Shown here: positions 1 through 64,000 of the stretch, one piece after another
Layout: every line of letters begins with the position of its first letter
Numbering within the stretch: position 1 is the first letter of the stretch
Made by a program: the position numbers and the translations under genes
Origin: a virus
Virus record (IMG/VR): IMGVR_UViG_3300042691_043434
Span: 1-64,000 of that record
DNA length: 64,000 nucleotides
Reading direction: 5' to 3' (one strand)
Notes under the pieces: model-generated
Told to the model about the DNA's origin: nothing
The model's database searches: none
The model's input: the letters and a program-made list of their open reading frames with translations, nothing else

Positions 1-51
1 GGGGGGCTGGGGGTAGGTGGGATTATCGCCTGAACGTTATCATAGCATCGG

Positions 52-351
52 CTATGTCTTTCGGGACGATTTTCCAGAACATTTCCACTTTGAGCGTGAG
101 AGACATAGTGGAGTGTTCTTGTCTTTTCCGCTGCAGTCATAGCCGTAGTCTTGGCGCTGGCCCTCTGATCGCGCACAGTAGCTGTCTCCACGACTCGTTC
201 CGGGAGCGATTGTGTAGCCTTTAGCCCCATAACGGACTTTGCGTTCACGCCCTGTGTCCGGATCGGTTACGGTTTTTTCGTATTTTTTCTCCGAAAATTC
301 GGGTGCTACCGACCACCCGTCTGGGATATTAATCGGGAGGTTGGATTCCAC
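52..351 (-). CDS. small late protein with PDGW motif (unknown function)
   Basis: I do not recognise this protein. A start at the GTG at 351 gives 99 residues: GGAG lies 8 bases upstream and the start falls inside the end of the preceding gene (23-base overlap), which suggests translational coupling. Residues 7-15 read INIPDGWSV, a motif shared with other small proteins here (3483-3650, 19560-20057, 329-1075). The middle is charged and Gly-rich. The C-terminal third has four cysteines and many Lys/Ser, perhaps a small metal- or disulfide-stabilised end. The frame stays open further upstream to 459, but that stretch overlaps the previous gene and has no supporting signal. It is probably cotranscribed from the late motif at 1097-1113. 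A virion-associated role is inference from context. Confidence 0.6.
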
Positions 352-1075
352 CAGTCTCACTCCGTAACATCCGCGATGCGTCCTGATCGCCACCGAAGTG
401 GGATTTGGCCGTAATTTCCGGACCAACACGACCACCGGTTTCGCTGACTGTCCAGCCACTGGGAACCATTACTTCGGCATAATCGGACTCTTTACCGCAT
501 TCGCTAGAATCCGAGGTCTTTTTCTTCACACAGTTCGGCACCTCGCGACCGCCTTTCATTTTCGTACCTACCATTTCATAACCCTTCCAACACGGATCGG
601 GGCCTTCCATCTCCTCAGCGAATGCCATATCACGGTCTTTACCGCTATGTTGCATGTACTCGGCGACAGAGTTAAGGTAGTCAGAGGCGATCGTGAGTTT
701 TCCTTGAACCCATTCAGGAATGTCGCTAGACTCTCCAATCAGGGAGTCAATGAGCAACGCGTTGCGGGCAGCGGACCGGAGGTCGCCTTGGGACATTTGC
801 CCCTCCGGATCGCTCTCTTCTTCTTCTTCTTCGCAATATTCACTTTCATCCTCAAGCATCGCTTTCTTGATCGCAGCGTCGCGAGACATTTTCCAGTCAT
901 CGGAATCGGTGTCACCGTCACCGTCACGGTCGTGGGATTCCGAACCCTCGTACTTAGATTTCCCCGCACTCCGCAAAGCCATAGCGATAGCTTGCTTCTG
1001 CGGATACCCTTCATCCATCAATTTGCTAATATTATCGGAAATCGTTTCGTCCGACGTACCTTTTTTCAAGGGCAT
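329..1075 (-). CDS. acidic multi-module late structural protein, Ca-loop-like segment
   Basis: This 248-residue protein has several phage-type modules. The N-terminus (1-40, [13 protein letters not shown] and QKQAIAMAL) resembles a short helical segment found at the start of many phage virion proteins. Residues about 49-61 carry [13 protein letters not shown], an Asp-rich calcium-loop-like run. A Glu-rich tract follows. Near residue 120, [14 protein letters not shown] resembles another recurrent phage helical module. Then comes a CWKGY...KGGREVPNC cysteine-glycine-cysteine element, and at 205-208 PSGW of the shared motif. The late motif lies 28 bases upstream of the ATG. Likely a virion or assembly protein; the exact role is unknown. 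Confidence 0.7.
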
Positions 1076-1096
1076 GGTTGTAACGCGTTACTCTGT

Positions 1097-1113
1097 ATAC
1101 CGTGCTTTCAACG
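1097..1113 (-). promoter_or_regulatory. late motif GTTGAAAGC-N4-TAT
   Basis: CGTTGAAAGC on the minus strand, 28 bases before the ATG at 1075 and directly after the stop of the preceding gene. The trinucleotide at the TAG position is TAT here. It probably drives the 329-1075 and 52-351 pair. Confidence 0.65.
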
Positions 1114-1114
1114 G

Positions 1115-3466
1115 TTAACGCATCATAGCACGGATTGACTGAGCGAACTCTTGGTACTCCGCGTTATTGGTCGTTTTATTCCTTGTCGTACGACCCTTTT
1201 GTTGGTTGATCGCATTAGCCGCTGCCTGGTCTACATCAGCACCTTTGCCGGCTTGTTTTGCGATTAGATCGCGTACTCGATTAAAGAACTGTCCGGCACT
1301 TTCTCTTGCCGCTTTGTCTCTTTCAATGCCACTCAGAACCGCTTTGGCGATTTGGTCTAGGGGACGAGGAGACGGTTTTGTTTTAGCTTCAGGGGCGTTT
1401 GGAGTTTCCGGTGTCGGCTTTGCCTCCGGTCTCGGCCCTCTTAGTCTTCCGCCTTGGCCTTTTGCTGCCCTGGGGGCTACGGTTCCTTCTTTCTCCATTT
1501 GCCGTAATGCGGCAGAGGAGGTCATACCGGAGTCCATCAGTTCCTTCATCCGGTCTGTTCGGCCAGCAGAAGTAGGTGGCTGAGTTGGTGCAGGGGCACT
1601 GGGCTTAGATCCAAACCCTTTACCTGTACGGGGGGACAATGTTCCTTTTTTGAATAGGTTCTGTTGTCCGGGTTTACCGGCACCTTCTGCTTCAGGTGGC
1701 ATGGAACCAGACGCTTGAGGTTCTGGGCTGGACCCCGTTTCCACCGGTGCGTTGGGAGATTCGAATCCTCTCTTACCAAATAGGTTCGACTGTTTATTGT
1801 ATAGATAGGTTTTGAAATCTTCAACCGACTGCGCTTGTTTCGCCGCATCGGTAATCTCTTTGACCGTATTACTATCGGGCTTTGTTCCGCCGCCGAAACC
1901 TCCACCACCAGCCTTACGGCGTGGTTGAGCTGGTGCGCGGAAACCGCCTTTACTGGTAACCGGACGCTGGGGTCTAGAAGAGGCTTCCTGCTTTGCAGGA
2001 GCAGAGGCTTCTTCTCTCGGTGCAGCGCTACCCTGCTCTGCAGGAGCAGGAGTTGCTTCTTGCTCGTACGGGTCGATACCCAACGAGTCGACCAGATACT
2101 GCCTAAGCTGCGAACGAGCCGAAGATTCATCGATGTTACCGTGGCGCCCCTTAATCTCATCGATTGATAGGTCGACTAGGTCACGGAGCTGCGCTTCGTC
2201 AGGCTGAATATAACGCTCTTTATTTTGATCCCATGCACCAGGAGTTTTGCGACGCTCTGAGTCGATCAGACCTTTACGGAAAGTATCGTATTGCGATTTA
2301 AACTCGGTACCGAGATCTTGTTTAATTCGTCCTTCGATTGGCTTGGTCGGACCGGCTGCTTGCTGTTCTTCAGGTTGAGGTTGCTCGGAGGCTGGTGGTT
2401 TTGCTTGTTCGGGAGCCGTACCAGGTTGCGCAGGGGCTTTCTTGGCTGTAGTATCAGGAGCGGATGACGGGTCGAATACGATTTTGTTCCCGTCAATCAT
2501 CTTGTTATTAAAGCGTCTTAGAATCGCTCCTCTCGCTTCTTCTGGATCGATATCAAAGTCGTCCTCCATGATCTCGATTGTCTCCTGGATCATACTTTCC
2601 AGAGAGTTCTTATCAATCGGCATCTTGGCCTTGATGCTGTCCTGAACTAGCTCTTTAAACTTGTTACTGATTGAGACCGGGTCAGCTTTTATGCGTCCAG
2701 TATCTTCCGGAGCGGCAGCGCCGCCAGCTTCCTCTGGCGCAGCCGTTTCACGGGCTCGATCTTCCGCTCTCGCTTTTTGTTTTTCCTCTTTCGCTTGCGG
2801 ACTACCAGACAACTTGCTCTGATACTGCTTTTGGAACGCGGCGAGAACATCTTGCGTGCTCGCTTCGCCTTTCATTCGATCTTCAAGGGTTTTCTGCCAC
2901 TCGGACACAGGGCCCTTTTCCCGGTCGCCTATCCCTTCACGTCTGCTATCCTCCAGTGGCTGGCCGGTAGATTCCCGTTTGCCCAATTTCCGCTGCTGTC
3001 CCACCGGCATTGCTCCACGGGCCGGCTCAGCCTCAGGAGCTGAAGCTTTCCGACTCTCTCGACCCTCTTTACGCGACGCTTTTTCTTCATCACTTTTAGC
3101 TGAAGTTAATCGCGCACCCGGATGTTCACCAACACCCGCATTTTTCATTACTTCGTCGGCAATTTTCATTGCCTGATTTTGCGTATATCGACGACCAGGA
3201 TCCTTACTATCTAAATACGCGCCAACATAACCATGACCACGATTCATCAGACTTCGAACCGCAGACATAAAGACGTCTTTTTCGTCCTTGCCTTGATTCC
3301 ACTCTTGCTTGACGAATTCTTCCAGGGTTTGACGTCCGGCAACAGAACGTTGATATAGCTTAGACCTCGGGTCGACTTTACCTCCCTTTAGGATATTAAA
3401 GTTATTCGGATTCCGGGCGACCTTCTCCGTCCCAGACTTATCCTCATCCTGAAAATTTACCGCCAT
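1115..3466 (-). CDS. 783-residue modular, largely disordered virion protein
   Basis: No known family is recognised. The protein reads as small helical modules joined by long Pro/Ala/Gln/Glu linkers. Residues 1-125 are compact and polar. Helical modules include one starting DPVSISNKFKELVQDS, another with EFKSQYDTFRKGLI, and the C-terminal RPLDQIAKAVLSGIERDK segment. Short elements recur: NLFGKRGF and NLFKKGTLSPRTGKGFG. Length and composition are unlike an enzyme and suggest an internal virion, ejected or scaffold-like protein. The late motif overlaps the last codons of the upstream 55-residue gene and lies 19 bases before this ATG. The gene sits in the tail cluster downstream of tape measure and gp25-like genes. 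Confidence 0.75.
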   Translation of the reverse strand: MAVNFQDEDKSGTEKVARNPNNFNILKGGKVDPRSKLYQRSVAGRQTLEEFVKQEWNQGKDEKDVFMSAVRSLMNRGHGYVGAYLDSKDPGRRYTQNQAMKIADEVMKNAGVGEHPGARLTSAKSDEEKASRKEGRESRKASAPEAEPARGAMPVGQQRKLGKRESTGQPLEDSRREGIGDREKGPVSEWQKTLEDRMKGEASTQDVLAAFQKQYQSKLSGSPQAKEEKQKARAEDRARETAAPEEAGGAAAPEDTGRIKADPVSISNKFKELVQDSIKAKMPIDKNSLESMIQETIEIMEDDFDIDPEEARGAILRRFNNKMIDGNKIVFDPSSAPDTTAKKAPAQPGTAPEQAKPPASEQPQPEEQQAAGPTKPIEGRIKQDLGTEFKSQYDTFRKGLIDSERRKTPGAWDQNKERYIQPDEAQLRDLVDLSIDEIKGRHGNIDESSARSQLRQYLVDSLGIDPYEQEATPAPAEQGSAAPREEASAPAKQEASSRPQRPVTSKGGFRAPAQPRRKAGGGGFGGGTKPDSNTVKEITDAAKQAQSVEDFKTYLYNKQSNLFGKRGFESPNAPVETGSSPEPQASGSMPPEAEGAGKPGQQNLFKKGTLSPRTGKGFGSKPSAPAPTQPPTSAGRTDRMKELMDSGMTSSAALRQMEKEGTVAPRAAKGQGGRLRGPRPEAKPTPETPNAPEAKTKPSPRPLDQIAKAVLSGIERDKAARESAGQFFNRVRDLIAKQAGKGADVDQAAANAINQQKGRTTRNKTTNNAEYQEFAQSIRAMMR

Positions 3467-3478
3467 TGACTTGTCGTG

Positions 3479-3495
3479 CTATTTAGCTTTCAACG
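3479..3495 (-). promoter_or_regulatory. late motif GTTGAAAGC-N4-TAG
   Basis: CGTTGAAAGC then TAAATAG on the minus strand, 19 bases before the ATG at 3466. The motif also encodes the last residues (Val-Glu-Ser) and stop of the preceding small gene. Confidence 0.7.
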
Positions 3496-3650
3496 ACTTT
3501 CCAGCCCGACGGTACTTCGATATTCAGTTTTTGCTCTTGGCTCGAGAACACGGGCTCGGTAACACCGGGAGCCTCGGATTCCTTCTTCTTTTCCGGTTTA
3601 GCGGGCGATACAATACCCTCCCCCGCTCTAGCCTGATCGATATTCATCAT
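3483..3650 (-). CDS. 55-residue late protein ending in VPSGW motif
   Basis: A short gene found by reading between its neighbours. It starts at tandem ATGs (3650 and 3647), four bases after the stop of the upstream gene, and ends in TAA at 3483. The 55 residues are highly charged with a KKKES run. The C-terminus reads LNIEVPSGWKVVES, carrying the PxGWxV motif shared with several other proteins of this phage. The last codons are also the late promoter motif of the next gene, so coding and regulation overlap. It is probably expressed with 3655-4086. Function unknown; a peptide that docks onto the virion is speculation. Confidence 0.6.
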   Translation of the reverse strand: MMNIDQARAGEGIVSPAKPEKKKESEAPGVTEPVFSSQEQKLNIEVPSGWKVVES

Positions 3651-3654
3651 AACT

Positions 3655-4086
3655 TTAGATTCCTAAAATTTCATTCAGCAGCTCATCGCTCATTTCCTTG
3701 CCCGCCCCGGCACGAATCAGTTCTTCGGTACGGATCTGCTCGTCGTGGCACACCTTGCTGATGTCGGCCAGCAAACTCAGCACGGCCGATCGATCCCACT
3801 CCGCAATTTCCGCTTGATCGCTAAGCTCTTGAAACCGGAGAAGAATCGATTCGAGGATCGCGATGCTCATTTCTCTGATCGCGATCCAGTTTTCCTGGAT
3901 CTCAGGATCCGGAGACTCTTCCTGGTACCGGTGGCTCTGCGCGACAAGTTTGATCAGGCTTTTTCCCGCCGTCGCGATGGTTTTCGGCCCGATACGATCC
4001 AGTTCAATCGCACTGAGTTGGGCCAGGATCATTTCCTGGGTATCGCGTCCGAAAGCAGAGAAGTCGCGCAGTTTAGTACTCGCCAT
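3655..4086 (-). CDS. unknown 143-residue helical late protein
   Basis: Not recognised. The 143 residues are strongly helical and acidic (MASTKLRDFSAFGRD at the N-terminus, many Glu/Leu/Ile heptad-like runs), with no signal peptide or membrane segment. It lies between the gp25-like wedge gene and the small PSGW gene, in the tail cluster. The late motif is only 5 bases upstream of the chosen ATG, so the TAG position of the motif overlaps the start codon. Either the message is nearly leaderless or translation begins further in (for example the ATG at 4032). A tail assembly chaperone or baseplate accessory is possible but unproven. Confidence 0.65.
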   Translation of the reverse strand: MASTKLRDFSAFGRDTQEMILAQLSAIELDRIGPKTIATAGKSLIKLVAQSHRYQEESPDPEIQENWIAIREMSIAILESILLRFQELSDQAEIAEWDRSAVLSLLADISKVCHDEQIRTEELIRAGAGKEMSDELLNEILGI

Positions 4087-4101
4087 ATAGTGCTTTCAAC
4101 G
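4085..4101 (-). promoter_or_regulatory. late motif GTTGAAAGC-N4-TAT overlapping a start codon
   Basis: CGTTGAAAGC on the minus strand followed by ACTATATGG. The ATG of the 3655-4086 gene begins 5 bases after the core, leaving no room for a normal leader. Confidence 0.6.
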
Positions 4102-4110
4102 GAATCGCGA

Positions 4111-4659
4111 CTACATGGTGGTGGTAAAATTATACCGTACTAGTACATCGGACATCCCCTCAACCGCATACCGACATACGATGTAGCAGGTGCCGTCTTC
4201 GCCTAGAGATACAGAAACAGAAATGTTGTTTGGTTCGAGGTATGGAATCGCGGCGACTAATTGCCGCTTAATACTCTGCGCTTCGACTTCCTCGCTAATG
4301 GTTTCGAACAACAATTCCCGTACACCCATGTAGGGGTTGGCGACACGTTCCCCGATACGGGTTTCCAGCACCTCCTGTATCGCCTGACCGATACGTTCGA
4401 TACCAAAAGACAGTTTGAGGCCGCCGTTGCCATCTACGGACAACGGATAGCTCAACCCCCTCAACGTATTTTGTTCAAGGGATGAGGGTGTTGACAAGTT
4501 GTCGAATACGACAACTGGATTCCGACGCTCGCGTTGTATAGCTGCACTGTTATCGGAATTACTTCTGTCTCGTAACCGGAAGTTATTCTTGATACGGGAA
4601 AGTTCACTCGAATCGATTTGGTTCGGATAAGTTGTTATACTGTTGACTAAATTTGACAT
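4111..4659 (-). CDS. baseplate wedge protein, gp25/gpW-like
   Basis: A start at the ATG at 4659, just after the tape measure stop, gives 182 residues. The central part (NGGLKLSFGIERIGQAIQEV followed by GERVANPYMGVRELLFE) matches the GPW/gp25 family of contractile-tail baseplates: a conserved block with an R-x-P or N-P turn, then a C-terminal beta-rich segment (NNISVSVSLGEDGTCYIVCRY). In T4 and P2 the family forms the inner wedge of the baseplate next to the sheath. The position beside tape measure and tube/hub genes agrees. Residues 1-60 are extra and polar. The assignment is by motif reading only. Confidence 0.75.
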   Translation of the reverse strand: MSNLVNSITTYPNQIDSSELSRIKNNFRLRDRSNSDNSAAIQRERRNPVVVFDNLSTPSSLEQNTLRGLSYPLSVDGNGGLKLSFGIERIGQAIQEVLETRIGERVANPYMGVRELLFETISEEVEAQSIKRQLVAAIPYLEPNNISVSVSLGEDGTCYIVCRYAVEGMSDVLVRYNFTTTM

Positions 4660-4661
4660 GG

Positions 4662-7600
4662 TTAATTTACCCTCGCTCTGTGTACTCGTGTCGCATTGAC
4701 CGCTTCGTCCCATGCATCACCAACAATCTTATATACCGGTTCGCGGAGGGCGTCGGCGAGTTCGTTGGGATCGGCGACAACGGAATTAGCGGTAACGGAT
4801 AGTGATATGTTGACTTGTACGGGTTGATTACCGCCATTATTAACTACACCAGTCGTTCTGAGATTCTCACCAACCAAACCTGCTAGGATCGGGAAACCGT
4901 CTCTCGGGATGACGAATTCACCGTCGTTAACTACCATCGGCCGGTTACCACTGAGTCGGGCTTCAAGCGCCATGGTACCCCCGATGTAGTCTTTGCCTTC
5001 AGCGAAGTACGGTAGTTGGAAACTAGAAGCTGATTTAAGACCGCTAATCGCTCCTTTGACCCAGTCTGGTTTCAAGGCTTCAGGCAGCCGATTAAACAGA
5101 GATTCTACTGTAGATATAATTAGGCGAGGTAGGAGAGTAAAAGCACTAATCGACGCGTTGATCGCAAATACAAGAGAGTTGCCGAGACCTTTCAATAGTT
5201 CTCCCAAAAAATTACCAAATTTGGTGAAGTTTTCGCTAAACCCTTCAGAGAACCAGGATATTGTGTTTTGGAACCCGATTCCGATACCATCTACGAATTT
5301 TTTGATACCGTCCCGTACGCCTTTATCCATTAACGGTGCTAGACCTCCTATGATACCACCGATAACCGCACCTGCCGCTGTTCCAACCCCAGGAGCAATC
5401 ATAGATCCGATCATCGCTCCTGTGCTAGCGCCACCGAGACCGCTACCCAAAACTGATCCGACCGCACTCACTTGTTGGCCAGCATCGCCACCAATAGATC
5501 TGCCAAGCATTTGTGATCCTAAGACTAGAGCGCCGCCAGCCAATGCTCCAGCCCCAAATCGTCTAAACGCCATTCCAGCCCTATTAGCCATTGGCATACC
5601 AAGAGAACGAGCTCCAGCTCCACCTGGAATCATAGTTCCAGCAGCGAATAATCTAGCTGATGTAACCATATTAGCCATCAAGGTAGCACTGCTACGGTAG
5701 ATAGTACTACCTAATGAAACTATACTACTCCCGGTGTTAGCTGCTACGGTAGAGACCGCTTTTGATGTTACGCTTGCAGCATTAGATAGCTTGGGCCCCA
5801 AAGAGCTTACAGCATTGACGACCGGATCTATGGAGGAAAGTATATTGCCAGGAATATTTCTTAAAAACTGACCAGCCTGATAGGGTACTGTTGGTGTACT
5901 TCTGAACGTGGGGAATGCACCTGGACGTAAGCCGGACAAGAACTGATTACCAATTCCCCTAGCACCAACATACGCAGTATTATAAAGATTTTCAACTCGC
6001 GCAAGCTGGTTAACCGCAAATCCACCAGCTCTTTGAGCTAATGGACCGACAGCACCAAGATACCCTGAAGCAGTTGCAGCTCCACGTCCCAGTTGGTTAG
6101 ATAAAAATCTTCCTGCTGCTTGTCCTGTCGGACCAACTGCTCCTAAGGTTCCAGAAATTCTTGCAGCTAATCCGGAATTTAAAAATCCAACTCTTGCAGA
6201 GTTAGCAGTTTTTAAAGCTCCTGGTACACCACTAAGTAATTGTGGAGCGAACCCGCCAAGTAGCGATAGCGTCGGATCTAAACCAGCTAGACCTAAGCCC
6301 ATAGTTCGAAACGCTGTCGCGCCTCTCCCTGTTCCAGTCATTACTCTTCCTGCAGCTCCGGCTAAACCGCCACCACCAGCTAGCATAAACGGTGCAACGG
6401 CACCAAGCAGGCCTAGTCCACCTTGACCTCCCGTCACATCGGTGATCATAGACGCACGGGCGATCATACCTAGTGGGCCGGGCAAAGTAGCCAGTAATGG
6501 CTTTATTACCTTGCTAAACCCTCCAAAAGCTTCATCGAGAAGGTTATTTATCCCCTTATTGAGTGCAGGTAAAACCGAACTCGCAATCTCTGGGGCTTTG
6601 TCAACAAGGGTTGCAAATAACTCCCTGATAAGGACAATCGCTGTCTTACCTACTTCCTCGAACAATGTACCAGCAATATCACTGACAAAACCAATTGCCT
6701 CATCATCATCAAGATTTCGGATACCCTCGCCAATATTTTTTATGTATTGGCGCATATTTGTACCGATTTCGATGATCACCTGCGTGATGTCTTCGGAATC
6801 AAACGTGCCACCCCTGATCTGGTCATATACCCCCTTGAACAATTCTCCGACCCGGCCAAAGGTTTCCCGGACCATGACTAGGATGTCCTTAAACCCGCTA
6901 CTCTCAAAATATGCGGTTAAGTCGTTGAAAATACGAGTTACGAACTGGATCGCGTCGATAAACGGCCGCATCGGGTCACCGATACCAAATATCTCCTGGA
7001 TGCTGGAAAATATCGCGCGGAACATCCCGTTCGATCCAAAGACCTGATCGACGAGTTTATAAACCTCATCGAACATAGTCGTTGATTTTCCGGTGCGGTC
7101 GATAACTTTACGCAATGACCCGAATACACCGGACTCGGTATTGAACAGTTTTGTGTTAAGGTCTTCTAGGATAATCCGGAAACCCGCTGCCCGTTTCGCC
7201 ATCTCGGACAACTGCTTAATGATCTCTGGATCATTAAGGATATCGGACAACACTTTCGTCCGTTCTTCCGGACTGTACAGCATGCCCTCGCCACCAACCC
7301 GTTTAATAATCTGTGACCCTAGGAACGATTGCATTGCATCGCCGCTATTCAGCATTTGCATGCCGGTAGCTTGACCCATCAGGAATTGTTGCGCGAGACC
7401 GCCGAAGTTTTCACCCAGCCCGGCACGACGCATGTCTCGTTGGAACGACAAGATGCCTTTCGCCAGTTTGTTCCGTAGATCTTCAGACAGATTGATATCG
7501 ATAAATGGAGTGGCCGCCAACGTCTTCTGGACATCCTTCATCGTGCCGCCAGCCCGTACCGCGACATTGTTTAACGCGGTGCCGATGTTCTGAGTGATTG

Positions 7601-7874
7601 ATAGCGCGGATTCCGACGCAAAGCCTTTGAACGTTTGAGTTAGTAACGCGGCTTGGTTTTGGGCTGCGCGGAGTGACGATGCGCTAGCCAGTCCCTGTTC
7701 GCCAATGGCACGCTGAAAATCTCGATTGATCTGGCTTAGCGCGTTGCGGACGACATCGAGTTTTAGACCGCTAATTAAGAATTTGTTATCGAGGGATCGC
7801 GAAAACTTATTAAAATCCGCTAGAGCTCGGGCCGTGTTTGCTGTTACGTTAAGCCGGAGATTCGATATTGCCAT
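4662..7874 (-). CDS. tail tape measure protein
   Basis: A 1070-residue protein. The N-terminal 350 residues are helical (LTANTARALADFNKFS and similar). A long Gly/Ala-rich hydrophobic centre follows (about 440-850, with runs such as MLAGGGGLAGAAGRV and GAVIGGIIGGLAP). The C-terminal domain has NDGEFVIPRDGFPILAGL, a tail-end sequence often seen in tape measure proteins. Tape measures set tail length and are ejected with the DNA. By the usual 0.15 nm per residue rule, 1070 residues would suggest a tail near 160 nm. The central third looks CpG-poor compared with both ends, hinting at a mosaic origin. It lies between the tube/hub gene and the gp25-like gene with short gaps, in one late operon. 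Confidence 0.88.
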   Translation of the reverse strand: MAISNLRLNVTANTARALADFNKFSRSLDNKFLISGLKLDVVRNALSQINRDFQRAIGEQGLASASSLRAAQNQAALLTQTFKGFASESALSITQNIGTALNNVAVRAGGTMKDVQKTLAATPFIDINLSEDLRNKLAKGILSFQRDMRRAGLGENFGGLAQQFLMGQATGMQMLNSGDAMQSFLGSQIIKRVGGEGMLYSPEERTKVLSDILNDPEIIKQLSEMAKRAAGFRIILEDLNTKLFNTESGVFGSLRKVIDRTGKSTTMFDEVYKLVDQVFGSNGMFRAIFSSIQEIFGIGDPMRPFIDAIQFVTRIFNDLTAYFESSGFKDILVMVRETFGRVGELFKGVYDQIRGGTFDSEDITQVIIEIGTNMRQYIKNIGEGIRNLDDDEAIGFVSDIAGTLFEEVGKTAIVLIRELFATLVDKAPEIASSVLPALNKGINNLLDEAFGGFSKVIKPLLATLPGPLGMIARASMITDVTGGQGGLGLLGAVAPFMLAGGGGLAGAAGRVMTGTGRGATAFRTMGLGLAGLDPTLSLLGGFAPQLLSGVPGALKTANSARVGFLNSGLAARISGTLGAVGPTGQAAGRFLSNQLGRGAATASGYLGAVGPLAQRAGGFAVNQLARVENLYNTAYVGARGIGNQFLSGLRPGAFPTFRSTPTVPYQAGQFLRNIPGNILSSIDPVVNAVSSLGPKLSNAASVTSKAVSTVAANTGSSIVSLGSTIYRSSATLMANMVTSARLFAAGTMIPGGAGARSLGMPMANRAGMAFRRFGAGALAGGALVLGSQMLGRSIGGDAGQQVSAVGSVLGSGLGGASTGAMIGSMIAPGVGTAAGAVIGGIIGGLAPLMDKGVRDGIKKFVDGIGIGFQNTISWFSEGFSENFTKFGNFLGELLKGLGNSLVFAINASISAFTLLPRLIISTVESLFNRLPEALKPDWVKGAISGLKSASSFQLPYFAEGKDYIGGTMALEARLSGNRPMVVNDGEFVIPRDGFPILAGLVGENLRTTGVVNNGGNQPVQVNISLSVTANSVVADPNELADALREPVYKIVGDAWDEAVNATRVHRARVN

Positions 7875-7883
7875 ATTTACTTA

Positions 7884-9740
7884 TCAAAACCTCTGATACG
7901 TACTACCGTTGCATCTAAGTCTTATACCAGAGCAAGTGGTAGTAGGAGCAAATCCAGAACACTTAGCACCCAGATTTCTAGCCTTACATTGAGCTTCCTC
8001 TTCAGCTTTTTTAGCTTGTTCTGCAGCCTTTTTCTGAGATTTACTAATTTGATCAAATGCTTTTTTACATACTTGACTTTTTGAATAGGTATCAGAAGCT
8101 ACCTTGTACGAGTTCACCACTGACACGACTAGCTTAGCGGCATCTCTGTAGTCGGGATAACCCCCAAACGGAGTGCTTTCTTTGATTACTTTTATTGCTT
8201 CGTCTACTCGGACTCCTAATGTTTCCGATCCAGTTCGACTTTTTATTAAAGATCTATACACAGAAGAAAGAGAAGGTTCTTCATAGCTTTTTTGAAACAA
8301 TCTTGCAAATTCTTCTACATAGCTCTGAATCGCATTTCTCTGTCTTATCACAGAAATGTCAGAATTGGGCTTAGAAATACTTTCTCTAATAGCTTTTTCT
8401 TCTAATGATTTGAAGTTGTTATATAATTCTCTTGCCTTTTCGCACTTCCTGACTTCGTTCAGATTTAAACTATTAGGTTGTTTACCACCCCCTCCACCTG
8501 GCTTACTCGCAGGAGGTTGTTCTGGCTCAGGAGTAGAGCTACTTGGTTCTGCCGTGCTAGCCGGTACCAGCGGGTCGTTGACGGTCGATTGCCGACCAGG
8601 CCGCAACACATCAACAAATCCGTCATTGATCGTCCATTCGGGTACCTGTTCGAGTTCGAACGACACCTCCGCATTGACCAGTAATCCGTTGTCCCACGCC
8701 TTCTCCCTGACTTGCACATTCTGGATGACGCACGGCCCGAATACCCTCTTGCCCCACACAAACTCCAGGACCGGGGGGCCATCGGCACCATTCTCCCCAT
8801 CCCGGGCGGTGAATAGTTCCTGCAAGCCGCGTTCCAATGAGTCGACTCGCTTACCGAAACTGTATCCGTGCAGTAGTACTTTGCCGAAAGTGAGTTTCCG
8901 GTTTTTGTTTGAACGCCAGGATAAGGGCTGACCGCTATTTGCGGGGTCAGAAACTCCCCATGTTTCCGCACGGTTAAAATCCGGACCGGAACTGAGTTGG
9001 AGCTCTTCGGGATTGAAGAGGAACGTCCAGACTGCTTCAGACGGAATAACGAATGGCGTGGTAGCCAACGCTCCTGAGGGGTTCGCGCTATAGGTTTTGC
9101 CGGAGACTGGTTGGGAGACACTCGCTGGAACTGGGACCCGAGTTGGCACTGGCTGCCTCGGTCGACTCTGATACGCCGTATTATCGGGAACTTTAGCAAT
9201 TACCCTGGTTTCGCTTCCGGTTACTTCTTCTACACCATAGCCGGGGCTTACAAATGATTCGTCAACACTACTAAAATATTTCTGATTCATTTCCTCCTGC
9301 AAAGCCTTTTGTGCATCGGTAGGAGTATCGTTTTGCGGTTCTTGACTAACCGGTTGTTTTTGTTGCGTACCCTTTCTCGACCAGTAACGGATATACGCAA
9401 TTGCTTCCGACATCGAGCAAGCGGTACCGGGTATAAAGGTAATATTCCCTAAAGCCCTTTCGTTATTATAAATAACGTCATAGTTCGCGCCACGGATTGT
9501 TTTTACGGTGGTGGCGGTTTCGACTTCTGGAACTTCAGGATTATTTGGTTGACTGTAGTCGGTAAATACCGGAGACGTGTCAAACGCGACTAGCCCATCA
9601 TCTATGGCAAATTCACCCTGGAATAATTCAGAACCTAAAGTACCTGAATCTACAGACTCTTGGATAAACCCTTCTACAGACTCTTTACGTAGATCTGTAA
9701 AGCCTGGAGATTCAAGATAGTCTTCAGCTCTGGTCGCCAC
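7884..9740 (-). CDS. contractile tail tube/hub protein (CIS tube-like) with C-terminal extension
   Basis: Starts at GTG 9740, 22 bases after a late motif, and encodes 618 residues. Residues about 237-367 resemble the contractile-injection-system tube/hub (LysM-associated) family: FLFNPEELQL, PLSWRSNKNRKLTFGKV, GPPVLEFVWGKRVFGPCV and a closing FELEQVPEW strand. In such systems this protein links tube, spike and tape measure. Residues 380-430 are a Pro/Ser/Gly linker. The remainder is a helical domain with a Lys/Ala/Glu tract and five cysteines at the very end. That C-terminal domain is AT-richer and CpG-poor compared with the first part, so it may be a later addition. Neighbours are tape measure and gp25-like genes. 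Confidence 0.75.
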   Translation of the reverse strand: MATRAEDYLESPGFTDLRKESVEGFIQESVDSGTLGSELFQGEFAIDDGLVAFDTSPVFTDYSQPNNPEVPEVETATTVKTIRGANYDVIYNNERALGNITFIPGTACSMSEAIAYIRYWSRKGTQQKQPVSQEPQNDTPTDAQKALQEEMNQKYFSSVDESFVSPGYGVEEVTGSETRVIAKVPDNTAYQSRPRQPVPTRVPVPASVSQPVSGKTYSANPSGALATTPFVIPSEAVWTFLFNPEELQLSSGPDFNRAETWGVSDPANSGQPLSWRSNKNRKLTFGKVLLHGYSFGKRVDSLERGLQELFTARDGENGADGPPVLEFVWGKRVFGPCVIQNVQVREKAWDNGLLVNAEVSFELEQVPEWTINDGFVDVLRPGRQSTVNDPLVPASTAEPSSSTPEPEQPPASKPGGGGGKQPNSLNLNEVRKCEKARELYNNFKSLEEKAIRESISKPNSDISVIRQRNAIQSYVEEFARLFQKSYEEPSLSSVYRSLIKSRTGSETLGVRVDEAIKVIKESTPFGGYPDYRDAAKLVVSVVNSYKVASDTYSKSQVCKKAFDQISKSQKKAAEQAKKAEEEAQCKARNLGAKCSGFAPTTTCSGIRLRCNGSTYQRF

Positions 9741-9755
9741 GCCATTTCCACGGTC

Positions 9756-9772
9756 CTATAACGCTTTCAACT
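9756..9772 (-). promoter_or_regulatory. late motif GTTGAAAGC-N4-TAG
   Basis: AGTTGAAAGC then GTTATAG on the minus strand, 22 bases before the GTG at 9740. It overlaps the stop codon of the primase gene, marking the switch from the replication operon to the tail operon. Confidence 0.7.
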
Positions 9773-10754
9773 AGACTGGCGGCTCAGCATGGTCGTAGCT
9801 CCAAGCGATTGCGTTACGGACTACAGCGTCAACGTCTTTATCCCAATCTGAGAAATACGGATTGTTATTTATACGTTCTATCACCCACTCGTAGACAACA
9901 TTACCAACCATCTCTGGCATACGGGCAATGCGGCTAGTGCGTTTCCAAACACACTCATAACGACTTGAGCCGTCCGAGCCGTCAAAGTTTTCGATCTCAC
10001 GCAAGATACCCAGCACCTTACGTTTTACAAAGTCGCGCTTTCCGCGCGGTAACTTGTTAAATATCTTCCGCTGATCGTCAATGGTTCCCCAGTCCGGATC
10101 GTGGTCTTTGGGTTCGTGGACATGAGAAACGACGTACCGTTCAGCGTTTACGGACTTAGCTATAGCGGCTAGGGTTTCAACCGATGTAACCGCATCGTTA
10201 TCTAAGTGGATGATAGAGTCCGGTCGCGAGCCAAAATACATCCGGGCGGTATCAACACATGCCCGATCGCCTCCCAACGCATGAGCGAGACCGGTAGACA
10301 AGAGTTTAGCCGTAGCAAGATCGATAATTTCCGTATCGAGGAAAATAATCCCCCGAAGTTTCGGGTGTTCGGGGGTGCTGGAGAACGAGTGGTGAAGAAT
10401 GTTGAAACGGATGCCGAGCTGGCCGGCGACGGTCACAATCTCGTCGACGCTGTCTCCCGCATCGTAATCGACACCAAGTACCTGACAGCTTGCGAACAAT
10501 CCCTCTACCCTGCGTCTCCTCCTCCAATCCGGACACACATTGAACACAAACGGAGACCAGGTTTGGCCGCGAACGATCGCTCGGGCGAGAGATTTTGGTG
10601 TCACGTCAGATGTCTCGGTCCCGAGCCTTGCTCCGAGCACCCTGACCTCCGTCTTTGGATTCCCGTACTTATCTGTCTCCTTGCCGTACTGAAGAGCTGT
10701 GCTGGGCTTATGGTCCCAGCCTTCGGAGTCGAGGGAGATGGTGGCGGTGGTCAT
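9771..10754 (-). CDS. archaeo-eukaryotic-type primase (primase-polymerase-like)
   Basis: A start at ATG 10754, within reach of a TACAAT -10 box at 10781-10786, gives 327 residues. The sequence shows the three AEP landmarks. There is an acidic pair in VLGVDYDAGDS (Asp96, Asp98). There is a basic/His strand in NILHHSFSS (His121-122). A third acidic strand sits in RGIIFLDTEI (Arg134, Asp140), followed by DTARMYFGSRP. The family makes primers and sometimes extends them. It lies directly downstream of an SF3-type helicase, the usual partner in primase-helicase systems of plasmids and viruses. The C-terminal 100 residues look like a helical accessory domain. Assignment is by motif; polymerase activity is not implied. 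Confidence 0.72.
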   Translation of the reverse strand: MTTATISLDSEGWDHKPSTALQYGKETDKYGNPKTEVRVLGARLGTETSDVTPKSLARAIVRGQTWSPFVFNVCPDWRRRRRVEGLFASCQVLGVDYDAGDSVDEIVTVAGQLGIRFNILHHSFSSTPEHPKLRGIIFLDTEIIDLATAKLLSTGLAHALGGDRACVDTARMYFGSRPDSIIHLDNDAVTSVETLAAIAKSVNAERYVVSHVHEPKDHDPDWGTIDDQRKIFNKLPRGKRDFVKRKVLGILREIENFDGSDGSSRYECVWKRTSRIARMPEMVGNVVYEWVIERINNNPYFSDWDKDVDAVVRNAIAWSYDHAEPPV

Positions 10755-10780
10755 GGGTGTGTGTGGGTGGGCGGGCGAGT

Positions 10781-10789
10781 ATTGTACCA
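10781..10789 (-). promoter_or_regulatory. host-like extended -10 box (TGG-TACAAT)
   Basis: TGGTACAAT on the minus strand in the gap between helicase and primase, 26 bases before the primase ATG. The TGN extension fits a housekeeping-sigma extended -10 promoter. No clear -35 was seen. Confidence 0.45.
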
Positions 10790-10797
10790 CAGAACGG

Positions 10798-12636
10798 TCA
10801 GAGTTTACTTGGATCGTAGCCAGCCGAATATAGCCACGAACTTTCGCAACGCTTTGACTTATCGGTAATATGTTTAACCTCTTCCGGATCGGTAATAGTA
10901 GCCATCAGATCATTCGCCAACTTATATATCTTATTTTTCTCACCCCTAATTTGTTCCCAAACCCTAACAATATGTGACGCTTTCTTCGCCATGCTGAATC
11001 CGTCACGTAGAGTCAACGCGTTAAACACACTTTCGATCGCTAAGGTCAAATCTTTATCCGACTGATAGTTACCGAAAATTTCGTAGGATTTGTCCACACT
11101 CGTGATCAACATCTTCCTCTGCGCCCAGTACGGGTGAGTTTGGTCACGTTTTGCCGCCTCCCAATTTGCCTTCATATTCCGCCTCAACGTATTCGCTTTC
11201 ATATCGATCATGATGTATCGCGTCGATTCAAGTATAGTCGCCAACGATCCCAGCGTTAGTTCGGGAAGATATGAGCCTTGACCCTTTTGATCTCTAATTG
11301 CGTATGATAACATACACAGACGGACGAAACACTCCAGAGCGTTTTTATGAATTTGTATACGAAGATAAGGTAGTAGCTGCTCACTGTAAAAGTGAACGTC
11401 TTCGCCCGCCCGGACTTTGCCGAGAAAAAAGTCCGTACATTCACGCATTACTCTCATGAATAGTGTGACTTCGTCCACACCGTACTTCTTACACAAGTAT
11501 TTGATATTCGCGACCGGGTGCATGTCTCTGCCTTCTTTTTCTGACATTTCTTCTTGTTCGAAGACTCGGTAGGTAGATATGAGGGCTAGGCGGCTAATTG
11601 CTCCCGAATCCAGACTGTAAGATATCTCCGGCCTAATCTCATTACAGTTCGCAACCAGTACCGTATTCGATACCACTTCGATTGCGTCAGTGCCTTTGTT
11701 TTCTACTTTCTCCGTGCCACCGGTCACCACGCTCTTGAACGAATGGGAATTTAGCATCCGCTCCAACGAGTCGAGTGTCAGGTCGTCGTTATAGGCTAAG
11801 TGCGAGCTGATAACCGAACCCTGGTTAAATCTCGATCCAAACTGGCCGAAATTTACAACATTAAACCCACAGTACTGCATTGCCTTAAGAACACCATTCA
11901 ATACTGTACTCTTGCCGACGCCCGGTTCACCAACGATAATACCCGCTTTTCGGAATCCGTGCTTGATTACTTCGTTAGTTCCTGGATGAACGTTACCAGT
12001 CCGACCTACGCACGCCCTGCCGATAATCAGTTTGAACATTTCCGCTTCGGCCGGTGGAAATACGGTGATAATATCCTCGAACTTCATCTCCCTTATCGGT
12101 TTGTCAAACCAGTCTAGCTCTGGTACATACGCAAATACGTTGTTTAAGGTTCGGCTGGTAAATAACGCTTGGATTTTAGTTGGTTCATAGGCGATGCCAA
12201 GGTCATAAGTGCCGCCGCCGAGTTTTTTATGTCTCAACGCTTTGAGATTCTCGAGCCCAAGTACGTAGTCGGTGATTTCACTTGAACGGCCGGATCGATA
12301 AATGAATAGCGGCTGGACAAACTCCTTAATCTCTTGCGTACTAGAAAACATTGAGCTTTCGGTGTTTAAAAGCTCGTTTTGGATAAGCTCAAGGGTTACT
12401 TCTGAGGCTGGGACAAGAAACTCAAACCAGTCCGGATAACGCATTCCCTTTGGACTGGTAGAGTTATTAATACCCGACGGGCTAAACCTCTCGTAAAGAT
12501 CGTGGTACGAGGTGAGTTTTGAGTCGAGGTTGATGCGCATGAAGAAACCTTGCGCTTCTAGCATATGAATGCCTTCTGAGTATTTGGCCGCTGGACCCTT
12601 ATTGACCAGATCGGCATCCGATGAGTTCTTAGCCAT
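10798..12636 (-). CDS. SF3-type replicative helicase
   Basis: 612 residues. Walker A is GEPGVGKST (236-244). The Walker B-like acidic pair follows HLAYN (Asp284, Asp285). A sensor Asn lies in TVLVANCNE (331). A candidate arginine finger is in DSGAISRLA (350). The order A, B, motif C (Asn), Arg matches superfamily 3 helicases of D5/poxvirus-like primase-helicases, which form hexamers and unwind the fork 3' to 5'. The N-terminal 200 residues are a family-specific extension. It overlaps the upstream 5' nuclease by 8 bases and precedes the primase, so the three form a replication operon. A RecA-type helicase is the main alternative, but the motif spacing favours SF3. Confidence 0.75.
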   Translation of the reverse strand: MAKNSSDADLVNKGPAAKYSEGIHMLEAQGFFMRINLDSKLTSYHDLYERFSPSGINNSTSPKGMRYPDWFEFLVPASEVTLELIQNELLNTESSMFSSTQEIKEFVQPLFIYRSGRSSEITDYVLGLENLKALRHKKLGGGTYDLGIAYEPTKIQALFTSRTLNNVFAYVPELDWFDKPIREMKFEDIITVFPPAEAEMFKLIIGRACVGRTGNVHPGTNEVIKHGFRKAGIIVGEPGVGKSTVLNGVLKAMQYCGFNVVNFGQFGSRFNQGSVISSHLAYNDDLTLDSLERMLNSHSFKSVVTGGTEKVENKGTDAIEVVSNTVLVANCNEIRPEISYSLDSGAISRLALISTYRVFEQEEMSEKEGRDMHPVANIKYLCKKYGVDEVTLFMRVMRECTDFFLGKVRAGEDVHFYSEQLLPYLRIQIHKNALECFVRLCMLSYAIRDQKGQGSYLPELTLGSLATILESTRYIMIDMKANTLRRNMKANWEAAKRDQTHPYWAQRKMLITSVDKSYEIFGNYQSDKDLTLAIESVFNALTLRDGFSMAKKASHIVRVWEQIRGEKNKIYKLANDLMATITDPEEVKHITDKSKRCESSWLYSAGYDPSKL

Positions 12637-13840
12637 CTACTTTCGCTCCGTAACGGAGAAGCGTAGCCTTGTAGTCCTTCCTCGACTCTTTTAACGCCTT
12701 GAGGAGGCCGGCGTTATAGGCCGGATCACTTGATTTCCTCTGTTCGTCAAGTTCTTTGATCCTCACCCGGGCTGCGTCGTCGTCACTCGCCACTTTAGCG
12801 CATTTCGCGAAGTCGTCAGGGTCCGGAAGATTAAGACAGTATTTCTTGTTTAGCCCTCGGAGTTCTGGATGCAGCGCTTCGCGCCTTTCTCGCCGCGACT
12901 TCTCGGCGAACGTTGCGATGTCGTGAGGGGTGGGAGGAGGAATCTCTGGCAGGAACATGCCTAGCGACTGAAGGTAGCGGCCTGCCCGTTCCAGGTGATC
13001 GGAACGGTTGGAAGGCCGGGTGTCGGCGATAATCTGGCGAAGAGTGGCTTCCTCGTCGGGCGTCCAGCCCCACACAGGGTCTTCGTCGTATAGGTCGAAG
13101 AAACGGAGTGGGGTCCCAGGTAACAGGTTGTCGCCCGCGTCACCAACTTCCACCTTCACCGTATACGTCTCCCGCGCAGTCGAGATGTTCAGTTTTTCCT
13201 TACGGAGGTAGTAGTCACAGACTTCGGTCTCGGTACGTATTCTTGGTAGCCAGGGGCCGGTATTACACCATACGATTTTATGCGGATCGGAAACCAATCC
13301 TTGCCAGTCACCGTCAACCGTAGACAGCAAAACATATCTGTCAAGAGCCGGTTCAGTTCGTTGGATTCGGGCGATTTTCCCCGCAATGTCGTCTGCTTCG
13401 TAATAAACTTTATCGAAAAAGGCGAACGTCGACCCGGGGGACTGAATGTACTTATAACCTTCTTCGAGAATGATAGGAAACAGCGATGGCTTGTCCGGTC
13501 GTCCGCCTTTGTATTCCGGCATTTCGAGTTTATGGGCCTCAAGGTGACGCCAATACCCTGTTATACCTGTGCCCTCAAACTCTCCCTTGTTGTCATCGAC
13601 AACAATCGCGGTAAAATCACGAGGCGGCAAAGAATCGATTCCTCGGTTCAACCGGTACGCCCACAACGCTCGGACAATCGTTCGGAGCCGTTTCTCATCC
13701 CCCTCAACCAAATGTTCGACACTTTCTGTGAACGAGTGGACGTTATGGGCGTAAACTTTGAAGTCGATGACGACAAGCGGGAGGTAAGGCTCGTTATCGA
13801 GCTGGTCTTCCAGCCATTTTTCCTTGAGTTCCGGGAGCAT
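12629..13840 (-). CDS. FEN-like 5'-3' exonuclease / flap nuclease
   Basis: 403 residues with the full set of 5' nuclease (PIN/FEN) landmarks: an N-terminal Asp in LVVIDFKVY (Asp25), EYKGGR (109-114), YYEADD (146-151), STVDGDWQ with two metal Asps (176, 178), and the helix-hairpin signature VEVGDAGDNLLPG (about 231-243). The family removes RNA primers and 5' flaps during lagging-strand synthesis, as T4 rnh and the PolA N-terminal domain do. The C-terminal 120 residues are a charged helical extension. It is the first gene of the replication operon. The end overlaps the helicase start (ATGGCTAA). Confidence 0.85.
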   Translation of the reverse strand: MLPELKEKWLEDQLDNEPYLPLVVIDFKVYAHNVHSFTESVEHLVEGDEKRLRTIVRALWAYRLNRGIDSLPPRDFTAIVVDDNKGEFEGTGITGYWRHLEAHKLEMPEYKGGRPDKPSLFPIILEEGYKYIQSPGSTFAFFDKVYYEADDIAGKIARIQRTEPALDRYVLLSTVDGDWQGLVSDPHKIVWCNTGPWLPRIRTETEVCDYYLRKEKLNISTARETYTVKVEVGDAGDNLLPGTPLRFFDLYDEDPVWGWTPDEEATLRQIIADTRPSNRSDHLERAGRYLQSLGMFLPEIPPPTPHDIATFAEKSRRERREALHPELRGLNKKYCLNLPDPDDFAKCAKVASDDDAARVRIKELDEQRKSSDPAYNAGLLKALKESRKDYKATLLRYGAKVDG

Positions 13841-13863
13841 TAGTACGTTTGTTCTTATGCTCC

Positions 13864-13872
13864 CATTCTATC
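13864..13872 (-). promoter_or_regulatory. host-like extended -10 box (TGA-TAGAAT)
   Basis: TGATAGAAT on the minus strand, 23 bases before the nuclease ATG at 13840 and overlapping the stop of the preceding gene. It would drive the three-gene replication operon. Confidence 0.45.
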
Positions 13873-14101
13873 AGGTTCCGAGGTACTTCGCGCTGAGCAC
13901 GCGCTGCGCTTTCACGAATTTTCTGATCGGGTAGTTGACGATCATCGCCCATTCCAACAACGGTCGGATCTTCATCTCGGTCAGAGATAGGTCGAGACCC
14001 GGGTCGGAGTCCGACACAAAGAACTTCTCACCGTCGCGAGCGACGACGAGTACGTCGACATCCTTGTCGAACCGGATCGGCTTCTGCAGCTTTTCAATCA
14101 C
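13871..14101 (-). CDS. unknown 76-residue protein
   Basis: Not recognised. Starts with GTG at 14101, two bases after the stop of the upstream gene, with GGAGGCAGG just upstream as ribosome-binding sequence. The 76 residues have a beta-like first half (VDVLVVARDGEKFFVSDSDP) and a helical, basic second half (IRKFVKAQRVLSAKYL). It is the last gene of a late pair driven by the motif at 14566-14582. The stop overlaps the replication operon promoter. No function can be assigned. Confidence 0.6.
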   Translation of the reverse strand: MIEKLQKPIRFDKDVDVLVVARDGEKFFVSDSDPGLDLSLTEMKIRPLLEWAMIVNYPIRKFVKAQRVLSAKYLGT

Positions 14102-14103
14102 TG

Positions 14104-14553
14104 TTACGCCTGCCTCCCTTTGTAACCTTTCTTCGCAATGCGACGGATTTGCGGATCGGTTTCGGGGGCTTTTGGTACCTCACGCTTTAGGGAAGCATCA
14201 GCACCCGCTTCGCCTTTACCCTCCTCGTCATCACGCTTGAATTGTTTTCTGATTGCGGTTGGCGACAGGCCCGCTGCGTTTTTGGACGGCACGCACGCAC
14301 CGCCTTTAGTTTCAGTGCCTGGCGGGCATGGTTCACCAGGCCGAACACGCTTACCGCCTGGAGCTACGCGCCAATTCATAGACGCTTCCGGGCCATCATC
14401 GCCAAACGACACACGTTCGGACGAGTTTTCGTGGGAACCAGGGTCGCCCAGATTTGGCATTTTTACCTCACTCTGGCCGATCGGGGTGCCGGAAACCCAG
14501 TTATTCTCAGGCGCCACACCCCAATCTTTTGGCTTTTCGTAATAATCAGACAT
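14104..14553 (-). CDS. disordered late protein with W-x-VAP motifs
   Basis: 149 residues, polar and Gly/Pro-rich, probably disordered. The N-terminus has KPKDWGVAPENNW and the middle NWRVAPGGKR, both resembling the GWSVAP form of the motif in the 52-351 protein. EPCPPGTETKGGACVP carries a Cys-Gly-Gly-Cys element like the one in the 329-1075 protein. The C-terminus is Lys/Arg-rich. The late motif is 19 bases upstream of the ATG. I infer a virion or assembly role from promoter and motif company. No family is recognised. Confidence 0.65.
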   Translation of the reverse strand: MSDYYEKPKDWGVAPENNWVSGTPIGQSEVKMPNLGDPGSHENSSERVSFGDDGPEASMNWRVAPGGKRVRPGEPCPPGTETKGGACVPSKNAAGLSPTAIRKQFKRDDEEGKGEAGADASLKREVPKAPETDPQIRRIAKKGYKGRQA

Positions 14554-14565
14554 CGTGAAACCAAT

Positions 14566-14582
14566 CTACTTAGCTTTCAACA
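14566..14582 (-). promoter_or_regulatory. late motif GTTGAAAGC-N4-TAG
   Basis: TGTTGAAAGC then TAAGTAG on the minus strand, 19 bases before the ATG at 14553. It is encoded within the last codons and stop of the preceding gene. Confidence 0.7.
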
Positions 14583-15087
14583 CGTTAAGAAGGGACTGAA
14601 CAATGGTGTTGTCGCTTTCGCCGATTTTATCCGCAATGACTCCGGTCCCCAGGGCTACGAAGTCTTCAGCCTTTACACGACCTGGTGGGAGTTGACCGTA
14701 CAAGTCGACGCTACGTTTTGTTACGTTTTCGACAGCGGGTGGCAGCAGGCTGGACGGGTTCCTGACAACTTTCTTTTCAGCGATCTCGGGGTTCCATTGA
14801 CTTGTCACATAACGAGTAACTTTACGGACCTCGTTAGCGGACAAGGAGTTGTCCCGTAACATCTCGACAATACTGCCAACAATAACCCGGATCTCTGAGT
14901 CGTTGTATTTGTGGGTTCGGCCGTATGTGAGCCAGAAGCCGTCTACCGCGTTAAAAACGTCTGCGATGTACTCGGTGTCGAACGAGTGACGGCTGAGAAG
15001 ATGACGGTTAATAGTATTAGCGATTAGGGTGTAAGCGCGATCGAGGATGCCTAGGTTGTCAAGGGTGTTGAAGGTAAAATTGACCAT
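14566..15087 (-). CDS. unknown 173-residue protein
   Basis: Not recognised. 173 residues, mostly helical and soluble (NRHLLSRHSFDTEYIADVF, RVIVGSIVEMLRDNSLS), with no membrane segment. It starts at ATG 15087, 24 bases after a TATAAT box with TG extension, so it appears to be an early or middle gene despite preceding late genes. Its last codons form the late motif of the next gene. No function is claimed. Confidence 0.65.
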   Translation of the reverse strand: MVNFTFNTLDNLGILDRAYTLIANTINRHLLSRHSFDTEYIADVFNAVDGFWLTYGRTHKYNDSEIRVIVGSIVEMLRDNSLSANEVRKVTRYVTSQWNPEIAEKKVVRNPSSLLPPAVENVTKRSVDLYGQLPPGRVKAEDFVALGTGVIADKIGESDNTIVQSLLNVLKAK

Positions 15088-15111
15088 GGTGGGAATGGGG
15101 ACTATATGGCA

Positions 15112-15120
15112 ATTATAACA
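15112..15120 (-). promoter_or_regulatory. host-like extended -10 box (TGT-TATAAT)
   Basis: TGTTATAAT on the minus strand, 24 bases before the ATG at 15087. A perfect -10 with TGN extension. No convincing -35. Confidence 0.55.
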
Positions 15121-15123
15121 CGG

Positions 15124-15591
15124 TTACGGGTTAAATGCATACTGCGACCATTCAGGATCATTTGACCTCTGAACGATTTCGATTACTTTTGGTAATGGCG
15201 GTCGAGGTTTTTTACGTAATCGCAAGCCGGCTTGTTCTGGAGTTTTGTGTCCTTTAACCGTATTGCACTTTGAGCAGGCAAGTAGCAAGTTCTCCCAAGA
15301 ATCTGCTCCTCCCCGACATCTGGGAATGAGGTGATCAATAGTAAGGTTTCTCGTGCTACCGCAGTATTGGCAAGTCTGATTATCGCGACGATAGATAGCC
15401 GCTTTTGTCGGTTTCTCTTTCGCAGTACGAGATAACGGTAACGGGACATAGTTGTTCAGACGTATTACCCTCCCAGACACCGGCTTCGCTTTTTCCTTGA
15501 GAACAAGGACAATAGCTCGACGTCCCAAAACGATATTTACCGGAGTGTAATCAAAATTTAACACTAATATGTGTTCAGTCGGTACGTACAC
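15124..15591 (-). CDS. HNH endonuclease
   Basis: Taken from GTG 15591, about 155 residues; the frame is open further to 15633 but overlaps the zinc-finger gene. The N-terminal domain (VLNFDYTPVNIV, RRAIVLVLKEKA) matches the family of HNH enzymes common in cyanobacteria and their phages. The HNH core is complete: CQYCG, NLTIDHLIPRCRGG, WENLLLACSKCNTVKGHKTP, with two CxxC zinc knuckles. Such enzymes nick or cut DNA and may be free-standing homing endonucleases or packaging/host-DNA nucleases. The gene follows dUTPase and the zinc-finger gene in a tight run. Confidence 0.85.
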   Translation of the reverse strand: MYVPTEHILVLNFDYTPVNIVLGRRAIVLVLKEKAKPVSGRVIRLNNYVPLPLSRTAKEKPTKAAIYRRDNQTCQYCGSTRNLTIDHLIPRCRGGADSWENLLLACSKCNTVKGHKTPEQAGLRLRKKPRPPLPKVIEIVQRSNDPEWSQYAFNP

Positions 15592-15754
15592 GTCTTCCTG
15601 TGCCTCCGCAAAACTTACATTCAAACACAACACTAGACGGTTTTTGTTTTTCCGGGTTACGAGTGTCTATAGAATTCTCTAGTACCACAAAACCCCGCCC
15701 GGAACAATACGGGCAGGGCGTGGGTACATAATCAGGCCAAATGGCTTGTTTCAC
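15575..15754 (-). CDS. small DnaJ-type zinc-finger protein
   Basis: 59 residues starting at GTG 15754, which overlaps the dUTPase stop as GTGA. Two Cys pairs, CPYCSGRG and CKFCGGTG, match the CxxCxGxG zinc-binding elements of DnaJ. They form one complete four-cysteine finger without the rest of DnaJ. It ends overlapping the HNH start region. Function is unknown; small fingers of this kind often bind protein or nucleic acid. The 4-base overlap and the paired CxxC support a real gene. Confidence 0.7.
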   Translation of the reverse strand: MKQAIWPDYVPTPCPYCSGRGFVVLENSIDTRNPEKQKPSSVVFECKFCGGTGRRVRTD

Positions 15755-16386
15755 ACGTTTGTCGAACCAAAACCACCAGTTGACCGACCCGTTACATTGA
15801 ATACGGTTTCGTTGGTGGTTGATTGGCTTCCGGTCTGATCGAATACCATCTCGCAAAGGCCTTGGGCGATGCGAGCGCCGTGAGTGAAGACATGGTAGCT
15901 ATCTCCGTTGTTTGTCAACGATACTTTCACCCAGTCCTGATAACCGGCGTCAATGATTCCGGGAGAATTCGTAACCGTGATACGGTGTTTATGGGCTAGC
16001 CCCGACCTCGGTACGATTTTATATACCGGTAGTAAAGAGCTCCATGGGAATGTAAGATTCTTAAGATTCGGCAAGATGACCTTGAATCCACTACTGACCA
16101 GTACGGTATCTCCAGGAGCTAGTAATACCCCACCGCCGCACTGATCGAGAATGTCTAGGAAATCTGACTCCGATTCGGATGTAAATACATCGCCGTCGAT
16201 ATATAGACGGGTGCCGTGGCGTAGCGTGTCTGATTCAAAATCTCGATAAAAATCGATAGCCACGTCTTTATCGTAGTCATTCCGAACATGGGCACGGATG
16301 TCCGCGCCTGCGTCTTCGTGTGGATGAGCGACTTTAGGGACAAAGGACTCGTCTCCGGGGCGGACGTAGAAAATCGGGGCGATCAC
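15751..16386 (-). CDS. dut: dUTPase
   Basis: 211 residues from GTG 16386. Conserved dUTPase motifs are in order: I, EDAGADIRA (24-32); II, PRSG (126-129); III, GIIDAGYQ (143-150) with the catalytic Asp; IV, RIAQ (172-175); V, RSTGGFGSTN (201-210). It hydrolyses dUTP to dUMP and pyrophosphate, as a trimer, preventing uracil incorporation and feeding thymidylate synthesis. An acidic insertion of about 50 residues (about 35-85) lies between motifs I and II, making it longer than the usual 150 residues. It fits with the nearby ribonucleotide reductase genes. Confidence 0.9.
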   Translation of the reverse strand: MIAPIFYVRPGDESFVPKVAHPHEDAGADIRAHVRNDYDKDVAIDFYRDFESDTLRHGTRLYIDGDVFTSESESDFLDILDQCGGGVLLAPGDTVLVSSGFKVILPNLKNLTFPWSSLLPVYKIVPRSGLAHKHRITVTNSPGIIDAGYQDWVKVSLTNNGDSYHVFTHGARIAQGLCEMVFDQTGSQSTTNETVFNVTGRSTGGFGSTNV

Positions 16387-16409
16387 AGCGGTAGTGGAGT
16401 TACGTCGTT

Positions 16410-16418
16410 AGTATAACA
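16410..16418 (-). promoter_or_regulatory. host-like extended -10 box (TGT-TATACT)
   Basis: TGTTATACT on the minus strand, in the gap after nrdA and 23 bases before the dUTPase GTG. Confidence 0.5.
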
Positions 16419-16425
16419 CAGACGA

Positions 16426-19400
16426 TCAGCCTTGGCACGCCAAGCATTCACCGTATTGCTCTTCGGCTTCACCAAGAAGTTTTGCGAGTCCCTCGTAACC
16501 ACCATCGATGTGTTTGCCGTTCAGCCAAATCTGAGGTACAGTGGTATACGGCCAATCGGAGTCGGTGATGGCGCTGCGGTCCATTTCCTGAATGACGTAG
16601 CCGTTAGCGGATAGTAGTTCTTTCGCTTTAACGCACCATGGGCAGTCGGGCTTAGTAACGACTAATGCGGCGTTATTGGATTGTTGCGATTTGGACTGCA
16701 CCTTCTTGACTTGCAAAGAACTCGATTTGAGGTAGTACAGGCTCTTGACTCCTGCCTTCCACGCACTTAGGTGAAGCCTCATTAGGTAATCGGCTGGCGC
16801 TTCGGGGTCGACAAATAGGTTGAGTGACTGCCCTTGGCACACATGTACTTGGCGATCCGCCGCCTGTTTGACCAACTCGAACTGGTCGATCTCCCGGGCG
16901 GTCTTAAAGACGTCTTTGGCATGCGGGCTCAGGAAGTCAAGGTGTTGTACGGAGCCGCGTTCATCTAAGATCGAGTCCCAGACATCCTGGGTGTTGTGGT
17001 TAATAGCCTCCAGATGCTTTTCAAGGTACGAGTTTCTACGGACAAACGTACCCTTCGCGTTGCTGGCCACAAACAGATTCGCGGTAAGCGGCTCGATACC
17101 TTCGGACACAGCGCCGCAGATCACGGAATTGGTCTTGGTTGGAGCAATGGCGATACGGGTCGCGTGCCTTACCCCATTGCCCTCGCACCATTCCGGTTCA
17201 CCGTATTCTCTCGCCATGTCCTGTGACGCCTTCAGGGTCATGTCATCAATCCAGCCGTGGACCTCGATGTTTAAAGTTCTAGCAGCACGAGAAGCGAATG
17301 GAAGGCCGCGTGACTGATAAAGGGCATGAAGACCCATAGTGCCAAGTCCGAGAGAACGAGATTTCTTCGCAAACCTAATAGCACGACCCATAGACGGAAT
17401 GCGCTCCGCTTTATGGATGAACTCAGTAACTACAGCGTCGAGAAAGTAAACTCCCAACTCCGGAACAGTTTTTCCCGTTACAGATCCTTTCCAGGTTTTC
17501 CACTCATCGTACTTAGCCAGATTCAACGAACTTAGAACACAAACGAAGGTATGGTTTTCGTCGGAGGGTAGAAAAATTTCCGAGCACAGGTTCGAAAATT
17601 TAATTTCTAAGTTTCTTTCAGTAAAACAAGCTGGTCTCTGAGTGTTAGCATTGTCAATGTATATAATATAAGGAGAACCAGAGATCATGCGGCACTTTAG
17701 TACTTCAGAGAAAATTTCTTGCTTATGACAATCACCGGATAACATCGACTCAATCCACTCATCAGTGATTGTAACTGCCAAGTTCGAATCGATAAACTGA
17801 CGTGGATCACCCTGGCTATGGTCCTTCGCCCTCAACGCATCCATCAGGTCGGGATGATCGATGGGGATGTAGAATGCAAATGATCCGCGTCGTGTATTGC
17901 CTTGAGATACAGTCGCTGCAGTACGATCATATAGACGCATCCAATCTACAATCGAACCGGATTTGCCCCCGCCACGGATTGGAGATCCGCTTGGACGCAG
18001 CTCACCAAAATAGCTACCGACACCACCACCATTCTTACTAAGGGCGGCTACTTCTTTCAGGTGGCTGAAGATACTGTTGGTGTCATCGGAGATTGAGTGG
18101 CTGTAGCAATTGTGTACAACAACTCCTTGGGCCACAAAGCTGTGGTCATCAGCTACTTCAATGTCCCACACAGTGGTTTCACGATCTTGCTTTTCAAGTT
18201 TAAATGACCGAGATAGTCCATATCCGGCAGGGCTACTTTTGGGCAAAATTACCCAGAAACAACCGTGATCTTCGTAGTTTAAGTCTTTCTCTTCGTTCCT
18301 ATTCTTATGGTATGTGGCAATATTACGAGCTAGAGAGGGAAACCTGCCAAGCAGGTGAGCCATATACCAAAGTTGATAGGCGAGCTTTTCGTTAGCTATA
18401 CCTATAGTGACAATCTCCCCGTTGTATTTTAGGGAGCCATCTCCAATAATGAAGCCGTCCAGAAATGCTTTCAAGGTTTCATCAGGTTGCTCAAAAAACC
18501 AGCCCGGGATAGTCTTTACTTTACAACCCTTACCAAACTCTTCATCAAAGAAAGACTGAAGATATTTGTTATGGATTTTTGCATGAGCATGCTCGTGACC
18601 CCTATTATTAGAGTAGATATCTTTAGTGCCCTTTAGGCCAAATTTATCTTCAGCTATTTTAAGCCAACGGTCAAGGTGTTCCTCTTCGTCCCAACCCATA
18701 GAAATTCCAATGGTGCCCCTGTCTGTAGTATGGCCTTCAGCAAACCATAATCCAAGCCACCAAGCCAGATCAAGATCAAGATAGCAGTTAGGGATTTCTT
18801 TTCCCTTAAAGCAGCCAGATCCCTTACAAAGCTGGGATGAACCCTTATTGTATCTTTGACTCCCAATTTTAAATTCAAAAACCTTTCTACGGTCTCTCCT
18901 GCGAAATACACTGGTGATAGGTTCAATGACAATTTGATGAGACTTAGGGTTTAAATCCTCGACTTTAACCCAACCTTCACTGGTTAAGATTGGATGGTTT
19001 CCGGTTACGTTTAAGTTATAACGTCCACGGTTGCTAACTGACAGTCGATAAAGATCTCCAGTTGTCTGACGAGACCATTTGTTAAGAACGGGCTTCCAAT
19101 TTCCGAGATGAGTTAACACGAGATCGCCAACTTCCAGATCCTGAATTTCCTTGAAACCATTGGGAGTGTGGATACGGGTACCAGTCTCCAAGCAACTGAC
19201 AGGAAGTCCTCTGTTCGTGCCGAAGTTACTTAGAACTGGTGTCGCACCACCAAAATATCCACGCCAAAACATCTCCATAATGTCTACTCCAATGCCGGGG
19301 AAGTTCAGGTGCTTTTCTGCGGCCATCGCGCATCGCTTCCACATGTCACGCGGAGTCTCACCAGGCATTAGGTACCCTTTGCTCAGTGTCTGCTGCGCCT

Positions 19401-19455
19401 CTTCATTTAGCCATTCCGGCTTGGTTGGCAGATTGTTGATGTCGAAAATTTCCAT
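16426..19455 (-). CDS. nrdA: ribonucleotide reductase large subunit with intein and fused glutaredoxin
   Basis: Taken from ATG 19455 (1009 residues; a TTG at 19476 in frame is the alternative). The class I large subunit converts ribonucleoside diphosphates to deoxy forms with NrdB. The intein-free chain is about 647 residues and appears to lack an ATP cone. Active-site cysteines are visible: the one after RGLPVS (the +1 residue after the intein, E. coli Cys225 equivalent), SNLCSEIF (Cys439 equivalent) and FVCVLSSLNL (Cys462 equivalent). A 362-residue intein occupies 88-449. Residues about 928-1000 are a glutaredoxin domain with CPWC (938-941), TVPQIWLNG and GG. The C-terminus GECLACQG keeps a CxxC redox tail. 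It lies downstream of nrdB in an operon with three intervening small genes. Confidence 0.93.
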   Translation of the reverse strand: MEIFDINNLPTKPEWLNEEAQQTLSKGYLMPGETPRDMWKRCAMAAEKHLNFPGIGVDIMEMFWRGYFGGATPVLSNFGTNRGLPVSCLETGTRIHTPNGFKEIQDLEVGDLVLTHLGNWKPVLNKWSRQTTGDLYRLSVSNRGRYNLNVTGNHPILTSEGWVKVEDLNPKSHQIVIEPITSVFRRRDRRKVFEFKIGSQRYNKGSSQLCKGSGCFKGKEIPNCYLDLDLAWWLGLWFAEGHTTDRGTIGISMGWDEEEHLDRWLKIAEDKFGLKGTKDIYSNNRGHEHAHAKIHNKYLQSFFDEEFGKGCKVKTIPGWFFEQPDETLKAFLDGFIIGDGSLKYNGEIVTIGIANEKLAYQLWYMAHLLGRFPSLARNIATYHKNRNEEKDLNYEDHGCFWVILPKSSPAGYGLSRSFKLEKQDRETTVWDIEVADDHSFVAQGVVVHNCYSHSISDDTNSIFSHLKEVAALSKNGGGVGSYFGELRPSGSPIRGGGKSGSIVDWMRLYDRTAATVSQGNTRRGSFAFYIPIDHPDLMDALRAKDHSQGDPRQFIDSNLAVTITDEWIESMLSGDCHKQEIFSEVLKCRMISGSPYIIYIDNANTQRPACFTERNLEIKFSNLCSEIFLPSDENHTFVCVLSSLNLAKYDEWKTWKGSVTGKTVPELGVYFLDAVVTEFIHKAERIPSMGRAIRFAKKSRSLGLGTMGLHALYQSRGLPFASRAARTLNIEVHGWIDDMTLKASQDMAREYGEPEWCEGNGVRHATRIAIAPTKTNSVICGAVSEGIEPLTANLFVASNAKGTFVRRNSYLEKHLEAINHNTQDVWDSILDERGSVQHLDFLSPHAKDVFKTAREIDQFELVKQAADRQVHVCQGQSLNLFVDPEAPADYLMRLHLSAWKAGVKSLYYLKSSSLQVKKVQSKSQQSNNAALVVTKPDCPWCVKAKELLSANGYVIQEMDRSAITDSDWPYTTVPQIWLNGKHIDGGYEGLAKLLGEAEEQYGECLACQG
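18109..19194 (-). mobile_element. intein with LAGLIDADG endonuclease in NrdA
   Basis: Reading the NrdA frame, 362 residues from Cys1 (CLETGTRIHT) to the terminal HN interrupt the enzyme between RGLPVS and CYSHSI. Splicing blocks are present: A with Cys1; B, TGNHPILTSEGW with the conserved His; F and G, TTVWDIEVADDHSFVAQ ending VVVHN. The +1 residue is Cys. The two LAGLIDADG helices read WWLGLWFAEGH and LKAFLDGFIIGDG with the acidic residue of each. The intein should splice itself out and the endonuclease cut an empty nrdA allele. Base composition looks more AT-rich than the flanking nrdA. Confidence 0.92.
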
Positions 19456-19525
19456 GTTAATAGTGTTAGGGCGCAAAATTCCATCCGTCCTTTAGACGGT
19501 TTGGTGTGTTAAAGGTATGTAAGTA

Positions 19526-19531
19526 ATTATA
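19526..19531 (-). promoter_or_regulatory. host-like -10 box before nrdA
   Basis: TATAAT on the minus strand, in the gap between the HNH gene and nrdA, about 50 to 70 bases before the candidate nrdA starts. The GGGG before it lacks the TGN extension. A short inverted repeat CCGTC-TAAAG-GACGG lies between it and the start. Confidence 0.45.
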
Positions 19532-19559
19532 CCCCTTTATCAGGTCGGATGCGGGCGTA

Positions 19560-20057
19560 TCATCCGTTTTTCTTCCACTCTGCTCCGGAGTCCATCAGGC
19601 CGTCGTTCCAGGCGTCTTCGACGTTCCGGCTCCGATCACACCAATACAAGTTGGAAAGCCTGTTGTCCGGCTTGCCGTCGGTCCCTGTCGGTTTTTTGTG
19701 ACACACAACAATGTGTTCGCCGGATGGTTTTTCAGGGCCGAAGAGCGACATCACAGCCTGATGTAAAAACGGTTCTTCTCGGTATGGAGTTCCGTTACGT
19801 TCCCAGGTCAGATTGACTCGGAATTTGCCACGGTCATCTGATCGTGGTTTACGATATTTAACTGTACCATTATCGTAGATTCGTCTTACCCTACCCATAT
19901 CACTCACCTGATAAGGAGAATCCTTCCACGCTTTCCACTGCTCGCGCTTCTCGTCGTTTTGGTCAAGTTGAGGGATTTCCTCAAACGACTCGGCGTCATC
20001 GACCTCGTTACCCTTGTTAACGCTCCACCCGTCCGGTACGTTGATATTGATGTCCAT
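19560..20057 (-). CDS. HNH endonuclease (NUMOD4-type) with N-terminal PDGW motif
   Basis: 165 residues from ATG 20057. After a 13-residue opening MDININVPDGWSV (the motif shared with small late proteins) and an acidic linker comes a NUMOD4-like DNA-binding segment (QWKAWKDSPYQVSDMGRVRR). An HNH core follows: FLHQAVMSLFG, EHIVVCHKKP and DNRLSNLYWCDRSRN. This architecture is typical of free-standing phage homing endonucleases. It sits between nrdB and nrdA, a frequent target of such elements. The usual N-terminus of these enzymes starts at NUMOD4, so the first 40 residues look like an addition. Confidence 0.82.
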   Translation of the reverse strand: MDININVPDGWSVNKGNEVDDAESFEEIPQLDQNDEKREQWKAWKDSPYQVSDMGRVRRIYDNGTVKYRKPRSDDRGKFRVNLTWERNGTPYREEPFLHQAVMSLFGPEKPSGEHIVVCHKKPTGTDGKPDNRLSNLYWCDRSRNVEDAWNDGLMDSGAEWKKNG

Positions 20058-20062
20058 AACGT

Positions 20063-20230
20063 CTAAATGTCCCACGCATCGATGGGGGCGCGAGCGTAAC
20101 GTTCTTGGTTTACACGCCGTTTATGAGCTAACTCCAGTAATCGATCGGCTTTACCGGCTTCAGTAATCAAACACACTGTACCGTATTCACGCTTCATGTA
20201 GTCTGAGTCTTTGTCAACTTTTTTCGTCAT
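20063..20230 (-). CDS. unknown 55-residue protein in nrd operon
   Basis: A small gene found by reading between neighbours: ATG 20230, TAG at 20063. It overlaps the end of 20214-20381 and stops 5 bases before the HNH start. The 55 residues are charged and helical (MTKKVDKDSDYMKREYG, AGKADRLLELAHKRR) with no recognised family. Tight packing on both sides supports it as coding. It belongs to the nrdB-nrdA transcription unit. Confidence 0.6.
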   Translation of the reverse strand: MTKKVDKDSDYMKREYGTVCLITEAGKADRLLELAHKRRVNQERYARAPIDAWDI

Positions 20231-20381
20231 GGTCTTTTTCGTATTGAAGTTGAGAAAAGTGATAAGTCGACCAGGCTAGTTCCGGGTCGTTAAAGGTTCG
20301 AATCCCGCGTTCCGTTTGAACAATCCAGGGGCCATTCGGCTCTTGACGGTATGGCTTAGGATAAGGATACGCGGGAGACAT
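20214..20381 (-). CDS. unknown 55-residue protein after nrdB
   Basis: Start at ATG 20381, five bases after the nrdB stop. 55 residues, Tyr/Pro-rich start (MSPAYPYPKPYRQEPNGPW), then WIVQTERGIRTFNDPELAW and a charged end. No family recognised. The frame extends upstream to 20432 inside nrdB, but the ATG after the stop is the better start. Its end overlaps the next small gene by 17 bases. Confidence 0.6.
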   Translation of the reverse strand: MSPAYPYPKPYRQEPNGPWIVQTERGIRTFNDPELAWSTYHFSQLQYEKDHDEKS

Positions 20382-20386
20382 GGTAT

Positions 20387-21388
20387 CTATACTAGTGTAA
20401 GATCGAGGGCGGAGAGGTCGACTGACATCCAATCTTGGCTTGGTTTTGAAATATATGCCGAACCATCCTTCGCTTGCGAGAAAAAGTCGGAATTAGTCTG
20501 ACCCCGTACCATTGGGTCGAACCAGGAGGAAATGTTGGCAGCGAGTAAGCACTCGTTGTCAGTCATAGGCACGGTTAGATCGAGTCCTAAGGCGGCTAGA
20601 CGGTTATTTGCTCGGAGCTTGATGTAAGCTTTGAGGTCATCGAGAGCGATGGGAATAGCCGAATTGTCAATCTTGCTGAAGATATTCTCTAGAAAGCTGT
20701 ATTCGTTTTCGATAACAGTATAGAATCCGGCGAGAATCTCTTCGATTTCGTCGTTGGTGATACCGGTTTCTTTAACAAGTTCTTTAAAAAGTTCGCAACC
20801 GCCATTGCTATGTTGTCCTTCGTCGTTTTGGCTCCACGAGATAATTTGTGCCAAGCCTTTCATACGACCGGTTTTATTAAACGCAAGCAGCAGAGCGAAT
20901 GATGCGAACAAACTCACACCCTCACCCGCCCCACTAAATACAGCTAACGAGACTTTTTCCGAACTACACTCTGTAAAGAAACGTTCGACTTTTTGCTGTG
21001 CGGCTGGGTCGGACAGAAACGCTTCGAATTCGTTAATGCCCAGAGTATCGGATAAGTGATTGTACGCCTGAGCATGAATCTGCTCGAAGAAGCTGAAGGC
21101 GCGAGCCATAGCCAGGACTTCTGGCTTTGGAAACTTCCGGCATACCACATCGCCCCAATACTCAGAGATGCCCATCTCCATGACCGTGAACCCCCTAAGC
21201 ACCCCCGCAATGAGGTCACGCTCACTCCGGGTAAGGTTTTGTTGCCAGTCAACGACATCAGATCCCATGGCAACTTCTTCCGGGCGCCAGACTGACGCCA
21301 CAGCCTTCTTGTAGTATTCGAAGAATTCCGGGTAATCAAATCCACTGGCCTTTTTGTAGACCATTGGGGTATGGGACAGAATCGACAT
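20387..21388 (-). CDS. nrdB: ribonucleotide reductase small subunit
   Basis: 333 residues. The R2 di-iron and radical residues can be placed: Asp47 in SDVVDW, Glu102 and His105 in FEQIHAQAY with the tyrosyl-radical Tyr109 at the E. coli Tyr122 spacing, Glu156 in GAGEGVSL, Glu190 and His193 in NDEGQH. So it is a class I, tyrosyl-radical subunit that activates NrdA for deoxyribonucleotide synthesis. The C-terminal tail (SVDLSALDLTLV) would dock on NrdA. It is the first gene of the nrd operon, preceded by a TATACA -10 box. Confidence 0.93.
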   Translation of the reverse strand: MSILSHTPMVYKKASGFDYPEFFEYYKKAVASVWRPEEVAMGSDVVDWQQNLTRSERDLIAGVLRGFTVMEMGISEYWGDVVCRKFPKPEVLAMARAFSFFEQIHAQAYNHLSDTLGINEFEAFLSDPAAQQKVERFFTECSSEKVSLAVFSGAGEGVSLFASFALLLAFNKTGRMKGLAQIISWSQNDEGQHSNGGCELFKELVKETGITNDEIEEILAGFYTVIENEYSFLENIFSKIDNSAIPIALDDLKAYIKLRANNRLAALGLDLTVPMTDNECLLAANISSWFDPMVRGQTNSDFFSQAKDGSAYISKPSQDWMSVDLSALDLTLV

Positions 21389-21407
21389 GATGACAGGGGG
21401 TCGTTAG

Positions 21408-21413
21408 TGTATA
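21408..21413 (-). promoter_or_regulatory. host-like -10 box before nrdB
   Basis: TATACA on the minus strand, about 19 bases before the nrdB ATG, just after the TAG stop of the upstream small gene. It is a weak match to a housekeeping -10. Confidence 0.35.
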
Positions 21414-21599
21414 CTAGCAGATTTTCTGACCAATAGCACACTGGTCGTAAGCCCGGTACGCGTGCCCCCGATAGGACATCCAGCGGGTCGCATCGCAATG
21501 GATCCAGTTCCACCACCGGAGGTGGTCCGCCTTGTGCTGGTCGGTGTCGTACCTGACGCCACGGTACGTGGCGATGTGTTCATGCTCAGTCGTAGACAT
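21414..21599 (-). CDS. DUF4278-like small protein
   Basis: 61 residues from ATG 21599. The pattern IATYRGVRYD...W followed by MSYRGHAYRAYD resembles the DUF4278 family seen in cyanobacteria and cyanophages (a YRGxxY element twice). Function of the family is unknown. The start overlaps the last codons of the upstream late gene by 14 bases, suggesting coupling. The frame runs upstream to 21692 but inside the other gene. It hints at a cyanobacterial host. Confidence 0.55.
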   Translation of the reverse strand: MSTTEHEHIATYRGVRYDTDQHKADHLRWWNWIHCDATRWMSYRGHAYRAYDQCAIGQKIC

Positions 21600-22137
21600 T
21601 GGAAAGTGCTGGGGTTTCGGGGTAGCGTTCACGCAGTTGAGCGAGGGCGGAATCGGGCAAGGAGGCGGACAGGGCTCGGAAAATATCTCCAACCGCGCTG
21701 GTACGGTCCGGCTTCATCCCTGATTTGTACTGCTTGCCTTCTTTGAAATTAGGTACAACTCCGTAGTACTTTTCAGATTTGATGTCCTGTACTACGTAGT
21801 ATTTACGCCCTTGTGCCATGCCATCTTCGGTGACGACGTGACCGACGGGAAGATCGATGGTACCGGTATCGCCCGGATCCTTGTCACCGGCCTCTGGCCG
21901 GTAATCGTCCGTGCCACCGTACGAACCTTGGCCACCGTTCACTTTCGCCGGTCCGCGACTACTATCTGCCGCTACAGATTCGGAGTGATATTCATCTTCT
22001 CCACCGGCCGAACCCGTAGGGTTCGGGGGAATATCATTTGGACCCGTGCCAAATTTCGCCTCGCCGAAGGAATAGGTGACCTCGTCAGGGCTAGGGGCCG
22101 TCCACCCATATGGGGGTTGGAAGTTGTTATCGGTCAT
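21586..22137 (-). CDS. unknown late protein with YGW motif
   Basis: 183 residues. The N-terminus MTDNNFQPPYGWTAPSPDE is a variant of the GW motif (PxGWxVAP) of other small late proteins. A disordered Gly/Asp/Ser stretch of about 80 residues follows. The C-terminal half is more ordered (GRKYYVVQDIKSEKYYGVV and a helical end). The late motif is 20 bases upstream of the ATG. Not recognised; probably virion-associated from its promoter. Confidence 0.65.
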   Translation of the reverse strand: MTDNNFQPPYGWTAPSPDEVTYSFGEAKFGTGPNDIPPNPTGSAGGEDEYHSESVAADSSRGPAKVNGGQGSYGGTDDYRPEAGDKDPGDTGTIDLPVGHVVTEDGMAQGRKYYVVQDIKSEKYYGVVPNFKEGKQYKSGMKPDRTSAVGDIFRALSASLPDSALAQLRERYPETPALSNVYD

Positions 22138-22150
22138 GAACTCTTATCTT

Positions 22151-22167
22151 CTGTATAGCTTTCAACG
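22151..22167 (-). promoter_or_regulatory. late motif GTTGAAAGC-N4-CAG
   Basis: CGTTGAAAGC then TATACAG on the minus strand, 20 bases before the ATG at 22137. It comes directly after the terminator of the 22232-23185 gene. Confidence 0.65.
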
Positions 22168-22169
22168 TG

Positions 22170-22200
22170 AAAAAGGCGGAGAGATCCGCATCCCTCCGCC
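22170..22200 (-). terminator. intrinsic terminator
   Basis: On the minus strand GGCGGAG, a 12-base loop, CTCCGCC and then TTTTT. It follows the 22232-23185 gene. A second small inverted repeat (CTGATCG/CGATCAG, 22216-22236) spans that gene's stop. Together they separate it from the following late gene. Confidence 0.8.
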
Positions 22201-22231
22201 CGTCAGTTTATTAACTGATCGAAGAAGCCGA

Positions 22232-23185
22232 TCAGAAGTTCAGATCCAGAGCATCATCGCTGATTTCTTCCTGTGCGGAAAGGATCATTGAGCAGCGGAT
22301 GCGAACTTTACCATCCTGCATCACCGTCTTATCCTTGATGTGGATAGTCGCGGGTTTCTCGGCCGAAACCTCGGGCTGGGTAGCCAGAAGCGGACGGAGA
22401 GACGCATGAGCCCAGCACTCGGCGGTTTCACCGGGAACGGGATAGTCAGCCAAAATGATACGGTACGACGCACCGTATTGGGTGTTAACTCCGCGGTAGC
22501 TTACCACCGTGTAGCTCTCACCCTCTTCCAGATCACGAAAATCGATATCGTGGTCGGCGTTTTGGCGGCTACCAGTTCCTTTGGGGGTTGCTTCTTGAAC
22601 TTGGGAGAGGATATCCTCTTCCTTGTTCTTTTTCATCAATGCGTTGAGAGCCTTGATTTCGGGGGGATTTTGCCAATCGACAAAACGTACGGCGATGGGG
22701 AGAACGACCTGCCCAGATCCGTCTTCTTCATCTACCGATACCATCAGCGCTGCGTCGTTGCCACGACCACTGAAATTGAATTCGGCAAACTCAGACTCGA
22801 GAGACACGGGTTGACCGTTGATATCAACAGTTACACCCTCTTTCCCGAGAGAAACCGGGATGTAACGGTTACCCCACTGGATGTAGGCGCGACCGGATTC
22901 GGTACCCTCCACATTGTCCGCACCGACCTTCAGGATCGGACCGAAGAGACGATTGTAAACGCCGTCTTCCGCCTTGATAAGGAAAGTGTTTTCTTCGAGC
23001 GGCAGCTCTTCGCCAGTCAGGGCGAGAAACACTTTATCAAGATCGCGCCGCATTGCTTTTGGCAGGTTGGCGTTAGGAAGAGAGGTATATGCTCCCGTAT
23101 ACTCACGACCTGCCAGAGGTGCGAGATCTGGAGATCCGGTTCCTACTTGGATTGTCTTGACTGTAAACGCTGTAGTTGTTGCCAT
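22232..23185 (-). CDS. probable single-stranded DNA-binding protein
   Basis: 317 residues from ATG 23185 (MATTTAFTVKTIQVG). The body is beta-rich and mixed. The end is acidic and hydrophobic, SDDALDLNF, the type of tail that recruits partners in SSB proteins of bacteria and phages. It has its own host-like extended -10 promoter (TGCTATAGT) and a strong terminator, so it is a single-gene unit, as expected for a highly expressed replication protein. No classic OB-fold signature can be claimed by eye. An abundant early protein of another kind is the alternative. Confidence 0.5.
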   Translation of the reverse strand: MATTTAFTVKTIQVGTGSPDLAPLAGREYTGAYTSLPNANLPKAMRRDLDKVFLALTGEELPLEENTFLIKAEDGVYNRLFGPILKVGADNVEGTESGRAYIQWGNRYIPVSLGKEGVTVDINGQPVSLESEFAEFNFSGRGNDAALMVSVDEEDGSGQVVLPIAVRFVDWQNPPEIKALNALMKKNKEEDILSQVQEATPKGTGSRQNADHDIDFRDLEEGESYTVVSYRGVNTQYGASYRIILADYPVPGETAECWAHASLRPLLATQPEVSAEKPATIHIKDKTVMQDGKVRIRCSMILSAQEEISDDALDLNF

Positions 23186-23235
23186 TGGGTTAGTTCTCAC
23201 TAGATATGGTCGGCTCAGGAGTGGCCGACAAGAGA

Positions 23236-23244
23236 ACTATAGCA
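23236..23244 (-). promoter_or_regulatory. host-like extended -10 box (TGC-TATAGT)
   Basis: TGCTATAGT on the minus strand, about 50 bases before the ATG at 23185, in the gap after the 23269-23547 gene. No clear -35. Confidence 0.5.
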
Positions 23245-23268
23245 TGGGATGGAGGGGAGTGCGTGGTT

Positions 23269-23547
23269 TTACTTTTTCTTAAGACTTACCAGGTATGCTT
23301 GCGCCTCAATCCTAATTCTGTACAGTTGGGTCGAGAACGGGTTGAGGGGGCAGAGAGGAGGGATATACAGCACCAGCACACCCCAAACCCTGTACTCCCT
23401 CTCAAACGGGCACTTGGCCGGGATAGCCCGGACCCAACGTTCCGCGAGTTCAGGGGTCCATTTGCGAGGTTCGAGCCACGGCAAATTCCATTTCGGTAGC
23501 GATGCGGTGAAAATTCCCCACCACCGAGGCGGTCGTGTCCGTGTCAT
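23269..23547 (-). CDS. unknown 92-residue Trp/Pro-rich protein
   Basis: Not recognised. The ATG at 23547 follows a near-perfect ribosome-binding site (AAGGAGG) with 7-base spacing, and the upstream glycosyltransferase stop is at 23549, so it is a real translated gene. It is Trp- and Pro-rich (RPPRWWGIFTASLPKWNLPW, EPRKWTPELAERWV) and basic. The second half has a hydrophobic stretch (GVLVLYIPPLCPLN) and ends KKK. It might act at the membrane or with the adjacent glycosyltransferases; this is inference from position. Confidence 0.65.
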   Translation of the reverse strand: MTRTRPPRWWGIFTASLPKWNLPWLEPRKWTPELAERWVRAIPAKCPFEREYRVWGVLVLYIPPLCPLNPFSTQLYRIRIEAQAYLVSLKKK

Positions 23548-23548
23548 G

Positions 23549-24262
23549 CTAAAACCTCCTTACTTTTTCATGACCAACCCGTATAGACGGATTGACCCAC
23601 ATGTCTATTTTCGCGTCGCGTAAATTAAACGCGAAAGAAAGATCTTCTGATAGTACCTCGTAATCCTCGGAACGGTTGTAACGAATAATTTTTGGTGCAA
23701 ACCACGGGAATTTGAGTTTTTCCATGACTCCCTTCCGTATCAGCATCCAACCCATACCGCACCAATCAATACGATACGGTTCTTTTCTGTTTACAATGTC
23801 TGTGTCGTTTCGAAACGAATAAATATAGTCGATATCATAGATGGGTAACGGTGGATCATTAGGTTCAGGATAGGGGAACTCAGTTTTATTAAAATAACCG
23901 GTAACAGGTAAACCATTGGATTGATAGTACCAGCCAGTAGCTACTTCAACATTCATAGTAATCAAAGCATCGAAGTCGGAAGGCTTGAAATCGATGTCAG
24001 AGTCTATCCAAAGTAGGTAGTCATACACTAATTGATTAGTGAACGGTCTTTGATAAAGACCGTTGCTGTGGTGACCTCCAGCGACTTGTGCTCGTATTTG
24101 GTGGATTTCAGGCGAGTACCCTTGAGATAAAGTGGCGATTAGTCCGTATTTTCGCAAGTGATTCTCAAGTAGCACAAGATTTTCTACGAACCGGTAGGAA
24201 TACGTATAACCCGGAAGACAGATAACAACTCGAGAACCTGAATACGACGTAATATCGTGCAT
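23549..24262 (-). CDS. GT-A-type glycosyltransferase
   Basis: 237 residues from ATG 24262. It contains the DSD metal-binding motif in YDYLLWIDSDIDF, a following ATGWYYQSNGLPV block, and the acceptor-side MGWMLIRKGVMEKL segment. It ends RVGHEKVRRF, almost the same ending as its upstream neighbour. The two are tandem duplicates. Family 2-like GT-A enzymes add sugars to host envelope components, phage DNA or virion proteins. No membrane segment. Overall fold is clear, the sugar and acceptor are not. It is expressed with 24267-24983. Confidence 0.8.
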   Translation of the reverse strand: MHDITSYSGSRVVICLPGYTYSYRFVENLVLLENHLRKYGLIATLSQGYSPEIHQIRAQVAGGHHSNGLYQRPFTNQLVYDYLLWIDSDIDFKPSDFDALITMNVEVATGWYYQSNGLPVTGYFNKTEFPYPEPNDPPLPIYDIDYIYSFRNDTDIVNRKEPYRIDWCGMGWMLIRKGVMEKLKFPWFAPKIIRYNRSEDYEVLSEDLSFAFNLRDAKIDMWVNPSIRVGHEKVRRF

Positions 24263-24266
24263 GGCA

Positions 24267-24983
24267 TTAGATAACCCGAATCTTCTCATGGCCAACCCGA
24301 ACTTCAGGATTCATGACAATCTCAAAACCTGCATCGCGCAGACTGAGTTGGAACGACAAATCTTCTGACAACGTGTCAATGATCGTTTCAGTTGCTCGGA
24401 CGTTTTTTGGGGCAAACCATGGGTACGGAATTTTTTCCATTACTCCTTTTTTAATAAGCATCCAACCCATTCCAACCCAGTCAACCACATAAGAGTCGGT
24501 TTTATCGGAAATATCTTTATCTGGGCGAAACAAATAGGTGTGACCAGGGTCGTATAGAGGTAGTGACGGATGTGATTTTACCTTTTTACACGCAGACTTG
24601 TCAATGAATCCACAGGCCGGATTTCCATCTGGTTGGTAGTACCAACCTGTCGCGACATTGACACCCATTTCCAAAAGATCTGTGAAATTTTTTCGGTTGA
24701 ACACAATGTCCGAATCGATCCATAGCAGGTAATCGTAGTCGACTTCGGCTTCATCAAACGGTGTTTGAAACGTCCCTCTAGTGACATCTCCACCACCACA
24801 AATATTCCGTAGCCTGTGGATACAGGAAGAGTGAGTCTGGGCTAGGGTTACCTTTATGCCGTGAACAGCCAGCAGACTGTTAAGACCTACGATGTTTGTA
24901 AGAAAAGTCCCGGAGTAGTAGTCTCCAGGAAGGCAAAAAACAAATTTCTTGCCTTCGTATTTTTCGAGTAATGGGTCGGACAC
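24267..24983 (-). CDS. GT-A-type glycosyltransferase (paralogue)
   Basis: 238 residues. KFVFCLPGDYYSGTF opens the nucleotide-sugar fold. The DxD motif is DSD (90-92) in YLLWIDSDIVF. NVATGWYYQPDGNPACG, MGWMLIKKGVMEKI and the C-terminal RVGHEKIRVI match the downstream copy. So this is a tandem pair, with four bases between the genes. An extended -10 box (TGTTATAAT) lies about 30 bases before the ATG, so the pair looks early or middle. It may modify receptor polysaccharide or capsule, or virion proteins; both are inference. Confidence 0.8.
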   Translation of the reverse strand: MSDPLLEKYEGKKFVFCLPGDYYSGTFLTNIVGLNSLLAVHGIKVTLAQTHSSCIHRLRNICGGGDVTRGTFQTPFDEAEVDYDYLLWIDSDIVFNRKNFTDLLEMGVNVATGWYYQPDGNPACGFIDKSACKKVKSHPSLPLYDPGHTYLFRPDKDISDKTDSYVVDWVGMGWMLIKKGVMEKIPYPWFAPKNVRATETIIDTLSEDLSFQLSLRDAGFEIVMNPEVRVGHEKIRVI

Positions 24984-25011
24984 AGGGGGAAAGAGGTACT
25001 ATCTCACCCTC

Positions 25012-25020
25012 ATTATAACA
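25012..25020 (-). promoter_or_regulatory. host-like extended -10 box (TGT-TATAAT)
   Basis: TGTTATAAT on the minus strand between the fibre gene stop and the glycosyltransferase ATG at 24983. Perfect -10 with TGN. No clear -35. Confidence 0.55.
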
Positions 25021-25025
25021 TAAAC

Positions 25026-28000
25026 CTACTGTACGCGCATGATATATGCGAGTGAGTACCAAAGCGGTTCGACAGCGCTGACACCTGATAAAGAGTGAGA
25101 GTGGCCGACGGAGGGATCAGATCCACCTGCCAAACTATTTTGATTACCGGGTGCACAAAGTCCATCCGTTATACATCCACCACCTCCGCCAGTCCAAGAG
25201 TTACCCGTATTGATTACCACGTTGGAGTAGTTTGCTCCATCCGTACCGCCAAGAATATTAATTACGCTGTTGCCATATACTCCATGGACGTGACGAGGGA
25301 TATTTTGCTGCTGAAGAGCAGTTGCCCCAGTTGCTCCAGTAAGGGTAGGTCCACCAGATTGATTATTGTTAGCGGTTGTAGTTGCACCCTTAATGAAACG
25401 GTTTAGCAGGTTGGGTGTCGTGCGACCGTTTTTTGTTTGACCGTCACATATAGCCCAACGGGGATTTGTTGCGATATCTTCTACCGTACCAGACCACATA
25501 ATAATGCCACCGACTGGTACAAAACCTCCATAGCTCGGGTCGACGTTTACGGTATACTGTAAAATGTTGTCGGTTGGGTCGGCAGGGTCACCACCGGGAA
25601 CTTCAACAGACTGGCTAGTAACCAGAATGCCCGTACCCTGCACGAATGCGCTTTCAAACCGGAGATTAAGCTCTTGGGCTAGGTTGAACGCGCTGACCGC
25701 TACTTTGTCACTAATGCCTGTCGACTGACTACCCAGAGCGCCACGGATCATGGATTGATCAGCGAGTTGAATGATGCCGGCTTTAGACGTGCTGGCATAC
25801 ACCTGGGGTGGATTTCTACTGGCGACAATGTCGCCAGTGGTAAGCGACTTAAATATTGTATCGTTGCTGAAGAATACGGTGGTGTTACGACCTAGCACCA
25901 GACTTGAGTCGTCCTGCATTAAAAGGGTGTTGCGGACGATGACATTGTTCAGGATCTGGTTGGTCACGTTGCCCGGTTCGCCTTCGGCTGCCAGCGGAAT
26001 CGCGAATTGCTCGCCGGACCTAAGGTCAAAGACCGTCGTACCAATGTAATAACTGCCTTCCTCGTTCATGCCGGTGGCGTATACTCGGCCGCCGTTTTCC
26101 TCAACGATAATTTTTCCTAGCGCAAAATCCTGCTCTAGCGGATCGCCTTGGAAAGTGGGGAACGCAGTGTCATAGTTCAGGTATCCTGTCCATTCCCAGG
26201 TGTGACCTGAAGCACGGATTACAGATGGACGGCGTAGGCCGATTCGGAAACCGGTGGCTGTTACACTAGCCGACGTCTTAATGGTTATCGGAGTTACCGA
26301 CGGACCCAACGCAGCACTGTAGTGGACACCTGACCGGGCTTGCATTGCCTGCAGGGCGATCTTTGTGATGCTCTCAGCCGGGTCTTCCGTTAGTTCCGGG
26401 TAGTCGTTATCAACTCTAGGATAGTGATCACCTGTAAATACGTTTCGGGCTTGAGAACCCTGAGTAAGGTAAGTTACGTACTGACCAGGGAATCGGATGT
26501 CTTGTTTACCAGGTCTAAAAACCTCATCGTAAGTTCGAACCTGTGTAATAGTTAACGGATCAAGACGCAATTCATTGGAGTCGTTAAGAGGATAACCTGA
26601 TACCCCCTCTTGTTTCTCCATGATATAGTACGGTTGTGGTCTCCTGATACCACGTTCTTTTAGGTAGCCGTCTAAAACAACACGATACACCCTTTCATCC
26701 GCCTTACGTTTATCCGTCGCACGAATAATTTTAACTGCTGAGCGGTCGAAAATAAAATCTAAAGTGGCGAATATAGCATTGGTACCGGTCGGGTTACTAG
26801 TCAGTTTGTATCTGAAAGCGTAGTCGAATCGCTTTAACAGATAACCATCATCATCCAAGTCGGTATCTTCTTCAGCAATAGTTGAGGTCGTAATAGGAAC
26901 ATACCAGCTAGCACTACCGGTTACAGGGTCGCCATTAGAGTCGAGATCTGCTGGACTTTCGTCCCAGACAAAAATCTTAGATCGATCGTCTAAGGCTGTA
27001 AACCCGCTAGTGTTAGGGTCTGGGTCTTTAAGATTGCCAGCGAATAAAATCGAATTACCATTTTCATCAAATCCATTAACATAAATTCGTCGACGGTTCG
27101 CTCTTTCCGGACCACCAGAGAGTTCCCATGCCGTCTCACTAACCTTTTTAGTGTAAGAAAACTGTCCAAACGCAATATTAGATGCGGATGGAGGATTTAC
27201 AATAGAGAACGGGGACGCGGTGTTGGAGTTTTGAATGTAAATTCGGATTGTTGCTGGAGGCTTTCCGTCGACTGTCGGGTTATTTTTTACATACGCTAGG
27301 GTTTTGTTGTAATCAATGGTAATACCAGTATTTATTTCGGTATCTTCAAGAGTAGGAGGACGTCCATCAGGCAATGCACTGTATGAAAGAGGCAGAGGAG
27401 GAATTATTTGGGTAATACGAGTGCCACTATATCCCGATGCTGTGGTTGCTTCGTCTTGACTAAACGACTTTGCTTTGTAGCCAATACCTCGAAGTGAAAT
27501 ATCACCAAAATCAGAGCAGGAATTAGTAATTGATAAGTCGGCTCCAGATTCAGATACGAAGTGGTCGCTATTACCAATAACGAATACTGAGACGATCTGA
27601 ATCGTCGCATCGTTACTACCCCGCATACCAAAACTTCGGTACTTGAATTCGTCAGTCGTACAAATTTTATATTGTTTGCCTTCCCCTGATTGTTTGTTGG
27701 TTGGCGGATCTTGGAAATAAGTAGTAGGTGTGAAACAATTAGGATCGGTTTGTAGGGAGACCTGGGTAAAGTTTGCGGTCACCATTGATTTGAAGCCGGA
27801 TACTCGGCCTCCATCGGCCCATAGACCGTTTAGTCCAAAAATACTCCGAACGGAACAGTTAAAGACGTAAGGAGATGAGGAGCGGGTAGAGTTGATATCG
27901 GGAAGAGGAAGGATACTGCCATCCGTGTCTCGGATTCTTGTTGCACCAGGGTAGGATACAGGAGCACCAGCACGGCTATCACCACCGTCAACCAGCAGGC

Positions 28001-30188
28001 CAGTTTGGTTTTCTTCAATATCCTGCGACCGATTGGCTTTACTACCTGCAATCGGTGCGACAATGGTGGTTTCGGCTGGAATAGCTTCGAGGCCTTCTGA
28101 GCCCCAACCGTCAATATCACGGAAAAGATTATTGAGTCGGCTGTAATATGAAGATTCTGTACCGCTACCGTTGATTTCTGCCTGTGACGCGAACGCGACA
28201 GAGGTTACGGTATTATGGCTGCGGGCGTATTGAGGGTTGTCAGTGAAAGTGAGCAAGGAAACATATGTACCACCAGTAACTTTTAGGATCGCGGTGCGCT
28301 CAGTTTGAGGATCGTTCTGTACTGGGGTTAACTCCGGTACGTACATCGGTCGAATACGTACTTTTCTCAGGTCGGTGCCGTCGATCGAAATACCTCTTGG
28401 AACGATAAGGCCACCGGTTTGTGGGTTAACAGCGGCGAGGTTATCGTAATATAGATCATCGTTAATACTGAACGCACCGTTTACATATTCAAGGGTTACA
28501 ATCCAGTTAGAGTTAGACGGTGAAATTTTTTCTACCCGGACAACATTGCCAACACCACCCGATTCAGAGTACAAAACACGACCGAGGTTTAAGGAGCGGG
28601 GAGGTTGGTTAGAGACAGGATCGCTTACATCGATAGTAAGATGGACAACTCGATCGCCTTGAGCTACGCTGCCAATGCTATAACCAGTCTGGGTTCTTTG
28701 TACAAGGCCGGTATCGTCGGTAATAGTAAGCGTGGCCAGTGAACCGGGAGCATTATCGACATAGTAGTCGCCTGGAGCAAGCTCGATCATCACTCGGTCG
28801 TAACGGTCATTTGCTTGACCAGATCTGCGTGACTCTCGCACCGCCTCGATCAACGCACGCTCAAGTGTACGGAAGGGGCGGTTAGGCTCAAAACCACCAT
28901 TACGGATCGAATCGTCACCGATACTCGGATCGACGAAGATTGTATTACGGGTAGTTGATAATGCAGATGCTTGGCCGGTACGGTCGCAACGCGGTGCAGC
29001 GGCGACACTGATTAAACCGCCAGTCCCATTAGCGTACAGAGCAACGGAGTTATCATAAACACGGTAACACTTGCCCAGAGTCGGATTAGATTGAGATGGT
29101 TCGAAACTATAAATGCCCGCACTAGGTTCTGGATATTGGGTGGGAAGCTTACCTCCATCCGGACACTCAACAGCAGTCCGATCACCGATAAATTCACGAC
29201 CGCCACAAGATAGAAACGCACCGAGGACAGGATTGCACTCAGATCCTGGTGCTTCTTCAAATTTCCACTGGCCGGTACCGGAGTGGTAAAACAACTCCAG
29301 GTGCGCGTCTCGAATGTTAACAATCCAGTCGTCGCTGGAGTTATTGAGCAGTTCGGCAGATACGGAATTCTGGCGAATGATTAGCGGAAACCGGTCAAAC
29401 GTGCCACTGATGTCCACCACAGCGATGCGGTCGGAGTCGTTGGGGGATTCTGGCAGAGTGAGGATGATACTGCCATTGCTAGTGTCGGCAATAACCCGAT
29501 CCCATGCCATCGCGGTATAATCCGCTGACTTAATCACCGTATTGGTGAGGTTCTGCGGGTAGGTATTGAGGTTGCCGACAAACGTATTGGGCCTGAGATC
29601 TACATAGCCGGTGCCTACAACTTCGCCCGTTGTTGGGTTAGTAGCTAAACCATTTCCGGTGGAGTTTAGCGTAATTTTCGCTAGTGGTACATGTGCCTCG
29701 GTTACACTGGGTAACGAGTTACCGATTGATACGGTAACGGGAGCGGTGGCGTTTTCAAGAACATAGAGGTAAGATACGCTATTCGCACCGCCAAGGATTT
29801 GAACGGTCTGTCTTGCCCAAGAAATCGGATTGCCATTACGCTTAACAATGCTACCCGCTTCTACTGTTACACCGATACCACCTGAACCGACAGGGCGGGT
29901 ACTAGGTACACCAGGAACGACTACGGCCGATGTTGTTAGATTCCAACCTAGTACGATGCCATCGTGAGCCGTACGACCTAACGCGGATTCTTGATCGACC
30001 CGGGGATCGGCAATTTCCCAATCTTTGATTCGGTCACGTTGACCAATTTGCCAACCCGCCTCATCGCCAGTTGTCGGGTCGGCGTAGTAGTCGGTTCGAG
30101 TATCGCCGGTAAACTTTTCTCCTTTCTGTACCTCATTCAGGTACGCGCTAGATACGGCTCTGCCGTTTTGAAATACGATACGATCCAC
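25026..30188 (-). CDS. long tail fibre protein with C-terminal collar domain
   Basis: 1720 residues from GTG 30188, 26 bases after a late motif. The N-terminal 300 residues look like baseplate-binding and early fibre segments (GWQIGQRDRIKDW). The middle, from about residue 430, is a beta-rich shaft (with FVDPSIGDDSIRNGG and PFRTLERALIEA typical of pectate-lyase-like fibre starts). The last 150 residues are a phage tail collar domain: VGGIIMWSGTVEDI, WAICDGQTKNGRTTPNLLNRF, NIPRHVHGVYG, VGHSHSLSG, and a final YSLAYIMRVQ. Such proteins recognise the host surface or stiffen the fibre. It is by far the longest gene here. Mosaic organisation is likely. Confidence 0.8.
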   Translation of the reverse strand: MDRIVFQNGRAVSSAYLNEVQKGEKFTGDTRTDYYADPTTGDEAGWQIGQRDRIKDWEIADPRVDQESALGRTAHDGIVLGWNLTTSAVVVPGVPSTRPVGSGGIGVTVEAGSIVKRNGNPISWARQTVQILGGANSVSYLYVLENATAPVTVSIGNSLPSVTEAHVPLAKITLNSTGNGLATNPTTGEVVGTGYVDLRPNTFVGNLNTYPQNLTNTVIKSADYTAMAWDRVIADTSNGSIILTLPESPNDSDRIAVVDISGTFDRFPLIIRQNSVSAELLNNSSDDWIVNIRDAHLELFYHSGTGQWKFEEAPGSECNPVLGAFLSCGGREFIGDRTAVECPDGGKLPTQYPEPSAGIYSFEPSQSNPTLGKCYRVYDNSVALYANGTGGLISVAAAPRCDRTGQASALSTTRNTIFVDPSIGDDSIRNGGFEPNRPFRTLERALIEAVRESRRSGQANDRYDRVMIELAPGDYYVDNAPGSLATLTITDDTGLVQRTQTGYSIGSVAQGDRVVHLTIDVSDPVSNQPPRSLNLGRVLYSESGGVGNVVRVEKISPSNSNWIVTLEYVNGAFSINDDLYYDNLAAVNPQTGGLIVPRGISIDGTDLRKVRIRPMYVPELTPVQNDPQTERTAILKVTGGTYVSLLTFTDNPQYARSHNTVTSVAFASQAEINGSGTESSYYSRLNNLFRDIDGWGSEGLEAIPAETTIVAPIAGSKANRSQDIEENQTGLLVDGGDSRAGAPVSYPGATRIRDTDGSILPLPDINSTRSSSPYVFNCSVRSIFGLNGLWADGGRVSGFKSMVTANFTQVSLQTDPNCFTPTTYFQDPPTNKQSGEGKQYKICTTDEFKYRSFGMRGSNDATIQIVSVFVIGNSDHFVSESGADLSITNSCSDFGDISLRGIGYKAKSFSQDEATTASGYSGTRITQIIPPLPLSYSALPDGRPPTLEDTEINTGITIDYNKTLAYVKNNPTVDGKPPATIRIYIQNSNTASPFSIVNPPSASNIAFGQFSYTKKVSETAWELSGGPERANRRRIYVNGFDENGNSILFAGNLKDPDPNTSGFTALDDRSKIFVWDESPADLDSNGDPVTGSASWYVPITTSTIAEEDTDLDDDGYLLKRFDYAFRYKLTSNPTGTNAIFATLDFIFDRSAVKIIRATDKRKADERVYRVVLDGYLKERGIRRPQPYYIMEKQEGVSGYPLNDSNELRLDPLTITQVRTYDEVFRPGKQDIRFPGQYVTYLTQGSQARNVFTGDHYPRVDNDYPELTEDPAESITKIALQAMQARSGVHYSAALGPSVTPITIKTSASVTATGFRIGLRRPSVIRASGHTWEWTGYLNYDTAFPTFQGDPLEQDFALGKIIVEENGGRVYATGMNEEGSYYIGTTVFDLRSGEQFAIPLAAEGEPGNVTNQILNNVIVRNTLLMQDDSSLVLGRNTTVFFSNDTIFKSLTTGDIVASRNPPQVYASTSKAGIIQLADQSMIRGALGSQSTGISDKVAVSAFNLAQELNLRFESAFVQGTGILVTSQSVEVPGGDPADPTDNILQYTVNVDPSYGGFVPVGGIIMWSGTVEDIATNPRWAICDGQTKNGRTTPNLLNRFIKGATTTANNNQSGGPTLTGATGATALQQQNIPRHVHGVYGNSVINILGGTDGANYSNVVINTGNSWTGGGGGCITDGLCAPGNQNSLAGGSDPSVGHSHSLSGVSAVEPLWYSLAYIMRVQ

Positions 30189-30207
30189 AGCGATGAGTTA
30201 AATCCTT

Positions 30208-30224
30208 CTATTACGCTTTCAACG
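30208..30224 (-). promoter_or_regulatory. late motif GTTGAAAGC-N4-TAG
   Basis: CGTTGAAAGC then GTAATAG on the minus strand, 26 bases before the GTG of the long fibre gene at 30188. Confidence 0.7.
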
Positions 30225-30228
30225 CAAT

Positions 30229-30705
30229 TTAAGGTACGCGGTGCCAAATAACTCTACCCAACCACTTCGGACTCGGACCGAATGCGCACAGTTCAACAAG
30301 GACTAACGCTCCAGTTTCCGCGTAGGTGCTGGGGTCAATGCCCGCTCCCCAATCGACTTCGTAATCGAAATAAGTTGTAAACGACGTCCCTGGTGTCCCT
30401 ACAAATCGCATCAGAATTCTGAGTTCGCGGTAAAAACTTGCCGGTACATCGCTCGGATTAGGGACAGGTACCGGTAAGTTGTCCGGGTTAGTAACATCAA
30501 GGTCGAGGTAGTTGCCTGAGAACAGGTTGGTGTTGATGGGTCGGTTGACACATGATCCCCCGAGTTCGATCGGATTACCTGAGATATCGGCTACCCACAG
30601 TCGGCCGTCTGCCGTGTTTGTAATAACCTCACCTTCCGTGCCATCGCCAATAAACGGTTCTTCACCCGGCAGCGAAGTCGTCAGTGTCTGTAAAGTTGCT
30701 TCCAC
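30229..30705 (-). CDS. small tail-fibre-like structural protein
   Basis: Start at GTG 30705, 24 bases after the late motif and preceded by AGAAGGTAGAG; 158 residues. The N-terminal half has the GDGTEGEVITNTADGRLWVADISGNPIELGG block common at the start of phage fibre and structural proteins. The rest is beta-rich (FYRELRILMRFVGTPGTSFT). The frame stays open upstream to 30780, but that part crosses the divergent promoter and is not coding in my reading. It probably binds with the long fibre gene downstream of it. Confidence 0.7.
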   Translation of the reverse strand: MEATLQTLTTSLPGEEPFIGDGTEGEVITNTADGRLWVADISGNPIELGGSCVNRPINTNLFSGNYLDLDVTNPDNLPVPVPNPSDVPASFYRELRILMRFVGTPGTSFTTYFDYEVDWGAGIDPSTYAETGALVLVELCAFGPSPKWLGRVIWHRVP

Positions 30706-30722
30706 GGTAATTTCTCTACCTT

Positions 30723-30739
30723 CTACTACGCTTTCAACC
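30723..30739 (-). promoter_or_regulatory. late motif (minus arm of divergent pair)
   Basis: GGTTGAAAGC then GTAGTAG on the minus strand, 24 bases before the GTG at 30705. It abuts an opposite-strand copy; together they make a palindrome spanning 30730-30748. Confidence 0.7.
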
Positions 30740-30755
30740 GTTGAAAGCGCTTTAG
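30739..30755 (+). promoter_or_regulatory. late motif (plus arm of divergent pair)
   Basis: CGTTGAAAGC then GCTTTAG on the plus strand, 25 bases before the GTG at 30774. It would drive the plus-strand baseplate and terminase operon. Confidence 0.7.
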
Positions 30756-30773
30756 AGGGTAATAACATTCCGC

Positions 30774-31784
30774 GTGTCAACGTTTCTCACTGATTCTTGG
30801 TCGACAATTTCCGGACTTGCCGCAGTTGCGTATGGGTCTCCGGGTCGGTACCAGGACGTGGCTAACCAGGTGCGGAGTAAATCAGTACTAGCATTTTTAG
30901 GAACGACTCAGCCGAGCGATATTGTTGAGAATGTTTTAAACCCAGAGCATGTCCTAGTGGCGTTACAAAGTGAATATGAAGCTGGTGAAGGATTTACGAG
31001 GTATGTAGACTCAGGATCTAAGACAATACAAGCGATAGCCAGTGACTTGTATAGCAAAATTCTCCAGGCTTATAATGAATTCGGGACGTACGAATCCTCG
31101 CTAACTGACTCACTGGAATATGTTTCAAACGGATTAGGGATTAATAATCAAAGGGTAAAAGATAAACTACTGGCCACAGTTTCCGATCTCGAGCTTTTTA
31201 GTCGAATGGCGGCTAATATGCCAATCAATAAGCTTGATAAACTTCCTTCCGGAGCAAAGATTAATTTAAACGATAGCGTTAATCTAGATACTGATTCCAA
31301 CGGTGTTGCGTTGACTACCGGGTACTTAACTCCCTCTCAATACTGGAACGGTACTGCGTACCCTGGTGCAGGAAGTACGGCGGATAATTTACCGAACACG
31401 TTTATAACCTCGTTGACCGAAGGCTACAAGGGTTACGCGACCCTTCAACCCCTCGACGACCTGCTCCGCCCCGGTCTTGCCTCACTCGTATCTCTTGCCG
31501 ACATTAACGACCTTCGAAACGTCTCTCGCTCTGTTTCCGGTCTTGGAACCATCAGTACGGCCAAGGATCTTACTGGCCTTGGTCGATTCAGTATAGCGGA
31601 TGAGGCAATGTACAACCTTGACCTGGCGGAGATTATTGTCGAACGAAACGGTTACACGGTTTACGACCCGCTGACTGATTCGAATGGTGATTTTATTGAT
31701 CCGGCGAACGTACCAGATTACGATGGTGTTAATGCCGACTCTGGATTACCTTATTCTTCCCGCATCCGCTCAAGCACATTTTAA
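30774..31784 (+). CDS. baseplate-associated protein (unknown)
   Basis: 336 residues from GTG 30774. Not recognised with confidence. Helical first half (RYQDVANQVRSKSVLAF, TYESSLTDSLEYV), Gly/Ser-rich middle, and a C-terminal element AEIIVERNGYTVYDPLTDSNGDFIDP. It is the first gene of a baseplate operon that continues with baseplate J three bases downstream. A baseplate structural role is inferred from context only. Confidence 0.65.
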   Translation: MSTFLTDSWSTISGLAAVAYGSPGRYQDVANQVRSKSVLAFLGTTQPSDIVENVLNPEHVLVALQSEYEAGEGFTRYVDSGSKTIQAIASDLYSKILQAYNEFGTYESSLTDSLEYVSNGLGINNQRVKDKLLATVSDLELFSRMAANMPINKLDKLPSGAKINLNDSVNLDTDSNGVALTTGYLTPSQYWNGTAYPGAGSTADNLPNTFITSLTEGYKGYATLQPLDDLLRPGLASLVSLADINDLRNVSRSVSGLGTISTAKDLTGLGRFSIADEAMYNLDLAEIIVERNGYTVYDPLTDSNGDFIDPANVPDYDGVNADSGLPYSSRIRSSTF

Positions 31785-31786
31785 TC

Positions 31787-33079
31787 ATGGCTACAGAAAT
31801 TTTTGGTCCGTTATTACCGTTACAGCTTGATAGTCGGAATGTAAACGACCTTGTCCGAGCGATACAGTCACGGATTCATATTGAATCGGGTGGACAGTTA
31901 ACTGATTTTACGCCCGCCTCTCCTCTAGCCGCTATCAGTGAAGGTCAAGGATTCGCACAAGCGGAATTACTTTATTACCTTAACGCGTTGCCGGAAGCAG
32001 TGACGATTCAATGGCTGAGGAGTCTAGGTATCCAGAGACGTATTGGGTCCAGAGCGACAGTTAATATAACCTTTAACCGTGTACCTGGGTACAGTCGACC
32101 AGTAACAATCCCATCAGGGACTAAGGTGTACGCGAATGGCGGTCAAGTCTACACCCTACTCGACCAAGTTCGGATGACTGGGTCAAGCGCAACTGTCGCC
32201 GCGCAGTCGGAGAGATGGGGAAGCGTCTATAATGTGCCTTCCGGTTCAATCGGTCGCATCGAGCGTAACTTTATGGGTTTGGATACCCTTACGAATAACG
32301 AGCCGGCGGCCGGCGGTACAGACCTTGAAACCGTGGACGAAATGAAGTTCCGCGCGTTTGAACTATTCGGTCGGAGAAACCTGACCTCACGTTCCGATTT
32401 TGAAGGCGAAGTTGCTTCTATCGCTCCCGAAGCAACCCTGGTCAAGGTGATGAACTACGAGGAGAGATTTGGTACCGACTCACGTGGTGTATTTGTTATT
32501 GCCGGTAGAGATGATGGATCGGCTCTGAGCACGACAACACAATCACTATTGCTGACTTCGTTGCGTGATAGAGTACCTTTGGATGTTAAGATCTACCTCG
32601 CTCCGCCGACTGTCATTCCGGTCGAAGCGGTAGTCAGTGTGCTTTGGGATCCCAGAGCTACAACTACATTCACTGATACGCTTGCCGAACAGATCCGCAC
32701 TTTACTTAACGACCTCATATATCCATCCACCATCGGATTAGGCAACGATCTCTCCGTATCTACGGTTTTACGTGAAACCCTTGCGCTCGACTTTGTAAAC
32801 GACGTCTCTATTCTAGACCTCAAGCAAATGGCTCTCGATCCAACTGTTACCGGTGCGACAGACGGGTTGTGTGGCAGATTTTTGGGAACAGAAGACGAAA
32901 CCGCGGGAACATGTACGTACGAGTATTCTCAGGTTGTTGCAAAGACGTCAACCGAACCCTTAAAAATCCCCGATTCGACATCGGGCTTTAGACTTTACCG
33001 TGCAGTCGTATCGCTGACGTCGGTTGTAGATTTTAGCACACTAACGTACACTTACGGGGCTGAATATGATATCGTCTAA
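31787..33079 (+). CDS. baseplate J-like protein
   Basis: 430 residues. The N-terminal half matches the baseplate J family of contractile tails (P2 J, Mu gp47, T4 gp6-like): LTDFTPASPLAAISEGQGFAQAELLYYLNALPEAV, then the SLGIQRRIGSRATVNITF block. The latter half is beta-rich (PPTVIPVEAVVSVLWDP, LRDRVPLDVKIYL). It forms the baseplate wedge with the gp25-like and following proteins. It overlaps the next gene by 14 bases. Confidence 0.85.
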   Translation: MATEIFGPLLPLQLDSRNVNDLVRAIQSRIHIESGGQLTDFTPASPLAAISEGQGFAQAELLYYLNALPEAVTIQWLRSLGIQRRIGSRATVNITFNRVPGYSRPVTIPSGTKVYANGGQVYTLLDQVRMTGSSATVAAQSERWGSVYNVPSGSIGRIERNFMGLDTLTNNEPAAGGTDLETVDEMKFRAFELFGRRNLTSRSDFEGEVASIAPEATLVKVMNYEERFGTDSRGVFVIAGRDDGSALSTTTQSLLLTSLRDRVPLDVKIYLAPPTVIPVEAVVSVLWDPRATTTFTDTLAEQIRTLLNDLIYPSTIGLGNDLSVSTVLRETLALDFVNDVSILDLKQMALDPTVTGATDGLCGRFLGTEDETAGTCTYEYSQVVAKTSTEPLKIPDSTSGFRLYRAVVSLTSVVDFSTLTYTYGAEYDIV

Positions 33080-34988
33080 TAGCACTTGGGACAGAGAAAA
33101 TAGCAAGAAGTCCGTATCGCCAGCATTCATATACGGACGCAGCAAGGTTACCTACGAGTTCCCGAACCGACGTTCGACTAAAATTTTTAGCCATAAGCTA
33201 GGAAACATAACATTCCGAGACGGATTAGCCAACGACTTGGAAACAAGCCGTAACGACCTTATCACGAATCTCTACGGGACTAGAGATGTTGGCGGATATG
33301 TATACAAGTCAGTGTCTCATGTCCATATCGTTTCAACACTCATCGGTAGCGATCTCACCGTTCTCGGCCATGGCGTACCGGTCAAAAGTGGCTGGGAAAA
33401 CTGTGCAATGGTAGGGACAGATTGTGAGGAGGGCGAAAGCGATACTAAATGTGAGGTTGGAAAATGTCGGATAGGGACATTGACAAGGATGTCTGGAGAC
33501 AAGTGGCGTTACGACTCACTTACTGTACCAGGACTGTATTACTTTGTGTTTGGAAAAGAATCAATCACTCTACGCAGCGTAACAAAGGGCAAATTTACAC
33601 TTCCGGCAGGCATAGGAACAGTTAACGTGCCGCGTATTGCAAGCATTCCGGCAACAGTATACTTACCCCCCGCTACCTACTCCACCGAAACATTCACAAG
33701 ACGAGTAATAACAAAGTTGAATAGTGACGGTTCGGTGAGGTCGCTTACAGATTCGGTCGATAACTTTCTCAGGGTGTTATTAGACGGGTATTACGCAGAA
33801 GTCCGGGTAGAGGTAAAAGTTAAAAACAATTTGCTCGAGACTTTAAAATCTCAATTGTCCACTATCTGGCACGAAGCTGCATCTGGTGCTATCGAATCCG
33901 TTTGGTCGCAACGATATGCTGGTACTGATATGACAAATAGGGAGTTTGGTATTCAGGCGTATTCAGCGTTAACGAGCTTGTACGGCCAGGGACTTCAAGT
34001 GATGTTAAGTGGAATTCGAGGTTCAAAGGTGAGTGTCGACGGATCGATCGGGCGTCCGGTATATGGTCGTTTGCCCGGTGTATCAGGGTCGTACAACGAC
34101 GAGTCAAAGGATACAGTTGCAAAGTGGTTAACGGCCGGATCAGACGATTTGTTGTCAGGAACCAAAACGGTACTTGATAATTTTTATCGTACTTATCTTG
34201 ATTCCGAAACATGCTATCCGCTCAATCTTGATTGGCTGGCTCAGCACTTAGGGTTTGTCGGAGGATTATGGAACCTTGAGTGGCCGACGGAAGTAAAGCG
34301 TATTTTGCTTGCTAACGCACACGTAAATAGAGTTACCGGATCAATGTGGACACAAAATCCTGAACTGGATACACTACGTAAAACTGATTTTTCTAAAATT
34401 GAGAGAGTATCAGTGAATACAGGGACTGGCGTGGTATCCACTGCCTACCGGTATGCGTCTAAATCTTTTAACAGTAATACCGATCTCACTTCGTTAACTA
34501 CGTATAGCAATCTTATCATCGATGTAAGTAGATGGCAAGGAATATTTCCTTCCAGGGGAAATTTAACAACACTGCTATTTATGTTCTGGACGTTAGGAAT
34601 CAAAGCCCATAGTCCGGAAGAGCTAAAATACTCTGATAATTCATATTTCGTCCGTAGCGGTCTCAGGGACCGAGAAATTACCGCACCAGTTAATACTCCA
34701 TACATGGTAGATGTTTTACGAGTAGGTGATGACGTCGACGCGGAGACTGGTAATTACCCGAATCAATTGATCGCGGATATTGGAACGTGTCAAGACGAGC
34801 TGTCAGCGAATACTGTTATCGTCCGTATGCCGTTTTACTACAATCGAAATGGGAGAAGCTGGGACGCAGCGAGACAAATCCTGGACAATTATATGCCCAA
34901 TACGGCGATAAATAGGATACAATATGCGTATGCGGTAGCTGATCTACTAGTTGCCGATGATGTGTTTTTTGAACCGGTCAATGCATGA
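33066..34988 (+). CDS. baseplate wedge-like protein (gpI position)
   Basis: 640 residues from ATG 33066 (MISSNSTWDRENSKKS). Overlaps the J gene by 14 bases and the next gene by 4 (ATGA). It occupies the place of the P2 gpI-type wedge protein, and the segment LDWLAQHLGFVGGLWN is like that family's tail-P2-I block. The rest is not assignable: three cysteines in ENCAMVGTDCEEGES, beta-rich middle, Asn/Ser-rich end. Baseplate role is a fair inference; exact protein is not certain. Confidence 0.62.
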   Translation: MISSNSTWDRENSKKSVSPAFIYGRSKVTYEFPNRRSTKIFSHKLGNITFRDGLANDLETSRNDLITNLYGTRDVGGYVYKSVSHVHIVSTLIGSDLTVLGHGVPVKSGWENCAMVGTDCEEGESDTKCEVGKCRIGTLTRMSGDKWRYDSLTVPGLYYFVFGKESITLRSVTKGKFTLPAGIGTVNVPRIASIPATVYLPPATYSTETFTRRVITKLNSDGSVRSLTDSVDNFLRVLLDGYYAEVRVEVKVKNNLLETLKSQLSTIWHEAASGAIESVWSQRYAGTDMTNREFGIQAYSALTSLYGQGLQVMLSGIRGSKVSVDGSIGRPVYGRLPGVSGSYNDESKDTVAKWLTAGSDDLLSGTKTVLDNFYRTYLDSETCYPLNLDWLAQHLGFVGGLWNLEWPTEVKRILLANAHVNRVTGSMWTQNPELDTLRKTDFSKIERVSVNTGTGVVSTAYRYASKSFNSNTDLTSLTTYSNLIIDVSRWQGIFPSRGNLTTLLFMFWTLGIKAHSPEELKYSDNSYFVRSGLRDREITAPVNTPYMVDVLRVGDDVDAETGNYPNQLIADIGTCQDELSANTVIVRMPFYYNRNGRSWDAARQILDNYMPNTAINRIQYAYAVADLLVADDVFFEPVNA

Positions 34989-37900
34989 AAAAAGATAATC
35001 CGTTTATTCCTATGGCCATATTGGCCGAAGCGCAGAGACGCACGGTCGAAGTTCTAGGAGTACCCTACGCTGACCCGTTTAACGAGGAAGGAGTTATTGT
35101 TGACGTAAACGATCCGAAGAAACTCGGACGTGTCAAAGTAACAACCAACGACGACATCACTTCGGACTGGATACCAGTAAACGGATCGAACAGTGGTGTG
35201 CTAAGTGCGAGATATTTGGGCGCTAAAGTGTTGGTTGGAAAGACTAATGGACGATCAGAAAATATGTATGTTATTGGAGTGTCTCGCACCGACCCGGAGA
35301 TTGGTATTACAGGCAATCCAGTACAGTTACCAATTCTCGACGAGAGTGTTGGCGGAAAGTCGGATGACATCGGCATGAAATGCAATGCTGGAAACAGTGG
35401 CCGGATGTATATCCTGAGCAACGAGATGAATCAAGATGTCGTGGTGTGCTTACGTCGAACCAGTAAGCAGGTGGGAAGTAGTAGCGCCTGGTCATGGAAG
35501 TCGGTGACCAGTGGATTGTGGGTCGAAAAGGGTATAAACCCTGGCAACAGTAGCACTCCGGCGATTAACCAGGCGCAAGTGCGAAACCCTGGTATCCCGG
35601 AGTGTACAGAGGCATCTCTAGGAGAAGTACATGAGTTTACTGAAGATCGGGGATTCCGTACAACTACCATTGTGTGTAGACGAGATGAAAATAAAAATTT
35701 TTCCTGGATGCCATTAAGTGCACCGCCGGTATTCTTTCGTTCAGCGTTGCCAAAGTGTACAGAAACGGTTCATGGCATGGAGGCCGTAATAGATGATGGA
35801 AATAATTCGGAATTTTTGGTATGTCAGAGGTATCAAGGATTATTGCGGTGGGTGCGTCAGGGCAGTCGCATTCCGCATAAATTTTACAGCAAAGAGAAGC
35901 CGCTAAGCCGGATTCAGTTCACTAGCACGTTTAATGACATCAAGGCGTTAGAAGAAAATCAGCAACTTAGTGAGAACGACAAATGGCAACAAGCAGCGGA
36001 CATTATCGACGCTGCTTTGGACGAGACTGTAAAATCTATACCTTTGACTGGCACCGATCCGAAACTCAAAGAGTTGTTGAAGCTTGCCAACCTCGTACCT
36101 GATACGGCATTTGACGGTGCACAGGTCTTAAAACGAGTGGCGAGTGAGAGTCTACGTAAACGGACCGGACTCCCAATCGAATCTATTACAAGGATCATTG
36201 CGGATGACCTGAATAGAGATGGTGAGCTATCGCTTGATAGCCGGCAAGCGTTAACAGCCATAGGGAAAACAGTCGATATTTTGGTAAACGGTACGGCGGA
36301 TGGGAATATCGACGCCGCGTTACTACAAATCGGACGGACTGGTCTCCAAAGTGCGTTGTTGTCGCTTGAGCCCAGAGCCGCCTCTGTTATGACAGCGTTG
36401 ATGGGTAGCGGTATTGGCGGTGCGGTAGATGCGGCGGTGGCGATAGGCCTGGACCAACTACCACCGGAGGTTAATAAGTATGCCGGTCCGGTAATCAATA
36501 TTGCCAAAGACCTGCTAACATCGAAATATCCAGCTAGCTTGGGAAACATCCTTAACTCCGCCGCAGGTGGCGGTCTTCTCAGCGCGGTGAGTGGGACGAT
36601 TAACAATGCAGTGGGAAGTGGAATTGTTTCACCGCAACTGCTTGGGACGTTAGCGACCGGATTAACGGATGGGAGTTTGGGCGATATTCCGAGGCTATTC
36701 GGCTCTCTCAGCAATCTAGACTCGATTGTAAAAACGCCAGCGAGTTTAGGGTCTTTGCCCGTGCTAGCTACTACCGCTCTTGGGTTAGTCGGACAAGCCG
36801 GAGCGATGAAAGACCTGTTAGGTAGTGGAGGTATCGGCCTCGATAATCTTAATGATCTGATCGGGAACGGATTTAATGCCGCGTCGACGATTGTTAGCGG
36901 GGTAAAGGGGTTGGCTTCTGTTTTAGGTGGAGGGGCAAGCGGTCTTGGTTGCCCGTGCGATCCAAAATGCCGTAAAATTGCACATGGGGAGGATAGCGAT
37001 GGGAATAACCTCGTCGAAAAGTGCGGTGCAATGACAGCGAATAATGCGAATTCCTACTCTCCTACCGGTAATCCTCTACAGAATAATTTCGGACCGATTG
37101 CGTTGGATCTTGGCCTAAAGGCGACAGAGGTTGGTGCGGAGTTAATTCCGAAAAACATTCGAGATCTTACCGGTTACATAAAAACCGTAGCGCGGGCTAA
37201 AGATATGGCAGAGAAGTTCTTTAGTTCCCGTAACGCGGACGAAGTTGAGAAAATTTCCGAGCTTGCATATACGCTTGAGGCGGTAGAAAAAGGTCTAAAA
37301 ACTGCCGACAACAACATTACTCGTGTTGAATCAGTTGAAAAGAAACTTATCGACTCGATGTATGATATGCTAGAAGCGATTGTATACAATCGAAAAGGGA
37401 CTGGTCGTGGGACGGCGATTATTCCGAACTTGATACGAGATGTAAGGGAAAATTCTCAAGCAGTAAAGGATTTGTACAAGTTTGTTGAAAAGCTTGATAG
37501 CGTTAAAGACGGAGGTACCGCCGGTGTTACTGTTACCGAGCGTATCGCTCGCGCGTTTCAAAATATTCCAGATCTCCAGGCGCTTAATCGACTAAATCGT
37601 CAAGAGGCATTGAGGGTACTGAGAAAAGGGATTACTCCAGCGTACAGAGAATGGAAGACTATGAATCCGTTAGGTGGTGGTGGCTTGGGGAGTTACGGTC
37701 CTCCCTTACCGGATCCTTACGATAACGAACGGACATTATTCAATCGTGATCGGATTTTGGCGATTTCGCTAGAGTCTAAATTAGCTGATGACAACGGACC
37801 ACCAGATGACGAGACATTGCTCGATTCTGTATTGTCACCTGAGCAAACGCAACTCCTTAAATCGATATCGGGCATGGGTGAGGAGGCTACAAAGGTTGGT

Positions 37901-38020
37901 AGTAACATTCTTAATGGAAACAGTGAACTAGGTAGTATTATCCCAACCGCCGCAAGCGACGGTGAAAGCACGTTATACGATGTGATCGTTGGCAGAGAGG
38001 GGCAAACGAATTGTGAATAA
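34985..38020 (+). CDS. baseplate spike/hub protein, gpV-like OB-fold
   Basis: 1011 residues. Residues about 35-105 (EGVIVDVNDPKKLGRVKV, SDWIPVNG, VGVSRTDPE region) match the gpV/gp5 OB-fold of tail spikes. Three cysteine-pair repeats follow: Cys133-Cys155, Cys207-Cys231 and Cys258-Cys280, each ending with a Trp. The middle (380-640) is helical and Gly-rich with several LSLDSRQ and LLGSGGIGLDNL turns. A Cys cluster (GLGCPCDPKCRKI) and a helical end complete it. It probably caps the tail tube. It is followed at an 8-base overlap by the terminase. Confidence 0.68.
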   Translation: MKKDNPFIPMAILAEAQRRTVEVLGVPYADPFNEEGVIVDVNDPKKLGRVKVTTNDDITSDWIPVNGSNSGVLSARYLGAKVLVGKTNGRSENMYVIGVSRTDPEIGITGNPVQLPILDESVGGKSDDIGMKCNAGNSGRMYILSNEMNQDVVVCLRRTSKQVGSSSAWSWKSVTSGLWVEKGINPGNSSTPAINQAQVRNPGIPECTEASLGEVHEFTEDRGFRTTTIVCRRDENKNFSWMPLSAPPVFFRSALPKCTETVHGMEAVIDDGNNSEFLVCQRYQGLLRWVRQGSRIPHKFYSKEKPLSRIQFTSTFNDIKALEENQQLSENDKWQQAADIIDAALDETVKSIPLTGTDPKLKELLKLANLVPDTAFDGAQVLKRVASESLRKRTGLPIESITRIIADDLNRDGELSLDSRQALTAIGKTVDILVNGTADGNIDAALLQIGRTGLQSALLSLEPRAASVMTALMGSGIGGAVDAAVAIGLDQLPPEVNKYAGPVINIAKDLLTSKYPASLGNILNSAAGGGLLSAVSGTINNAVGSGIVSPQLLGTLATGLTDGSLGDIPRLFGSLSNLDSIVKTPASLGSLPVLATTALGLVGQAGAMKDLLGSGGIGLDNLNDLIGNGFNAASTIVSGVKGLASVLGGGASGLGCPCDPKCRKIAHGEDSDGNNLVEKCGAMTANNANSYSPTGNPLQNNFGPIALDLGLKATEVGAELIPKNIRDLTGYIKTVARAKDMAEKFFSSRNADEVEKISELAYTLEAVEKGLKTADNNITRVESVEKKLIDSMYDMLEAIVYNRKGTGRGTAIIPNLIRDVRENSQAVKDLYKFVEKLDSVKDGGTAGVTVTERIARAFQNIPDLQALNRLNRQEALRVLRKGITPAYREWKTMNPLGGGGLGSYGPPLPDPYDNERTLFNRDRILAISLESKLADDNGPPDDETLLDSVLSPEQTQLLKSISGMGEEATKVGSNILNGNSELGSIIPTAASDGESTLYDVIVGREGQTNCE

Positions 38021-39593
38021 AGCGGAGATGGCAAAAGAAAAGGCGTTAGTCTTAAAAATGACGAGCCACATCACCGATCTTAGCCCTGAGGAAAAGAAAG
38101 AATTGCTTCGGCTTCGTTGCCGTACCGAGTTCGTTACATTTGCAAAATACATTACTCGCGAAGTATCTAGCAGCGGGACATTCGTACCGTACAAAGTTCA
38201 CGAGCTTATCTGTCACTACGTGCAGAATATTTGTGATGGCAACGCAGACTACCGAAGAACCGTAATCTCTTTACCTCCAAGAACTGGAAAGTCTATGCTA
38301 CTCAGTAAATTAATGCCGAGTTGGCAGCTAGGCAGATCGCCCACAGCTCAAATGATCATGGCGTCGTACGCGTTGAAACTGTCCCAGGAGAACTCCCGAG
38401 CGATATTAGCATATGCGACTAGTGAAGCGTTTCAATGGATATTTCCGGAGTGCCTTGTATTAGAAAAGAACTCGAATCTAAAGACGATACGGTCAGAGCA
38501 GGGTGGTTTAATCATGTCTGCGTCGGCTGGTGGTGGTGTAACCGGATTCGGGTACGGAGTTATCAGTGAGGATGATCTTCCTGGTATCGGGATCCTCGAC
38601 GACCTTCTAGAAGACGGTAATAGTGCGCAAGTCCTTGAAAGCACTTTTTCCTGGGCCACAACGCAGTTTTTAACTAGAGGTCTCCCCAACAACTGTGTGG
38701 CAAGTATTGGCACAAGATTTCACAAAGAAGATGTGTCTGGGAGGTTAATTTCCAGCGACCCTGATGGGTGGAAACAACTTAACGTTCCGGCCTTGTGTGT
38801 CGACGAGGAGACCGACCCGTTAAGTCGTAAGCTTGGAGAATCTCATTGGCCAGAATTTTTTCCCATTCACGCTCTCGAATCAATTAAAAAACAAGACGAG
38901 AAAACCTTTGAAGTACTGTATCAGGGGAATCCTAAAGGGGAAAGCGGAGCGATTTATAAGGATTTTTGGTTTGAGTATCACGATAAAAATCGGGAGAACT
39001 ACGAGTATGTATATGCAACTGCGGATACAGCATTGAAAAAGGGTCAGGAGAACGATGCGTCGGTAATCTGTGTGTTTGGGGTAGTCAAGAAAACCCGCAA
39101 ACTCCACCTCCTCCATGTGTACCAGGAGCGAATGGAGTTTCCCGAACTCCTCAAGGCGTTGCCGCTATGGATGAAGACTTGGAAGGTGAGAGCGTTGTAT
39201 ATCGAGGCGCGGGCGTCAGGGTTGCCACTTATTCAAATGCTTCGTAAGGAGATCCAGATTCCGGTTAAGGAGGTCATCCCGGTCAAGGATAAGGTTCTCC
39301 GGGCGAACGAGGTTGCTCCGGTAGCTGAGGATGGTAGGGTCTCAATTTACTCAGGTATCCCGGACCTTGGTAGCCTGATGTCCGAATTGACCGCGTTTCC
39401 GTATACCAAACATGACGACTTTGTTGATTCGTTCTGTAGTGGTTTAAAGGTCTATCGCGATGAGATTATGGGGTCGGCTAAGGCTGCACACGGTGGTAGT
39501 CGGATCCACTTACCGACTACTAATTATAGTGGCGGACAGCAACGACTTACCAGCCGGCTTGGTCGCGGATCAGTTAATACGTCGTACTTGTGA
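38013..39593 (+). CDS. terminase large subunit
   Basis: 526 residues from GTG 38013, behind GAGAGGGG; an in-frame TTG at 37989 is an alternative. Walker A is PPRTGKS (88-94). The Walker B-like acidic block is GILDDLLED (about 193-201). The nuclease half has YATADTALKKG with the first metal Asp, and the later acidic site in KHDDFVDSF. Terminase pumps DNA into the prohead and cuts it. It is the last gene of the plus-strand baseplate operon. No small subunit is seen in the window. Confidence 0.9.
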   Translation: MNKAEMAKEKALVLKMTSHITDLSPEEKKELLRLRCRTEFVTFAKYITREVSSSGTFVPYKVHELICHYVQNICDGNADYRRTVISLPPRTGKSMLLSKLMPSWQLGRSPTAQMIMASYALKLSQENSRAILAYATSEAFQWIFPECLVLEKNSNLKTIRSEQGGLIMSASAGGGVTGFGYGVISEDDLPGIGILDDLLEDGNSAQVLESTFSWATTQFLTRGLPNNCVASIGTRFHKEDVSGRLISSDPDGWKQLNVPALCVDEETDPLSRKLGESHWPEFFPIHALESIKKQDEKTFEVLYQGNPKGESGAIYKDFWFEYHDKNRENYEYVYATADTALKKGQENDASVICVFGVVKKTRKLHLLHVYQERMEFPELLKALPLWMKTWKVRALYIEARASGLPLIQMLRKEIQIPVKEVIPVKDKVLRANEVAPVAEDGRVSIYSGIPDLGSLMSELTAFPYTKHDDFVDSFCSGLKVYRDEIMGSAKAAHGGSRIHLPTTNYSGGQQRLTSRLGRGSVNTSYL

Positions 39594-39601
39594 CATTTTT
39601 G

Positions 39602-39610
39602 TGCTATAAT
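39602..39610 (+). promoter_or_regulatory. host-like extended -10 box (TGC-TATAAT)
   Basis: TGCTATAAT on the plus strand, 29 bases before the ATG at 39640. A perfect -10 with TGN; the -35 is not convincing. It would drive the thioredoxin-like, sigma and HNH-like genes. Confidence 0.6.
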
Positions 39611-39639
39611 ACATATGTATTCGTTTTTAACGGAGAAAA

Positions 39640-39963
39640 ATGACATCGGAATTTAAGTACCGGACAGTGTTTTTTACGATGCCTGGCTGTGCGGCATGCG
39701 AAGCTATGAAGCCGATTTGGGCTAAAGTGGCTGGTGAAGTAGCCGAAGAGTATCCAGAGCTCCGGGTGGGTTGGGGAGAATACGACGTTCTAGACGATAA
39801 CTGGGAATTTTTAGAGTCGCTTGTCCCTGGGACATCTGGTCAAGGGACCCCGGAGTTCGCCGTCTTTGACGATGAATGTGAACTCATTGCATTTAACGGT
39901 GATGGCATTATGGCCGCTAGCCAACTCAAAGACTTTATTATCTCATCCATCCATGGAGCTTAA
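39640..39963 (+). CDS. thioredoxin-fold protein with CAAC active site
   Basis: 107 residues. FFTMPGCAACEAMKPIW is the thioredoxin/glutaredoxin active site with CxxC = CAAC, and GTPEFAVFDD carries the cis-proline that follows. A redox role, for example as reductant or chaperone, is plausible. The CAAC dipeptide differs from the thioredoxin CGPC and the glutaredoxin CPYC, so the redox potential may be different. It overlaps the sigma gene start by 11 bases. Confidence 0.82.
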   Translation: MTSEFKYRTVFFTMPGCAACEAMKPIWAKVAGEVAEEYPELRVGWGEYDVLDDNWEFLESLVPGTSGQGTPEFAVFDDECELIAFNGDGIMAASQLKDFIISSIHGA

Positions 39964-40648
39964 TTCGAGACGGAGGGGCAAGAGATCGGAGTACGAGGTT
40001 ACTCGCGATCGGCATATTCGTGAGAATATGTGGAAAGCGGCTCATGCGGCGAGAAAAGTCGCAACGTTTAGTGGTTTACCGTTTGAAGAGTTGAGATCGG
40101 TAGCGTTAGAGGCGATGGTGAAACTGTATGACAAATGGGATCCGAGCAAGGCGAATTTTAGTACTTGGCTCAATCGGTCTATGACGTTTCAGATTCTTAA
40201 TTATCTTCGTGACAGTTCACGAATGATCAAGATGCCGAGATCATATGCTGACGCATATATGAAGATTCGGAAAATCATTGGCGCGAATCCGGAAATCAGC
40301 GATGACGACGTTGCCGAACAAACTGGTCTTGATCCGATTCTGATCCGTGAAACCCGTAACGCGTATCAGGTTACGTATCAGGAGGTAAACGAAGACACCG
40401 AGATGCCGATTGATGATGATGACCCGGATCCTGATAGTATTAAGAAGATGCTAACGGATTACAGCGGGACGCTAGAACGGTTATCTGATTTACCAGAAAA
40501 GGAATACAACTTCCTAGTCGATGTATATATCCATAAACGTGCATTATCGACTATCGCGAAGAAGAATCCGGGAGTTTGTACTCATGAAAAGATTCGAGAA
40601 CGTACGGATGAAATACTACGTAAGGTTCTGAGCGACGATGAGTACTAG
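39953..40648 (+). CDS. phage RNA polymerase sigma factor (sigma-70 family)
   Basis: 231 residues from ATG 39953, overlapping the previous gene's stop. Residues about 35-90 match sigma region 2: FEELRSVALEAMVKLYDKW, DPSKANFSTWLNRSMT and QILNYLRDSSRMIKMPRS, with the conserved FSTW and LRD. A region 3-like helix follows (DDDVAEQTGLDPILIRE). The C-terminal third is acidic and region 4 is weak. The gene is behind a host-like promoter, so it would appear early or middle, and is the only sigma-like gene in the window. It is a candidate to read the GTTGAAAGC-N4-TAG motif. The link to the motif is inference. Confidence 0.8.
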   Translation: MELNSRRRGKRSEYEVTRDRHIRENMWKAAHAARKVATFSGLPFEELRSVALEAMVKLYDKWDPSKANFSTWLNRSMTFQILNYLRDSSRMIKMPRSYADAYMKIRKIIGANPEISDDDVAEQTGLDPILIRETRNAYQVTYQEVNEDTEMPIDDDDPDPDSIKKMLTDYSGTLERLSDLPEKEYNFLVDVYIHKRALSTIAKKNPGVCTHEKIRERTDEILRKVLSDDEY

Positions 40649-41357
40649 ACGTTATGTGACCGTATGCGGTCAAGAGTATAACAAAAAAGGGTTCGCGGCT
40701 AAGTGGAGTGCGATGGTGGCTGGCTATGAGGCTGGTGTCACCTTGATCCCTGCCGACACCTCTTTCGTTAACGACATCTTGCTTCGGATTCCTCGCTTCG
40801 CTAGGGTGTTGGCCCGAGGACGAGTATCGTACAAGGTTGTCAACCAGACGTTTAACGGGAAACGGGTCAAAGGTATCGTACTTGTGACACCGAATTCTGG
40901 CTACGAGGTGTGGGTGGGTAAGCAGGTAGTGGTGAAGGCGATGTTTCCGCCGATTAATGCGCCCGATCCGTCGAAGGAAAATCGCAGGAACGTCTTACGT
41001 GCGTTGCGAGGGGTCATTGAACCGCAGATCGCAGAATATCGTAAACGGTTTAAGGGGCAATCGGTTGTCAAATCGTCGTTAACTGGTAAGCCGATATTCG
41101 GCGCTTACCATATCGACCATGTATATCCGTTTATTCGTCTGGTTGAGGAGTGGTGCAGGGAGAAGGGAGTGGACCTGGAGACGTTAAAAGTGAAGTGCAT
41201 AGGCACAATATGCCGACTCGAATCCGTAGACCTCGCCGAATCCTGGTTCGATTACCATGCGTTACACGCGGAGTTTCAAGTCCTCGACGCGGCGGAGAAT
41301 GTATCAAAGGGAGCCCGATATTTCGGGAGACCGAAAAATTCTATCGAAGATTCGTGA
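40638..41357 (+). CDS. HNH-like / DUF3223-like protein
   Basis: 239 residues, overlapping the sigma gene by 11 bases. The C-terminal half has SLTGKPIFGAYHIDHVYPF, then WFDYHALHAEFQVLDAAEN, a His-Asp-His and His-Asn arrangement that resembles DUF3223/HNH-type proteins. The N-terminal half (YVTVCGQEYNKKGFAAKW) is not assignable. A nuclease activity is possible but not certain. Its 3' end overlaps the convergent gene 41304-41840 by 54 bases. Confidence 0.6.
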   Translation: MSTRRYVTVCGQEYNKKGFAAKWSAMVAGYEAGVTLIPADTSFVNDILLRIPRFARVLARGRVSYKVVNQTFNGKRVKGIVLVTPNSGYEVWVGKQVVVKAMFPPINAPDPSKENRRNVLRALRGVIEPQIAEYRKRFKGQSVVKSSLTGKPIFGAYHIDHVYPFIRLVEEWCREKGVDLETLKVKCIGTICRLESVDLAESWFDYHALHAEFQVLDAAENVSKGARYFGRPKNSIEDS

Positions 41358-41840
41358 CGCTTCGATAGCCAAGATTTCGTTGATTTCGGGGGAGTCGGAT
41401 TGAGCCCGGTTCAACCATGGGCGGTTGGGGTCGCGAGCCTTAGTGTACCCCGACACTGTCGCATATACCTGCATCGGTTTTCTGCCCACTAACGATTCCG
41501 ACTGGCCGCCGTAACGAGATTGAAGGTAACGGATAACAGGGGAGTCAGGTCCCTGCCTCTCAAGTTCGACTTCGAGGGATTTTAACGAACTCTGCAGGGA
41601 ATCGAATAGCTGTTCTCCGTAGTTACCGCTATCTATCTCGACTGTCGCTGCTTCAATCGACTTAACGTACTGGGAGATGTTATGGGTGAGTTCGCGACTA
41701 TATCCTTCTGCGACAGTGCGTAGAAACTCTGCCCGGACCGATTCGGCGATTTGAGATACCGCTTCGCGTTTAGCGATTTGCTTAGCGGAATCTTCAATTA
41801 TGTCGCGTATAAACAACCCGAGCAACGACTTAATTATCAT
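41304..41840 (-). CDS. unknown 178-residue virion-cluster protein
   Basis: Not recognised. Starts at ATG 41840, sharing one base with the stop of the tail lysin gene (TAATG). Mostly helical (LGLFIRDIIEDSAKQIAKRE, SLQSSLKSLEVELERQG) with no signal peptide. Probably translated with the lysin as one late unit. The end overlaps the convergent plus-strand gene by 54 bases. Confidence 0.65.
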   Translation of the reverse strand: MIIKSLLGLFIRDIIEDSAKQIAKREAVSQIAESVRAEFLRTVAEGYSRELTHNISQYVKSIEAATVEIDSGNYGEQLFDSLQSSLKSLEVELERQGPDSPVIRYLQSRYGGQSESLVGRKPMQVYATVSGYTKARDPNRPWLNRAQSDSPEINEILAIEASRIFDRIFRSPEISGSL

Positions 41841-44800
41841 TAGTCGTTAATTCGCTGGCATTTAAGCCCCGGGTATATCTTTGCTGCTTGCTGTGAACGT
41901 TCAGGGATTGCACCTTTACCTCTTTCATAGTATTCATTCCATAACGATGCAGCTTCCTCCGGAGATTTAGCAGCATTCATTGCTGCAACTATACCAGGCT
42001 TTACATCTTTACCCTCTTTAATTTCTTTTACCATAAACTGCATTTCACAATCTAAAGTGCTCTGGCTTCCACAGGCTTTTCTAATTCCGTCTTTACGTGT
42101 ATAGCACCACTGAGCTATACCATAACCAGGAGTACCATCCTGTGTACAGCCAGCCCCAGGGTTTGGTAGATTATGTCTATTAGCTCGTATTCCAGATTCC
42201 TCCTGAAAATTTCCTAGTACACCAGCATAAGCGTAGGGATTTGTAATACCAACCGACCTTAACGCCCCCATTACCTGATTCATGGTCGATGTAGAAGCTT
42301 TGAGATAATCCCCTTCGTAATTACATTGTGATGCCGGAAAACTCCCGGTTACACTCGCACCGATTCCTGCCCGGTTGAAATACTCCTGGAACCTTTGTGC
42401 TTCAGAACATAGAACTTCACATGACGATTGCGTTTCATTATATTTCCAGCACAAATCTCCCAATGACCGGATATACCCGTAGTAATCGTTTGTTTTTTCA
42501 AATTCGCCCGTGAGTTTAAACGACTGCACGTACTCCTCAAACGTCGGAACTTTAATTTGCGAGGTTATATTACCCCAGTCTGATATACCGGTGATTCCGA
42601 CTCGTAAATCTCCTTGGCTCCAGTTGTATCGTACATTTTTAACAAACCATTTGGAGAACCGGCCAGCTATCCAGATTCCCGGATCGATTTCAGCCGGCCG
42701 CCCTTGCTCCACCCACTCATCGTAGCGGGTAATAAGGGATAAGATCGTACGACCAGGGATGATGCGTAATGCTCGTGGGACGCCACGAAACTCTGTAGAA
42801 ACTTCAGCACCTATTGGTGCCGGTCCACTTTGTACACCACGACCGTAACGGGAACCGTTGCCGACAGTATTGGTCTTTACTTTATTCAAAGCTTCATCTT
42901 GGAGGTGAGCCAGAAGAATATATTTACCGTCCGGTCTTTTTACTTCAACTGCATTACCATAACCCTCGTAACCTGAGCTCCCATTTTGTAATACTTTGGT
43001 GATTACAGCACCTCCGGTAACTGATACCTCTTGCCCATTAATAGATTCACCCGCCGGACCTGGCCCTGAGAAATCTAACCCAGCATGCAGTTTTCCATTT
43101 CTTGGGCCATAGCGCGAGTAAACCCCCCATTTACTGGCAGGAATTCCTCCTATTAAAATATATGGATCGATGTCTGAAATCTCATTCAATGGTTCTCCTT
43201 TGGCTAAAGGTGATGAACGTATTTCAGCATGTAGGTGTGGGCCTGTACTGTCACCGGTGTTTCCTACTCTTCCTGCGAATTGATCTCCGGATTGTCCCGG
43301 AGAAGTCGGTCCACTAGGACTATTGCTTTCCGTTTTGCTAAGGCCGATGTTCTTGAGCTCCTCATCCGTCAGCGCTTTCGCTGGTACCGCATACGACCAA
43401 ACAATGGCGGGAGACACAGTGATAACATCGGAGTTATTGGTATTCAAGATATAAAATCGAACAAACTCCGGCTTATCTGCTGTCGCCGTACCGATCTGCT
43501 CGTTAATTTTTACCTCCGTCCCAACTACGAGTTTGTCTTCTATTTTTGTTAGATTTTGCGTTTCCTGGTAAATCGCTTTGTTCCGACAGTCCTTTTTATC
43601 TTTTTTACAAAAACGAAGAAAATAGTTCGTACCGATAACCACCCTACCACTATCTTTTGATGTTCCTGTCGTTATTCTGCCATCCAGCATCGCAATCGGT
43701 TTCTCACCATTCACACCAATACCATACATATTCGTGCTTTGACGACGCTCGGTCGTAACTTCGGGACCGTTTTCTCTCCAGACAAATCCGCTAGAAGATA
43801 GACTATCGCTGTAACGCTTGGTTAACTGAGTAAATTGGGGATCAAAATCAGTCAGATTCGTCTTCGCGTTCTTCAGTTTTTCTTTACGAGTATTAGGGTA
43901 AATGTTATCAAGAACGTATTTTTCATTTTCTCCCAAGCTCGCCCGATCGTATTCAAATCCAAGACCTAGTTGAGTTTGATATTGGTAGTTTTGATTAAAA
44001 ACGCTCGGATCTACTTGACCGGTGATACTATAGCCCTCGTACAACCCTTTGCCGAGATAGAATACCGAGCAGCCCTGGTTTAAGTTCGCTCGCGTACATA
44101 TGGAGATCTTTTTCGCGTATTCCTTTATCGGAAGAGTCAGCATGTTACCGCCAACACTACTGAGATATTTCCGTATTACCTCTTCCGCCGTTACCCCTTT
44201 CTCCTTAAACGACTTCGGCATAACGTAACGCTTCGTATCCGCCTGAGTCGGATCGTTACAAAACGAGACGTTATAGTCGTAGTCGTTTATAATCTTTTCG
44301 AGGTTTTCTTCGAGCGTTTTGTTTTCCTCGAGTTGATAGTTGACTAGATTCTGGTTGAACGTTACGGTTTGCGGGTCAACACCCATTAACGAAACTCTCG
44401 GATACGAATTTCCATGTTCAATATTGAACGACTGCAGACGAAAATACGTGTCAAGTCCGAATCGAGTTCCCGCCACTTCATACCATAATTTAATCAAGAT
44501 GTGGGCGAAATCTCCGAATCCGCCAGTACGGAGGCGAGGATCGTCAATTTCGAGGAATGGGAAGCATTTACCGGATGATGGATCCTCTCCGTCTTTACAT
44601 GCCGGCAACATGATATGGTTTGCTGCTGCCGCCGACATACTACTATACGCAGCAGCGGAATCAAAAAGGGCTGCCCAGGCGACACCGGTTAAGTACGGAT
44701 CGGTCAGTGTAACATTCGCTGTTGAACCCATCAACGCACTGACGAACTGAGTTGCCTCAGTCGTACCCTGCATGTTTAGGCTTGCAGCGTTTGGTGACCA

Positions 44801-44911
44801 AACTAGGTTTAGCGACGCATTCGCTACCTGCTTTTCGCTAAAAATGATGACACGTGAACTGCCATACGGCCTGTACCCAACTACGCATTTACAGCGGTAC
44901 AGGCCGGACAT
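41840..44911 (-). CDS. tail lysin with permuted M23 peptidase motifs and C-terminal tail lysozyme
   Basis: 1023 residues. Residues 1-530 are hub- and structure-like. The peptidase region has GDSTGPHLHAE (His559, His561) first and then YGPRNGKLHAGLDF (His609, Asp613) and YILLAHLQ (His669). In ordinary M23 enzymes HxxxD precedes HxH, so the order here is rotated. Residues about 880-1015 match the phage tail lysozyme type: YAYAGVLGNFQEESGIRANRHN (Glu904/905) and GYGIAQWC. It probably degrades peptidoglycan during entry. The last domain is AT-richer than the rest. An upstream GTTGATAGC at 44924-44932 is a one-mismatch late motif. Confidence 0.8.
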   Translation of the reverse strand: MSGLYRCKCVVGYRPYGSSRVIIFSEKQVANASLNLVWSPNAASLNMQGTTEATQFVSALMGSTANVTLTDPYLTGVAWAALFDSAAAYSSMSAAAANHIMLPACKDGEDPSSGKCFPFLEIDDPRLRTGGFGDFAHILIKLWYEVAGTRFGLDTYFRLQSFNIEHGNSYPRVSLMGVDPQTVTFNQNLVNYQLEENKTLEENLEKIINDYDYNVSFCNDPTQADTKRYVMPKSFKEKGVTAEEVIRKYLSSVGGNMLTLPIKEYAKKISICTRANLNQGCSVFYLGKGLYEGYSITGQVDPSVFNQNYQYQTQLGLGFEYDRASLGENEKYVLDNIYPNTRKEKLKNAKTNLTDFDPQFTQLTKRYSDSLSSSGFVWRENGPEVTTERRQSTNMYGIGVNGEKPIAMLDGRITTGTSKDSGRVVIGTNYFLRFCKKDKKDCRNKAIYQETQNLTKIEDKLVVGTEVKINEQIGTATADKPEFVRFYILNTNNSDVITVSPAIVWSYAVPAKALTDEELKNIGLSKTESNSPSGPTSPGQSGDQFAGRVGNTGDSTGPHLHAEIRSSPLAKGEPLNEISDIDPYILIGGIPASKWGVYSRYGPRNGKLHAGLDFSGPGPAGESINGQEVSVTGGAVITKVLQNGSSGYEGYGNAVEVKRPDGKYILLAHLQDEALNKVKTNTVGNGSRYGRGVQSGPAPIGAEVSTEFRGVPRALRIIPGRTILSLITRYDEWVEQGRPAEIDPGIWIAGRFSKWFVKNVRYNWSQGDLRVGITGISDWGNITSQIKVPTFEEYVQSFKLTGEFEKTNDYYGYIRSLGDLCWKYNETQSSCEVLCSEAQRFQEYFNRAGIGASVTGSFPASQCNYEGDYLKASTSTMNQVMGALRSVGITNPYAYAGVLGNFQEESGIRANRHNLPNPGAGCTQDGTPGYGIAQWCYTRKDGIRKACGSQSTLDCEMQFMVKEIKEGKDVKPGIVAAMNAAKSPEEAASLWNEYYERGKGAIPERSQQAAKIYPGLKCQRIND

Positions 44912-44926
44912 CGGTTTCGTTTGCTA

Positions 44927-45646
44927 TCAACCTACGCTAGTGACAGTCGCAGTGCCACCAGATCCTGTAGAGGACCCCTGACCTGAAACGCTACTGTCGA
45001 TAGTCAAGGTGACCACGTCACCTACAGCGAAACCATTACCAGCATCAGTGATTGCGGTAATGGTGGTAATAACACCACTGGCAATGGTCGCTTCGATTGT
45101 GGCTGCGGCGTACTGGGCAGGGTCGGTCCGATCGCCTAGGGCCAGGGTGGCTAGGAATACGACATTGGCCTGGTTGTTGTCTGTGCCGTCAATTGTATAG
45201 CCGCTACCGCCACTTCCCAGTGTCAAAGTTAGAATCGGACCGACGGGGGTGACATTATCAATGATATCAGATAACGTAACGCTAAGAGCATAAACCGCAA
45301 CCATGAAATGGTATCCTCTTTCACCAGCGATACCGACATAACGGGTGACGTTTACAAGCTGATTGTTAAGTGTAACATCATATGGGTTTGTAGGTACATC
45401 GGGGTTATTGACCAGTGCATCGACAATAAGCTCCAGGACACCGTAAGCAAATTTTCTTGATTCGAAACCCATGCTCGGACCACAACCGATAAACTTATTA
45501 AGTAGCGCGGTACGGGCGGCCGGTGTATTAGAACCGGTATTGTATTCTAGTACGAGCTTGTTAGCAAGTACAGTGGTCAAAAAAGTTTGCAGTTCTAGTT
45601 TATAATTGAACTGGATGCCTACTAGTTTTTTAAGCGTTGCGGACAT
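44927..45646 (-). CDS. virion protein with Gly-rich beta C-terminal domain
   Basis: 239 residues. The helical N-terminal part (KLVGIQFNYKLELQTFLT, GFESRKFAYGVLELIVDAL) is followed by a C-terminal beta module with LTLTLGSGGSGYTIDG and a second GVITTITAITDAGNGF strand. That GSGYT module recurs in many phage structural proteins. The late motif is 35 bases before the ATG. Probably a virion protein; not further identified. Confidence 0.68.
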   Translation of the reverse strand: MSATLKKLVGIQFNYKLELQTFLTTVLANKLVLEYNTGSNTPAARTALLNKFIGCGPSMGFESRKFAYGVLELIVDALVNNPDVPTNPYDVTLNNQLVNVTRYVGIAGERGYHFMVAVYALSVTLSDIIDNVTPVGPILTLTLGSGGSGYTIDGTDNNQANVVFLATLALGDRTDPAQYAAATIEATIASGVITTITAITDAGNGFAVGDVVTLTIDSSVSGQGSSTGSGGTATVTSVG

Positions 45647-45674
45647 TGGGAATTTACCCGTTAACTATGATCTC

Positions 45675-45691
45675 TCATATAGCTTTCAACG
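45675..45691 (-). promoter_or_regulatory. late motif GTTGAAAGC-N4-TGA
   Basis: CGTTGAAAGC then TATATGA on the minus strand, 35 bases before the ATG at 45646. The core is intact; TGA replaces TAG. Confidence 0.62.
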
Positions 45692-45701
45692 CGTTACGTC
45701 G

Positions 45702-46031
45702 TTACACGACACGGACTTTAAGCACGCTGCCGGTCCTATACATCCCACCCACCGGCACGGCTGGTGTTGCCGCTGCTGCGGCAGCGTCATCAACAAAATT
45801 TCGGAGACCTGTGAAATCAATACGGGAAAACGCCACTGACGTTGTGCCGTTTACGGTACGAGCGATACCATCCGCGCCAACGTAGTAAAGTGATTGAGCC
45901 GGTTCGTTAAGAAATAATTCTCCCCGTTTCGCTGCGCTCGCATTGTTGTTGTACAGCCCCTGTACGTATTGTTGGTTGTGGGTGACGTCAGCGGTAAACC
46001 GGACGCCCCAACGGGGGAGTGGGACAGGCAT
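45702..46031 (-). CDS. small virion structural protein
   Basis: The start at ATG 46031 (MPVPLPRWGVRF) gives 109 residues; the open frame runs to 46073 but that part crosses the late motif. The C-terminus PVGGMYRTGSVLKVRVV resembles the closing strand of many phage structural proteins. Residues 20-55 (QGLYNNNASAAKRGELFLN) are typical of fibre-associated repeats. The late motif lies 27 bases before the ATG. Confidence 0.68.
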   Translation of the reverse strand: MPVPLPRWGVRFTADVTHNQQYVQGLYNNNASAAKRGELFLNEPAQSLYYVGADGIARTVNGTTSVAFSRIDFTGLRNFVDDAAAAAATPAVPVGGMYRTGSVLKVRVV

Positions 46032-46051
46032 GGGCGGCAGGGTGGGTACTT

Positions 46052-46068
46052 CTATCTTGCTTTCAACG
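46052..46068 (-). promoter_or_regulatory. late motif GTTGAAAGC-N4-TAG
   Basis: CGTTGAAAGC then AAGATAG on the minus strand, 27 bases before the ATG at 46031. A divergent -10-like TATGAT (46080-46085) lies just beside it for the plus-strand kinase gene. Confidence 0.7.
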
Positions 46069-46079
46069 GGCAAAAGTCG

Positions 46080-46085
46080 TATGAT
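46080..46085 (+). promoter_or_regulatory. possible host-like -10 box for the kinase gene
   Basis: TATGAT on the plus strand, 23 bases before the ATG at 46109. A TTGCTT 17 bases upstream is a weak -35. Its spacer covers the divergent late motif, so the two promoters may compete. Confidence 0.35.
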
Positions 46086-46108
46086 ACGGTTTCTATGCTA
46101 ACGGGTCC

Positions 46109-46699
46109 ATGGAAACGATCATTGTTCTTGGTGCGGACCGGGTTGGTAAAACCACGGCAATAAGGAATACAAACGAACAGCTTAAAGGGTACGGATCAAC
46201 TATTACAATCGCACACTTCGGTGCGGTGAACTCGAAATCCCACTCACCTGTCCAGCAGTTCACTGACTTTATCGGGTTGTACGACAACCGTGCATGTGAT
46301 TTTCTCATTTTCGACCGGTTTGTCTCTGACACATTGTTCTACGAACCGTACCGATATCAGCTCCCACCCATCCCCCATGCCTATGCAAGTGAGGTGGAAT
46401 CGATGCTGATTGAGGTGTCAGAACGTCTAGATATCGTGCTAATTAACCATGCCTGGAACGATGACATGGTAGAACGACATAGAGATGAAATTGTTGCTGA
46501 GAATCCTGGCTGTACAAGTTACTGGATAAATGCGCAACTAGAAAAACGACGTGCTGAGCACGAAGCGTATTACGAGTTTACACGCAACTATTTAAGCAAT
46601 ACGACAATCATCCCTCAAACCTCTATCCACTATCTCGATGGTGACCTGTACAGCGATGATATCAATCTATCATATTGCGACGGACTCGAAATCCCCTGA
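46109..46699 (+). CDS. deoxynucleoside monophosphate kinase-like protein
   Basis: 196 residues. The P-loop is GADRVGKTT (8-16), and FLIFDRFVSDTLFYEP carries the DR(F) motif seen in thymidylate kinases. Later, WINAQLEKRRAEHEAYY is lid-like. It probably phosphorylates a dNMP and would complement dUTPase and ribonucleotide reductase in dNTP supply. A different P-loop kinase is possible; the substrate cannot be read. No late motif lies upstream on its strand. Confidence 0.7.
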   Translation: METIIVLGADRVGKTTAIRNTNEQLKGYGSTITIAHFGAVNSKSHSPVQQFTDFIGLYDNRACDFLIFDRFVSDTLFYEPYRYQLPPIPHAYASEVESMLIEVSERLDIVLINHAWNDDMVERHRDEIVAENPGCTSYWINAQLEKRRAEHEAYYEFTRNYLSNTTIIPQTSIHYLDGDLYSDDINLSYCDGLEIP

Positions 46700-46702
46700 T
46701 TT

Positions 46703-46719
46703 CGTTGAAAGCTACGTAG
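46703..46719 (+). promoter_or_regulatory. late motif GTTGAAAGC-N4-TAG, upstream of a terminator hairpin
   Basis: CGTTGAAAGC then TACGTAG on the plus strand, four bases after the kinase stop. Unlike the others, the next start codon is about 106 bases away and an intrinsic-terminator-like hairpin follows within 60 bases. Confidence 0.62.
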
Positions 46720-46801
46720 GGATGAGGACAAGCCTTTGACCCATAAGTTTTTAATCATCCTATTGGGCGTATGTACACATTGTGTATTGCGCCCATTTTT
46801 T
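46720..46801 (+). ncRNA. candidate short leader or small RNA
   Basis: If transcription starts just after the late motif at 46703-46719, a transcript of about 80 bases would end at the hairpin below. No start codon with a useful frame is seen in it (ATGAGGACAAGCCTTTGA is six codons with stop). It may be a leader of phoH subject to termination or a separate small RNA. No structure family is recognised. Confidence 0.3.
46765..46801 (+). terminator. intrinsic terminator
   Basis: GGGCGTA pairs with TGCGCCC (one T-G pair), an inner TACAC/GTGTA stem continues with a small bulge, and ATTTTTT follows. It lies between the kinase and phoH genes, downstream of the late motif at 46703. Confidence 0.7.
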
Positions 46802-46818
46802 GTATCTACACCAATTAC

Positions 46819-47577
46819 ATGGCCAAAGCACGGACGCGGAGAGAAAAGGTAACCGAGGCATCGGTACCCGGATACGATGAGATTGCGTATGGGATCCCTG
46901 CGACACGGGGAGATGGTCTGCACCCGGTTCACCCGATGAACGAGAGCCAAAGGGAAGCGATGGACCATTTGCGGAATAAGACGCTAGCTATTCTCACCGG
47001 TCCCCCTGGAACCGCGAAAACGTTGTTATCCGTATACGTTGCATGTGAACGCCTTCAGAAACGTCAGATTGACAAAATTTATTATGTAAAACCAATTGTG
47101 GATACGCCAGGTGAGAAGGGCATAGGATATTTGCCTGGATCCGAGATGGAAAAACTCGAACCGCACTTGGCCTCTTTGCGTGATGCGTTGAGTGTATTTA
47201 TGGCGAAAGGAAAGGCAGACTACCTTATCGACAAAAAGGTTATTGAATTCCTGCCCATTGAACACTTACGAGGTCGGTCACTCCACCGCTGTATGATCAT
47301 TGCCGATGAAATGCAGAATGCGACAAGCCACTCGGTTCTCACTATCCTCTCCCGACTTGGAGACCACAGCACTATCGCATTACTTGGTGACGTGATTCAG
47401 CGTGACCTCGCCAACAGATTTGGTAAGGACGGTTTATCGGACGCCGCTGCTAGGCTTTACCATCTCAACGAATTCGTCGGCCATGTCGAATTTGGCATGG
47501 ACGACATCGTCCGCTCAGAGTTTGTACGGAACGTTATTTTGTCGTATCGCGACCTCTATGAGCCGAAGGCTGCGTAG
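46819..47577 (+). CDS. phoH: PhoH-like P-loop ATPase
   Basis: 252 residues from ATG 46819 (MAKARTRREKVTEAS). An in-frame ATG at 46771 lies inside the hairpin and is less likely. Walker A is GPPGTAKT (61-68); KIYYVKPIVDTPGEKGIGYLPG and MIIADEMQNA (Walker B, Asp163-Glu164) are PhoH signatures, followed by IALLGDVIQRDL. The family is widespread in marine and freshwater cyanophages; a role in RNA metabolism or phosphate stress has been proposed, but is not settled. Its 3' end overlaps the small antisense gene by 44 bases. Confidence 0.92.
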   Translation: MAKARTRREKVTEASVPGYDEIAYGIPATRGDGLHPVHPMNESQREAMDHLRNKTLAILTGPPGTAKTLLSVYVACERLQKRQIDKIYYVKPIVDTPGEKGIGYLPGSEMEKLEPHLASLRDALSVFMAKGKADYLIDKKVIEFLPIEHLRGRSLHRCMIIADEMQNATSHSVLTILSRLGDHSTIALLGDVIQRDLANRFGKDGLSDAAARLYHLNEFVGHVEFGMDDIVRSEFVRNVILSYRDLYEPKAA

Positions 47578-47758
47578 TTGTTTGAACGCTTGAAGGAAAG
47601 AAAAGTCCGGCCGTAAACATCCATCGATCCACGCATTGGTTGGGTGAATACGGCCCTTTTGTCCAGTTTGGGATCTCACAGGCGGACAAAAACGCCAAAC
47701 AGAATACAAGTTCACCAACTAAAAACCAAGCACTCTCAAACACGTTAACTTTTCCCAT
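47534..47758 (-). CDS. putative 74-residue membrane or lipoprotein-like late protein
   Basis: A small gene inferred mainly from the late motif 24 bases before its ATG (47758), with GAGGCAAGAG as possible ribosome site. 74 residues. Residues 10-27 form one hydrophobic segment ending LAFLSAC, a match to a lipobox (L-S-A-C), but with a single Lys before it. The rest is polar and ends antisense to phoH. A lysis-type membrane protein is one idea; nothing in the sequence proves it. The alternative is that only the promoter is real. Confidence 0.42.
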   Translation of the reverse strand: MGKVNVFESAWFLVGELVFCLAFLSACEIPNWTKGPYSPNQCVDRWMFTAGLFFPSSVQTTTQPSAHRGRDTTK

Positions 47759-47775
47759 AATCTCAACTCTTGCCT

Positions 47776-47792
47776 CTACCCCGCTTTCAACG
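47776..47792 (-). promoter_or_regulatory. late motif (minus arm of perfect palindrome)
   Basis: CGTTGAAAGC then GGGGTAG on the minus strand, 24 bases before the ATG at 47758. It shares two central bases with the plus-strand copy, forming the palindrome GCTTTCAACGTTGAAAGC. Confidence 0.68.
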
Positions 47793-47807
47793 TTGAAAGC
47801 CATATAG
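47791..47807 (+). promoter_or_regulatory. late motif (plus arm of perfect palindrome)
   Basis: CGTTGAAAGC then CATATAG on the plus strand, 27 bases before the ATG at 47828 of the 1047-residue virion gene. Confidence 0.7.
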
Positions 47808-47827
47808 AATAGTATTGTATCTGTAGC

Positions 47828-50800
47828 ATGGCGACTCGTGTCGATAGGACTTCTGGTCTTTCAACCCTTAACGAATCGAGTCTGCTTAGACGATTTAGAC
47901 TTCGGTCTCCTAGAAAAGAAGGCGAAGCGAATTTTATTGGACTGAAGAGATCAGAAGCGTTGGCGGATGTTGACGATCCGGCTAAAACCCTTAATAATCT
48001 ACTAGCTAAAATATCTTTGCTCGATGCGGCAGAGCGTAATCTGTACAACGGACCGTATGATGCGGTAGATTGGAATGTCACTAGGGACTTTATTGATGAA
48101 GAAATCGATAAACAGTTTTTACTCCCTTTGGCCGGAGCGAGTATTGGTGGTGGATCACTTGGTAGTCAGGTATCCAGGAATCCTCGAATCCGAATCGAAG
48201 ACCGGATTAGTATCGCGAACTCGTTTGTAGGTGAAGGAATCTATCCAGGACTCCATAGCGGTCCGGACGCCAGATTTTATCGTAACCCTCAGCCGGTTAA
48301 ACTAGGATACATTAAGTTCAGTTTTTCTGGCAGTGCGGTTACGGTTAGCGTTTTAAAAAAACCTGATAAAACCACAAACCTATTAGTATCAGAAATTCTC
48401 GGTCAGTTATCCAGTGTCGTTGTAGATTTGTCTGGGTATGAAATCAGCAACGAGGTAGTAAATCTATCTGGATCAAATATCTCATTACGTCTTACGTCTG
48501 TCGGCTCGGCTTGGGTGGTCGAGGAGGGACTAGAAGCATTAACAAATATTAGGAGTATCTTAGGTACAACACAATTCAACAGTACTTACTTTCTTTTAAC
48601 TCGGCCATATTCGATTATTAATCTACCAGAGTGGTATACAGGAAGTCCAGGATCTAGCGAACCTGATAATATTGATCCGAACACGTCAGCTATGATCTTA
48701 CGGAGCGAGGCAGGTATTGTGTATCCGTTTATCTCTCGTGGCTATTGGTATAGTCGTGGGTATGTTGAGGGACGTTGGAATCCAACAGAACAAAACCTGG
48801 TTGGAGGTAACAATGTTACCGAAGACTCTAACATGCGTTGGTTTAATAATCCGTCTCCACTTCGCGGAGAACAGTATAACTGGGGGGTTAGATGGGACGG
48901 ATACCTGCGAATTGGACCAGGGATATACGGGTTCCAGGTTCAAACAAATGTCGATGTAAAAATTGATATCGCTACAAGTGCAGCAAGCCCGTACTGGGTA
49001 AATGTTTTTGACACAAAAAACAATTCAGCAAAAGAATCAGAAGACGTATACGTCTCTAGCGCAACTTTTAACACAAATAATGTCGATAGTCGGTTTAAAT
49101 ACGTTACGGGGGCAGGGGTAAATGATTGGATAGGGTATGTTCCTATCACTATCCGCATGTTTCGTGGAGGTCCAGACAAATCAGATAAGGGTATTAACAT
49201 CCCCACCGAACCAAACTTATTCATCAAAACCACAAACGTACCTAGCGCAATCAACTACTACGCCGAGAATCACGTAGTTGTATTGTCTGGCACTGACGGG
49301 TCGTGGAATGTTACTGGTTCGACCATTGGTCGATTAATCACCATACTGCAGAACTCTAGCGCTGCGGTAAATTACAAGTTAATCTCCAAAGGTACTAGCT
49401 TCCTGGTTACACCGGTAACCATAGCTCTGTCAACTAACGGGACAACAGTTACCAGTAGCACTACTGGACTTGTAGCGGATACTTATACTCTACGTGTTTC
49501 TCCCAATCGTGCCGGAGCGTTTACGGATAATCTAATTGCACTGTGGAAGGGACGTATAGCATCGCCTGGTCCTAGTCAAACGACATATTCCAGCCTTGTC
49601 AATGGAACTTATAGCCCAGATGCTCAAAAGCTGAATTTCGACTCGCGCCCAGACTGGTGGAAAATAACTGAGGGTCATCCGTTTGATCGTAGCGTTGGAC
49701 TGTCCGACCAGAACACTCCTCTTGACGGCATGGTGGCCAGCGGATTCCGTGGAGTTTTAAAGTCTGATGCGCTGGGAGTGGGCTTGTATGGAAACGGTGC
49801 GGATCCGGTTGTCTATAGTTCTCGCCCCAATATTATTCTTGGCGAAGCGAGGTATGGGGCAAGTGACGAAGTTGGCTCGAATTATATTGGGTTATTACTC
49901 GAGCCAAATGATTTAGGAGAAGGCGGCAAATTAATTATCAATGCACTTCCCATTAACAATGCGACGTTCTCCGCTGTTAATAGGCTAGGTATTAACGATT
50001 TAGGCGGTGATCCGAACCATAAAACTGAGGCGTTTGATAATCTTACACCCAGGATTGCCAGGATGTATCTATGGAATCCGGCAACACCAGACGGCAACCA
50101 AAATAAATACTATTTAAGCAGTAATCTGACAACCGTCTCTGCTTCAGACGATCCTACAACATTAGGGTTACCCGCATTTTCTTCTCCAAATTGGCTTTCT
50201 CCTATTACTGTCACAGCGACTTCTGTTGCGGATAATCTTACATTCACTACTAACGTTGTCGGTTTCGTCGCGCCATTAACTTTGTCGGTAGAGAAAGTAA
50301 CTGTGAACGTGGGTGGCACGAATTATAATATTCTTGCGTTCTCAACAACTCTCGCCTCAATTCTTATTGGTGGATCGGAAGTAGCATCATTTAGTGGTAA
50401 ATATGTTAAGTTTTACAATGAAACCGACCTAGCATTCCAATACAGCCTGGTTGACACTGGCGAAAGCCTTTCTTTTTCCGACGTACTTAAACTTACATAC
50501 GATCCGAATTTTAACGCGGCGTTAAGTGAAGTACCAAAACCCCCATCGGATCGGGTTACACCGTTTGGTTTCGATTTACCAGAGTACGGCGGCGGTCTTT
50601 GTTATCCACCTTATGCGATTAATAATCCGTTACTGTCAAGCATCGCAATTAACGACTCGAACTTGTATAACGCAAAGCCAGTTGGAAACTACGATGTGTT
50701 CTGGGGAGACCATACGAAGAGTGACCTAGGTGGGTATTCGCTTACTGTGACCGAAAAACTCGAGTTCAGTTCGACAAATATTACGAGTGTGGTTAGCACC

Positions 50801-50971
50801 TTAACGCCCACCGAACTATTAGATACCGCTCTTAACTCTTCAGATTATAGCCATCGCCTCCGTATTGACATTGCACTTGACCCGGACCTGTACGATCCGG
50901 ATCAAATTGAGCATATTGGTAATGGGGAGAAAGTTAAAGATTCATACTATGCGTATGTCCAGCTTGGTTAA
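47828..50971 (+). CDS. large virion protein with PA14-like segment
   Basis: 1047 residues. Residues about 55-80 (LNNLLAKISLLDAAERNLYN) and 140-175 (GEGIYPGLHSGPDARFYRN) look like a conserved phage structural N-terminus. A segment near 335-450 (NWGVRWDGYLRIGPGIYGFQ, later WIGYVPITIRMFRGG) resembles a PA14 carbohydrate-binding fold; this is a tentative reading. The remainder is beta-rich and repetitive. It is the only plus-strand gene of the large fibre cluster. Its stop overlaps the convergent gene's stop in a shared TTAA. Receptor or fibre role is inference. Confidence 0.65.
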   Translation: MATRVDRTSGLSTLNESSLLRRFRLRSPRKEGEANFIGLKRSEALADVDDPAKTLNNLLAKISLLDAAERNLYNGPYDAVDWNVTRDFIDEEIDKQFLLPLAGASIGGGSLGSQVSRNPRIRIEDRISIANSFVGEGIYPGLHSGPDARFYRNPQPVKLGYIKFSFSGSAVTVSVLKKPDKTTNLLVSEILGQLSSVVVDLSGYEISNEVVNLSGSNISLRLTSVGSAWVVEEGLEALTNIRSILGTTQFNSTYFLLTRPYSIINLPEWYTGSPGSSEPDNIDPNTSAMILRSEAGIVYPFISRGYWYSRGYVEGRWNPTEQNLVGGNNVTEDSNMRWFNNPSPLRGEQYNWGVRWDGYLRIGPGIYGFQVQTNVDVKIDIATSAASPYWVNVFDTKNNSAKESEDVYVSSATFNTNNVDSRFKYVTGAGVNDWIGYVPITIRMFRGGPDKSDKGINIPTEPNLFIKTTNVPSAINYYAENHVVVLSGTDGSWNVTGSTIGRLITILQNSSAAVNYKLISKGTSFLVTPVTIALSTNGTTVTSSTTGLVADTYTLRVSPNRAGAFTDNLIALWKGRIASPGPSQTTYSSLVNGTYSPDAQKLNFDSRPDWWKITEGHPFDRSVGLSDQNTPLDGMVASGFRGVLKSDALGVGLYGNGADPVVYSSRPNIILGEARYGASDEVGSNYIGLLLEPNDLGEGGKLIINALPINNATFSAVNRLGINDLGGDPNHKTEAFDNLTPRIARMYLWNPATPDGNQNKYYLSSNLTTVSASDDPTTLGLPAFSSPNWLSPITVTATSVADNLTFTTNVVGFVAPLTLSVEKVTVNVGGTNYNILAFSTTLASILIGGSEVASFSGKYVKFYNETDLAFQYSLVDTGESLSFSDVLKLTYDPNFNAALSEVPKPPSDRVTPFGFDLPEYGGGLCYPPYAINNPLLSSIAINDSNLYNAKPVGNYDVFWGDHTKSDLGGYSLTVTEKLEFSSTNITSVVSTLTPTELLDTALNSSDYSHRLRIDIALDPDLYDPDQIEHIGNGEKVKDSYYAYVQLG

Positions 50972-52608
50972 ATAGCGAGAATTTTCGCATCTTTAATTAC
51001 TCCGTTGTCGGAGTAAGAAAATAGAGGCCAGGAGTCTACGATCCCTCGGATGTTGTAGGATACTGTTAATGTACGGTGGTAAACAAATCCTCCGTCATTG
51101 GTGCTTGAGGAACTTGAAAGATTCTGCACCAGAGTCCCCAGTGTCGTATTAAACCCTCGTACCGAATTCGTGCTAACAGGTGTACCAGGCTTATAATACC
51201 CAGCACTAATACTGTACTTGTTATCTCCGGATTCTGAAGCAGATACGACTGAACCCGATGAGAATTTGGTTAAAATCGGACTAAGGTAATTTCGTCCACT
51301 TTGGCTAAAAAACGGTTTATCATCTGTGCTGAATACGCGTTGATATTTTTCACCAGTATATAGCCATATTCCTGGTACTGCGACTCCGTCAATACGTACT
51401 TGACCGCGTTCATTTGTCTGATCGCGTAAGTCGAAGAACGTAATTGCTTGGTCATCGATTACTCCGTCCGGGTCACGGAATATCACCCGGTAGTCGGATT
51501 GAACGTTTAGACCCTTAAACCGGTTATACGTAAACCCAAGCTCCGTATCTTCTGATTGAACTTTTACGTTTTGTACAAACCTGGGCAGGCTATTTTTGAT
51601 AGCTTCAGTGGAGTCAGAAATCGACCGTATACTGCTAGATAAATTAGATCCTGGTTCGTAACCATCACCATATTTATAAAACTGCGAACGGCCGTCTAAC
51701 TTATATAGCTGTACAAGGTTCTCAGAAGAGAGAGTATCAAGGCGGCTAAGACGAAGTCCGGGGGTAGAAAGGGCTGGGAAGGATTGAATAGAATCGTAGA
51801 CGGATCCCAAGTAAACCCAGTCGTCGGATTTTTCGTCGTACAGGAAAAATCCATCCTGGTTAGCCGATTTTACAGTATATAGGTATCTTTCATTTAATAG
51901 TAAGGCGGTGTACCCTAAGCTCCCTGAGCTATACGTACTATGATGCAATGAGTTAGTTGTATACCGTAAACACTTGTCTTCTTCCGGATTGTCTTCAGCC
52001 CCGCATGCAGGGATGGGCTGTAAGTACTCTCCAGGTACGTAGCCAGTACCGCCAGACACTAAGATAACAGTACGGGATAACGTCCCATTTGCATTAACCG
52101 TGACTTGCGCTGTTGCATTCGACGCACCGGAAACTAATCCAAGTAGGTTAATAATTACAGTAGCTGGATAGGAGAGTTCAGTGCCTGCTGGATTCTTGGC
52201 TTTATACTGCGAACCGGAACTTGATACACTAAGGTTTACGATTTTATCCGTATCGGATATAAAAATTGGCGCACCGGTGGGAGGGTTAATTCCGCGCTGA
52301 TCGAATAGTATGCCAGATATACGATCAAACCAGATTTTGTTTTCGCTAGAAAATGTGTAAGAGTTAGTTACAAAGCGGGTTCGGAGCACTTCGTTGCCGT
52401 TTCCGTCTTTGAACGGTTCGTTAACTAGGCTACGTAACTGATTAGTTGATATTAAACTCGCAGAAGAGATAGTCGACTTGAGCCGGTTAGCATACGCAAA
52501 CAGATTAATGTCCTCTTGAATCTGAGGGCCGTATAGTTTTTGTAACGCGTCTGTTGCGTTTAACCCGTCCTCAGACAGGTTGTATTTAGTGTAGAGACCT
52601 GCGGACAT
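50968..52608 (-). CDS. unknown 546-residue virion protein
   Basis: Not recognised. It opens MSAGLYTKYNLSEDGLNATD and contains a GSQYKAKNPAG segment plus a long beta-rich centre with short repeats (GGTGYVPGEYL). The C-terminal 200 residues include YRVIFRDPDGVIDDQAI. The gene starts 4 bases after its upstream partner (52613-56131) and likely shares its promoter. Likely fibre or baseplate attached, by neighbourhood. Confidence 0.65.
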   Translation of the reverse strand: MSAGLYTKYNLSEDGLNATDALQKLYGPQIQEDINLFAYANRLKSTISSASLISTNQLRSLVNEPFKDGNGNEVLRTRFVTNSYTFSSENKIWFDRISGILFDQRGINPPTGAPIFISDTDKIVNLSVSSSGSQYKAKNPAGTELSYPATVIINLLGLVSGASNATAQVTVNANGTLSRTVILVSGGTGYVPGEYLQPIPACGAEDNPEEDKCLRYTTNSLHHSTYSSGSLGYTALLLNERYLYTVKSANQDGFFLYDEKSDDWVYLGSVYDSIQSFPALSTPGLRLSRLDTLSSENLVQLYKLDGRSQFYKYGDGYEPGSNLSSSIRSISDSTEAIKNSLPRFVQNVKVQSEDTELGFTYNRFKGLNVQSDYRVIFRDPDGVIDDQAITFFDLRDQTNERGQVRIDGVAVPGIWLYTGEKYQRVFSTDDKPFFSQSGRNYLSPILTKFSSGSVVSASESGDNKYSISAGYYKPGTPVSTNSVRGFNTTLGTLVQNLSSSSSTNDGGFVYHRTLTVSYNIRGIVDSWPLFSYSDNGVIKDAKILAI

Positions 52609-52612
52609 AGGA

Positions 52613-55600
52613 TTAGGGGTTTACTAGGTCGGCCGGATTATATCCGGCATCGATAATAGATTGGTAACGGGTAGTAGTGCTGCTGTTTACTGTAGCAACT
52701 ACAGTTGGGGTGGTATTAGGAGACTGGTAGACAAATCCTAAATCAATTAAGATACCGCGTAGATTTTTATACAACAACGCGATGGGGTTTTCGGTTATTA
52801 TTTGCGTTTTTTGGGTACGTATTTTGTAGTACGTTCCGCTGATTAGTTCTCCAGGGATACGCACTGTCTTCGTACCAACGATGACACGACTGATTGTTGT
52901 AACACCACTGGAGCTGGTTGTCGTTTTTTCCTCATAGATATTGAACAGTTCGTCTCTGTACAAAGAAGTTACGACATCATTACCAGAAGAGACAGTAACC
53001 GGAAAGATTTCGTTTTGTGAGTAGTTAGAGTACTTGCCACTAGCATCTAACTTATTTAACGATAAACGGACTCTACAGTTACTAAAACGTTGGGAAGAAT
53101 CGATAGCGGAGATTTCAGATACTATGTCTCTAATTAAGTCAGTTGAGAGACCATTGCTTGAAAGGTCTACGGTAATTTTTCGTGAATTACCAGAAAACAC
53201 TCTGCCCAACGATCCTATCGTATAACCAGATATACCATTAACGCTTAAGTCTAACGCCGAGTATGAGTCGTCACGAATTGAACCAAAACCGCTGCGGATG
53301 TTAAGAGTACCGGACAGTTTACAATTTGATGCTCGGAATAAAAGCAAGCTATTAAAACCATTCTCAAACCACGTAGAAATATCGTTAGTTTGGCGGGAGA
53401 AGTACAAGGTAGATGGTAAAGTACCAAGAATATCTGAGTCAATTACCACGCTAGTGTCGTAAACTGATACGACCTTAGAAACCACCGGACCATTTGAAGA
53501 CGTTCGGATTTCATCGCCAACCTGAACAAGCTGCCTAAAATTACTCGTACCAGTAAGGACGTAGACATTGTCGGCTGGGTCAGGTTGAGTTGAACGAGTA
53601 AGAGAGAGGCCGGCAACTTCTGTTTGGGAGTCAGTAGCACGGACAACTGAACCTCGTAGCCCTGGTATCGACCAATCTGAACGGTACGTGGATGGTTGAG
53701 AGTTACTAATGTCTACTGTTTGTACGTTGGTAGTCGAAGTTCCGGAGAAGTTAGGGAGTAACGCTCCGCCCCCAGGTGAATTCTGTGACCACAGGACTAA
53801 GTTTCTTATATCCCTCGCAAAGTAAAAATTCGACGCGTTTATGCTAAGGTTTCTGAGGTCGTTAAAACTACAAGCGTCGGAATAGATATTGATCTCTTTG
53901 GTATCTGTCTCGTACTTTAATTTCAACGGGAATACTGGAAATTTTCCAGTTAATCCGCTATACCGTGAATTAAAATATGAGAGATTTACTAGATTTACAA
54001 GGTCTTTTTCTCTAAATCGATACGAAGGGGAGAAATAACTAACCTCGAATGAGGTGAGCCTATGTTCACTACCTTCCGGACGAGCCGAGGCAAAATTCTC
54101 TGGGAGTAAATAGTTAACTGTATTTGATACAACTGCACTAATTCCAGTACACGACCCGATGCTAATTGATTCTAGTGCTTCAGTGTCTAGAACGGTGCCG
54201 AGCTGTGGCATAGTTCCAGTTGTACCGGATCCAAACAAGAACAAGTTGCTAAGTTTTGGAACACGGAGAGGGGAAGCTGGAGTAGTGAACTGCGCACCGC
54301 CTGAAAAAGCAGCGTTAAGTGAGATTAGGTTTTCCCATGTAGAATTTTGAAGATTTATTGACAATCCAGAACCGGTATACACCATATTAATTCCCACAGT
54401 GTTGGTTTGCCATGCCGACCAGTTTTCACTAGGATTACCGATATAACCGGAGATATTGTTTGTTATAGAGTATTGACCCCCTACGTTAAAGTTTACGAAC
54501 TTGTATTTAGATACATGACCACTGTTTGATGGGTTTGTTGAAGTACCGATATCAAGTAAGCTACCAGACGCACCAGAGGATTCTATATCGTAACTGAGTA
54601 AATTACCATTATTGTTCATTTTTGGTAGTGAACCAAAAAGAAATCTGTAGGATCGAGCTCTTTTTCTTGACCAAGACAGGTTTCTTAGATCTGGAAATAC
54701 GTCATCGAAACGTGGGCTAAAGCCATAAAACCTGTCTCCGAGCGAAAGAGTATTTAGAGCGGAGAATTGTCGATAGTCAGTTTCAGCGGTGCGAGACTGA
54801 TTAAGAACATACTTTTCAAATAATACGTCCGACCAGTCATCCCCGTCTTCGTTAACAATCGCACCGGTCTTCGGAATGGTTAGGTAGCTGATGCCTGTAT
54901 ATAGCGGGAATGAAAATGATGGTGTTGCCGAGCTATCCCTGTAGTCAAACCACCCCATTGGACCGCTGCGCCATGTATCCCCTGAACCAGATAAATCCAA
55001 AGTACGGAGTTTGTTGCCAAGGGTTTTAAGCCATAATGGCAGAACGGTCATCGATCCGCCAGACATTGTAAATATTTCTAAGTTATTAAAACCAATGAGT
55101 CCCAGATCTTTTCGATCGGGGAATTCGCGAACATCTATACCAGAAAATTCAATGCCTTTAACTTTTTCCGGATTAACGTAAAGGTACAGGTACAAATCGT
55201 AGAGATTTTGATAACCGGTTGTTGTAATATCTATATTTAGCGTGAACGTTGTCGAACCTTCCGTTTGAGTTTGTTGTGTAACAGGGAGAAATCCAACTAA
55301 CGGTGAGTTGGGTCGTTGTTGTGCCGGTTGAATTTGATAACCAAAAAAGTACGGAGCGGTAGAATCAGTAAACGTAAAACGGATTTGACCTGTTGCCAAT
55401 CGGCAATACACCCGTAGAGGAGTGTTCTTCGTAGCTAATAGCCGTACGGGTACCGTAGCCCCGGTGTTGCCGTTATCGACATTTACTGTAATCGCATGAG
55501 ACGGATTCTCAACAACCGGAGATTTGGTTAAAAAGGAGGATTTAGGTAAAATAATACGGTTGACGTGGGAACGGCGTCGAACTCTAATCGATCCAGGGTA

Positions 55601-56131
55601 CAACGCACTTAAAAAATAACCAACATTGTTCGGATCAGTTTCAGCGTTAAATAAACTAGCTCTGGATGTCGACAACGCAACATTTTTTCTATCTGGGTTA
55701 GAAAAAAGCGAGCCTCCTATCGTATTTGTCCGGTATTGTGCACCGGAACATTGAATAGAACCGTTAAAAACAATGACGTTTGGTGTATTTTGACTTGGTG
55801 ACCCTATGCCTCCCAGGGGAAATTCCGGACTATAGTATTCCTTGTTGATATAAAGTCGAGTTGGAATACTGTCATTATAGACAGTGTGGATCTGATGAAG
55901 AGATGGTAAAAGAAGACGAGATAGGCCCGATGCGGATCGTAGATCTTCGCGAGTTATTGGTTCTGAGACACCATATAGACGATCGAGAATCTCTGGGCGA
56001 ATTAATATATTCCGTAACGCGTCACGTTTATCGGAATCAAAAATTTCCGCGAGATTAGCCGTGCTGTCGGAAACTAATCCGATGTCTGGCCGAGAAAACC
56101 TGCCAAATCCTGGGAAAAAGGAATCCGCCAT
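52613..56131 (-). CDS. leucine-rich-repeat virion protein (candidate adhesin)
   Basis: 1172 residues, 29 bases after a late motif. The first 330 residues are structural and beta-rich, with NPSHAITVNVDNGNTGATV. From about 340 on, irregular leucine-rich repeats are visible: LGLIGFNNLEIFTMSGGSMTVLP, LRTLDLSGSG, LNTLSLGDRFYG, FPDLRNLSWSRK, LTSFEVSYFSPS, LRNLSINASN, ALDLSVNGISGYTIGS and KITVDLSSNGLS. LRR solenoids bind proteins or sugars, so a receptor-binding role is plausible. The last 100 residues are a separate helical and beta end. LRRs are uncommon in phage structural genes. Confidence 0.68.
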   Translation of the reverse strand: MADSFFPGFGRFSRPDIGLVSDSTANLAEIFDSDKRDALRNILIRPEILDRLYGVSEPITREDLRSASGLSRLLLPSLHQIHTVYNDSIPTRLYINKEYYSPEFPLGGIGSPSQNTPNVIVFNGSIQCSGAQYRTNTIGGSLFSNPDRKNVALSTSRASLFNAETDPNNVGYFLSALYPGSIRVRRRSHVNRIILPKSSFLTKSPVVENPSHAITVNVDNGNTGATVPVRLLATKNTPLRVYCRLATGQIRFTFTDSTAPYFFGYQIQPAQQRPNSPLVGFLPVTQQTQTEGSTTFTLNIDITTTGYQNLYDLYLYLYVNPEKVKGIEFSGIDVREFPDRKDLGLIGFNNLEIFTMSGGSMTVLPLWLKTLGNKLRTLDLSGSGDTWRSGPMGWFDYRDSSATPSFSFPLYTGISYLTIPKTGAIVNEDGDDWSDVLFEKYVLNQSRTAETDYRQFSALNTLSLGDRFYGFSPRFDDVFPDLRNLSWSRKRARSYRFLFGSLPKMNNNGNLLSYDIESSGASGSLLDIGTSTNPSNSGHVSKYKFVNFNVGGQYSITNNISGYIGNPSENWSAWQTNTVGINMVYTGSGLSINLQNSTWENLISLNAAFSGGAQFTTPASPLRVPKLSNLFLFGSGTTGTMPQLGTVLDTEALESISIGSCTGISAVVSNTVNYLLPENFASARPEGSEHRLTSFEVSYFSPSYRFREKDLVNLVNLSYFNSRYSGLTGKFPVFPLKLKYETDTKEINIYSDACSFNDLRNLSINASNFYFARDIRNLVLWSQNSPGGGALLPNFSGTSTTNVQTVDISNSQPSTYRSDWSIPGLRGSVVRATDSQTEVAGLSLTRSTQPDPADNVYVLTGTSNFRQLVQVGDEIRTSSNGPVVSKVVSVYDTSVVIDSDILGTLPSTLYFSRQTNDISTWFENGFNSLLLFRASNCKLSGTLNIRSGFGSIRDDSYSALDLSVNGISGYTIGSLGRVFSGNSRKITVDLSSNGLSTDLIRDIVSEISAIDSSQRFSNCRVRLSLNKLDASGKYSNYSQNEIFPVTVSSGNDVVTSLYRDELFNIYEEKTTTSSSGVTTISRVIVGTKTVRIPGELISGTYYKIRTQKTQIITENPIALLYKNLRGILIDLGFVYQSPNTTPTVVATVNSSTTTRYQSIIDAGYNPADLVNP

Positions 56132-56153
56132 CCATCAACAAATAAGCTACTCT

Positions 56154-56170
56154 CTATAGAGCTTTCAACG
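56154..56170 (-). promoter_or_regulatory. late motif GTTGAAAGC-N4-TAG
   Basis: CGTTGAAAGC then TCTATAG on the minus strand, directly after the stop of the 56172-60203 gene and 29 bases before the ATG at 56131. Confidence 0.7.
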
Positions 56171-56171
56171 A

Positions 56172-59100
56172 CTATTGCTCAGTGTAGTTAAGGGACATGT
56201 AAATCTCATTACTAGTTTCGTTATGGTTACCGAGTGACCGAGCGATAAAGAATGTTGCTAGGTTTCCGTCGTCCTCGTTGACAATACTCTCGGCTGAGAT
56301 ATTAAACACAGGGTTTAAATCAATCTCGGTCGGGGTATTAGCAGAAATGTAATACGTTGCTAGAGGAATCGCTTGACTTGGGTCAGTTAGGTACCTTAAC
56401 GGGTACTGAGAGTTTGTAAAAATTCCGGCTGAGTTAGTCCCTCCAGTGGAAAAGAAACTGCCGCACTTGCGGGGATTGGTATGAACAGACTTGTACGTAT
56501 CTAAAGCCGACTCACTCGCGTTAATTGTCGGAGCGGTAGACAGGTTAAGGAGATCGGCCTGGGTGTAAGTAGTAATCGATTTTACTGCGCCGTTAGATTG
56601 CGGACTAGCCGACCATTGGCTGTGATAATCGGGAGTCCCAGAGTCTGAAATTGATACCGTTGAGCGGTGAGGGGTAAATGGTCTAACGTCGACACCACTT
56701 GTTGTTTTTTGACCGACCCAAAGACCTCCAAGCTTTGCTCCTTGACGTCCCTGGACAAATACACGGATAAATGGGACGTTACCCGGTGCTATCTTAGAGA
56801 CAAGAATTTGTCTAACCCTAGAACGTTTATCGATGTTTGCGATGTATACAACGTTATAGAATACGGTAACGCTACCTACCGCTATACCTCCAGGTAAAGA
56901 GTTACCGATAGGTAACAGGTACAACGTGATTCCGTCTTCGATAACTCTGGTAATTCCGCCGGTTGTTGAAATATTTACGGTAGAACTACCTTGGACTAAG
57001 GTAACCGTGTACGGTTCACCCAGGTTTGGCCAAGGAGAGCTTGTGTCAGATACATAATAAGTTGTTACAGAAGTCTCCGGATTGACTTCAGCTATAATGC
57101 TAACGTCGCTACGAAGTTCACGGCCAGCTTTACAAAATAGCCCACGGCAAGGGCCTCCCTCGATACCAGGCACGGAAAGACGTTGATCGTCAAGGTCGGT
57201 TAGAGCAGAGTATAAGGTAAATTCACCAGACTCTAAGTTATAAGTGTCTACAAATACGCGGGGGTTAGTCTCAATGTATAAGATATTGTTTTGATGATCA
57301 TTTACAAAATCGTAAGGTAGGCCTTCGTAAAAATTCTGACCATCCCACACTGCGGTTGGTTCGATTCCCCAGTTGACACTGGGTGCTGTCGCGTATAAAT
57401 CGTCGTCAGGGTCGGTTGTTTCCGGCCATACAAATCCGAAACGGAAAGAAGAGGAGTGAGAGGAGTCTAAACCTGCTTCCGATCCGCCAACCCAGTAGAT
57501 GTAAAACTCATCGCTAAGCACGTCGACAGTGCTTAGAAGGATCTGATCACGGCGAAAATAGTCAAATTCTATGTCGTAACCGGTTTCGTATGGGGAGACA
57601 GGAGCATAAAGGAAGGGTAGATAGACATTAGACGGTGACGGTAACGTGTTTCGGCTGGAAAGGTACACGTTTGAAGTTGCATTTCTTTGTAACTTAATGG
57701 TTAACGATCCGCTACTAAAATCCTTTTGAGTGGCGGGAAATAGGGCGTAAAGGTCATTCCCGATAACTCTTACAACTTGATTTCCAATAACGCTCCAGTT
57801 ACCTGAACTGGCCGGGCTGCGAAATCCCCCAGCCGATGTCGTACTATACGCCGCTACCGCACTGTAACTCGATGCATCGGTACTTGATATTCCGATGGCC
57901 GGTCGGTCTAAAGTGAAGTACGGATCGACAGTAAATTTCCCTCTGAGCCGTCTGCTTTCAGGTAGTTGCTCCCATTCGTATCCTTCCTGGTGTGTATACG
58001 CCCACTCCGGACATCCCCTTTGCCGCACAATTTTAATTTCGCAATCTTGCTGACTGTACACAAATGCATTTTCGGGGAAAATCTCCTTTTTGTTGTAGAG
58101 TTCGGATCCGAAACGATTGACAAGAAACTGTCTAGGTTTGACACCCATTAACGTCGTCCAGTCGATAGCGTTGAGTTGAGTTTTTGATTGAGAAAACCCA
58201 GGACTAGGGAGATACTGAACCCTAGATTGTGCGTTTAGGCTGTATAACGTGCCTTTGTCATACCCATCGATGTAGTACGATGCACCAAACTTATACACAT
58301 ACTGATCGACACGGATAGTGGAAGAGTCAGAGATCAGTAGGCGATACTTAAAGTAGAAAAACGGATCGGCAAGGCAAGGTTGGCCAAGCTGGTTTTCGAT
58401 TACAAGGGTATGCAGAGTTACCCACCGACACTCGTCGTTCTCAACGGGTACGTACGCATAGAATCTTGCCCCAATTGCACCGTACCAACCGAACTCGATC
58501 TTGTACATGGTCACGGTGTCCGGGTTAAGAATATATCCTGTTTCCCCTTCACCCCCTAACGGATCCCCGTTCATGATCTTTTGCTCGATCATGGTTTCGT
58601 ATTGAACCTGGCCGTTACGAACAATAGTACGAGTGTTATCCGGGTAATTCGCATTCTGCAGAAATACGGTATCTTCTAACGGAACGGTAGATCGGCGGAC
58701 AATAGAAAAATTTGCACCGTTGCTAAGGCGGAACATGTACGAGTCGGTATCGTTTTCAATACCGAATTCGAGAACGGTTCCCGGACCGGCTCCGATTTCA
58801 CTGACTTTGACGCCGTACGTAAATCCGCTGATGCGTCCGGGCTGGTAACGGAATGAGCGGATAGATTTTAAAGTAATTTCGCTACGAATACCTTGTACAC
58901 CGCCGATCCGATTAGTATCAGTAGGCAGATCTATTTGTTCACCAAATGATTCGGACGGCCAGGAGTCCGAAAAGACATTGTTTGTCCGGTCAGCGACAAC
59001 GGGAGTGTCTAGAATGAAGTAGGGTAGTTTAAGGTCACGTTCGAGAGCAGTTACACTGGACTCGTCTGGGTGTACGGTAAACTCCCAGTTCTTAAGATCA

Positions 59101-60203
59101 GAGCGGAGCAGATTCCAGTTTAATCCGAAGTACTTCTCCCATAGCTCCGGAGTCGGATTTGTTCGGATCCGGTAATGACCACGGTCTTCGGAGCGGCCGA
59201 AGGGATAGTAAACGCGCGTGCTGCTAAAGAAAAACGAATCCCAGGAGACATTGAGATCTTGAGGCAACCTAGCAGTCGCTTCAGGAATGATGACTCCGCT
59301 CGCACCCCATAACGACTCACTACCACGCCAATCTTCAACCGTCGTCGTATTAAAGTTATAAGCGCGTCCGCTAGGAATAATTGGGTAATTACTTATTGGA
59401 CCGAAGCGGTTTTGTTTAATATCTAGCCAAATTTTATCCCAGTACAACTCGTTAAAAACGGGGGTACCGTTACCACCTGTAGTAGGAGGGTATGTGGTAA
59501 GCAGGTACCCAAGGTTAAATTGTTCCCATTGTGACTGTGCGAAGTTTTCAACAACATACCGAAAGAGATATAACGCGACAATAGAGTTAAGGTATTGCCC
59601 CCATCCGGTATAGCGTTCACCTCCCCCTGGATTAATAAGTTGGTCTTGGATACTTGGACGTGGAGGTTCTAGGAACGGGGTAGGATTTGACGATAATACA
59701 ATCGCCGCGTTTCTCTCATCTTCGTCGAAACTTGTTGGATAATAATTTCCAGTCGAACTTGGGCGTCTCGTCCACCACCACCTTGATGAATCTCCATCTC
59801 CGTAACCGCCAATGTCAACGCGCCAGTCTTTAGGGTCGAGTCCGTAGGTTGATACGTTTCCGAATAGTCCTTGCTGTGTGGTCTCGCGATTGATACCTAG
59901 CAACGACCGTGACACCTCGCTCTGCTCCTCGAAGCGTTCGACAATAGGGAGAGCGGCAGGGGAGCCTTTACTGAAGGTATTCGCCGTGCTCAAGCCGTCA
60001 GCTTGATACGACTCTGAATTGACAACAACACTAGGAGCTGTATCCGCCCCATATTCACTAATTTTGTATTCGTCTTTCTCCGTAACTAACGGCGCACCTT
60101 GTTCAGTGGATAGGGCAAAACCCCTAATGTCCACCATTTGTTTAACACTACGACTTTTACGAGGCGGTGTTTTATCCGCCCGGATTGATTGTTTGCCGGC
60201 CAT
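56172..60203 (-). CDS. very large virion protein, paralogue of 60207-63260
   Basis: 1343 residues. Shares blocks with the next upstream gene: LLGINRETTQQGLFGNVSTY, RSFRYQPGRISGFTYGVKV, MYKIEFGWYGAIGARFYAYV and FGASYYIDGYDKGT. So the two are diverged duplicates with a common fold and different insertions. This one is longer by about 330 residues, mainly between the first and second block. No motif precedes it; it starts three bases after the neighbour's stop and probably shares a promoter outside the window. Proposed tail-fibre or baseplate protein. Confidence 0.7.
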   Translation of the reverse strand: MAGKQSIRADKTPPRKSRSVKQMVDIRGFALSTEQGAPLVTEKDEYKISEYGADTAPSVVVNSESYQADGLSTANTFSKGSPAALPIVERFEEQSEVSRSLLGINRETTQQGLFGNVSTYGLDPKDWRVDIGGYGDGDSSRWWWTRRPSSTGNYYPTSFDEDERNAAIVLSSNPTPFLEPPRPSIQDQLINPGGGERYTGWGQYLNSIVALYLFRYVVENFAQSQWEQFNLGYLLTTYPPTTGGNGTPVFNELYWDKIWLDIKQNRFGPISNYPIIPSGRAYNFNTTTVEDWRGSESLWGASGVIIPEATARLPQDLNVSWDSFFFSSTRVYYPFGRSEDRGHYRIRTNPTPELWEKYFGLNWNLLRSDLKNWEFTVHPDESSVTALERDLKLPYFILDTPVVADRTNNVFSDSWPSESFGEQIDLPTDTNRIGGVQGIRSEITLKSIRSFRYQPGRISGFTYGVKVSEIGAGPGTVLEFGIENDTDSYMFRLSNGANFSIVRRSTVPLEDTVFLQNANYPDNTRTIVRNGQVQYETMIEQKIMNGDPLGGEGETGYILNPDTVTMYKIEFGWYGAIGARFYAYVPVENDECRWVTLHTLVIENQLGQPCLADPFFYFKYRLLISDSSTIRVDQYVYKFGASYYIDGYDKGTLYSLNAQSRVQYLPSPGFSQSKTQLNAIDWTTLMGVKPRQFLVNRFGSELYNKKEIFPENAFVYSQQDCEIKIVRQRGCPEWAYTHQEGYEWEQLPESRRLRGKFTVDPYFTLDRPAIGISSTDASSYSAVAAYSTTSAGGFRSPASSGNWSVIGNQVVRVIGNDLYALFPATQKDFSSGSLTIKLQRNATSNVYLSSRNTLPSPSNVYLPFLYAPVSPYETGYDIEFDYFRRDQILLSTVDVLSDEFYIYWVGGSEAGLDSSHSSSFRFGFVWPETTDPDDDLYATAPSVNWGIEPTAVWDGQNFYEGLPYDFVNDHQNNILYIETNPRVFVDTYNLESGEFTLYSALTDLDDQRLSVPGIEGGPCRGLFCKAGRELRSDVSIIAEVNPETSVTTYYVSDTSSPWPNLGEPYTVTLVQGSSTVNISTTGGITRVIEDGITLYLLPIGNSLPGGIAVGSVTVFYNVVYIANIDKRSRVRQILVSKIAPGNVPFIRVFVQGRQGAKLGGLWVGQKTTSGVDVRPFTPHRSTVSISDSGTPDYHSQWSASPQSNGAVKSITTYTQADLLNLSTAPTINASESALDTYKSVHTNPRKCGSFFSTGGTNSAGIFTNSQYPLRYLTDPSQAIPLATYYISANTPTEIDLNPVFNISAESIVNEDDGNLATFFIARSLGNHNETSNEIYMSLNYTEQ

Positions 60204-60206
60204 TGA

Positions 60207-63200
60207 TCACTGCTCCTCCCAGGTTAGAGAGTTGACAATAGAAAGTTGAGTCGATGGTTGGCTGGTCGCCGATGTTGATTCCCACATCGCATATGCGCAG
60301 AGAATGTCGACCTCATTGGTAAGAGGGTACGAGATGTACTCTTTGTTGTAGGCGAAGTAATCGGTCAAGTCGTACTGTGCACCACCTGCATTACTATACA
60401 AGGAGAAGATGATACTGCCGGTGTTAGCGACTGGGGATAAACGGAAGTCTTGTGATACCGATGCACCGGATAACTGTGCGATAGACTCAAAACTACCAAC
60501 CCGTTCAGTCTCGTTCCATTTCTTTTGATCTTCGTACTTGGTGTGAGTAAAATCACCGGTAAACGGAGTGATTGTACCTTGGGTATTAAACGTATACATT
60601 CTGACCGGAAGCACGGATCCGTATACAGTTACCGGCTCGTTCTGAGCGGTATAGTTTTGAACGTAGTACTTAGACCCTTTACGGAAAAAGCGAACGAGAA
60701 TTGAAGTTTCGGATACAGAGGGATTGGTGGGGAAACCACCTACCGGAACCGATCCGGTACCAATGCCCCTCATGTATGCGTGTAGGTACGAGCCATCAGC
60801 ACTAAGCAATCCTTGGAGGGTGGTGAAATCACCGCTGGAAATATTTGTGCCGGATATAATTTCTCTAGGGATAGTGCCAGATCCAAGATTGAAGCCAAAT
60901 TGCGGGGAGCCGGAAATACTGTAAAGCGTGATAGCGTAGGACTGAGAAAGTGCGGAATTGTTTAGATTATTGGTAATCAGTAGCGGGTTTTTAATAAAAT
61001 TAACCGTTACAATATTACTGTCAGTGCTGGGGTCGGTAATACCGATGCCGTACTTAATTGGGTAGAGCTGGATCCGGTTGCGGATCGGTGTGCCAGTGGT
61101 GTTGCTGACTTCATCCTTGGCGCGTAACGCCATCATTGCACGTTGACGACGCGGCACAATAAGTTCGATTGAACTACCATTGCTTAAGAAAGTTGTTGAT
61201 TTATTGAAGTACAGTCGGACATTGCTACCTCCGTCGTTTTCTACCCAAATCACCCTCATAGTCGTATCGGCTTTCAGATACGCACCGATTAGTTGATCTT
61301 TATTTGCTTGGGGGACCGTGCTTGCAAGGATGCTAAAGTAGTTACTGGCTGGTACGGTAGCGACTGAAGTTTTGATACCACCATACGATACGGATTTAGC
61401 GTAATCAGACGACTTGGATAGCAGTTTGACTGTGCCCTTGTCGCCACCGTCAATATAATACGATGCACCGTATTTTACTAGTGTGCTTTTGTTGTTCGGT
61501 AGCCCGTTGCTTAGCCCGGAATGGGTTAGATACGTAATCGGGAGTGTCGCATTGCCCAACGAAGCTACATCGAGTTGGTTCGATGCCCTCATGTGGTGTA
61601 CGCGCACCCACCTCGCTTCACCGTTAGCCACTGGAACATAGCAAAGGAACAACGCACCGACTGCCCCGTACCATGAGAAATCGATTTTCCACATGGTTAC
61701 TTTGGTAAAATCGACATCGTATACAGAAGCGTCGGTTAGAGTCTGACCATTAATTTGAATTTGATCACCGGGACGCTTGACGCCAATAATTGTTGGGTCG
61801 ACGTTAGCGGTAGAAACATCAGACCAACGGACGATATTGTCACTACGGCCGTTAAGCTGGTCGTTGCTGAACATAGCACGAACCGGACGCCACTCGTATA
61901 CTGTGCGGTATTGGGGCGGGACACAAATCTTAAACCACTCCTTTAACGTAACGTTCTTAGTACCCGGATCACTAGAGGCAGTGTTGTATTCTTTGCCCGC
62001 GCTTCGGTGAGAATCGAGACCGAAAGCAGCGTCGAATTCGCCGTTAGAGATCTGTGTTCCACCTTGAACCGTTACCAATAGGTTCCAGACTTTGACTCCG
62101 CTATTCGCTTCTGACGGGTCTGTGTCATACCCGAATCTGGAATTGTTAACCGCAACGCTAAGAGCGTCGCCGGACAGGGTGATCTCAGATGTAAAGTCAG
62201 CTCCACCACCTCTACTCAAATTTGTAACAATGTCTTCCCACCGGCAGTGTGCGTCGAGACGGATATACTGCGATGCGGGCTTCAGGAACTGGTTGTTAGT
62301 CTTCCAGCCCTCATACTCCAAAGTCGTAAATGTGCTCGACTCTCGTTGATCGAGAGGGAACTGGAACTGACGGCCGGCAAGGTGCTCGATAAAAGAGTTA
62401 CTAGAGTCTCGATATGAGAGACGAACCGCGTATCCAGAGTTCGGTTCGTAGTCGGAAAGGGTGTTGGGGGTAGATTCAACCGCTCGTACGTCAGACGGTG
62501 CATAGCACAGACTTGGATCGTAAATGGCGGCGGCGACATAGCATAGGCCGTTGCGGTAAATGACTGGGTCGACACCCACTACGCCCCAGTTACCACCCTT
62601 GATATTACTCGTGCCACTCAGCGCTGCTACTTTGTTCCATGCGTCGCCAGTGGATTCGATGCCGGTAGGTTGGGATGGGGTCAGGGCCTGGGTCCGTCTA
62701 ATACACCGGAAGTCGTTGTTATCACCACTGTTAACAATTTCGAAGTAGTAACCGTCAAACTTATCAAAGATGCCCCATTTTTTAATCGTTGGCGCACCCT
62801 TCATGATGTTGCGGTTGGGGGTCGTCTGGTCGTATGTGGATAACGTCCGATTCATTTTGACGCCCATGGTCGAAGACGAAACCCGGCCGGGCTGATAACG
62901 GAAGAATCGCTTTGAAGTCAGTACGGTCGTCCGGCCTTCGCTCGCGACTAACTCCGCGCCCGCCTCACGTTCAAGGTGGTTTACGCCTGTTCCGGTATCC
63001 GGATCGTTCTCAAGGGGGATTTGAGACCATTCTGAGGGGTTGACGTCGTAGGTGTTGACGTCAGCGAAGATGCCTAGAGCGACTTCGGCCCTGGGGATGC
63101 CGAGCAGGCTTAACGCCACCTCCGACTGGATCTTATTCTGTTCTTCAACCGGAATCGGGGGCTGATCCTCCGCGAATACGACTGGGAGTGAATTGACCGC

Positions 63201-63260
63201 CTTTTGTTGACCGAGGGGAACCGGGGCAGTTTTACCAATAATCGTTTGTTTGTTAGCCAT
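60207..63260 (-). CDS. large virion protein, paralogue of 56172-60203
   Basis: 1017 residues. Matches its neighbour in ALSLLGIPRAEVALGIFADVN, RFFRYQPGRVSSSTMGVKM, WKIDFSWYGAVGALFLCYV and YGASYYIDGGDKGT. These are conserved blocks of a structural family seen in cyanophages (my recollection, not checked). It starts 5 bases after the stop of the edge gene. It probably belongs to one polycistronic late unit running from beyond the right edge. Host-contact or fibre role is inferred. Confidence 0.7.
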   Translation of the reverse strand: MANKQTIIGKTAPVPLGQQKAVNSLPVVFAEDQPPIPVEEQNKIQSEVALSLLGIPRAEVALGIFADVNTYDVNPSEWSQIPLENDPDTGTGVNHLEREAGAELVASEGRTTVLTSKRFFRYQPGRVSSSTMGVKMNRTLSTYDQTTPNRNIMKGAPTIKKWGIFDKFDGYYFEIVNSGDNNDFRCIRRTQALTPSQPTGIESTGDAWNKVAALSGTSNIKGGNWGVVGVDPVIYRNGLCYVAAAIYDPSLCYAPSDVRAVESTPNTLSDYEPNSGYAVRLSYRDSSNSFIEHLAGRQFQFPLDQRESSTFTTLEYEGWKTNNQFLKPASQYIRLDAHCRWEDIVTNLSRGGGADFTSEITLSGDALSVAVNNSRFGYDTDPSEANSGVKVWNLLVTVQGGTQISNGEFDAAFGLDSHRSAGKEYNTASSDPGTKNVTLKEWFKICVPPQYRTVYEWRPVRAMFSNDQLNGRSDNIVRWSDVSTANVDPTIIGVKRPGDQIQINGQTLTDASVYDVDFTKVTMWKIDFSWYGAVGALFLCYVPVANGEARWVRVHHMRASNQLDVASLGNATLPITYLTHSGLSNGLPNNKSTLVKYGASYYIDGGDKGTVKLLSKSSDYAKSVSYGGIKTSVATVPASNYFSILASTVPQANKDQLIGAYLKADTTMRVIWVENDGGSNVRLYFNKSTTFLSNGSSIELIVPRRQRAMMALRAKDEVSNTTGTPIRNRIQLYPIKYGIGITDPSTDSNIVTVNFIKNPLLITNNLNNSALSQSYAITLYSISGSPQFGFNLGSGTIPREIISGTNISSGDFTTLQGLLSADGSYLHAYMRGIGTGSVPVGGFPTNPSVSETSILVRFFRKGSKYYVQNYTAQNEPVTVYGSVLPVRMYTFNTQGTITPFTGDFTHTKYEDQKKWNETERVGSFESIAQLSGASVSQDFRLSPVANTGSIIFSLYSNAGGAQYDLTDYFAYNKEYISYPLTNEVDILCAYAMWESTSATSQPSTQLSIVNSLTWEEQ

Positions 63261-63265
63261 GGGGA

Positions 63266-64000
63266 TCAGAAGGAATGGGCGATTAGGTTGCCGTCAGCGA
63301 CGAAGTAGTTAGAGCGAACGATAAATAATGAGCCGCCCAAGAATTCAATGGGGGTAGATGATAGCGAGAGGCCGGAGATAGGATTTAGAAGAAGAGAGTT
63401 AGTGTCGGAATCGATACTGACTACGGTATACGCAGCGGTTTGATCCCAAGCATTAAGACCGGAGTTGCTGAAACCGGAGATTCGAATCTTATCATTTTCG
63501 GTGCTTGTGGCTGAGTAGATTTGAAAACTTAACAGATCGCTAGGGTTTCGCAGAGCGATAGCGATATACGGGTTGCCACCGATTGTCCTGCTGCAGATAG
63601 ATAGTGGTGAAAATCCTCGAGATCCATTACCAATCAACACGGTCGCGGTTACTTCGTACATATAACCGTTTACACTGGTTAACGTGTTCGTTGCGGGCAA
63701 GGTTTTACCACCTACCGTTGCGGTTGTGGTACCTGGTAAGGTAAGGGAAAAAATTCCCGCATCAAGCTGAGCGGCGGTTTCGAGTACTCGGAAAGATCCG
63801 ACAGCAGGAGTCGTCTTTAATCCGGCTGCGTTCAACGCGAAGATGTCCGCGTTTATTGAGTTCTTGACAATACCGACGGACTCACCACCCAACGTTACGG
63901 TCATGTACACGGGGTCAAGAGCAATACCCTGACGGACTTCAATTGTTGCTTTACTGTACTCGTTGTTGTAGGTATCGATAGAGCGGATGACGGAGTCGTT
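63266..64000 (-). CDS. partial virion protein, cut by the window edge
   Basis: At least 244 residues and continuing beyond 64000; the frame stays open to the edge, so a start at the internal GTG 63910 would be artificial. Sequences such as DSVIRSIDTYNNEYSKA, PVYMTVTLGGESVGIV and YMYEVTATVLIGNGS are beta-rich. Not recognised. It is the first visible gene of the unit that continues with the two large paralogues. Confidence 0.6.
   Translation of the reverse strand, partial: NDSVIRSIDTYNNEYSKATIEVRQGIALDPVYMTVTLGGESVGIVKNSINADIFALNAAGLKTTPAVGSFRVLETAAQLDAGIFSLTLPGTTTATVGGKTLPATNTLTSVNGYMYEVTATVLIGNGSRGFSPLSICSRTIGGNPYIAIALRNPSDLLSFQIYSATSTENDKIRISGFSNSGLNAWDQTAAYTVVSIDSDTNSLLLNPISGLSLSSTPIEFLGGSLFIVRSNYFVADGNLIAHSF

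Follow-up and report, generated by a model that had tools for sequence, protein, structure and literature searches.

A glutaredoxin domain inserted into the C-terminal arm of class Id-like NrdA in phages

The nrdA locus and the domains of its product

The window analysed in the present study is the whole stretch of 64,000 nucleotides taken from the virus record IMGVR_UViG_3300042691_043434 (positions 1 to 64,000 of 68,712 bases). A frame of 1016 codons without a stop (16426..19476, minus strand; Pfam Ribonuc_red_lgC, E 5.5e-100) encodes an intein-containing, class Id-like NrdA with a glutaredoxin (Grx) near its C-terminus. The listed start is a TTG, and the ATG at 19455 (MEIFD) is more likely to be the start. 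The gene of the radical-generating subunit, nrdB (20387..21388, minus strand; PF00268, E 1e-53), lies upstream of nrdA, and a dUTPase gene follows nrdA. Between nrdB and nrdA, a NUMOD4-bearing ORF (19560-20075, minus strand) was observed, which by eye is of the HNH homing endonuclease type; in the cyanophage S-TIM5, nrdB and nrdA are likewise separated by a gene for an HNH endonuclease. Elsewhere in the window, two adjacent, overlapping ORFs (23549-24295 and 24267-24983, minus strand) appear by eye to be tandem duplicates, and a protein of 1172 residues (52613-56131, minus strand), which adjoins other long ORFs, contains stretches that by eye resemble leucine-rich repeats; no Pfam match was obtained for these three ORFs.

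The NrdA frame contains an intein of 362 residues with a LAGLIDADG endonuclease (residues 95-456; 18109..19194, minus strand), recognised through the Pfam families Intein_splicing and LAGLIDADG_3 and through the intein-free close relatives L003 and L007 (the compared loci are numbered with L, and L001 is the window itself). The intein stands directly before the first redox-site cysteine of the NrdA barrel, which is its +1 cysteine (18106-18108, minus strand). The spliced NrdA of the window is predicted to have 647 residues, and the naturally intein-free L007 has 648. The NrdA intein is also present in L002, and an intein is annotated in the NrdA of S-CBWM1 as well.

The NrdA of the window is the catalytic subunit of a class I ribonucleotide reductase (RNR) and belongs to the class Id-like or NrdAi group. 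The structure nearest to the model of L007 in a Foldseek search was 6dqw, the class Id alpha subunit of F. johnsoniae (TM 0.97 by target length, 40% identity), and 6dqx, also class Id alpha, was among the nearest. Six residues, C91, C265, E267, C280, Y548 and Y549 (L007 numbering), are invariant in 40 relatives, and their motifs are also present in the window NrdA; we take these residues to be the redox cysteine pair, the thiyl cysteine, the glutamate and the radical-transfer Tyr-Tyr. The best solved relatives of the window NrdB were 9dws, 6sf4/5olk and 6cwo, of which 6sf4, 5olk and 6cwo are presumably NrdB proteins of the class Id type, and a manganese(IV,III) cofactor is putative for this subunit. 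Moreover, the accessible part of PMC6370689 assigns the NrdA of S-TIM5 to NrdAi and names this group as being without the N-terminal ATP cone. The Pfam scan of the window NrdA gave no ATP cone match.

Downstream of the Tyr-Tyr, the window NrdA consists of a variable arm of 21 residues (916-936; 16669..16731, minus strand), a glutaredoxin domain (937-1002; 16471..16668, minus strand) and a C-terminal tail of 14 residues, EAEEQYGECLACQG (16429..16470, minus strand), in which the redox pair Cys1011 and Cys1014 forms part of the motif ECLACQG (16429-16449, minus strand). The marks of a dithiol glutaredoxin are all present, namely the CPxC active site (CPWC, 16633-16644), the cis-proline of TVP (16534-16542) and GG (16498-16503), each on the minus strand. 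The Pfam family Glutaredoxin (PF00462) matched residues 939-990 (E 2.5e-8; 34.4 bits, cut-off 22.9). In a phmmer search against the PDB, the best match of the domain was HI0572 of Haemophilus influenzae (1nm3, E 4.2e-8), which we take to be a peroxiredoxin-glutaredoxin hybrid, and glutaredoxin 3 (1fov, E 3.7e-7) and other glutaredoxins were also matched. On these motifs and matches, the domain is a dithiol glutaredoxin of PF00462, with disulfide reduction dependent on glutathione (GSH) as its putative activity. The sequence-only reading had placed CPWC, TVP and GG, followed by ECLACQG, at the C-terminus of NrdA, and the coordinates and matches bear this out; its figure of 82 residues for 16426-16671 needs correction, as this stretch holds residues 936-1016 and the stop codon, i.e. 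81 residues. The presence of the glutaredoxin is not a matter of chance, because relatives keep the same order of domains.

Insertion into the arm and spread of the fused form

Comparison with unfused proteins shows that the glutaredoxin is a true domain insertion: it interrupts the arm that runs from the radical-transfer Tyr-Tyr to the C-terminal CxxC. Such a position, after the core and ahead of the CxxC tail, had been claimed from the window, and the unfused relatives agree with it, since their arm is the same and also ends in this CxxC but lacks the glutaredoxin. For example, in the lineage called clade B below, the arm of the unfused L093, LRTTAGVTAEKVGTKVDRNALKDFEDDEGCVSCQG, matches that of the fused L043, LRTTAGRTADKVGQSVERHALKDDED, residue by residue, and in L043 this arm is followed by the glutaredoxin and then by EDDEECVACQG. 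The distance from the Tyr-Tyr to the glutaredoxin is 26-33 residues in clade B (mostly 26) and 13-21 residues in clade A (for the distance and conservation counts, the clade labels were assigned by hand from the tails and the core tree), and the distance from the Tyr-Tyr to the first tail cysteine is 13-29 residues in 37 complete unfused proteins. Thus, the glutaredoxin stands approximately where the cysteine pair usually stands, and the pair has been moved beyond it. A different change was seen in the unfused NrdA of L242, the arm of which is lengthened and carries an extra cysteine ahead of the terminal CxxC.

The fused order was found repeatedly. Comparison with cyanophage NrdA, which the sequence-only reading had advised, revealed the same core-Grx-CxxC order in S-TIM5, S-TIM54, S-TIM61, S-TIM66 and S-CBWM1. 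The S-TIM proteins share the order core-arm-Grx-ECxACxG and are 57-61% identical to the window NrdA over the C-terminal 268 residues; they differ from it in having no intein, and their annotation reads NrdA or large subunit, with no mention of the glutaredoxin. A C-terminal NrdA query matched 918 of 50,697 phage records, and the fused order is present in at least 12 phage records representing nine phages, i.e. the five named above together with C48C1, PhiW-14, nACB2 and SH-Ab 15599 (the C-termini were inspected for eight of the nine, and S-TIM66 is included from a tblastn alignment). In addition, dozens of uncultivated virus contigs share the core-arm-Grx-CxxC order. A one-off oddity was rejected on the basis of this recurrence in isolate phages and contigs. 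Misassembly, or read-through from nrdA into a neighbouring grx gene, might be suspected from the Agrobacterium phage Atu_ph07, the Sinorhizobium phage Phosso and the Rhizobium phage RHph_N1_10, each of which has a free-standing grx gene directly downstream of nrdA. However, read-through would give core-CxxC-Grx and not the observed core-Grx-CxxC, and the recurrence of the latter in isolate genomes and many contigs refutes an artefact, the probability of which we consider negligible.

The frequency of the fused form was estimated in two scans. In the first, which used fused proteins as the query and favours fused relatives, the NrdA core end was present in all 105 loci, and 67 were fused and 38 unfused among the matches listed. 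In the later scan, the query was an alignment of cores alone, headed by an unfused protein, and the ranking was by similarity to that protein. Here the core end could be read in 77 of 80 loci, the three without one having been set aside, and 22 of these 77 were fused among the matches listed. Several of the loci gathered come from the same contigs (e.g. L004/L019, L006/L021, L093/L214, L043/L237 and L052/L247). Of 80 genome loci from the closest cellular relatives, most of which are Bacteroidota according to their record titles, 78 were unfused, and an origin of the fused form in cells of this near kin was rejected. The remaining two, L113 and L114, are fused and share one tail sequence; both are located on short MAG contigs, show 61% identity to the query, and are probably phage sequence.

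In a tree of 72 of the 105 NrdA cores, 33 near-copies having been left out, the fused proteins were located in two separated clades, and at least four state changes are needed. Clade A is fused throughout (19/19) and includes the window, S-TIM5 and S-CBWM1; clade B comprises 27 fused and three nested unfused proteins and includes C48C1, PhiW-14 and nACB2. A single clade of all fused NrdA proteins was rejected by the AU test (p-AU 5.5e-39), a result that is compatible with one gain followed by several losses. The core sequences fit two histories, namely at least two gains of the glutaredoxin in the NrdA arm, or one gain and several losses, and the unfused proteins nested in clade B, e.g. L093, suggest gain and loss of the domain within that clade as well. 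Two trees of the glutaredoxin alone, each built from 74 columns and poorly resolved, are partly at odds and too short to decide origins. In the first, neither clade A nor clade B formed one side of a branch, and free phage glutaredoxins were placed inside A; in the second, for which some of the free glutaredoxins were different, one side of a branch was formed by A (97/93) and likewise by B (81/18).

Other positions of the glutaredoxin

In all 25 virus records with a fused NrdA, which are mostly contigs, possibly fragments, and include six isolate phage records, the sole PF00462 match was inside the NrdA frame; in the record of the window, the only match was likewise in NrdA, with none in NrdB. 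At least one free glutaredoxin was found in six of 18 unfused records, and no glutaredoxin was found in the other 12 (Fisher's test for a free glutaredoxin in fused versus unfused records, p 0.003, with kinship and fragment length ignored). Among the matches listed, 15 unfused loci had a glutaredoxin ORF in the flanks, which in 11 was the N-terminus of the downstream NrdB, in three was a short stand-alone gene upstream of nrdA, and in one (L233) was cut off. The 11 loci with the fusion in the 3' flank of nrdA (L231, L232, L238, L240-L246 and L249) are kin of clade B and represent the published Grx::NrdB type; these calls were read from translations, and Pfam confirmed L232, the one tested. No second glutaredoxin was observed in the flanks of 22 fused loci among the matches listed. 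For one locus, L224, a flanking glutaredoxin ORF was flagged in one flank analysis and absent in the other. The NrdB of PhiW-14 (L015, 4862-5902) is annotated as 'bifunctional gluaredoxin/ribonucleoside-diphosphate reductase subunit beta', and the only PF00462 match of that genome is in NrdA; the annotation looks copied from Francisella.

To judge from these related loci, the glutaredoxin is exchangeable among the NrdA arm, NrdB and a free gene, as is expected if the glutaredoxin is the reductant of the RNR. According to the accessible part of PMC6187632, Grx::NrdB fusions are known in Facklamia ignava, Francisella and viruses, and in Facklamia the NrdB-fused glutaredoxin was demonstrated to reduce its RNR. 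A different role would follow if the tail were reduced by a host thioredoxin or glutaredoxin, with the inserted domain sensing glutathionylation, holding subunits or acting similarly. Most bacteria have redoxins. Moreover, the presence of a thioredoxin-family gene in S-TIM5 and a weak thioredoxin-family match in the window (39664-39900, plus strand; E 8.3e-4, under the Pfam cut-off) make other electron donors possible, and many unfused relatives in which no glutaredoxin was found indicate that a phage glutaredoxin is not always needed. However, the catalytic residues of the inserted domain are kept (CxxC, the proline of TVP and the second glycine of GG), and the exchange of the domain among NrdA, NrdB and a free gene fits the reductant role reported for the Facklamia fusion; we therefore regard a host redoxin as the reductant of the tail as unlikely.

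Conserved cysteines, structural models and the proposed electron route

In class I RNR, a C-terminal cysteine pair re-reduces the active site, and this pair is recharged by thioredoxin, glutaredoxin or NrdH (accessible parts of PMC6187632 and PMC5704485). Several observations concern the cysteines of the fused proteins. First, among the matches listed in the first set, which comprised 67 fused proteins, four of them cut by contig ends, every one of the 63 complete proteins, which come from two lineages, retains the terminal CxxC, and the CxxC of the glutaredoxin is present in 67 of 67. Second, both pairs are kept in 22 of 22 complete fused proteins of the later, partly overlapping sample, again among the matches listed. 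Third, in an alignment of 40 fused proteins (L007 numbering), C643 and C646 are the sole invariant columns of the tail, the invariant columns of the glutaredoxin are C577, C580, P613, Q614 and G625, and the linker has none. If either pair were idle, it would be expected to have been lost in some fused protein.

AlphaFold models were obtained for two intein-free relatives, one per clade, L007 and L078 (660 residues). In both models the core is ordered, the arm has pLDDT below 50 (552-565 in L007, 552-570 in L078), the glutaredoxin is ordered with pLDDT mostly 80-91, and the tail again has pLDDT below 50 (636-648 and 645-660, respectively). The earlier statement that the reductant is tethered holds as a predicted architecture of flexible arm, folded glutaredoxin and flexible tail. 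A direct reduction of the active-site disulfide by the glutaredoxin, with the terminal CxxC dispensable or spare, might be considered, as the domain of clade B starts approximately where unfused kin have their CxxC, which would put its active site at the end of the arm. The cleft of the RNR barrel is narrow, however, and a folded domain of approximately 70 residues is unlikely to enter it; the tail pair is also the one invariant feature of the tail and is retained in every complete fused protein of the first set. Direct reduction is, in our judgement, very improbable.

Herein, we propose, with a probability of roughly 0.7, that these proteins are self-reducing class Id-like NrdA enzymes in which a glutaredoxin in the swinging arm passes electrons from GSH through its CPWC to the CxxC of the tail and on to the active site. 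First, after turnover, the active-site disulfide Cys91/Cys280 (L007 numbering) would be reduced by the tail pair Cys643/Cys646. Second, the tail disulfide would be reduced by the CPWC of the tethered glutaredoxin (Cys577/Cys580), of the same chain or of the partner chain in the dimer, a step that proximity would help. Third, the glutaredoxin would be recharged by host glutathione, and the enzyme would turn over on GSH without a separate redoxin. In the fused proteins, 15-33 residues, last helix included, separate the GG motif from the first cysteine of the tail, and delivery of so short a tail would demand a glutaredoxin docked close to the cleft. We infer this electron route, GSH as the donor and the docking near the active-site cleft, from which the short tail could reach in; the tail may be handed to the active site by the glutaredoxin domain, as the sequence-only reading had suggested. 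A broader proposal is tentative, and we give it somewhat less than even odds: at least twice, phages may have made the RNR arm self-charging by means of a glutaredoxin cartridge that docks over the cleft, hands in the terminal CxxC and then reduces it again; glutathione alone would suffice to run the enzyme. In the course of evolution, this cartridge would move among the NrdA arm, the N-terminus of NrdB and a free gene, and if it occupies the NrdA arm, the other two positions would be empty.

Several known systems resemble the window NrdA in part. In HI0572, a glutaredoxin is likewise tethered to a client enzyme; the client is a peroxiredoxin, however, and the glutaredoxin is terminal and does not precede a redox tail. 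The Facklamia-type Grx::NrdB also joins a dithiol glutaredoxin covalently to a subunit of a class I RNR, at the N-terminus of NrdB as given in the accessible part of PMC6187632, whereas in the window it lies inside the C-terminal arm of NrdA. The cysteine-rich C-terminal domain of class II NrdJ is similarly an extra C-terminal domain with redox cysteines serving the active site, but in the accessible part of PMC5704485 it is a zinc-binding, six-cysteine domain and not a glutaredoxin, for which the authors found no glutaredoxin or thioredoxin partner. The sequence-only reading had depended on the fusion not being a common, well-described form. Common it is, being present in many virus contigs; as to its description, one sentence was found in print, in the accessible part of PMC6187632, which mentions 'grx::nrdA in two viruses', and the accessible part of PMC6370689 mentions a fused glutaredoxin for the beta subunit only. 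No description of the arm insertion or of its spread was found in the literature searched, most subscription journals being outside its reach. Glutaredoxin fusions to RNR are known, and what is new, as far as found, is the insertion in the NrdA arm and its spread.

Structural work has difficulty in capturing the reach of the RNR tail and its recharging by a separate redoxin, since the elements involved are mobile and touch one another only briefly. With donor, relay and acceptor on one chain, these NrdA proteins could help to trap such states. For the phages, the results suggest that they bring a reductase tied to their RNR, and that the dNTP supply would depend on the glutathione of the host and not on host redoxin proteins.
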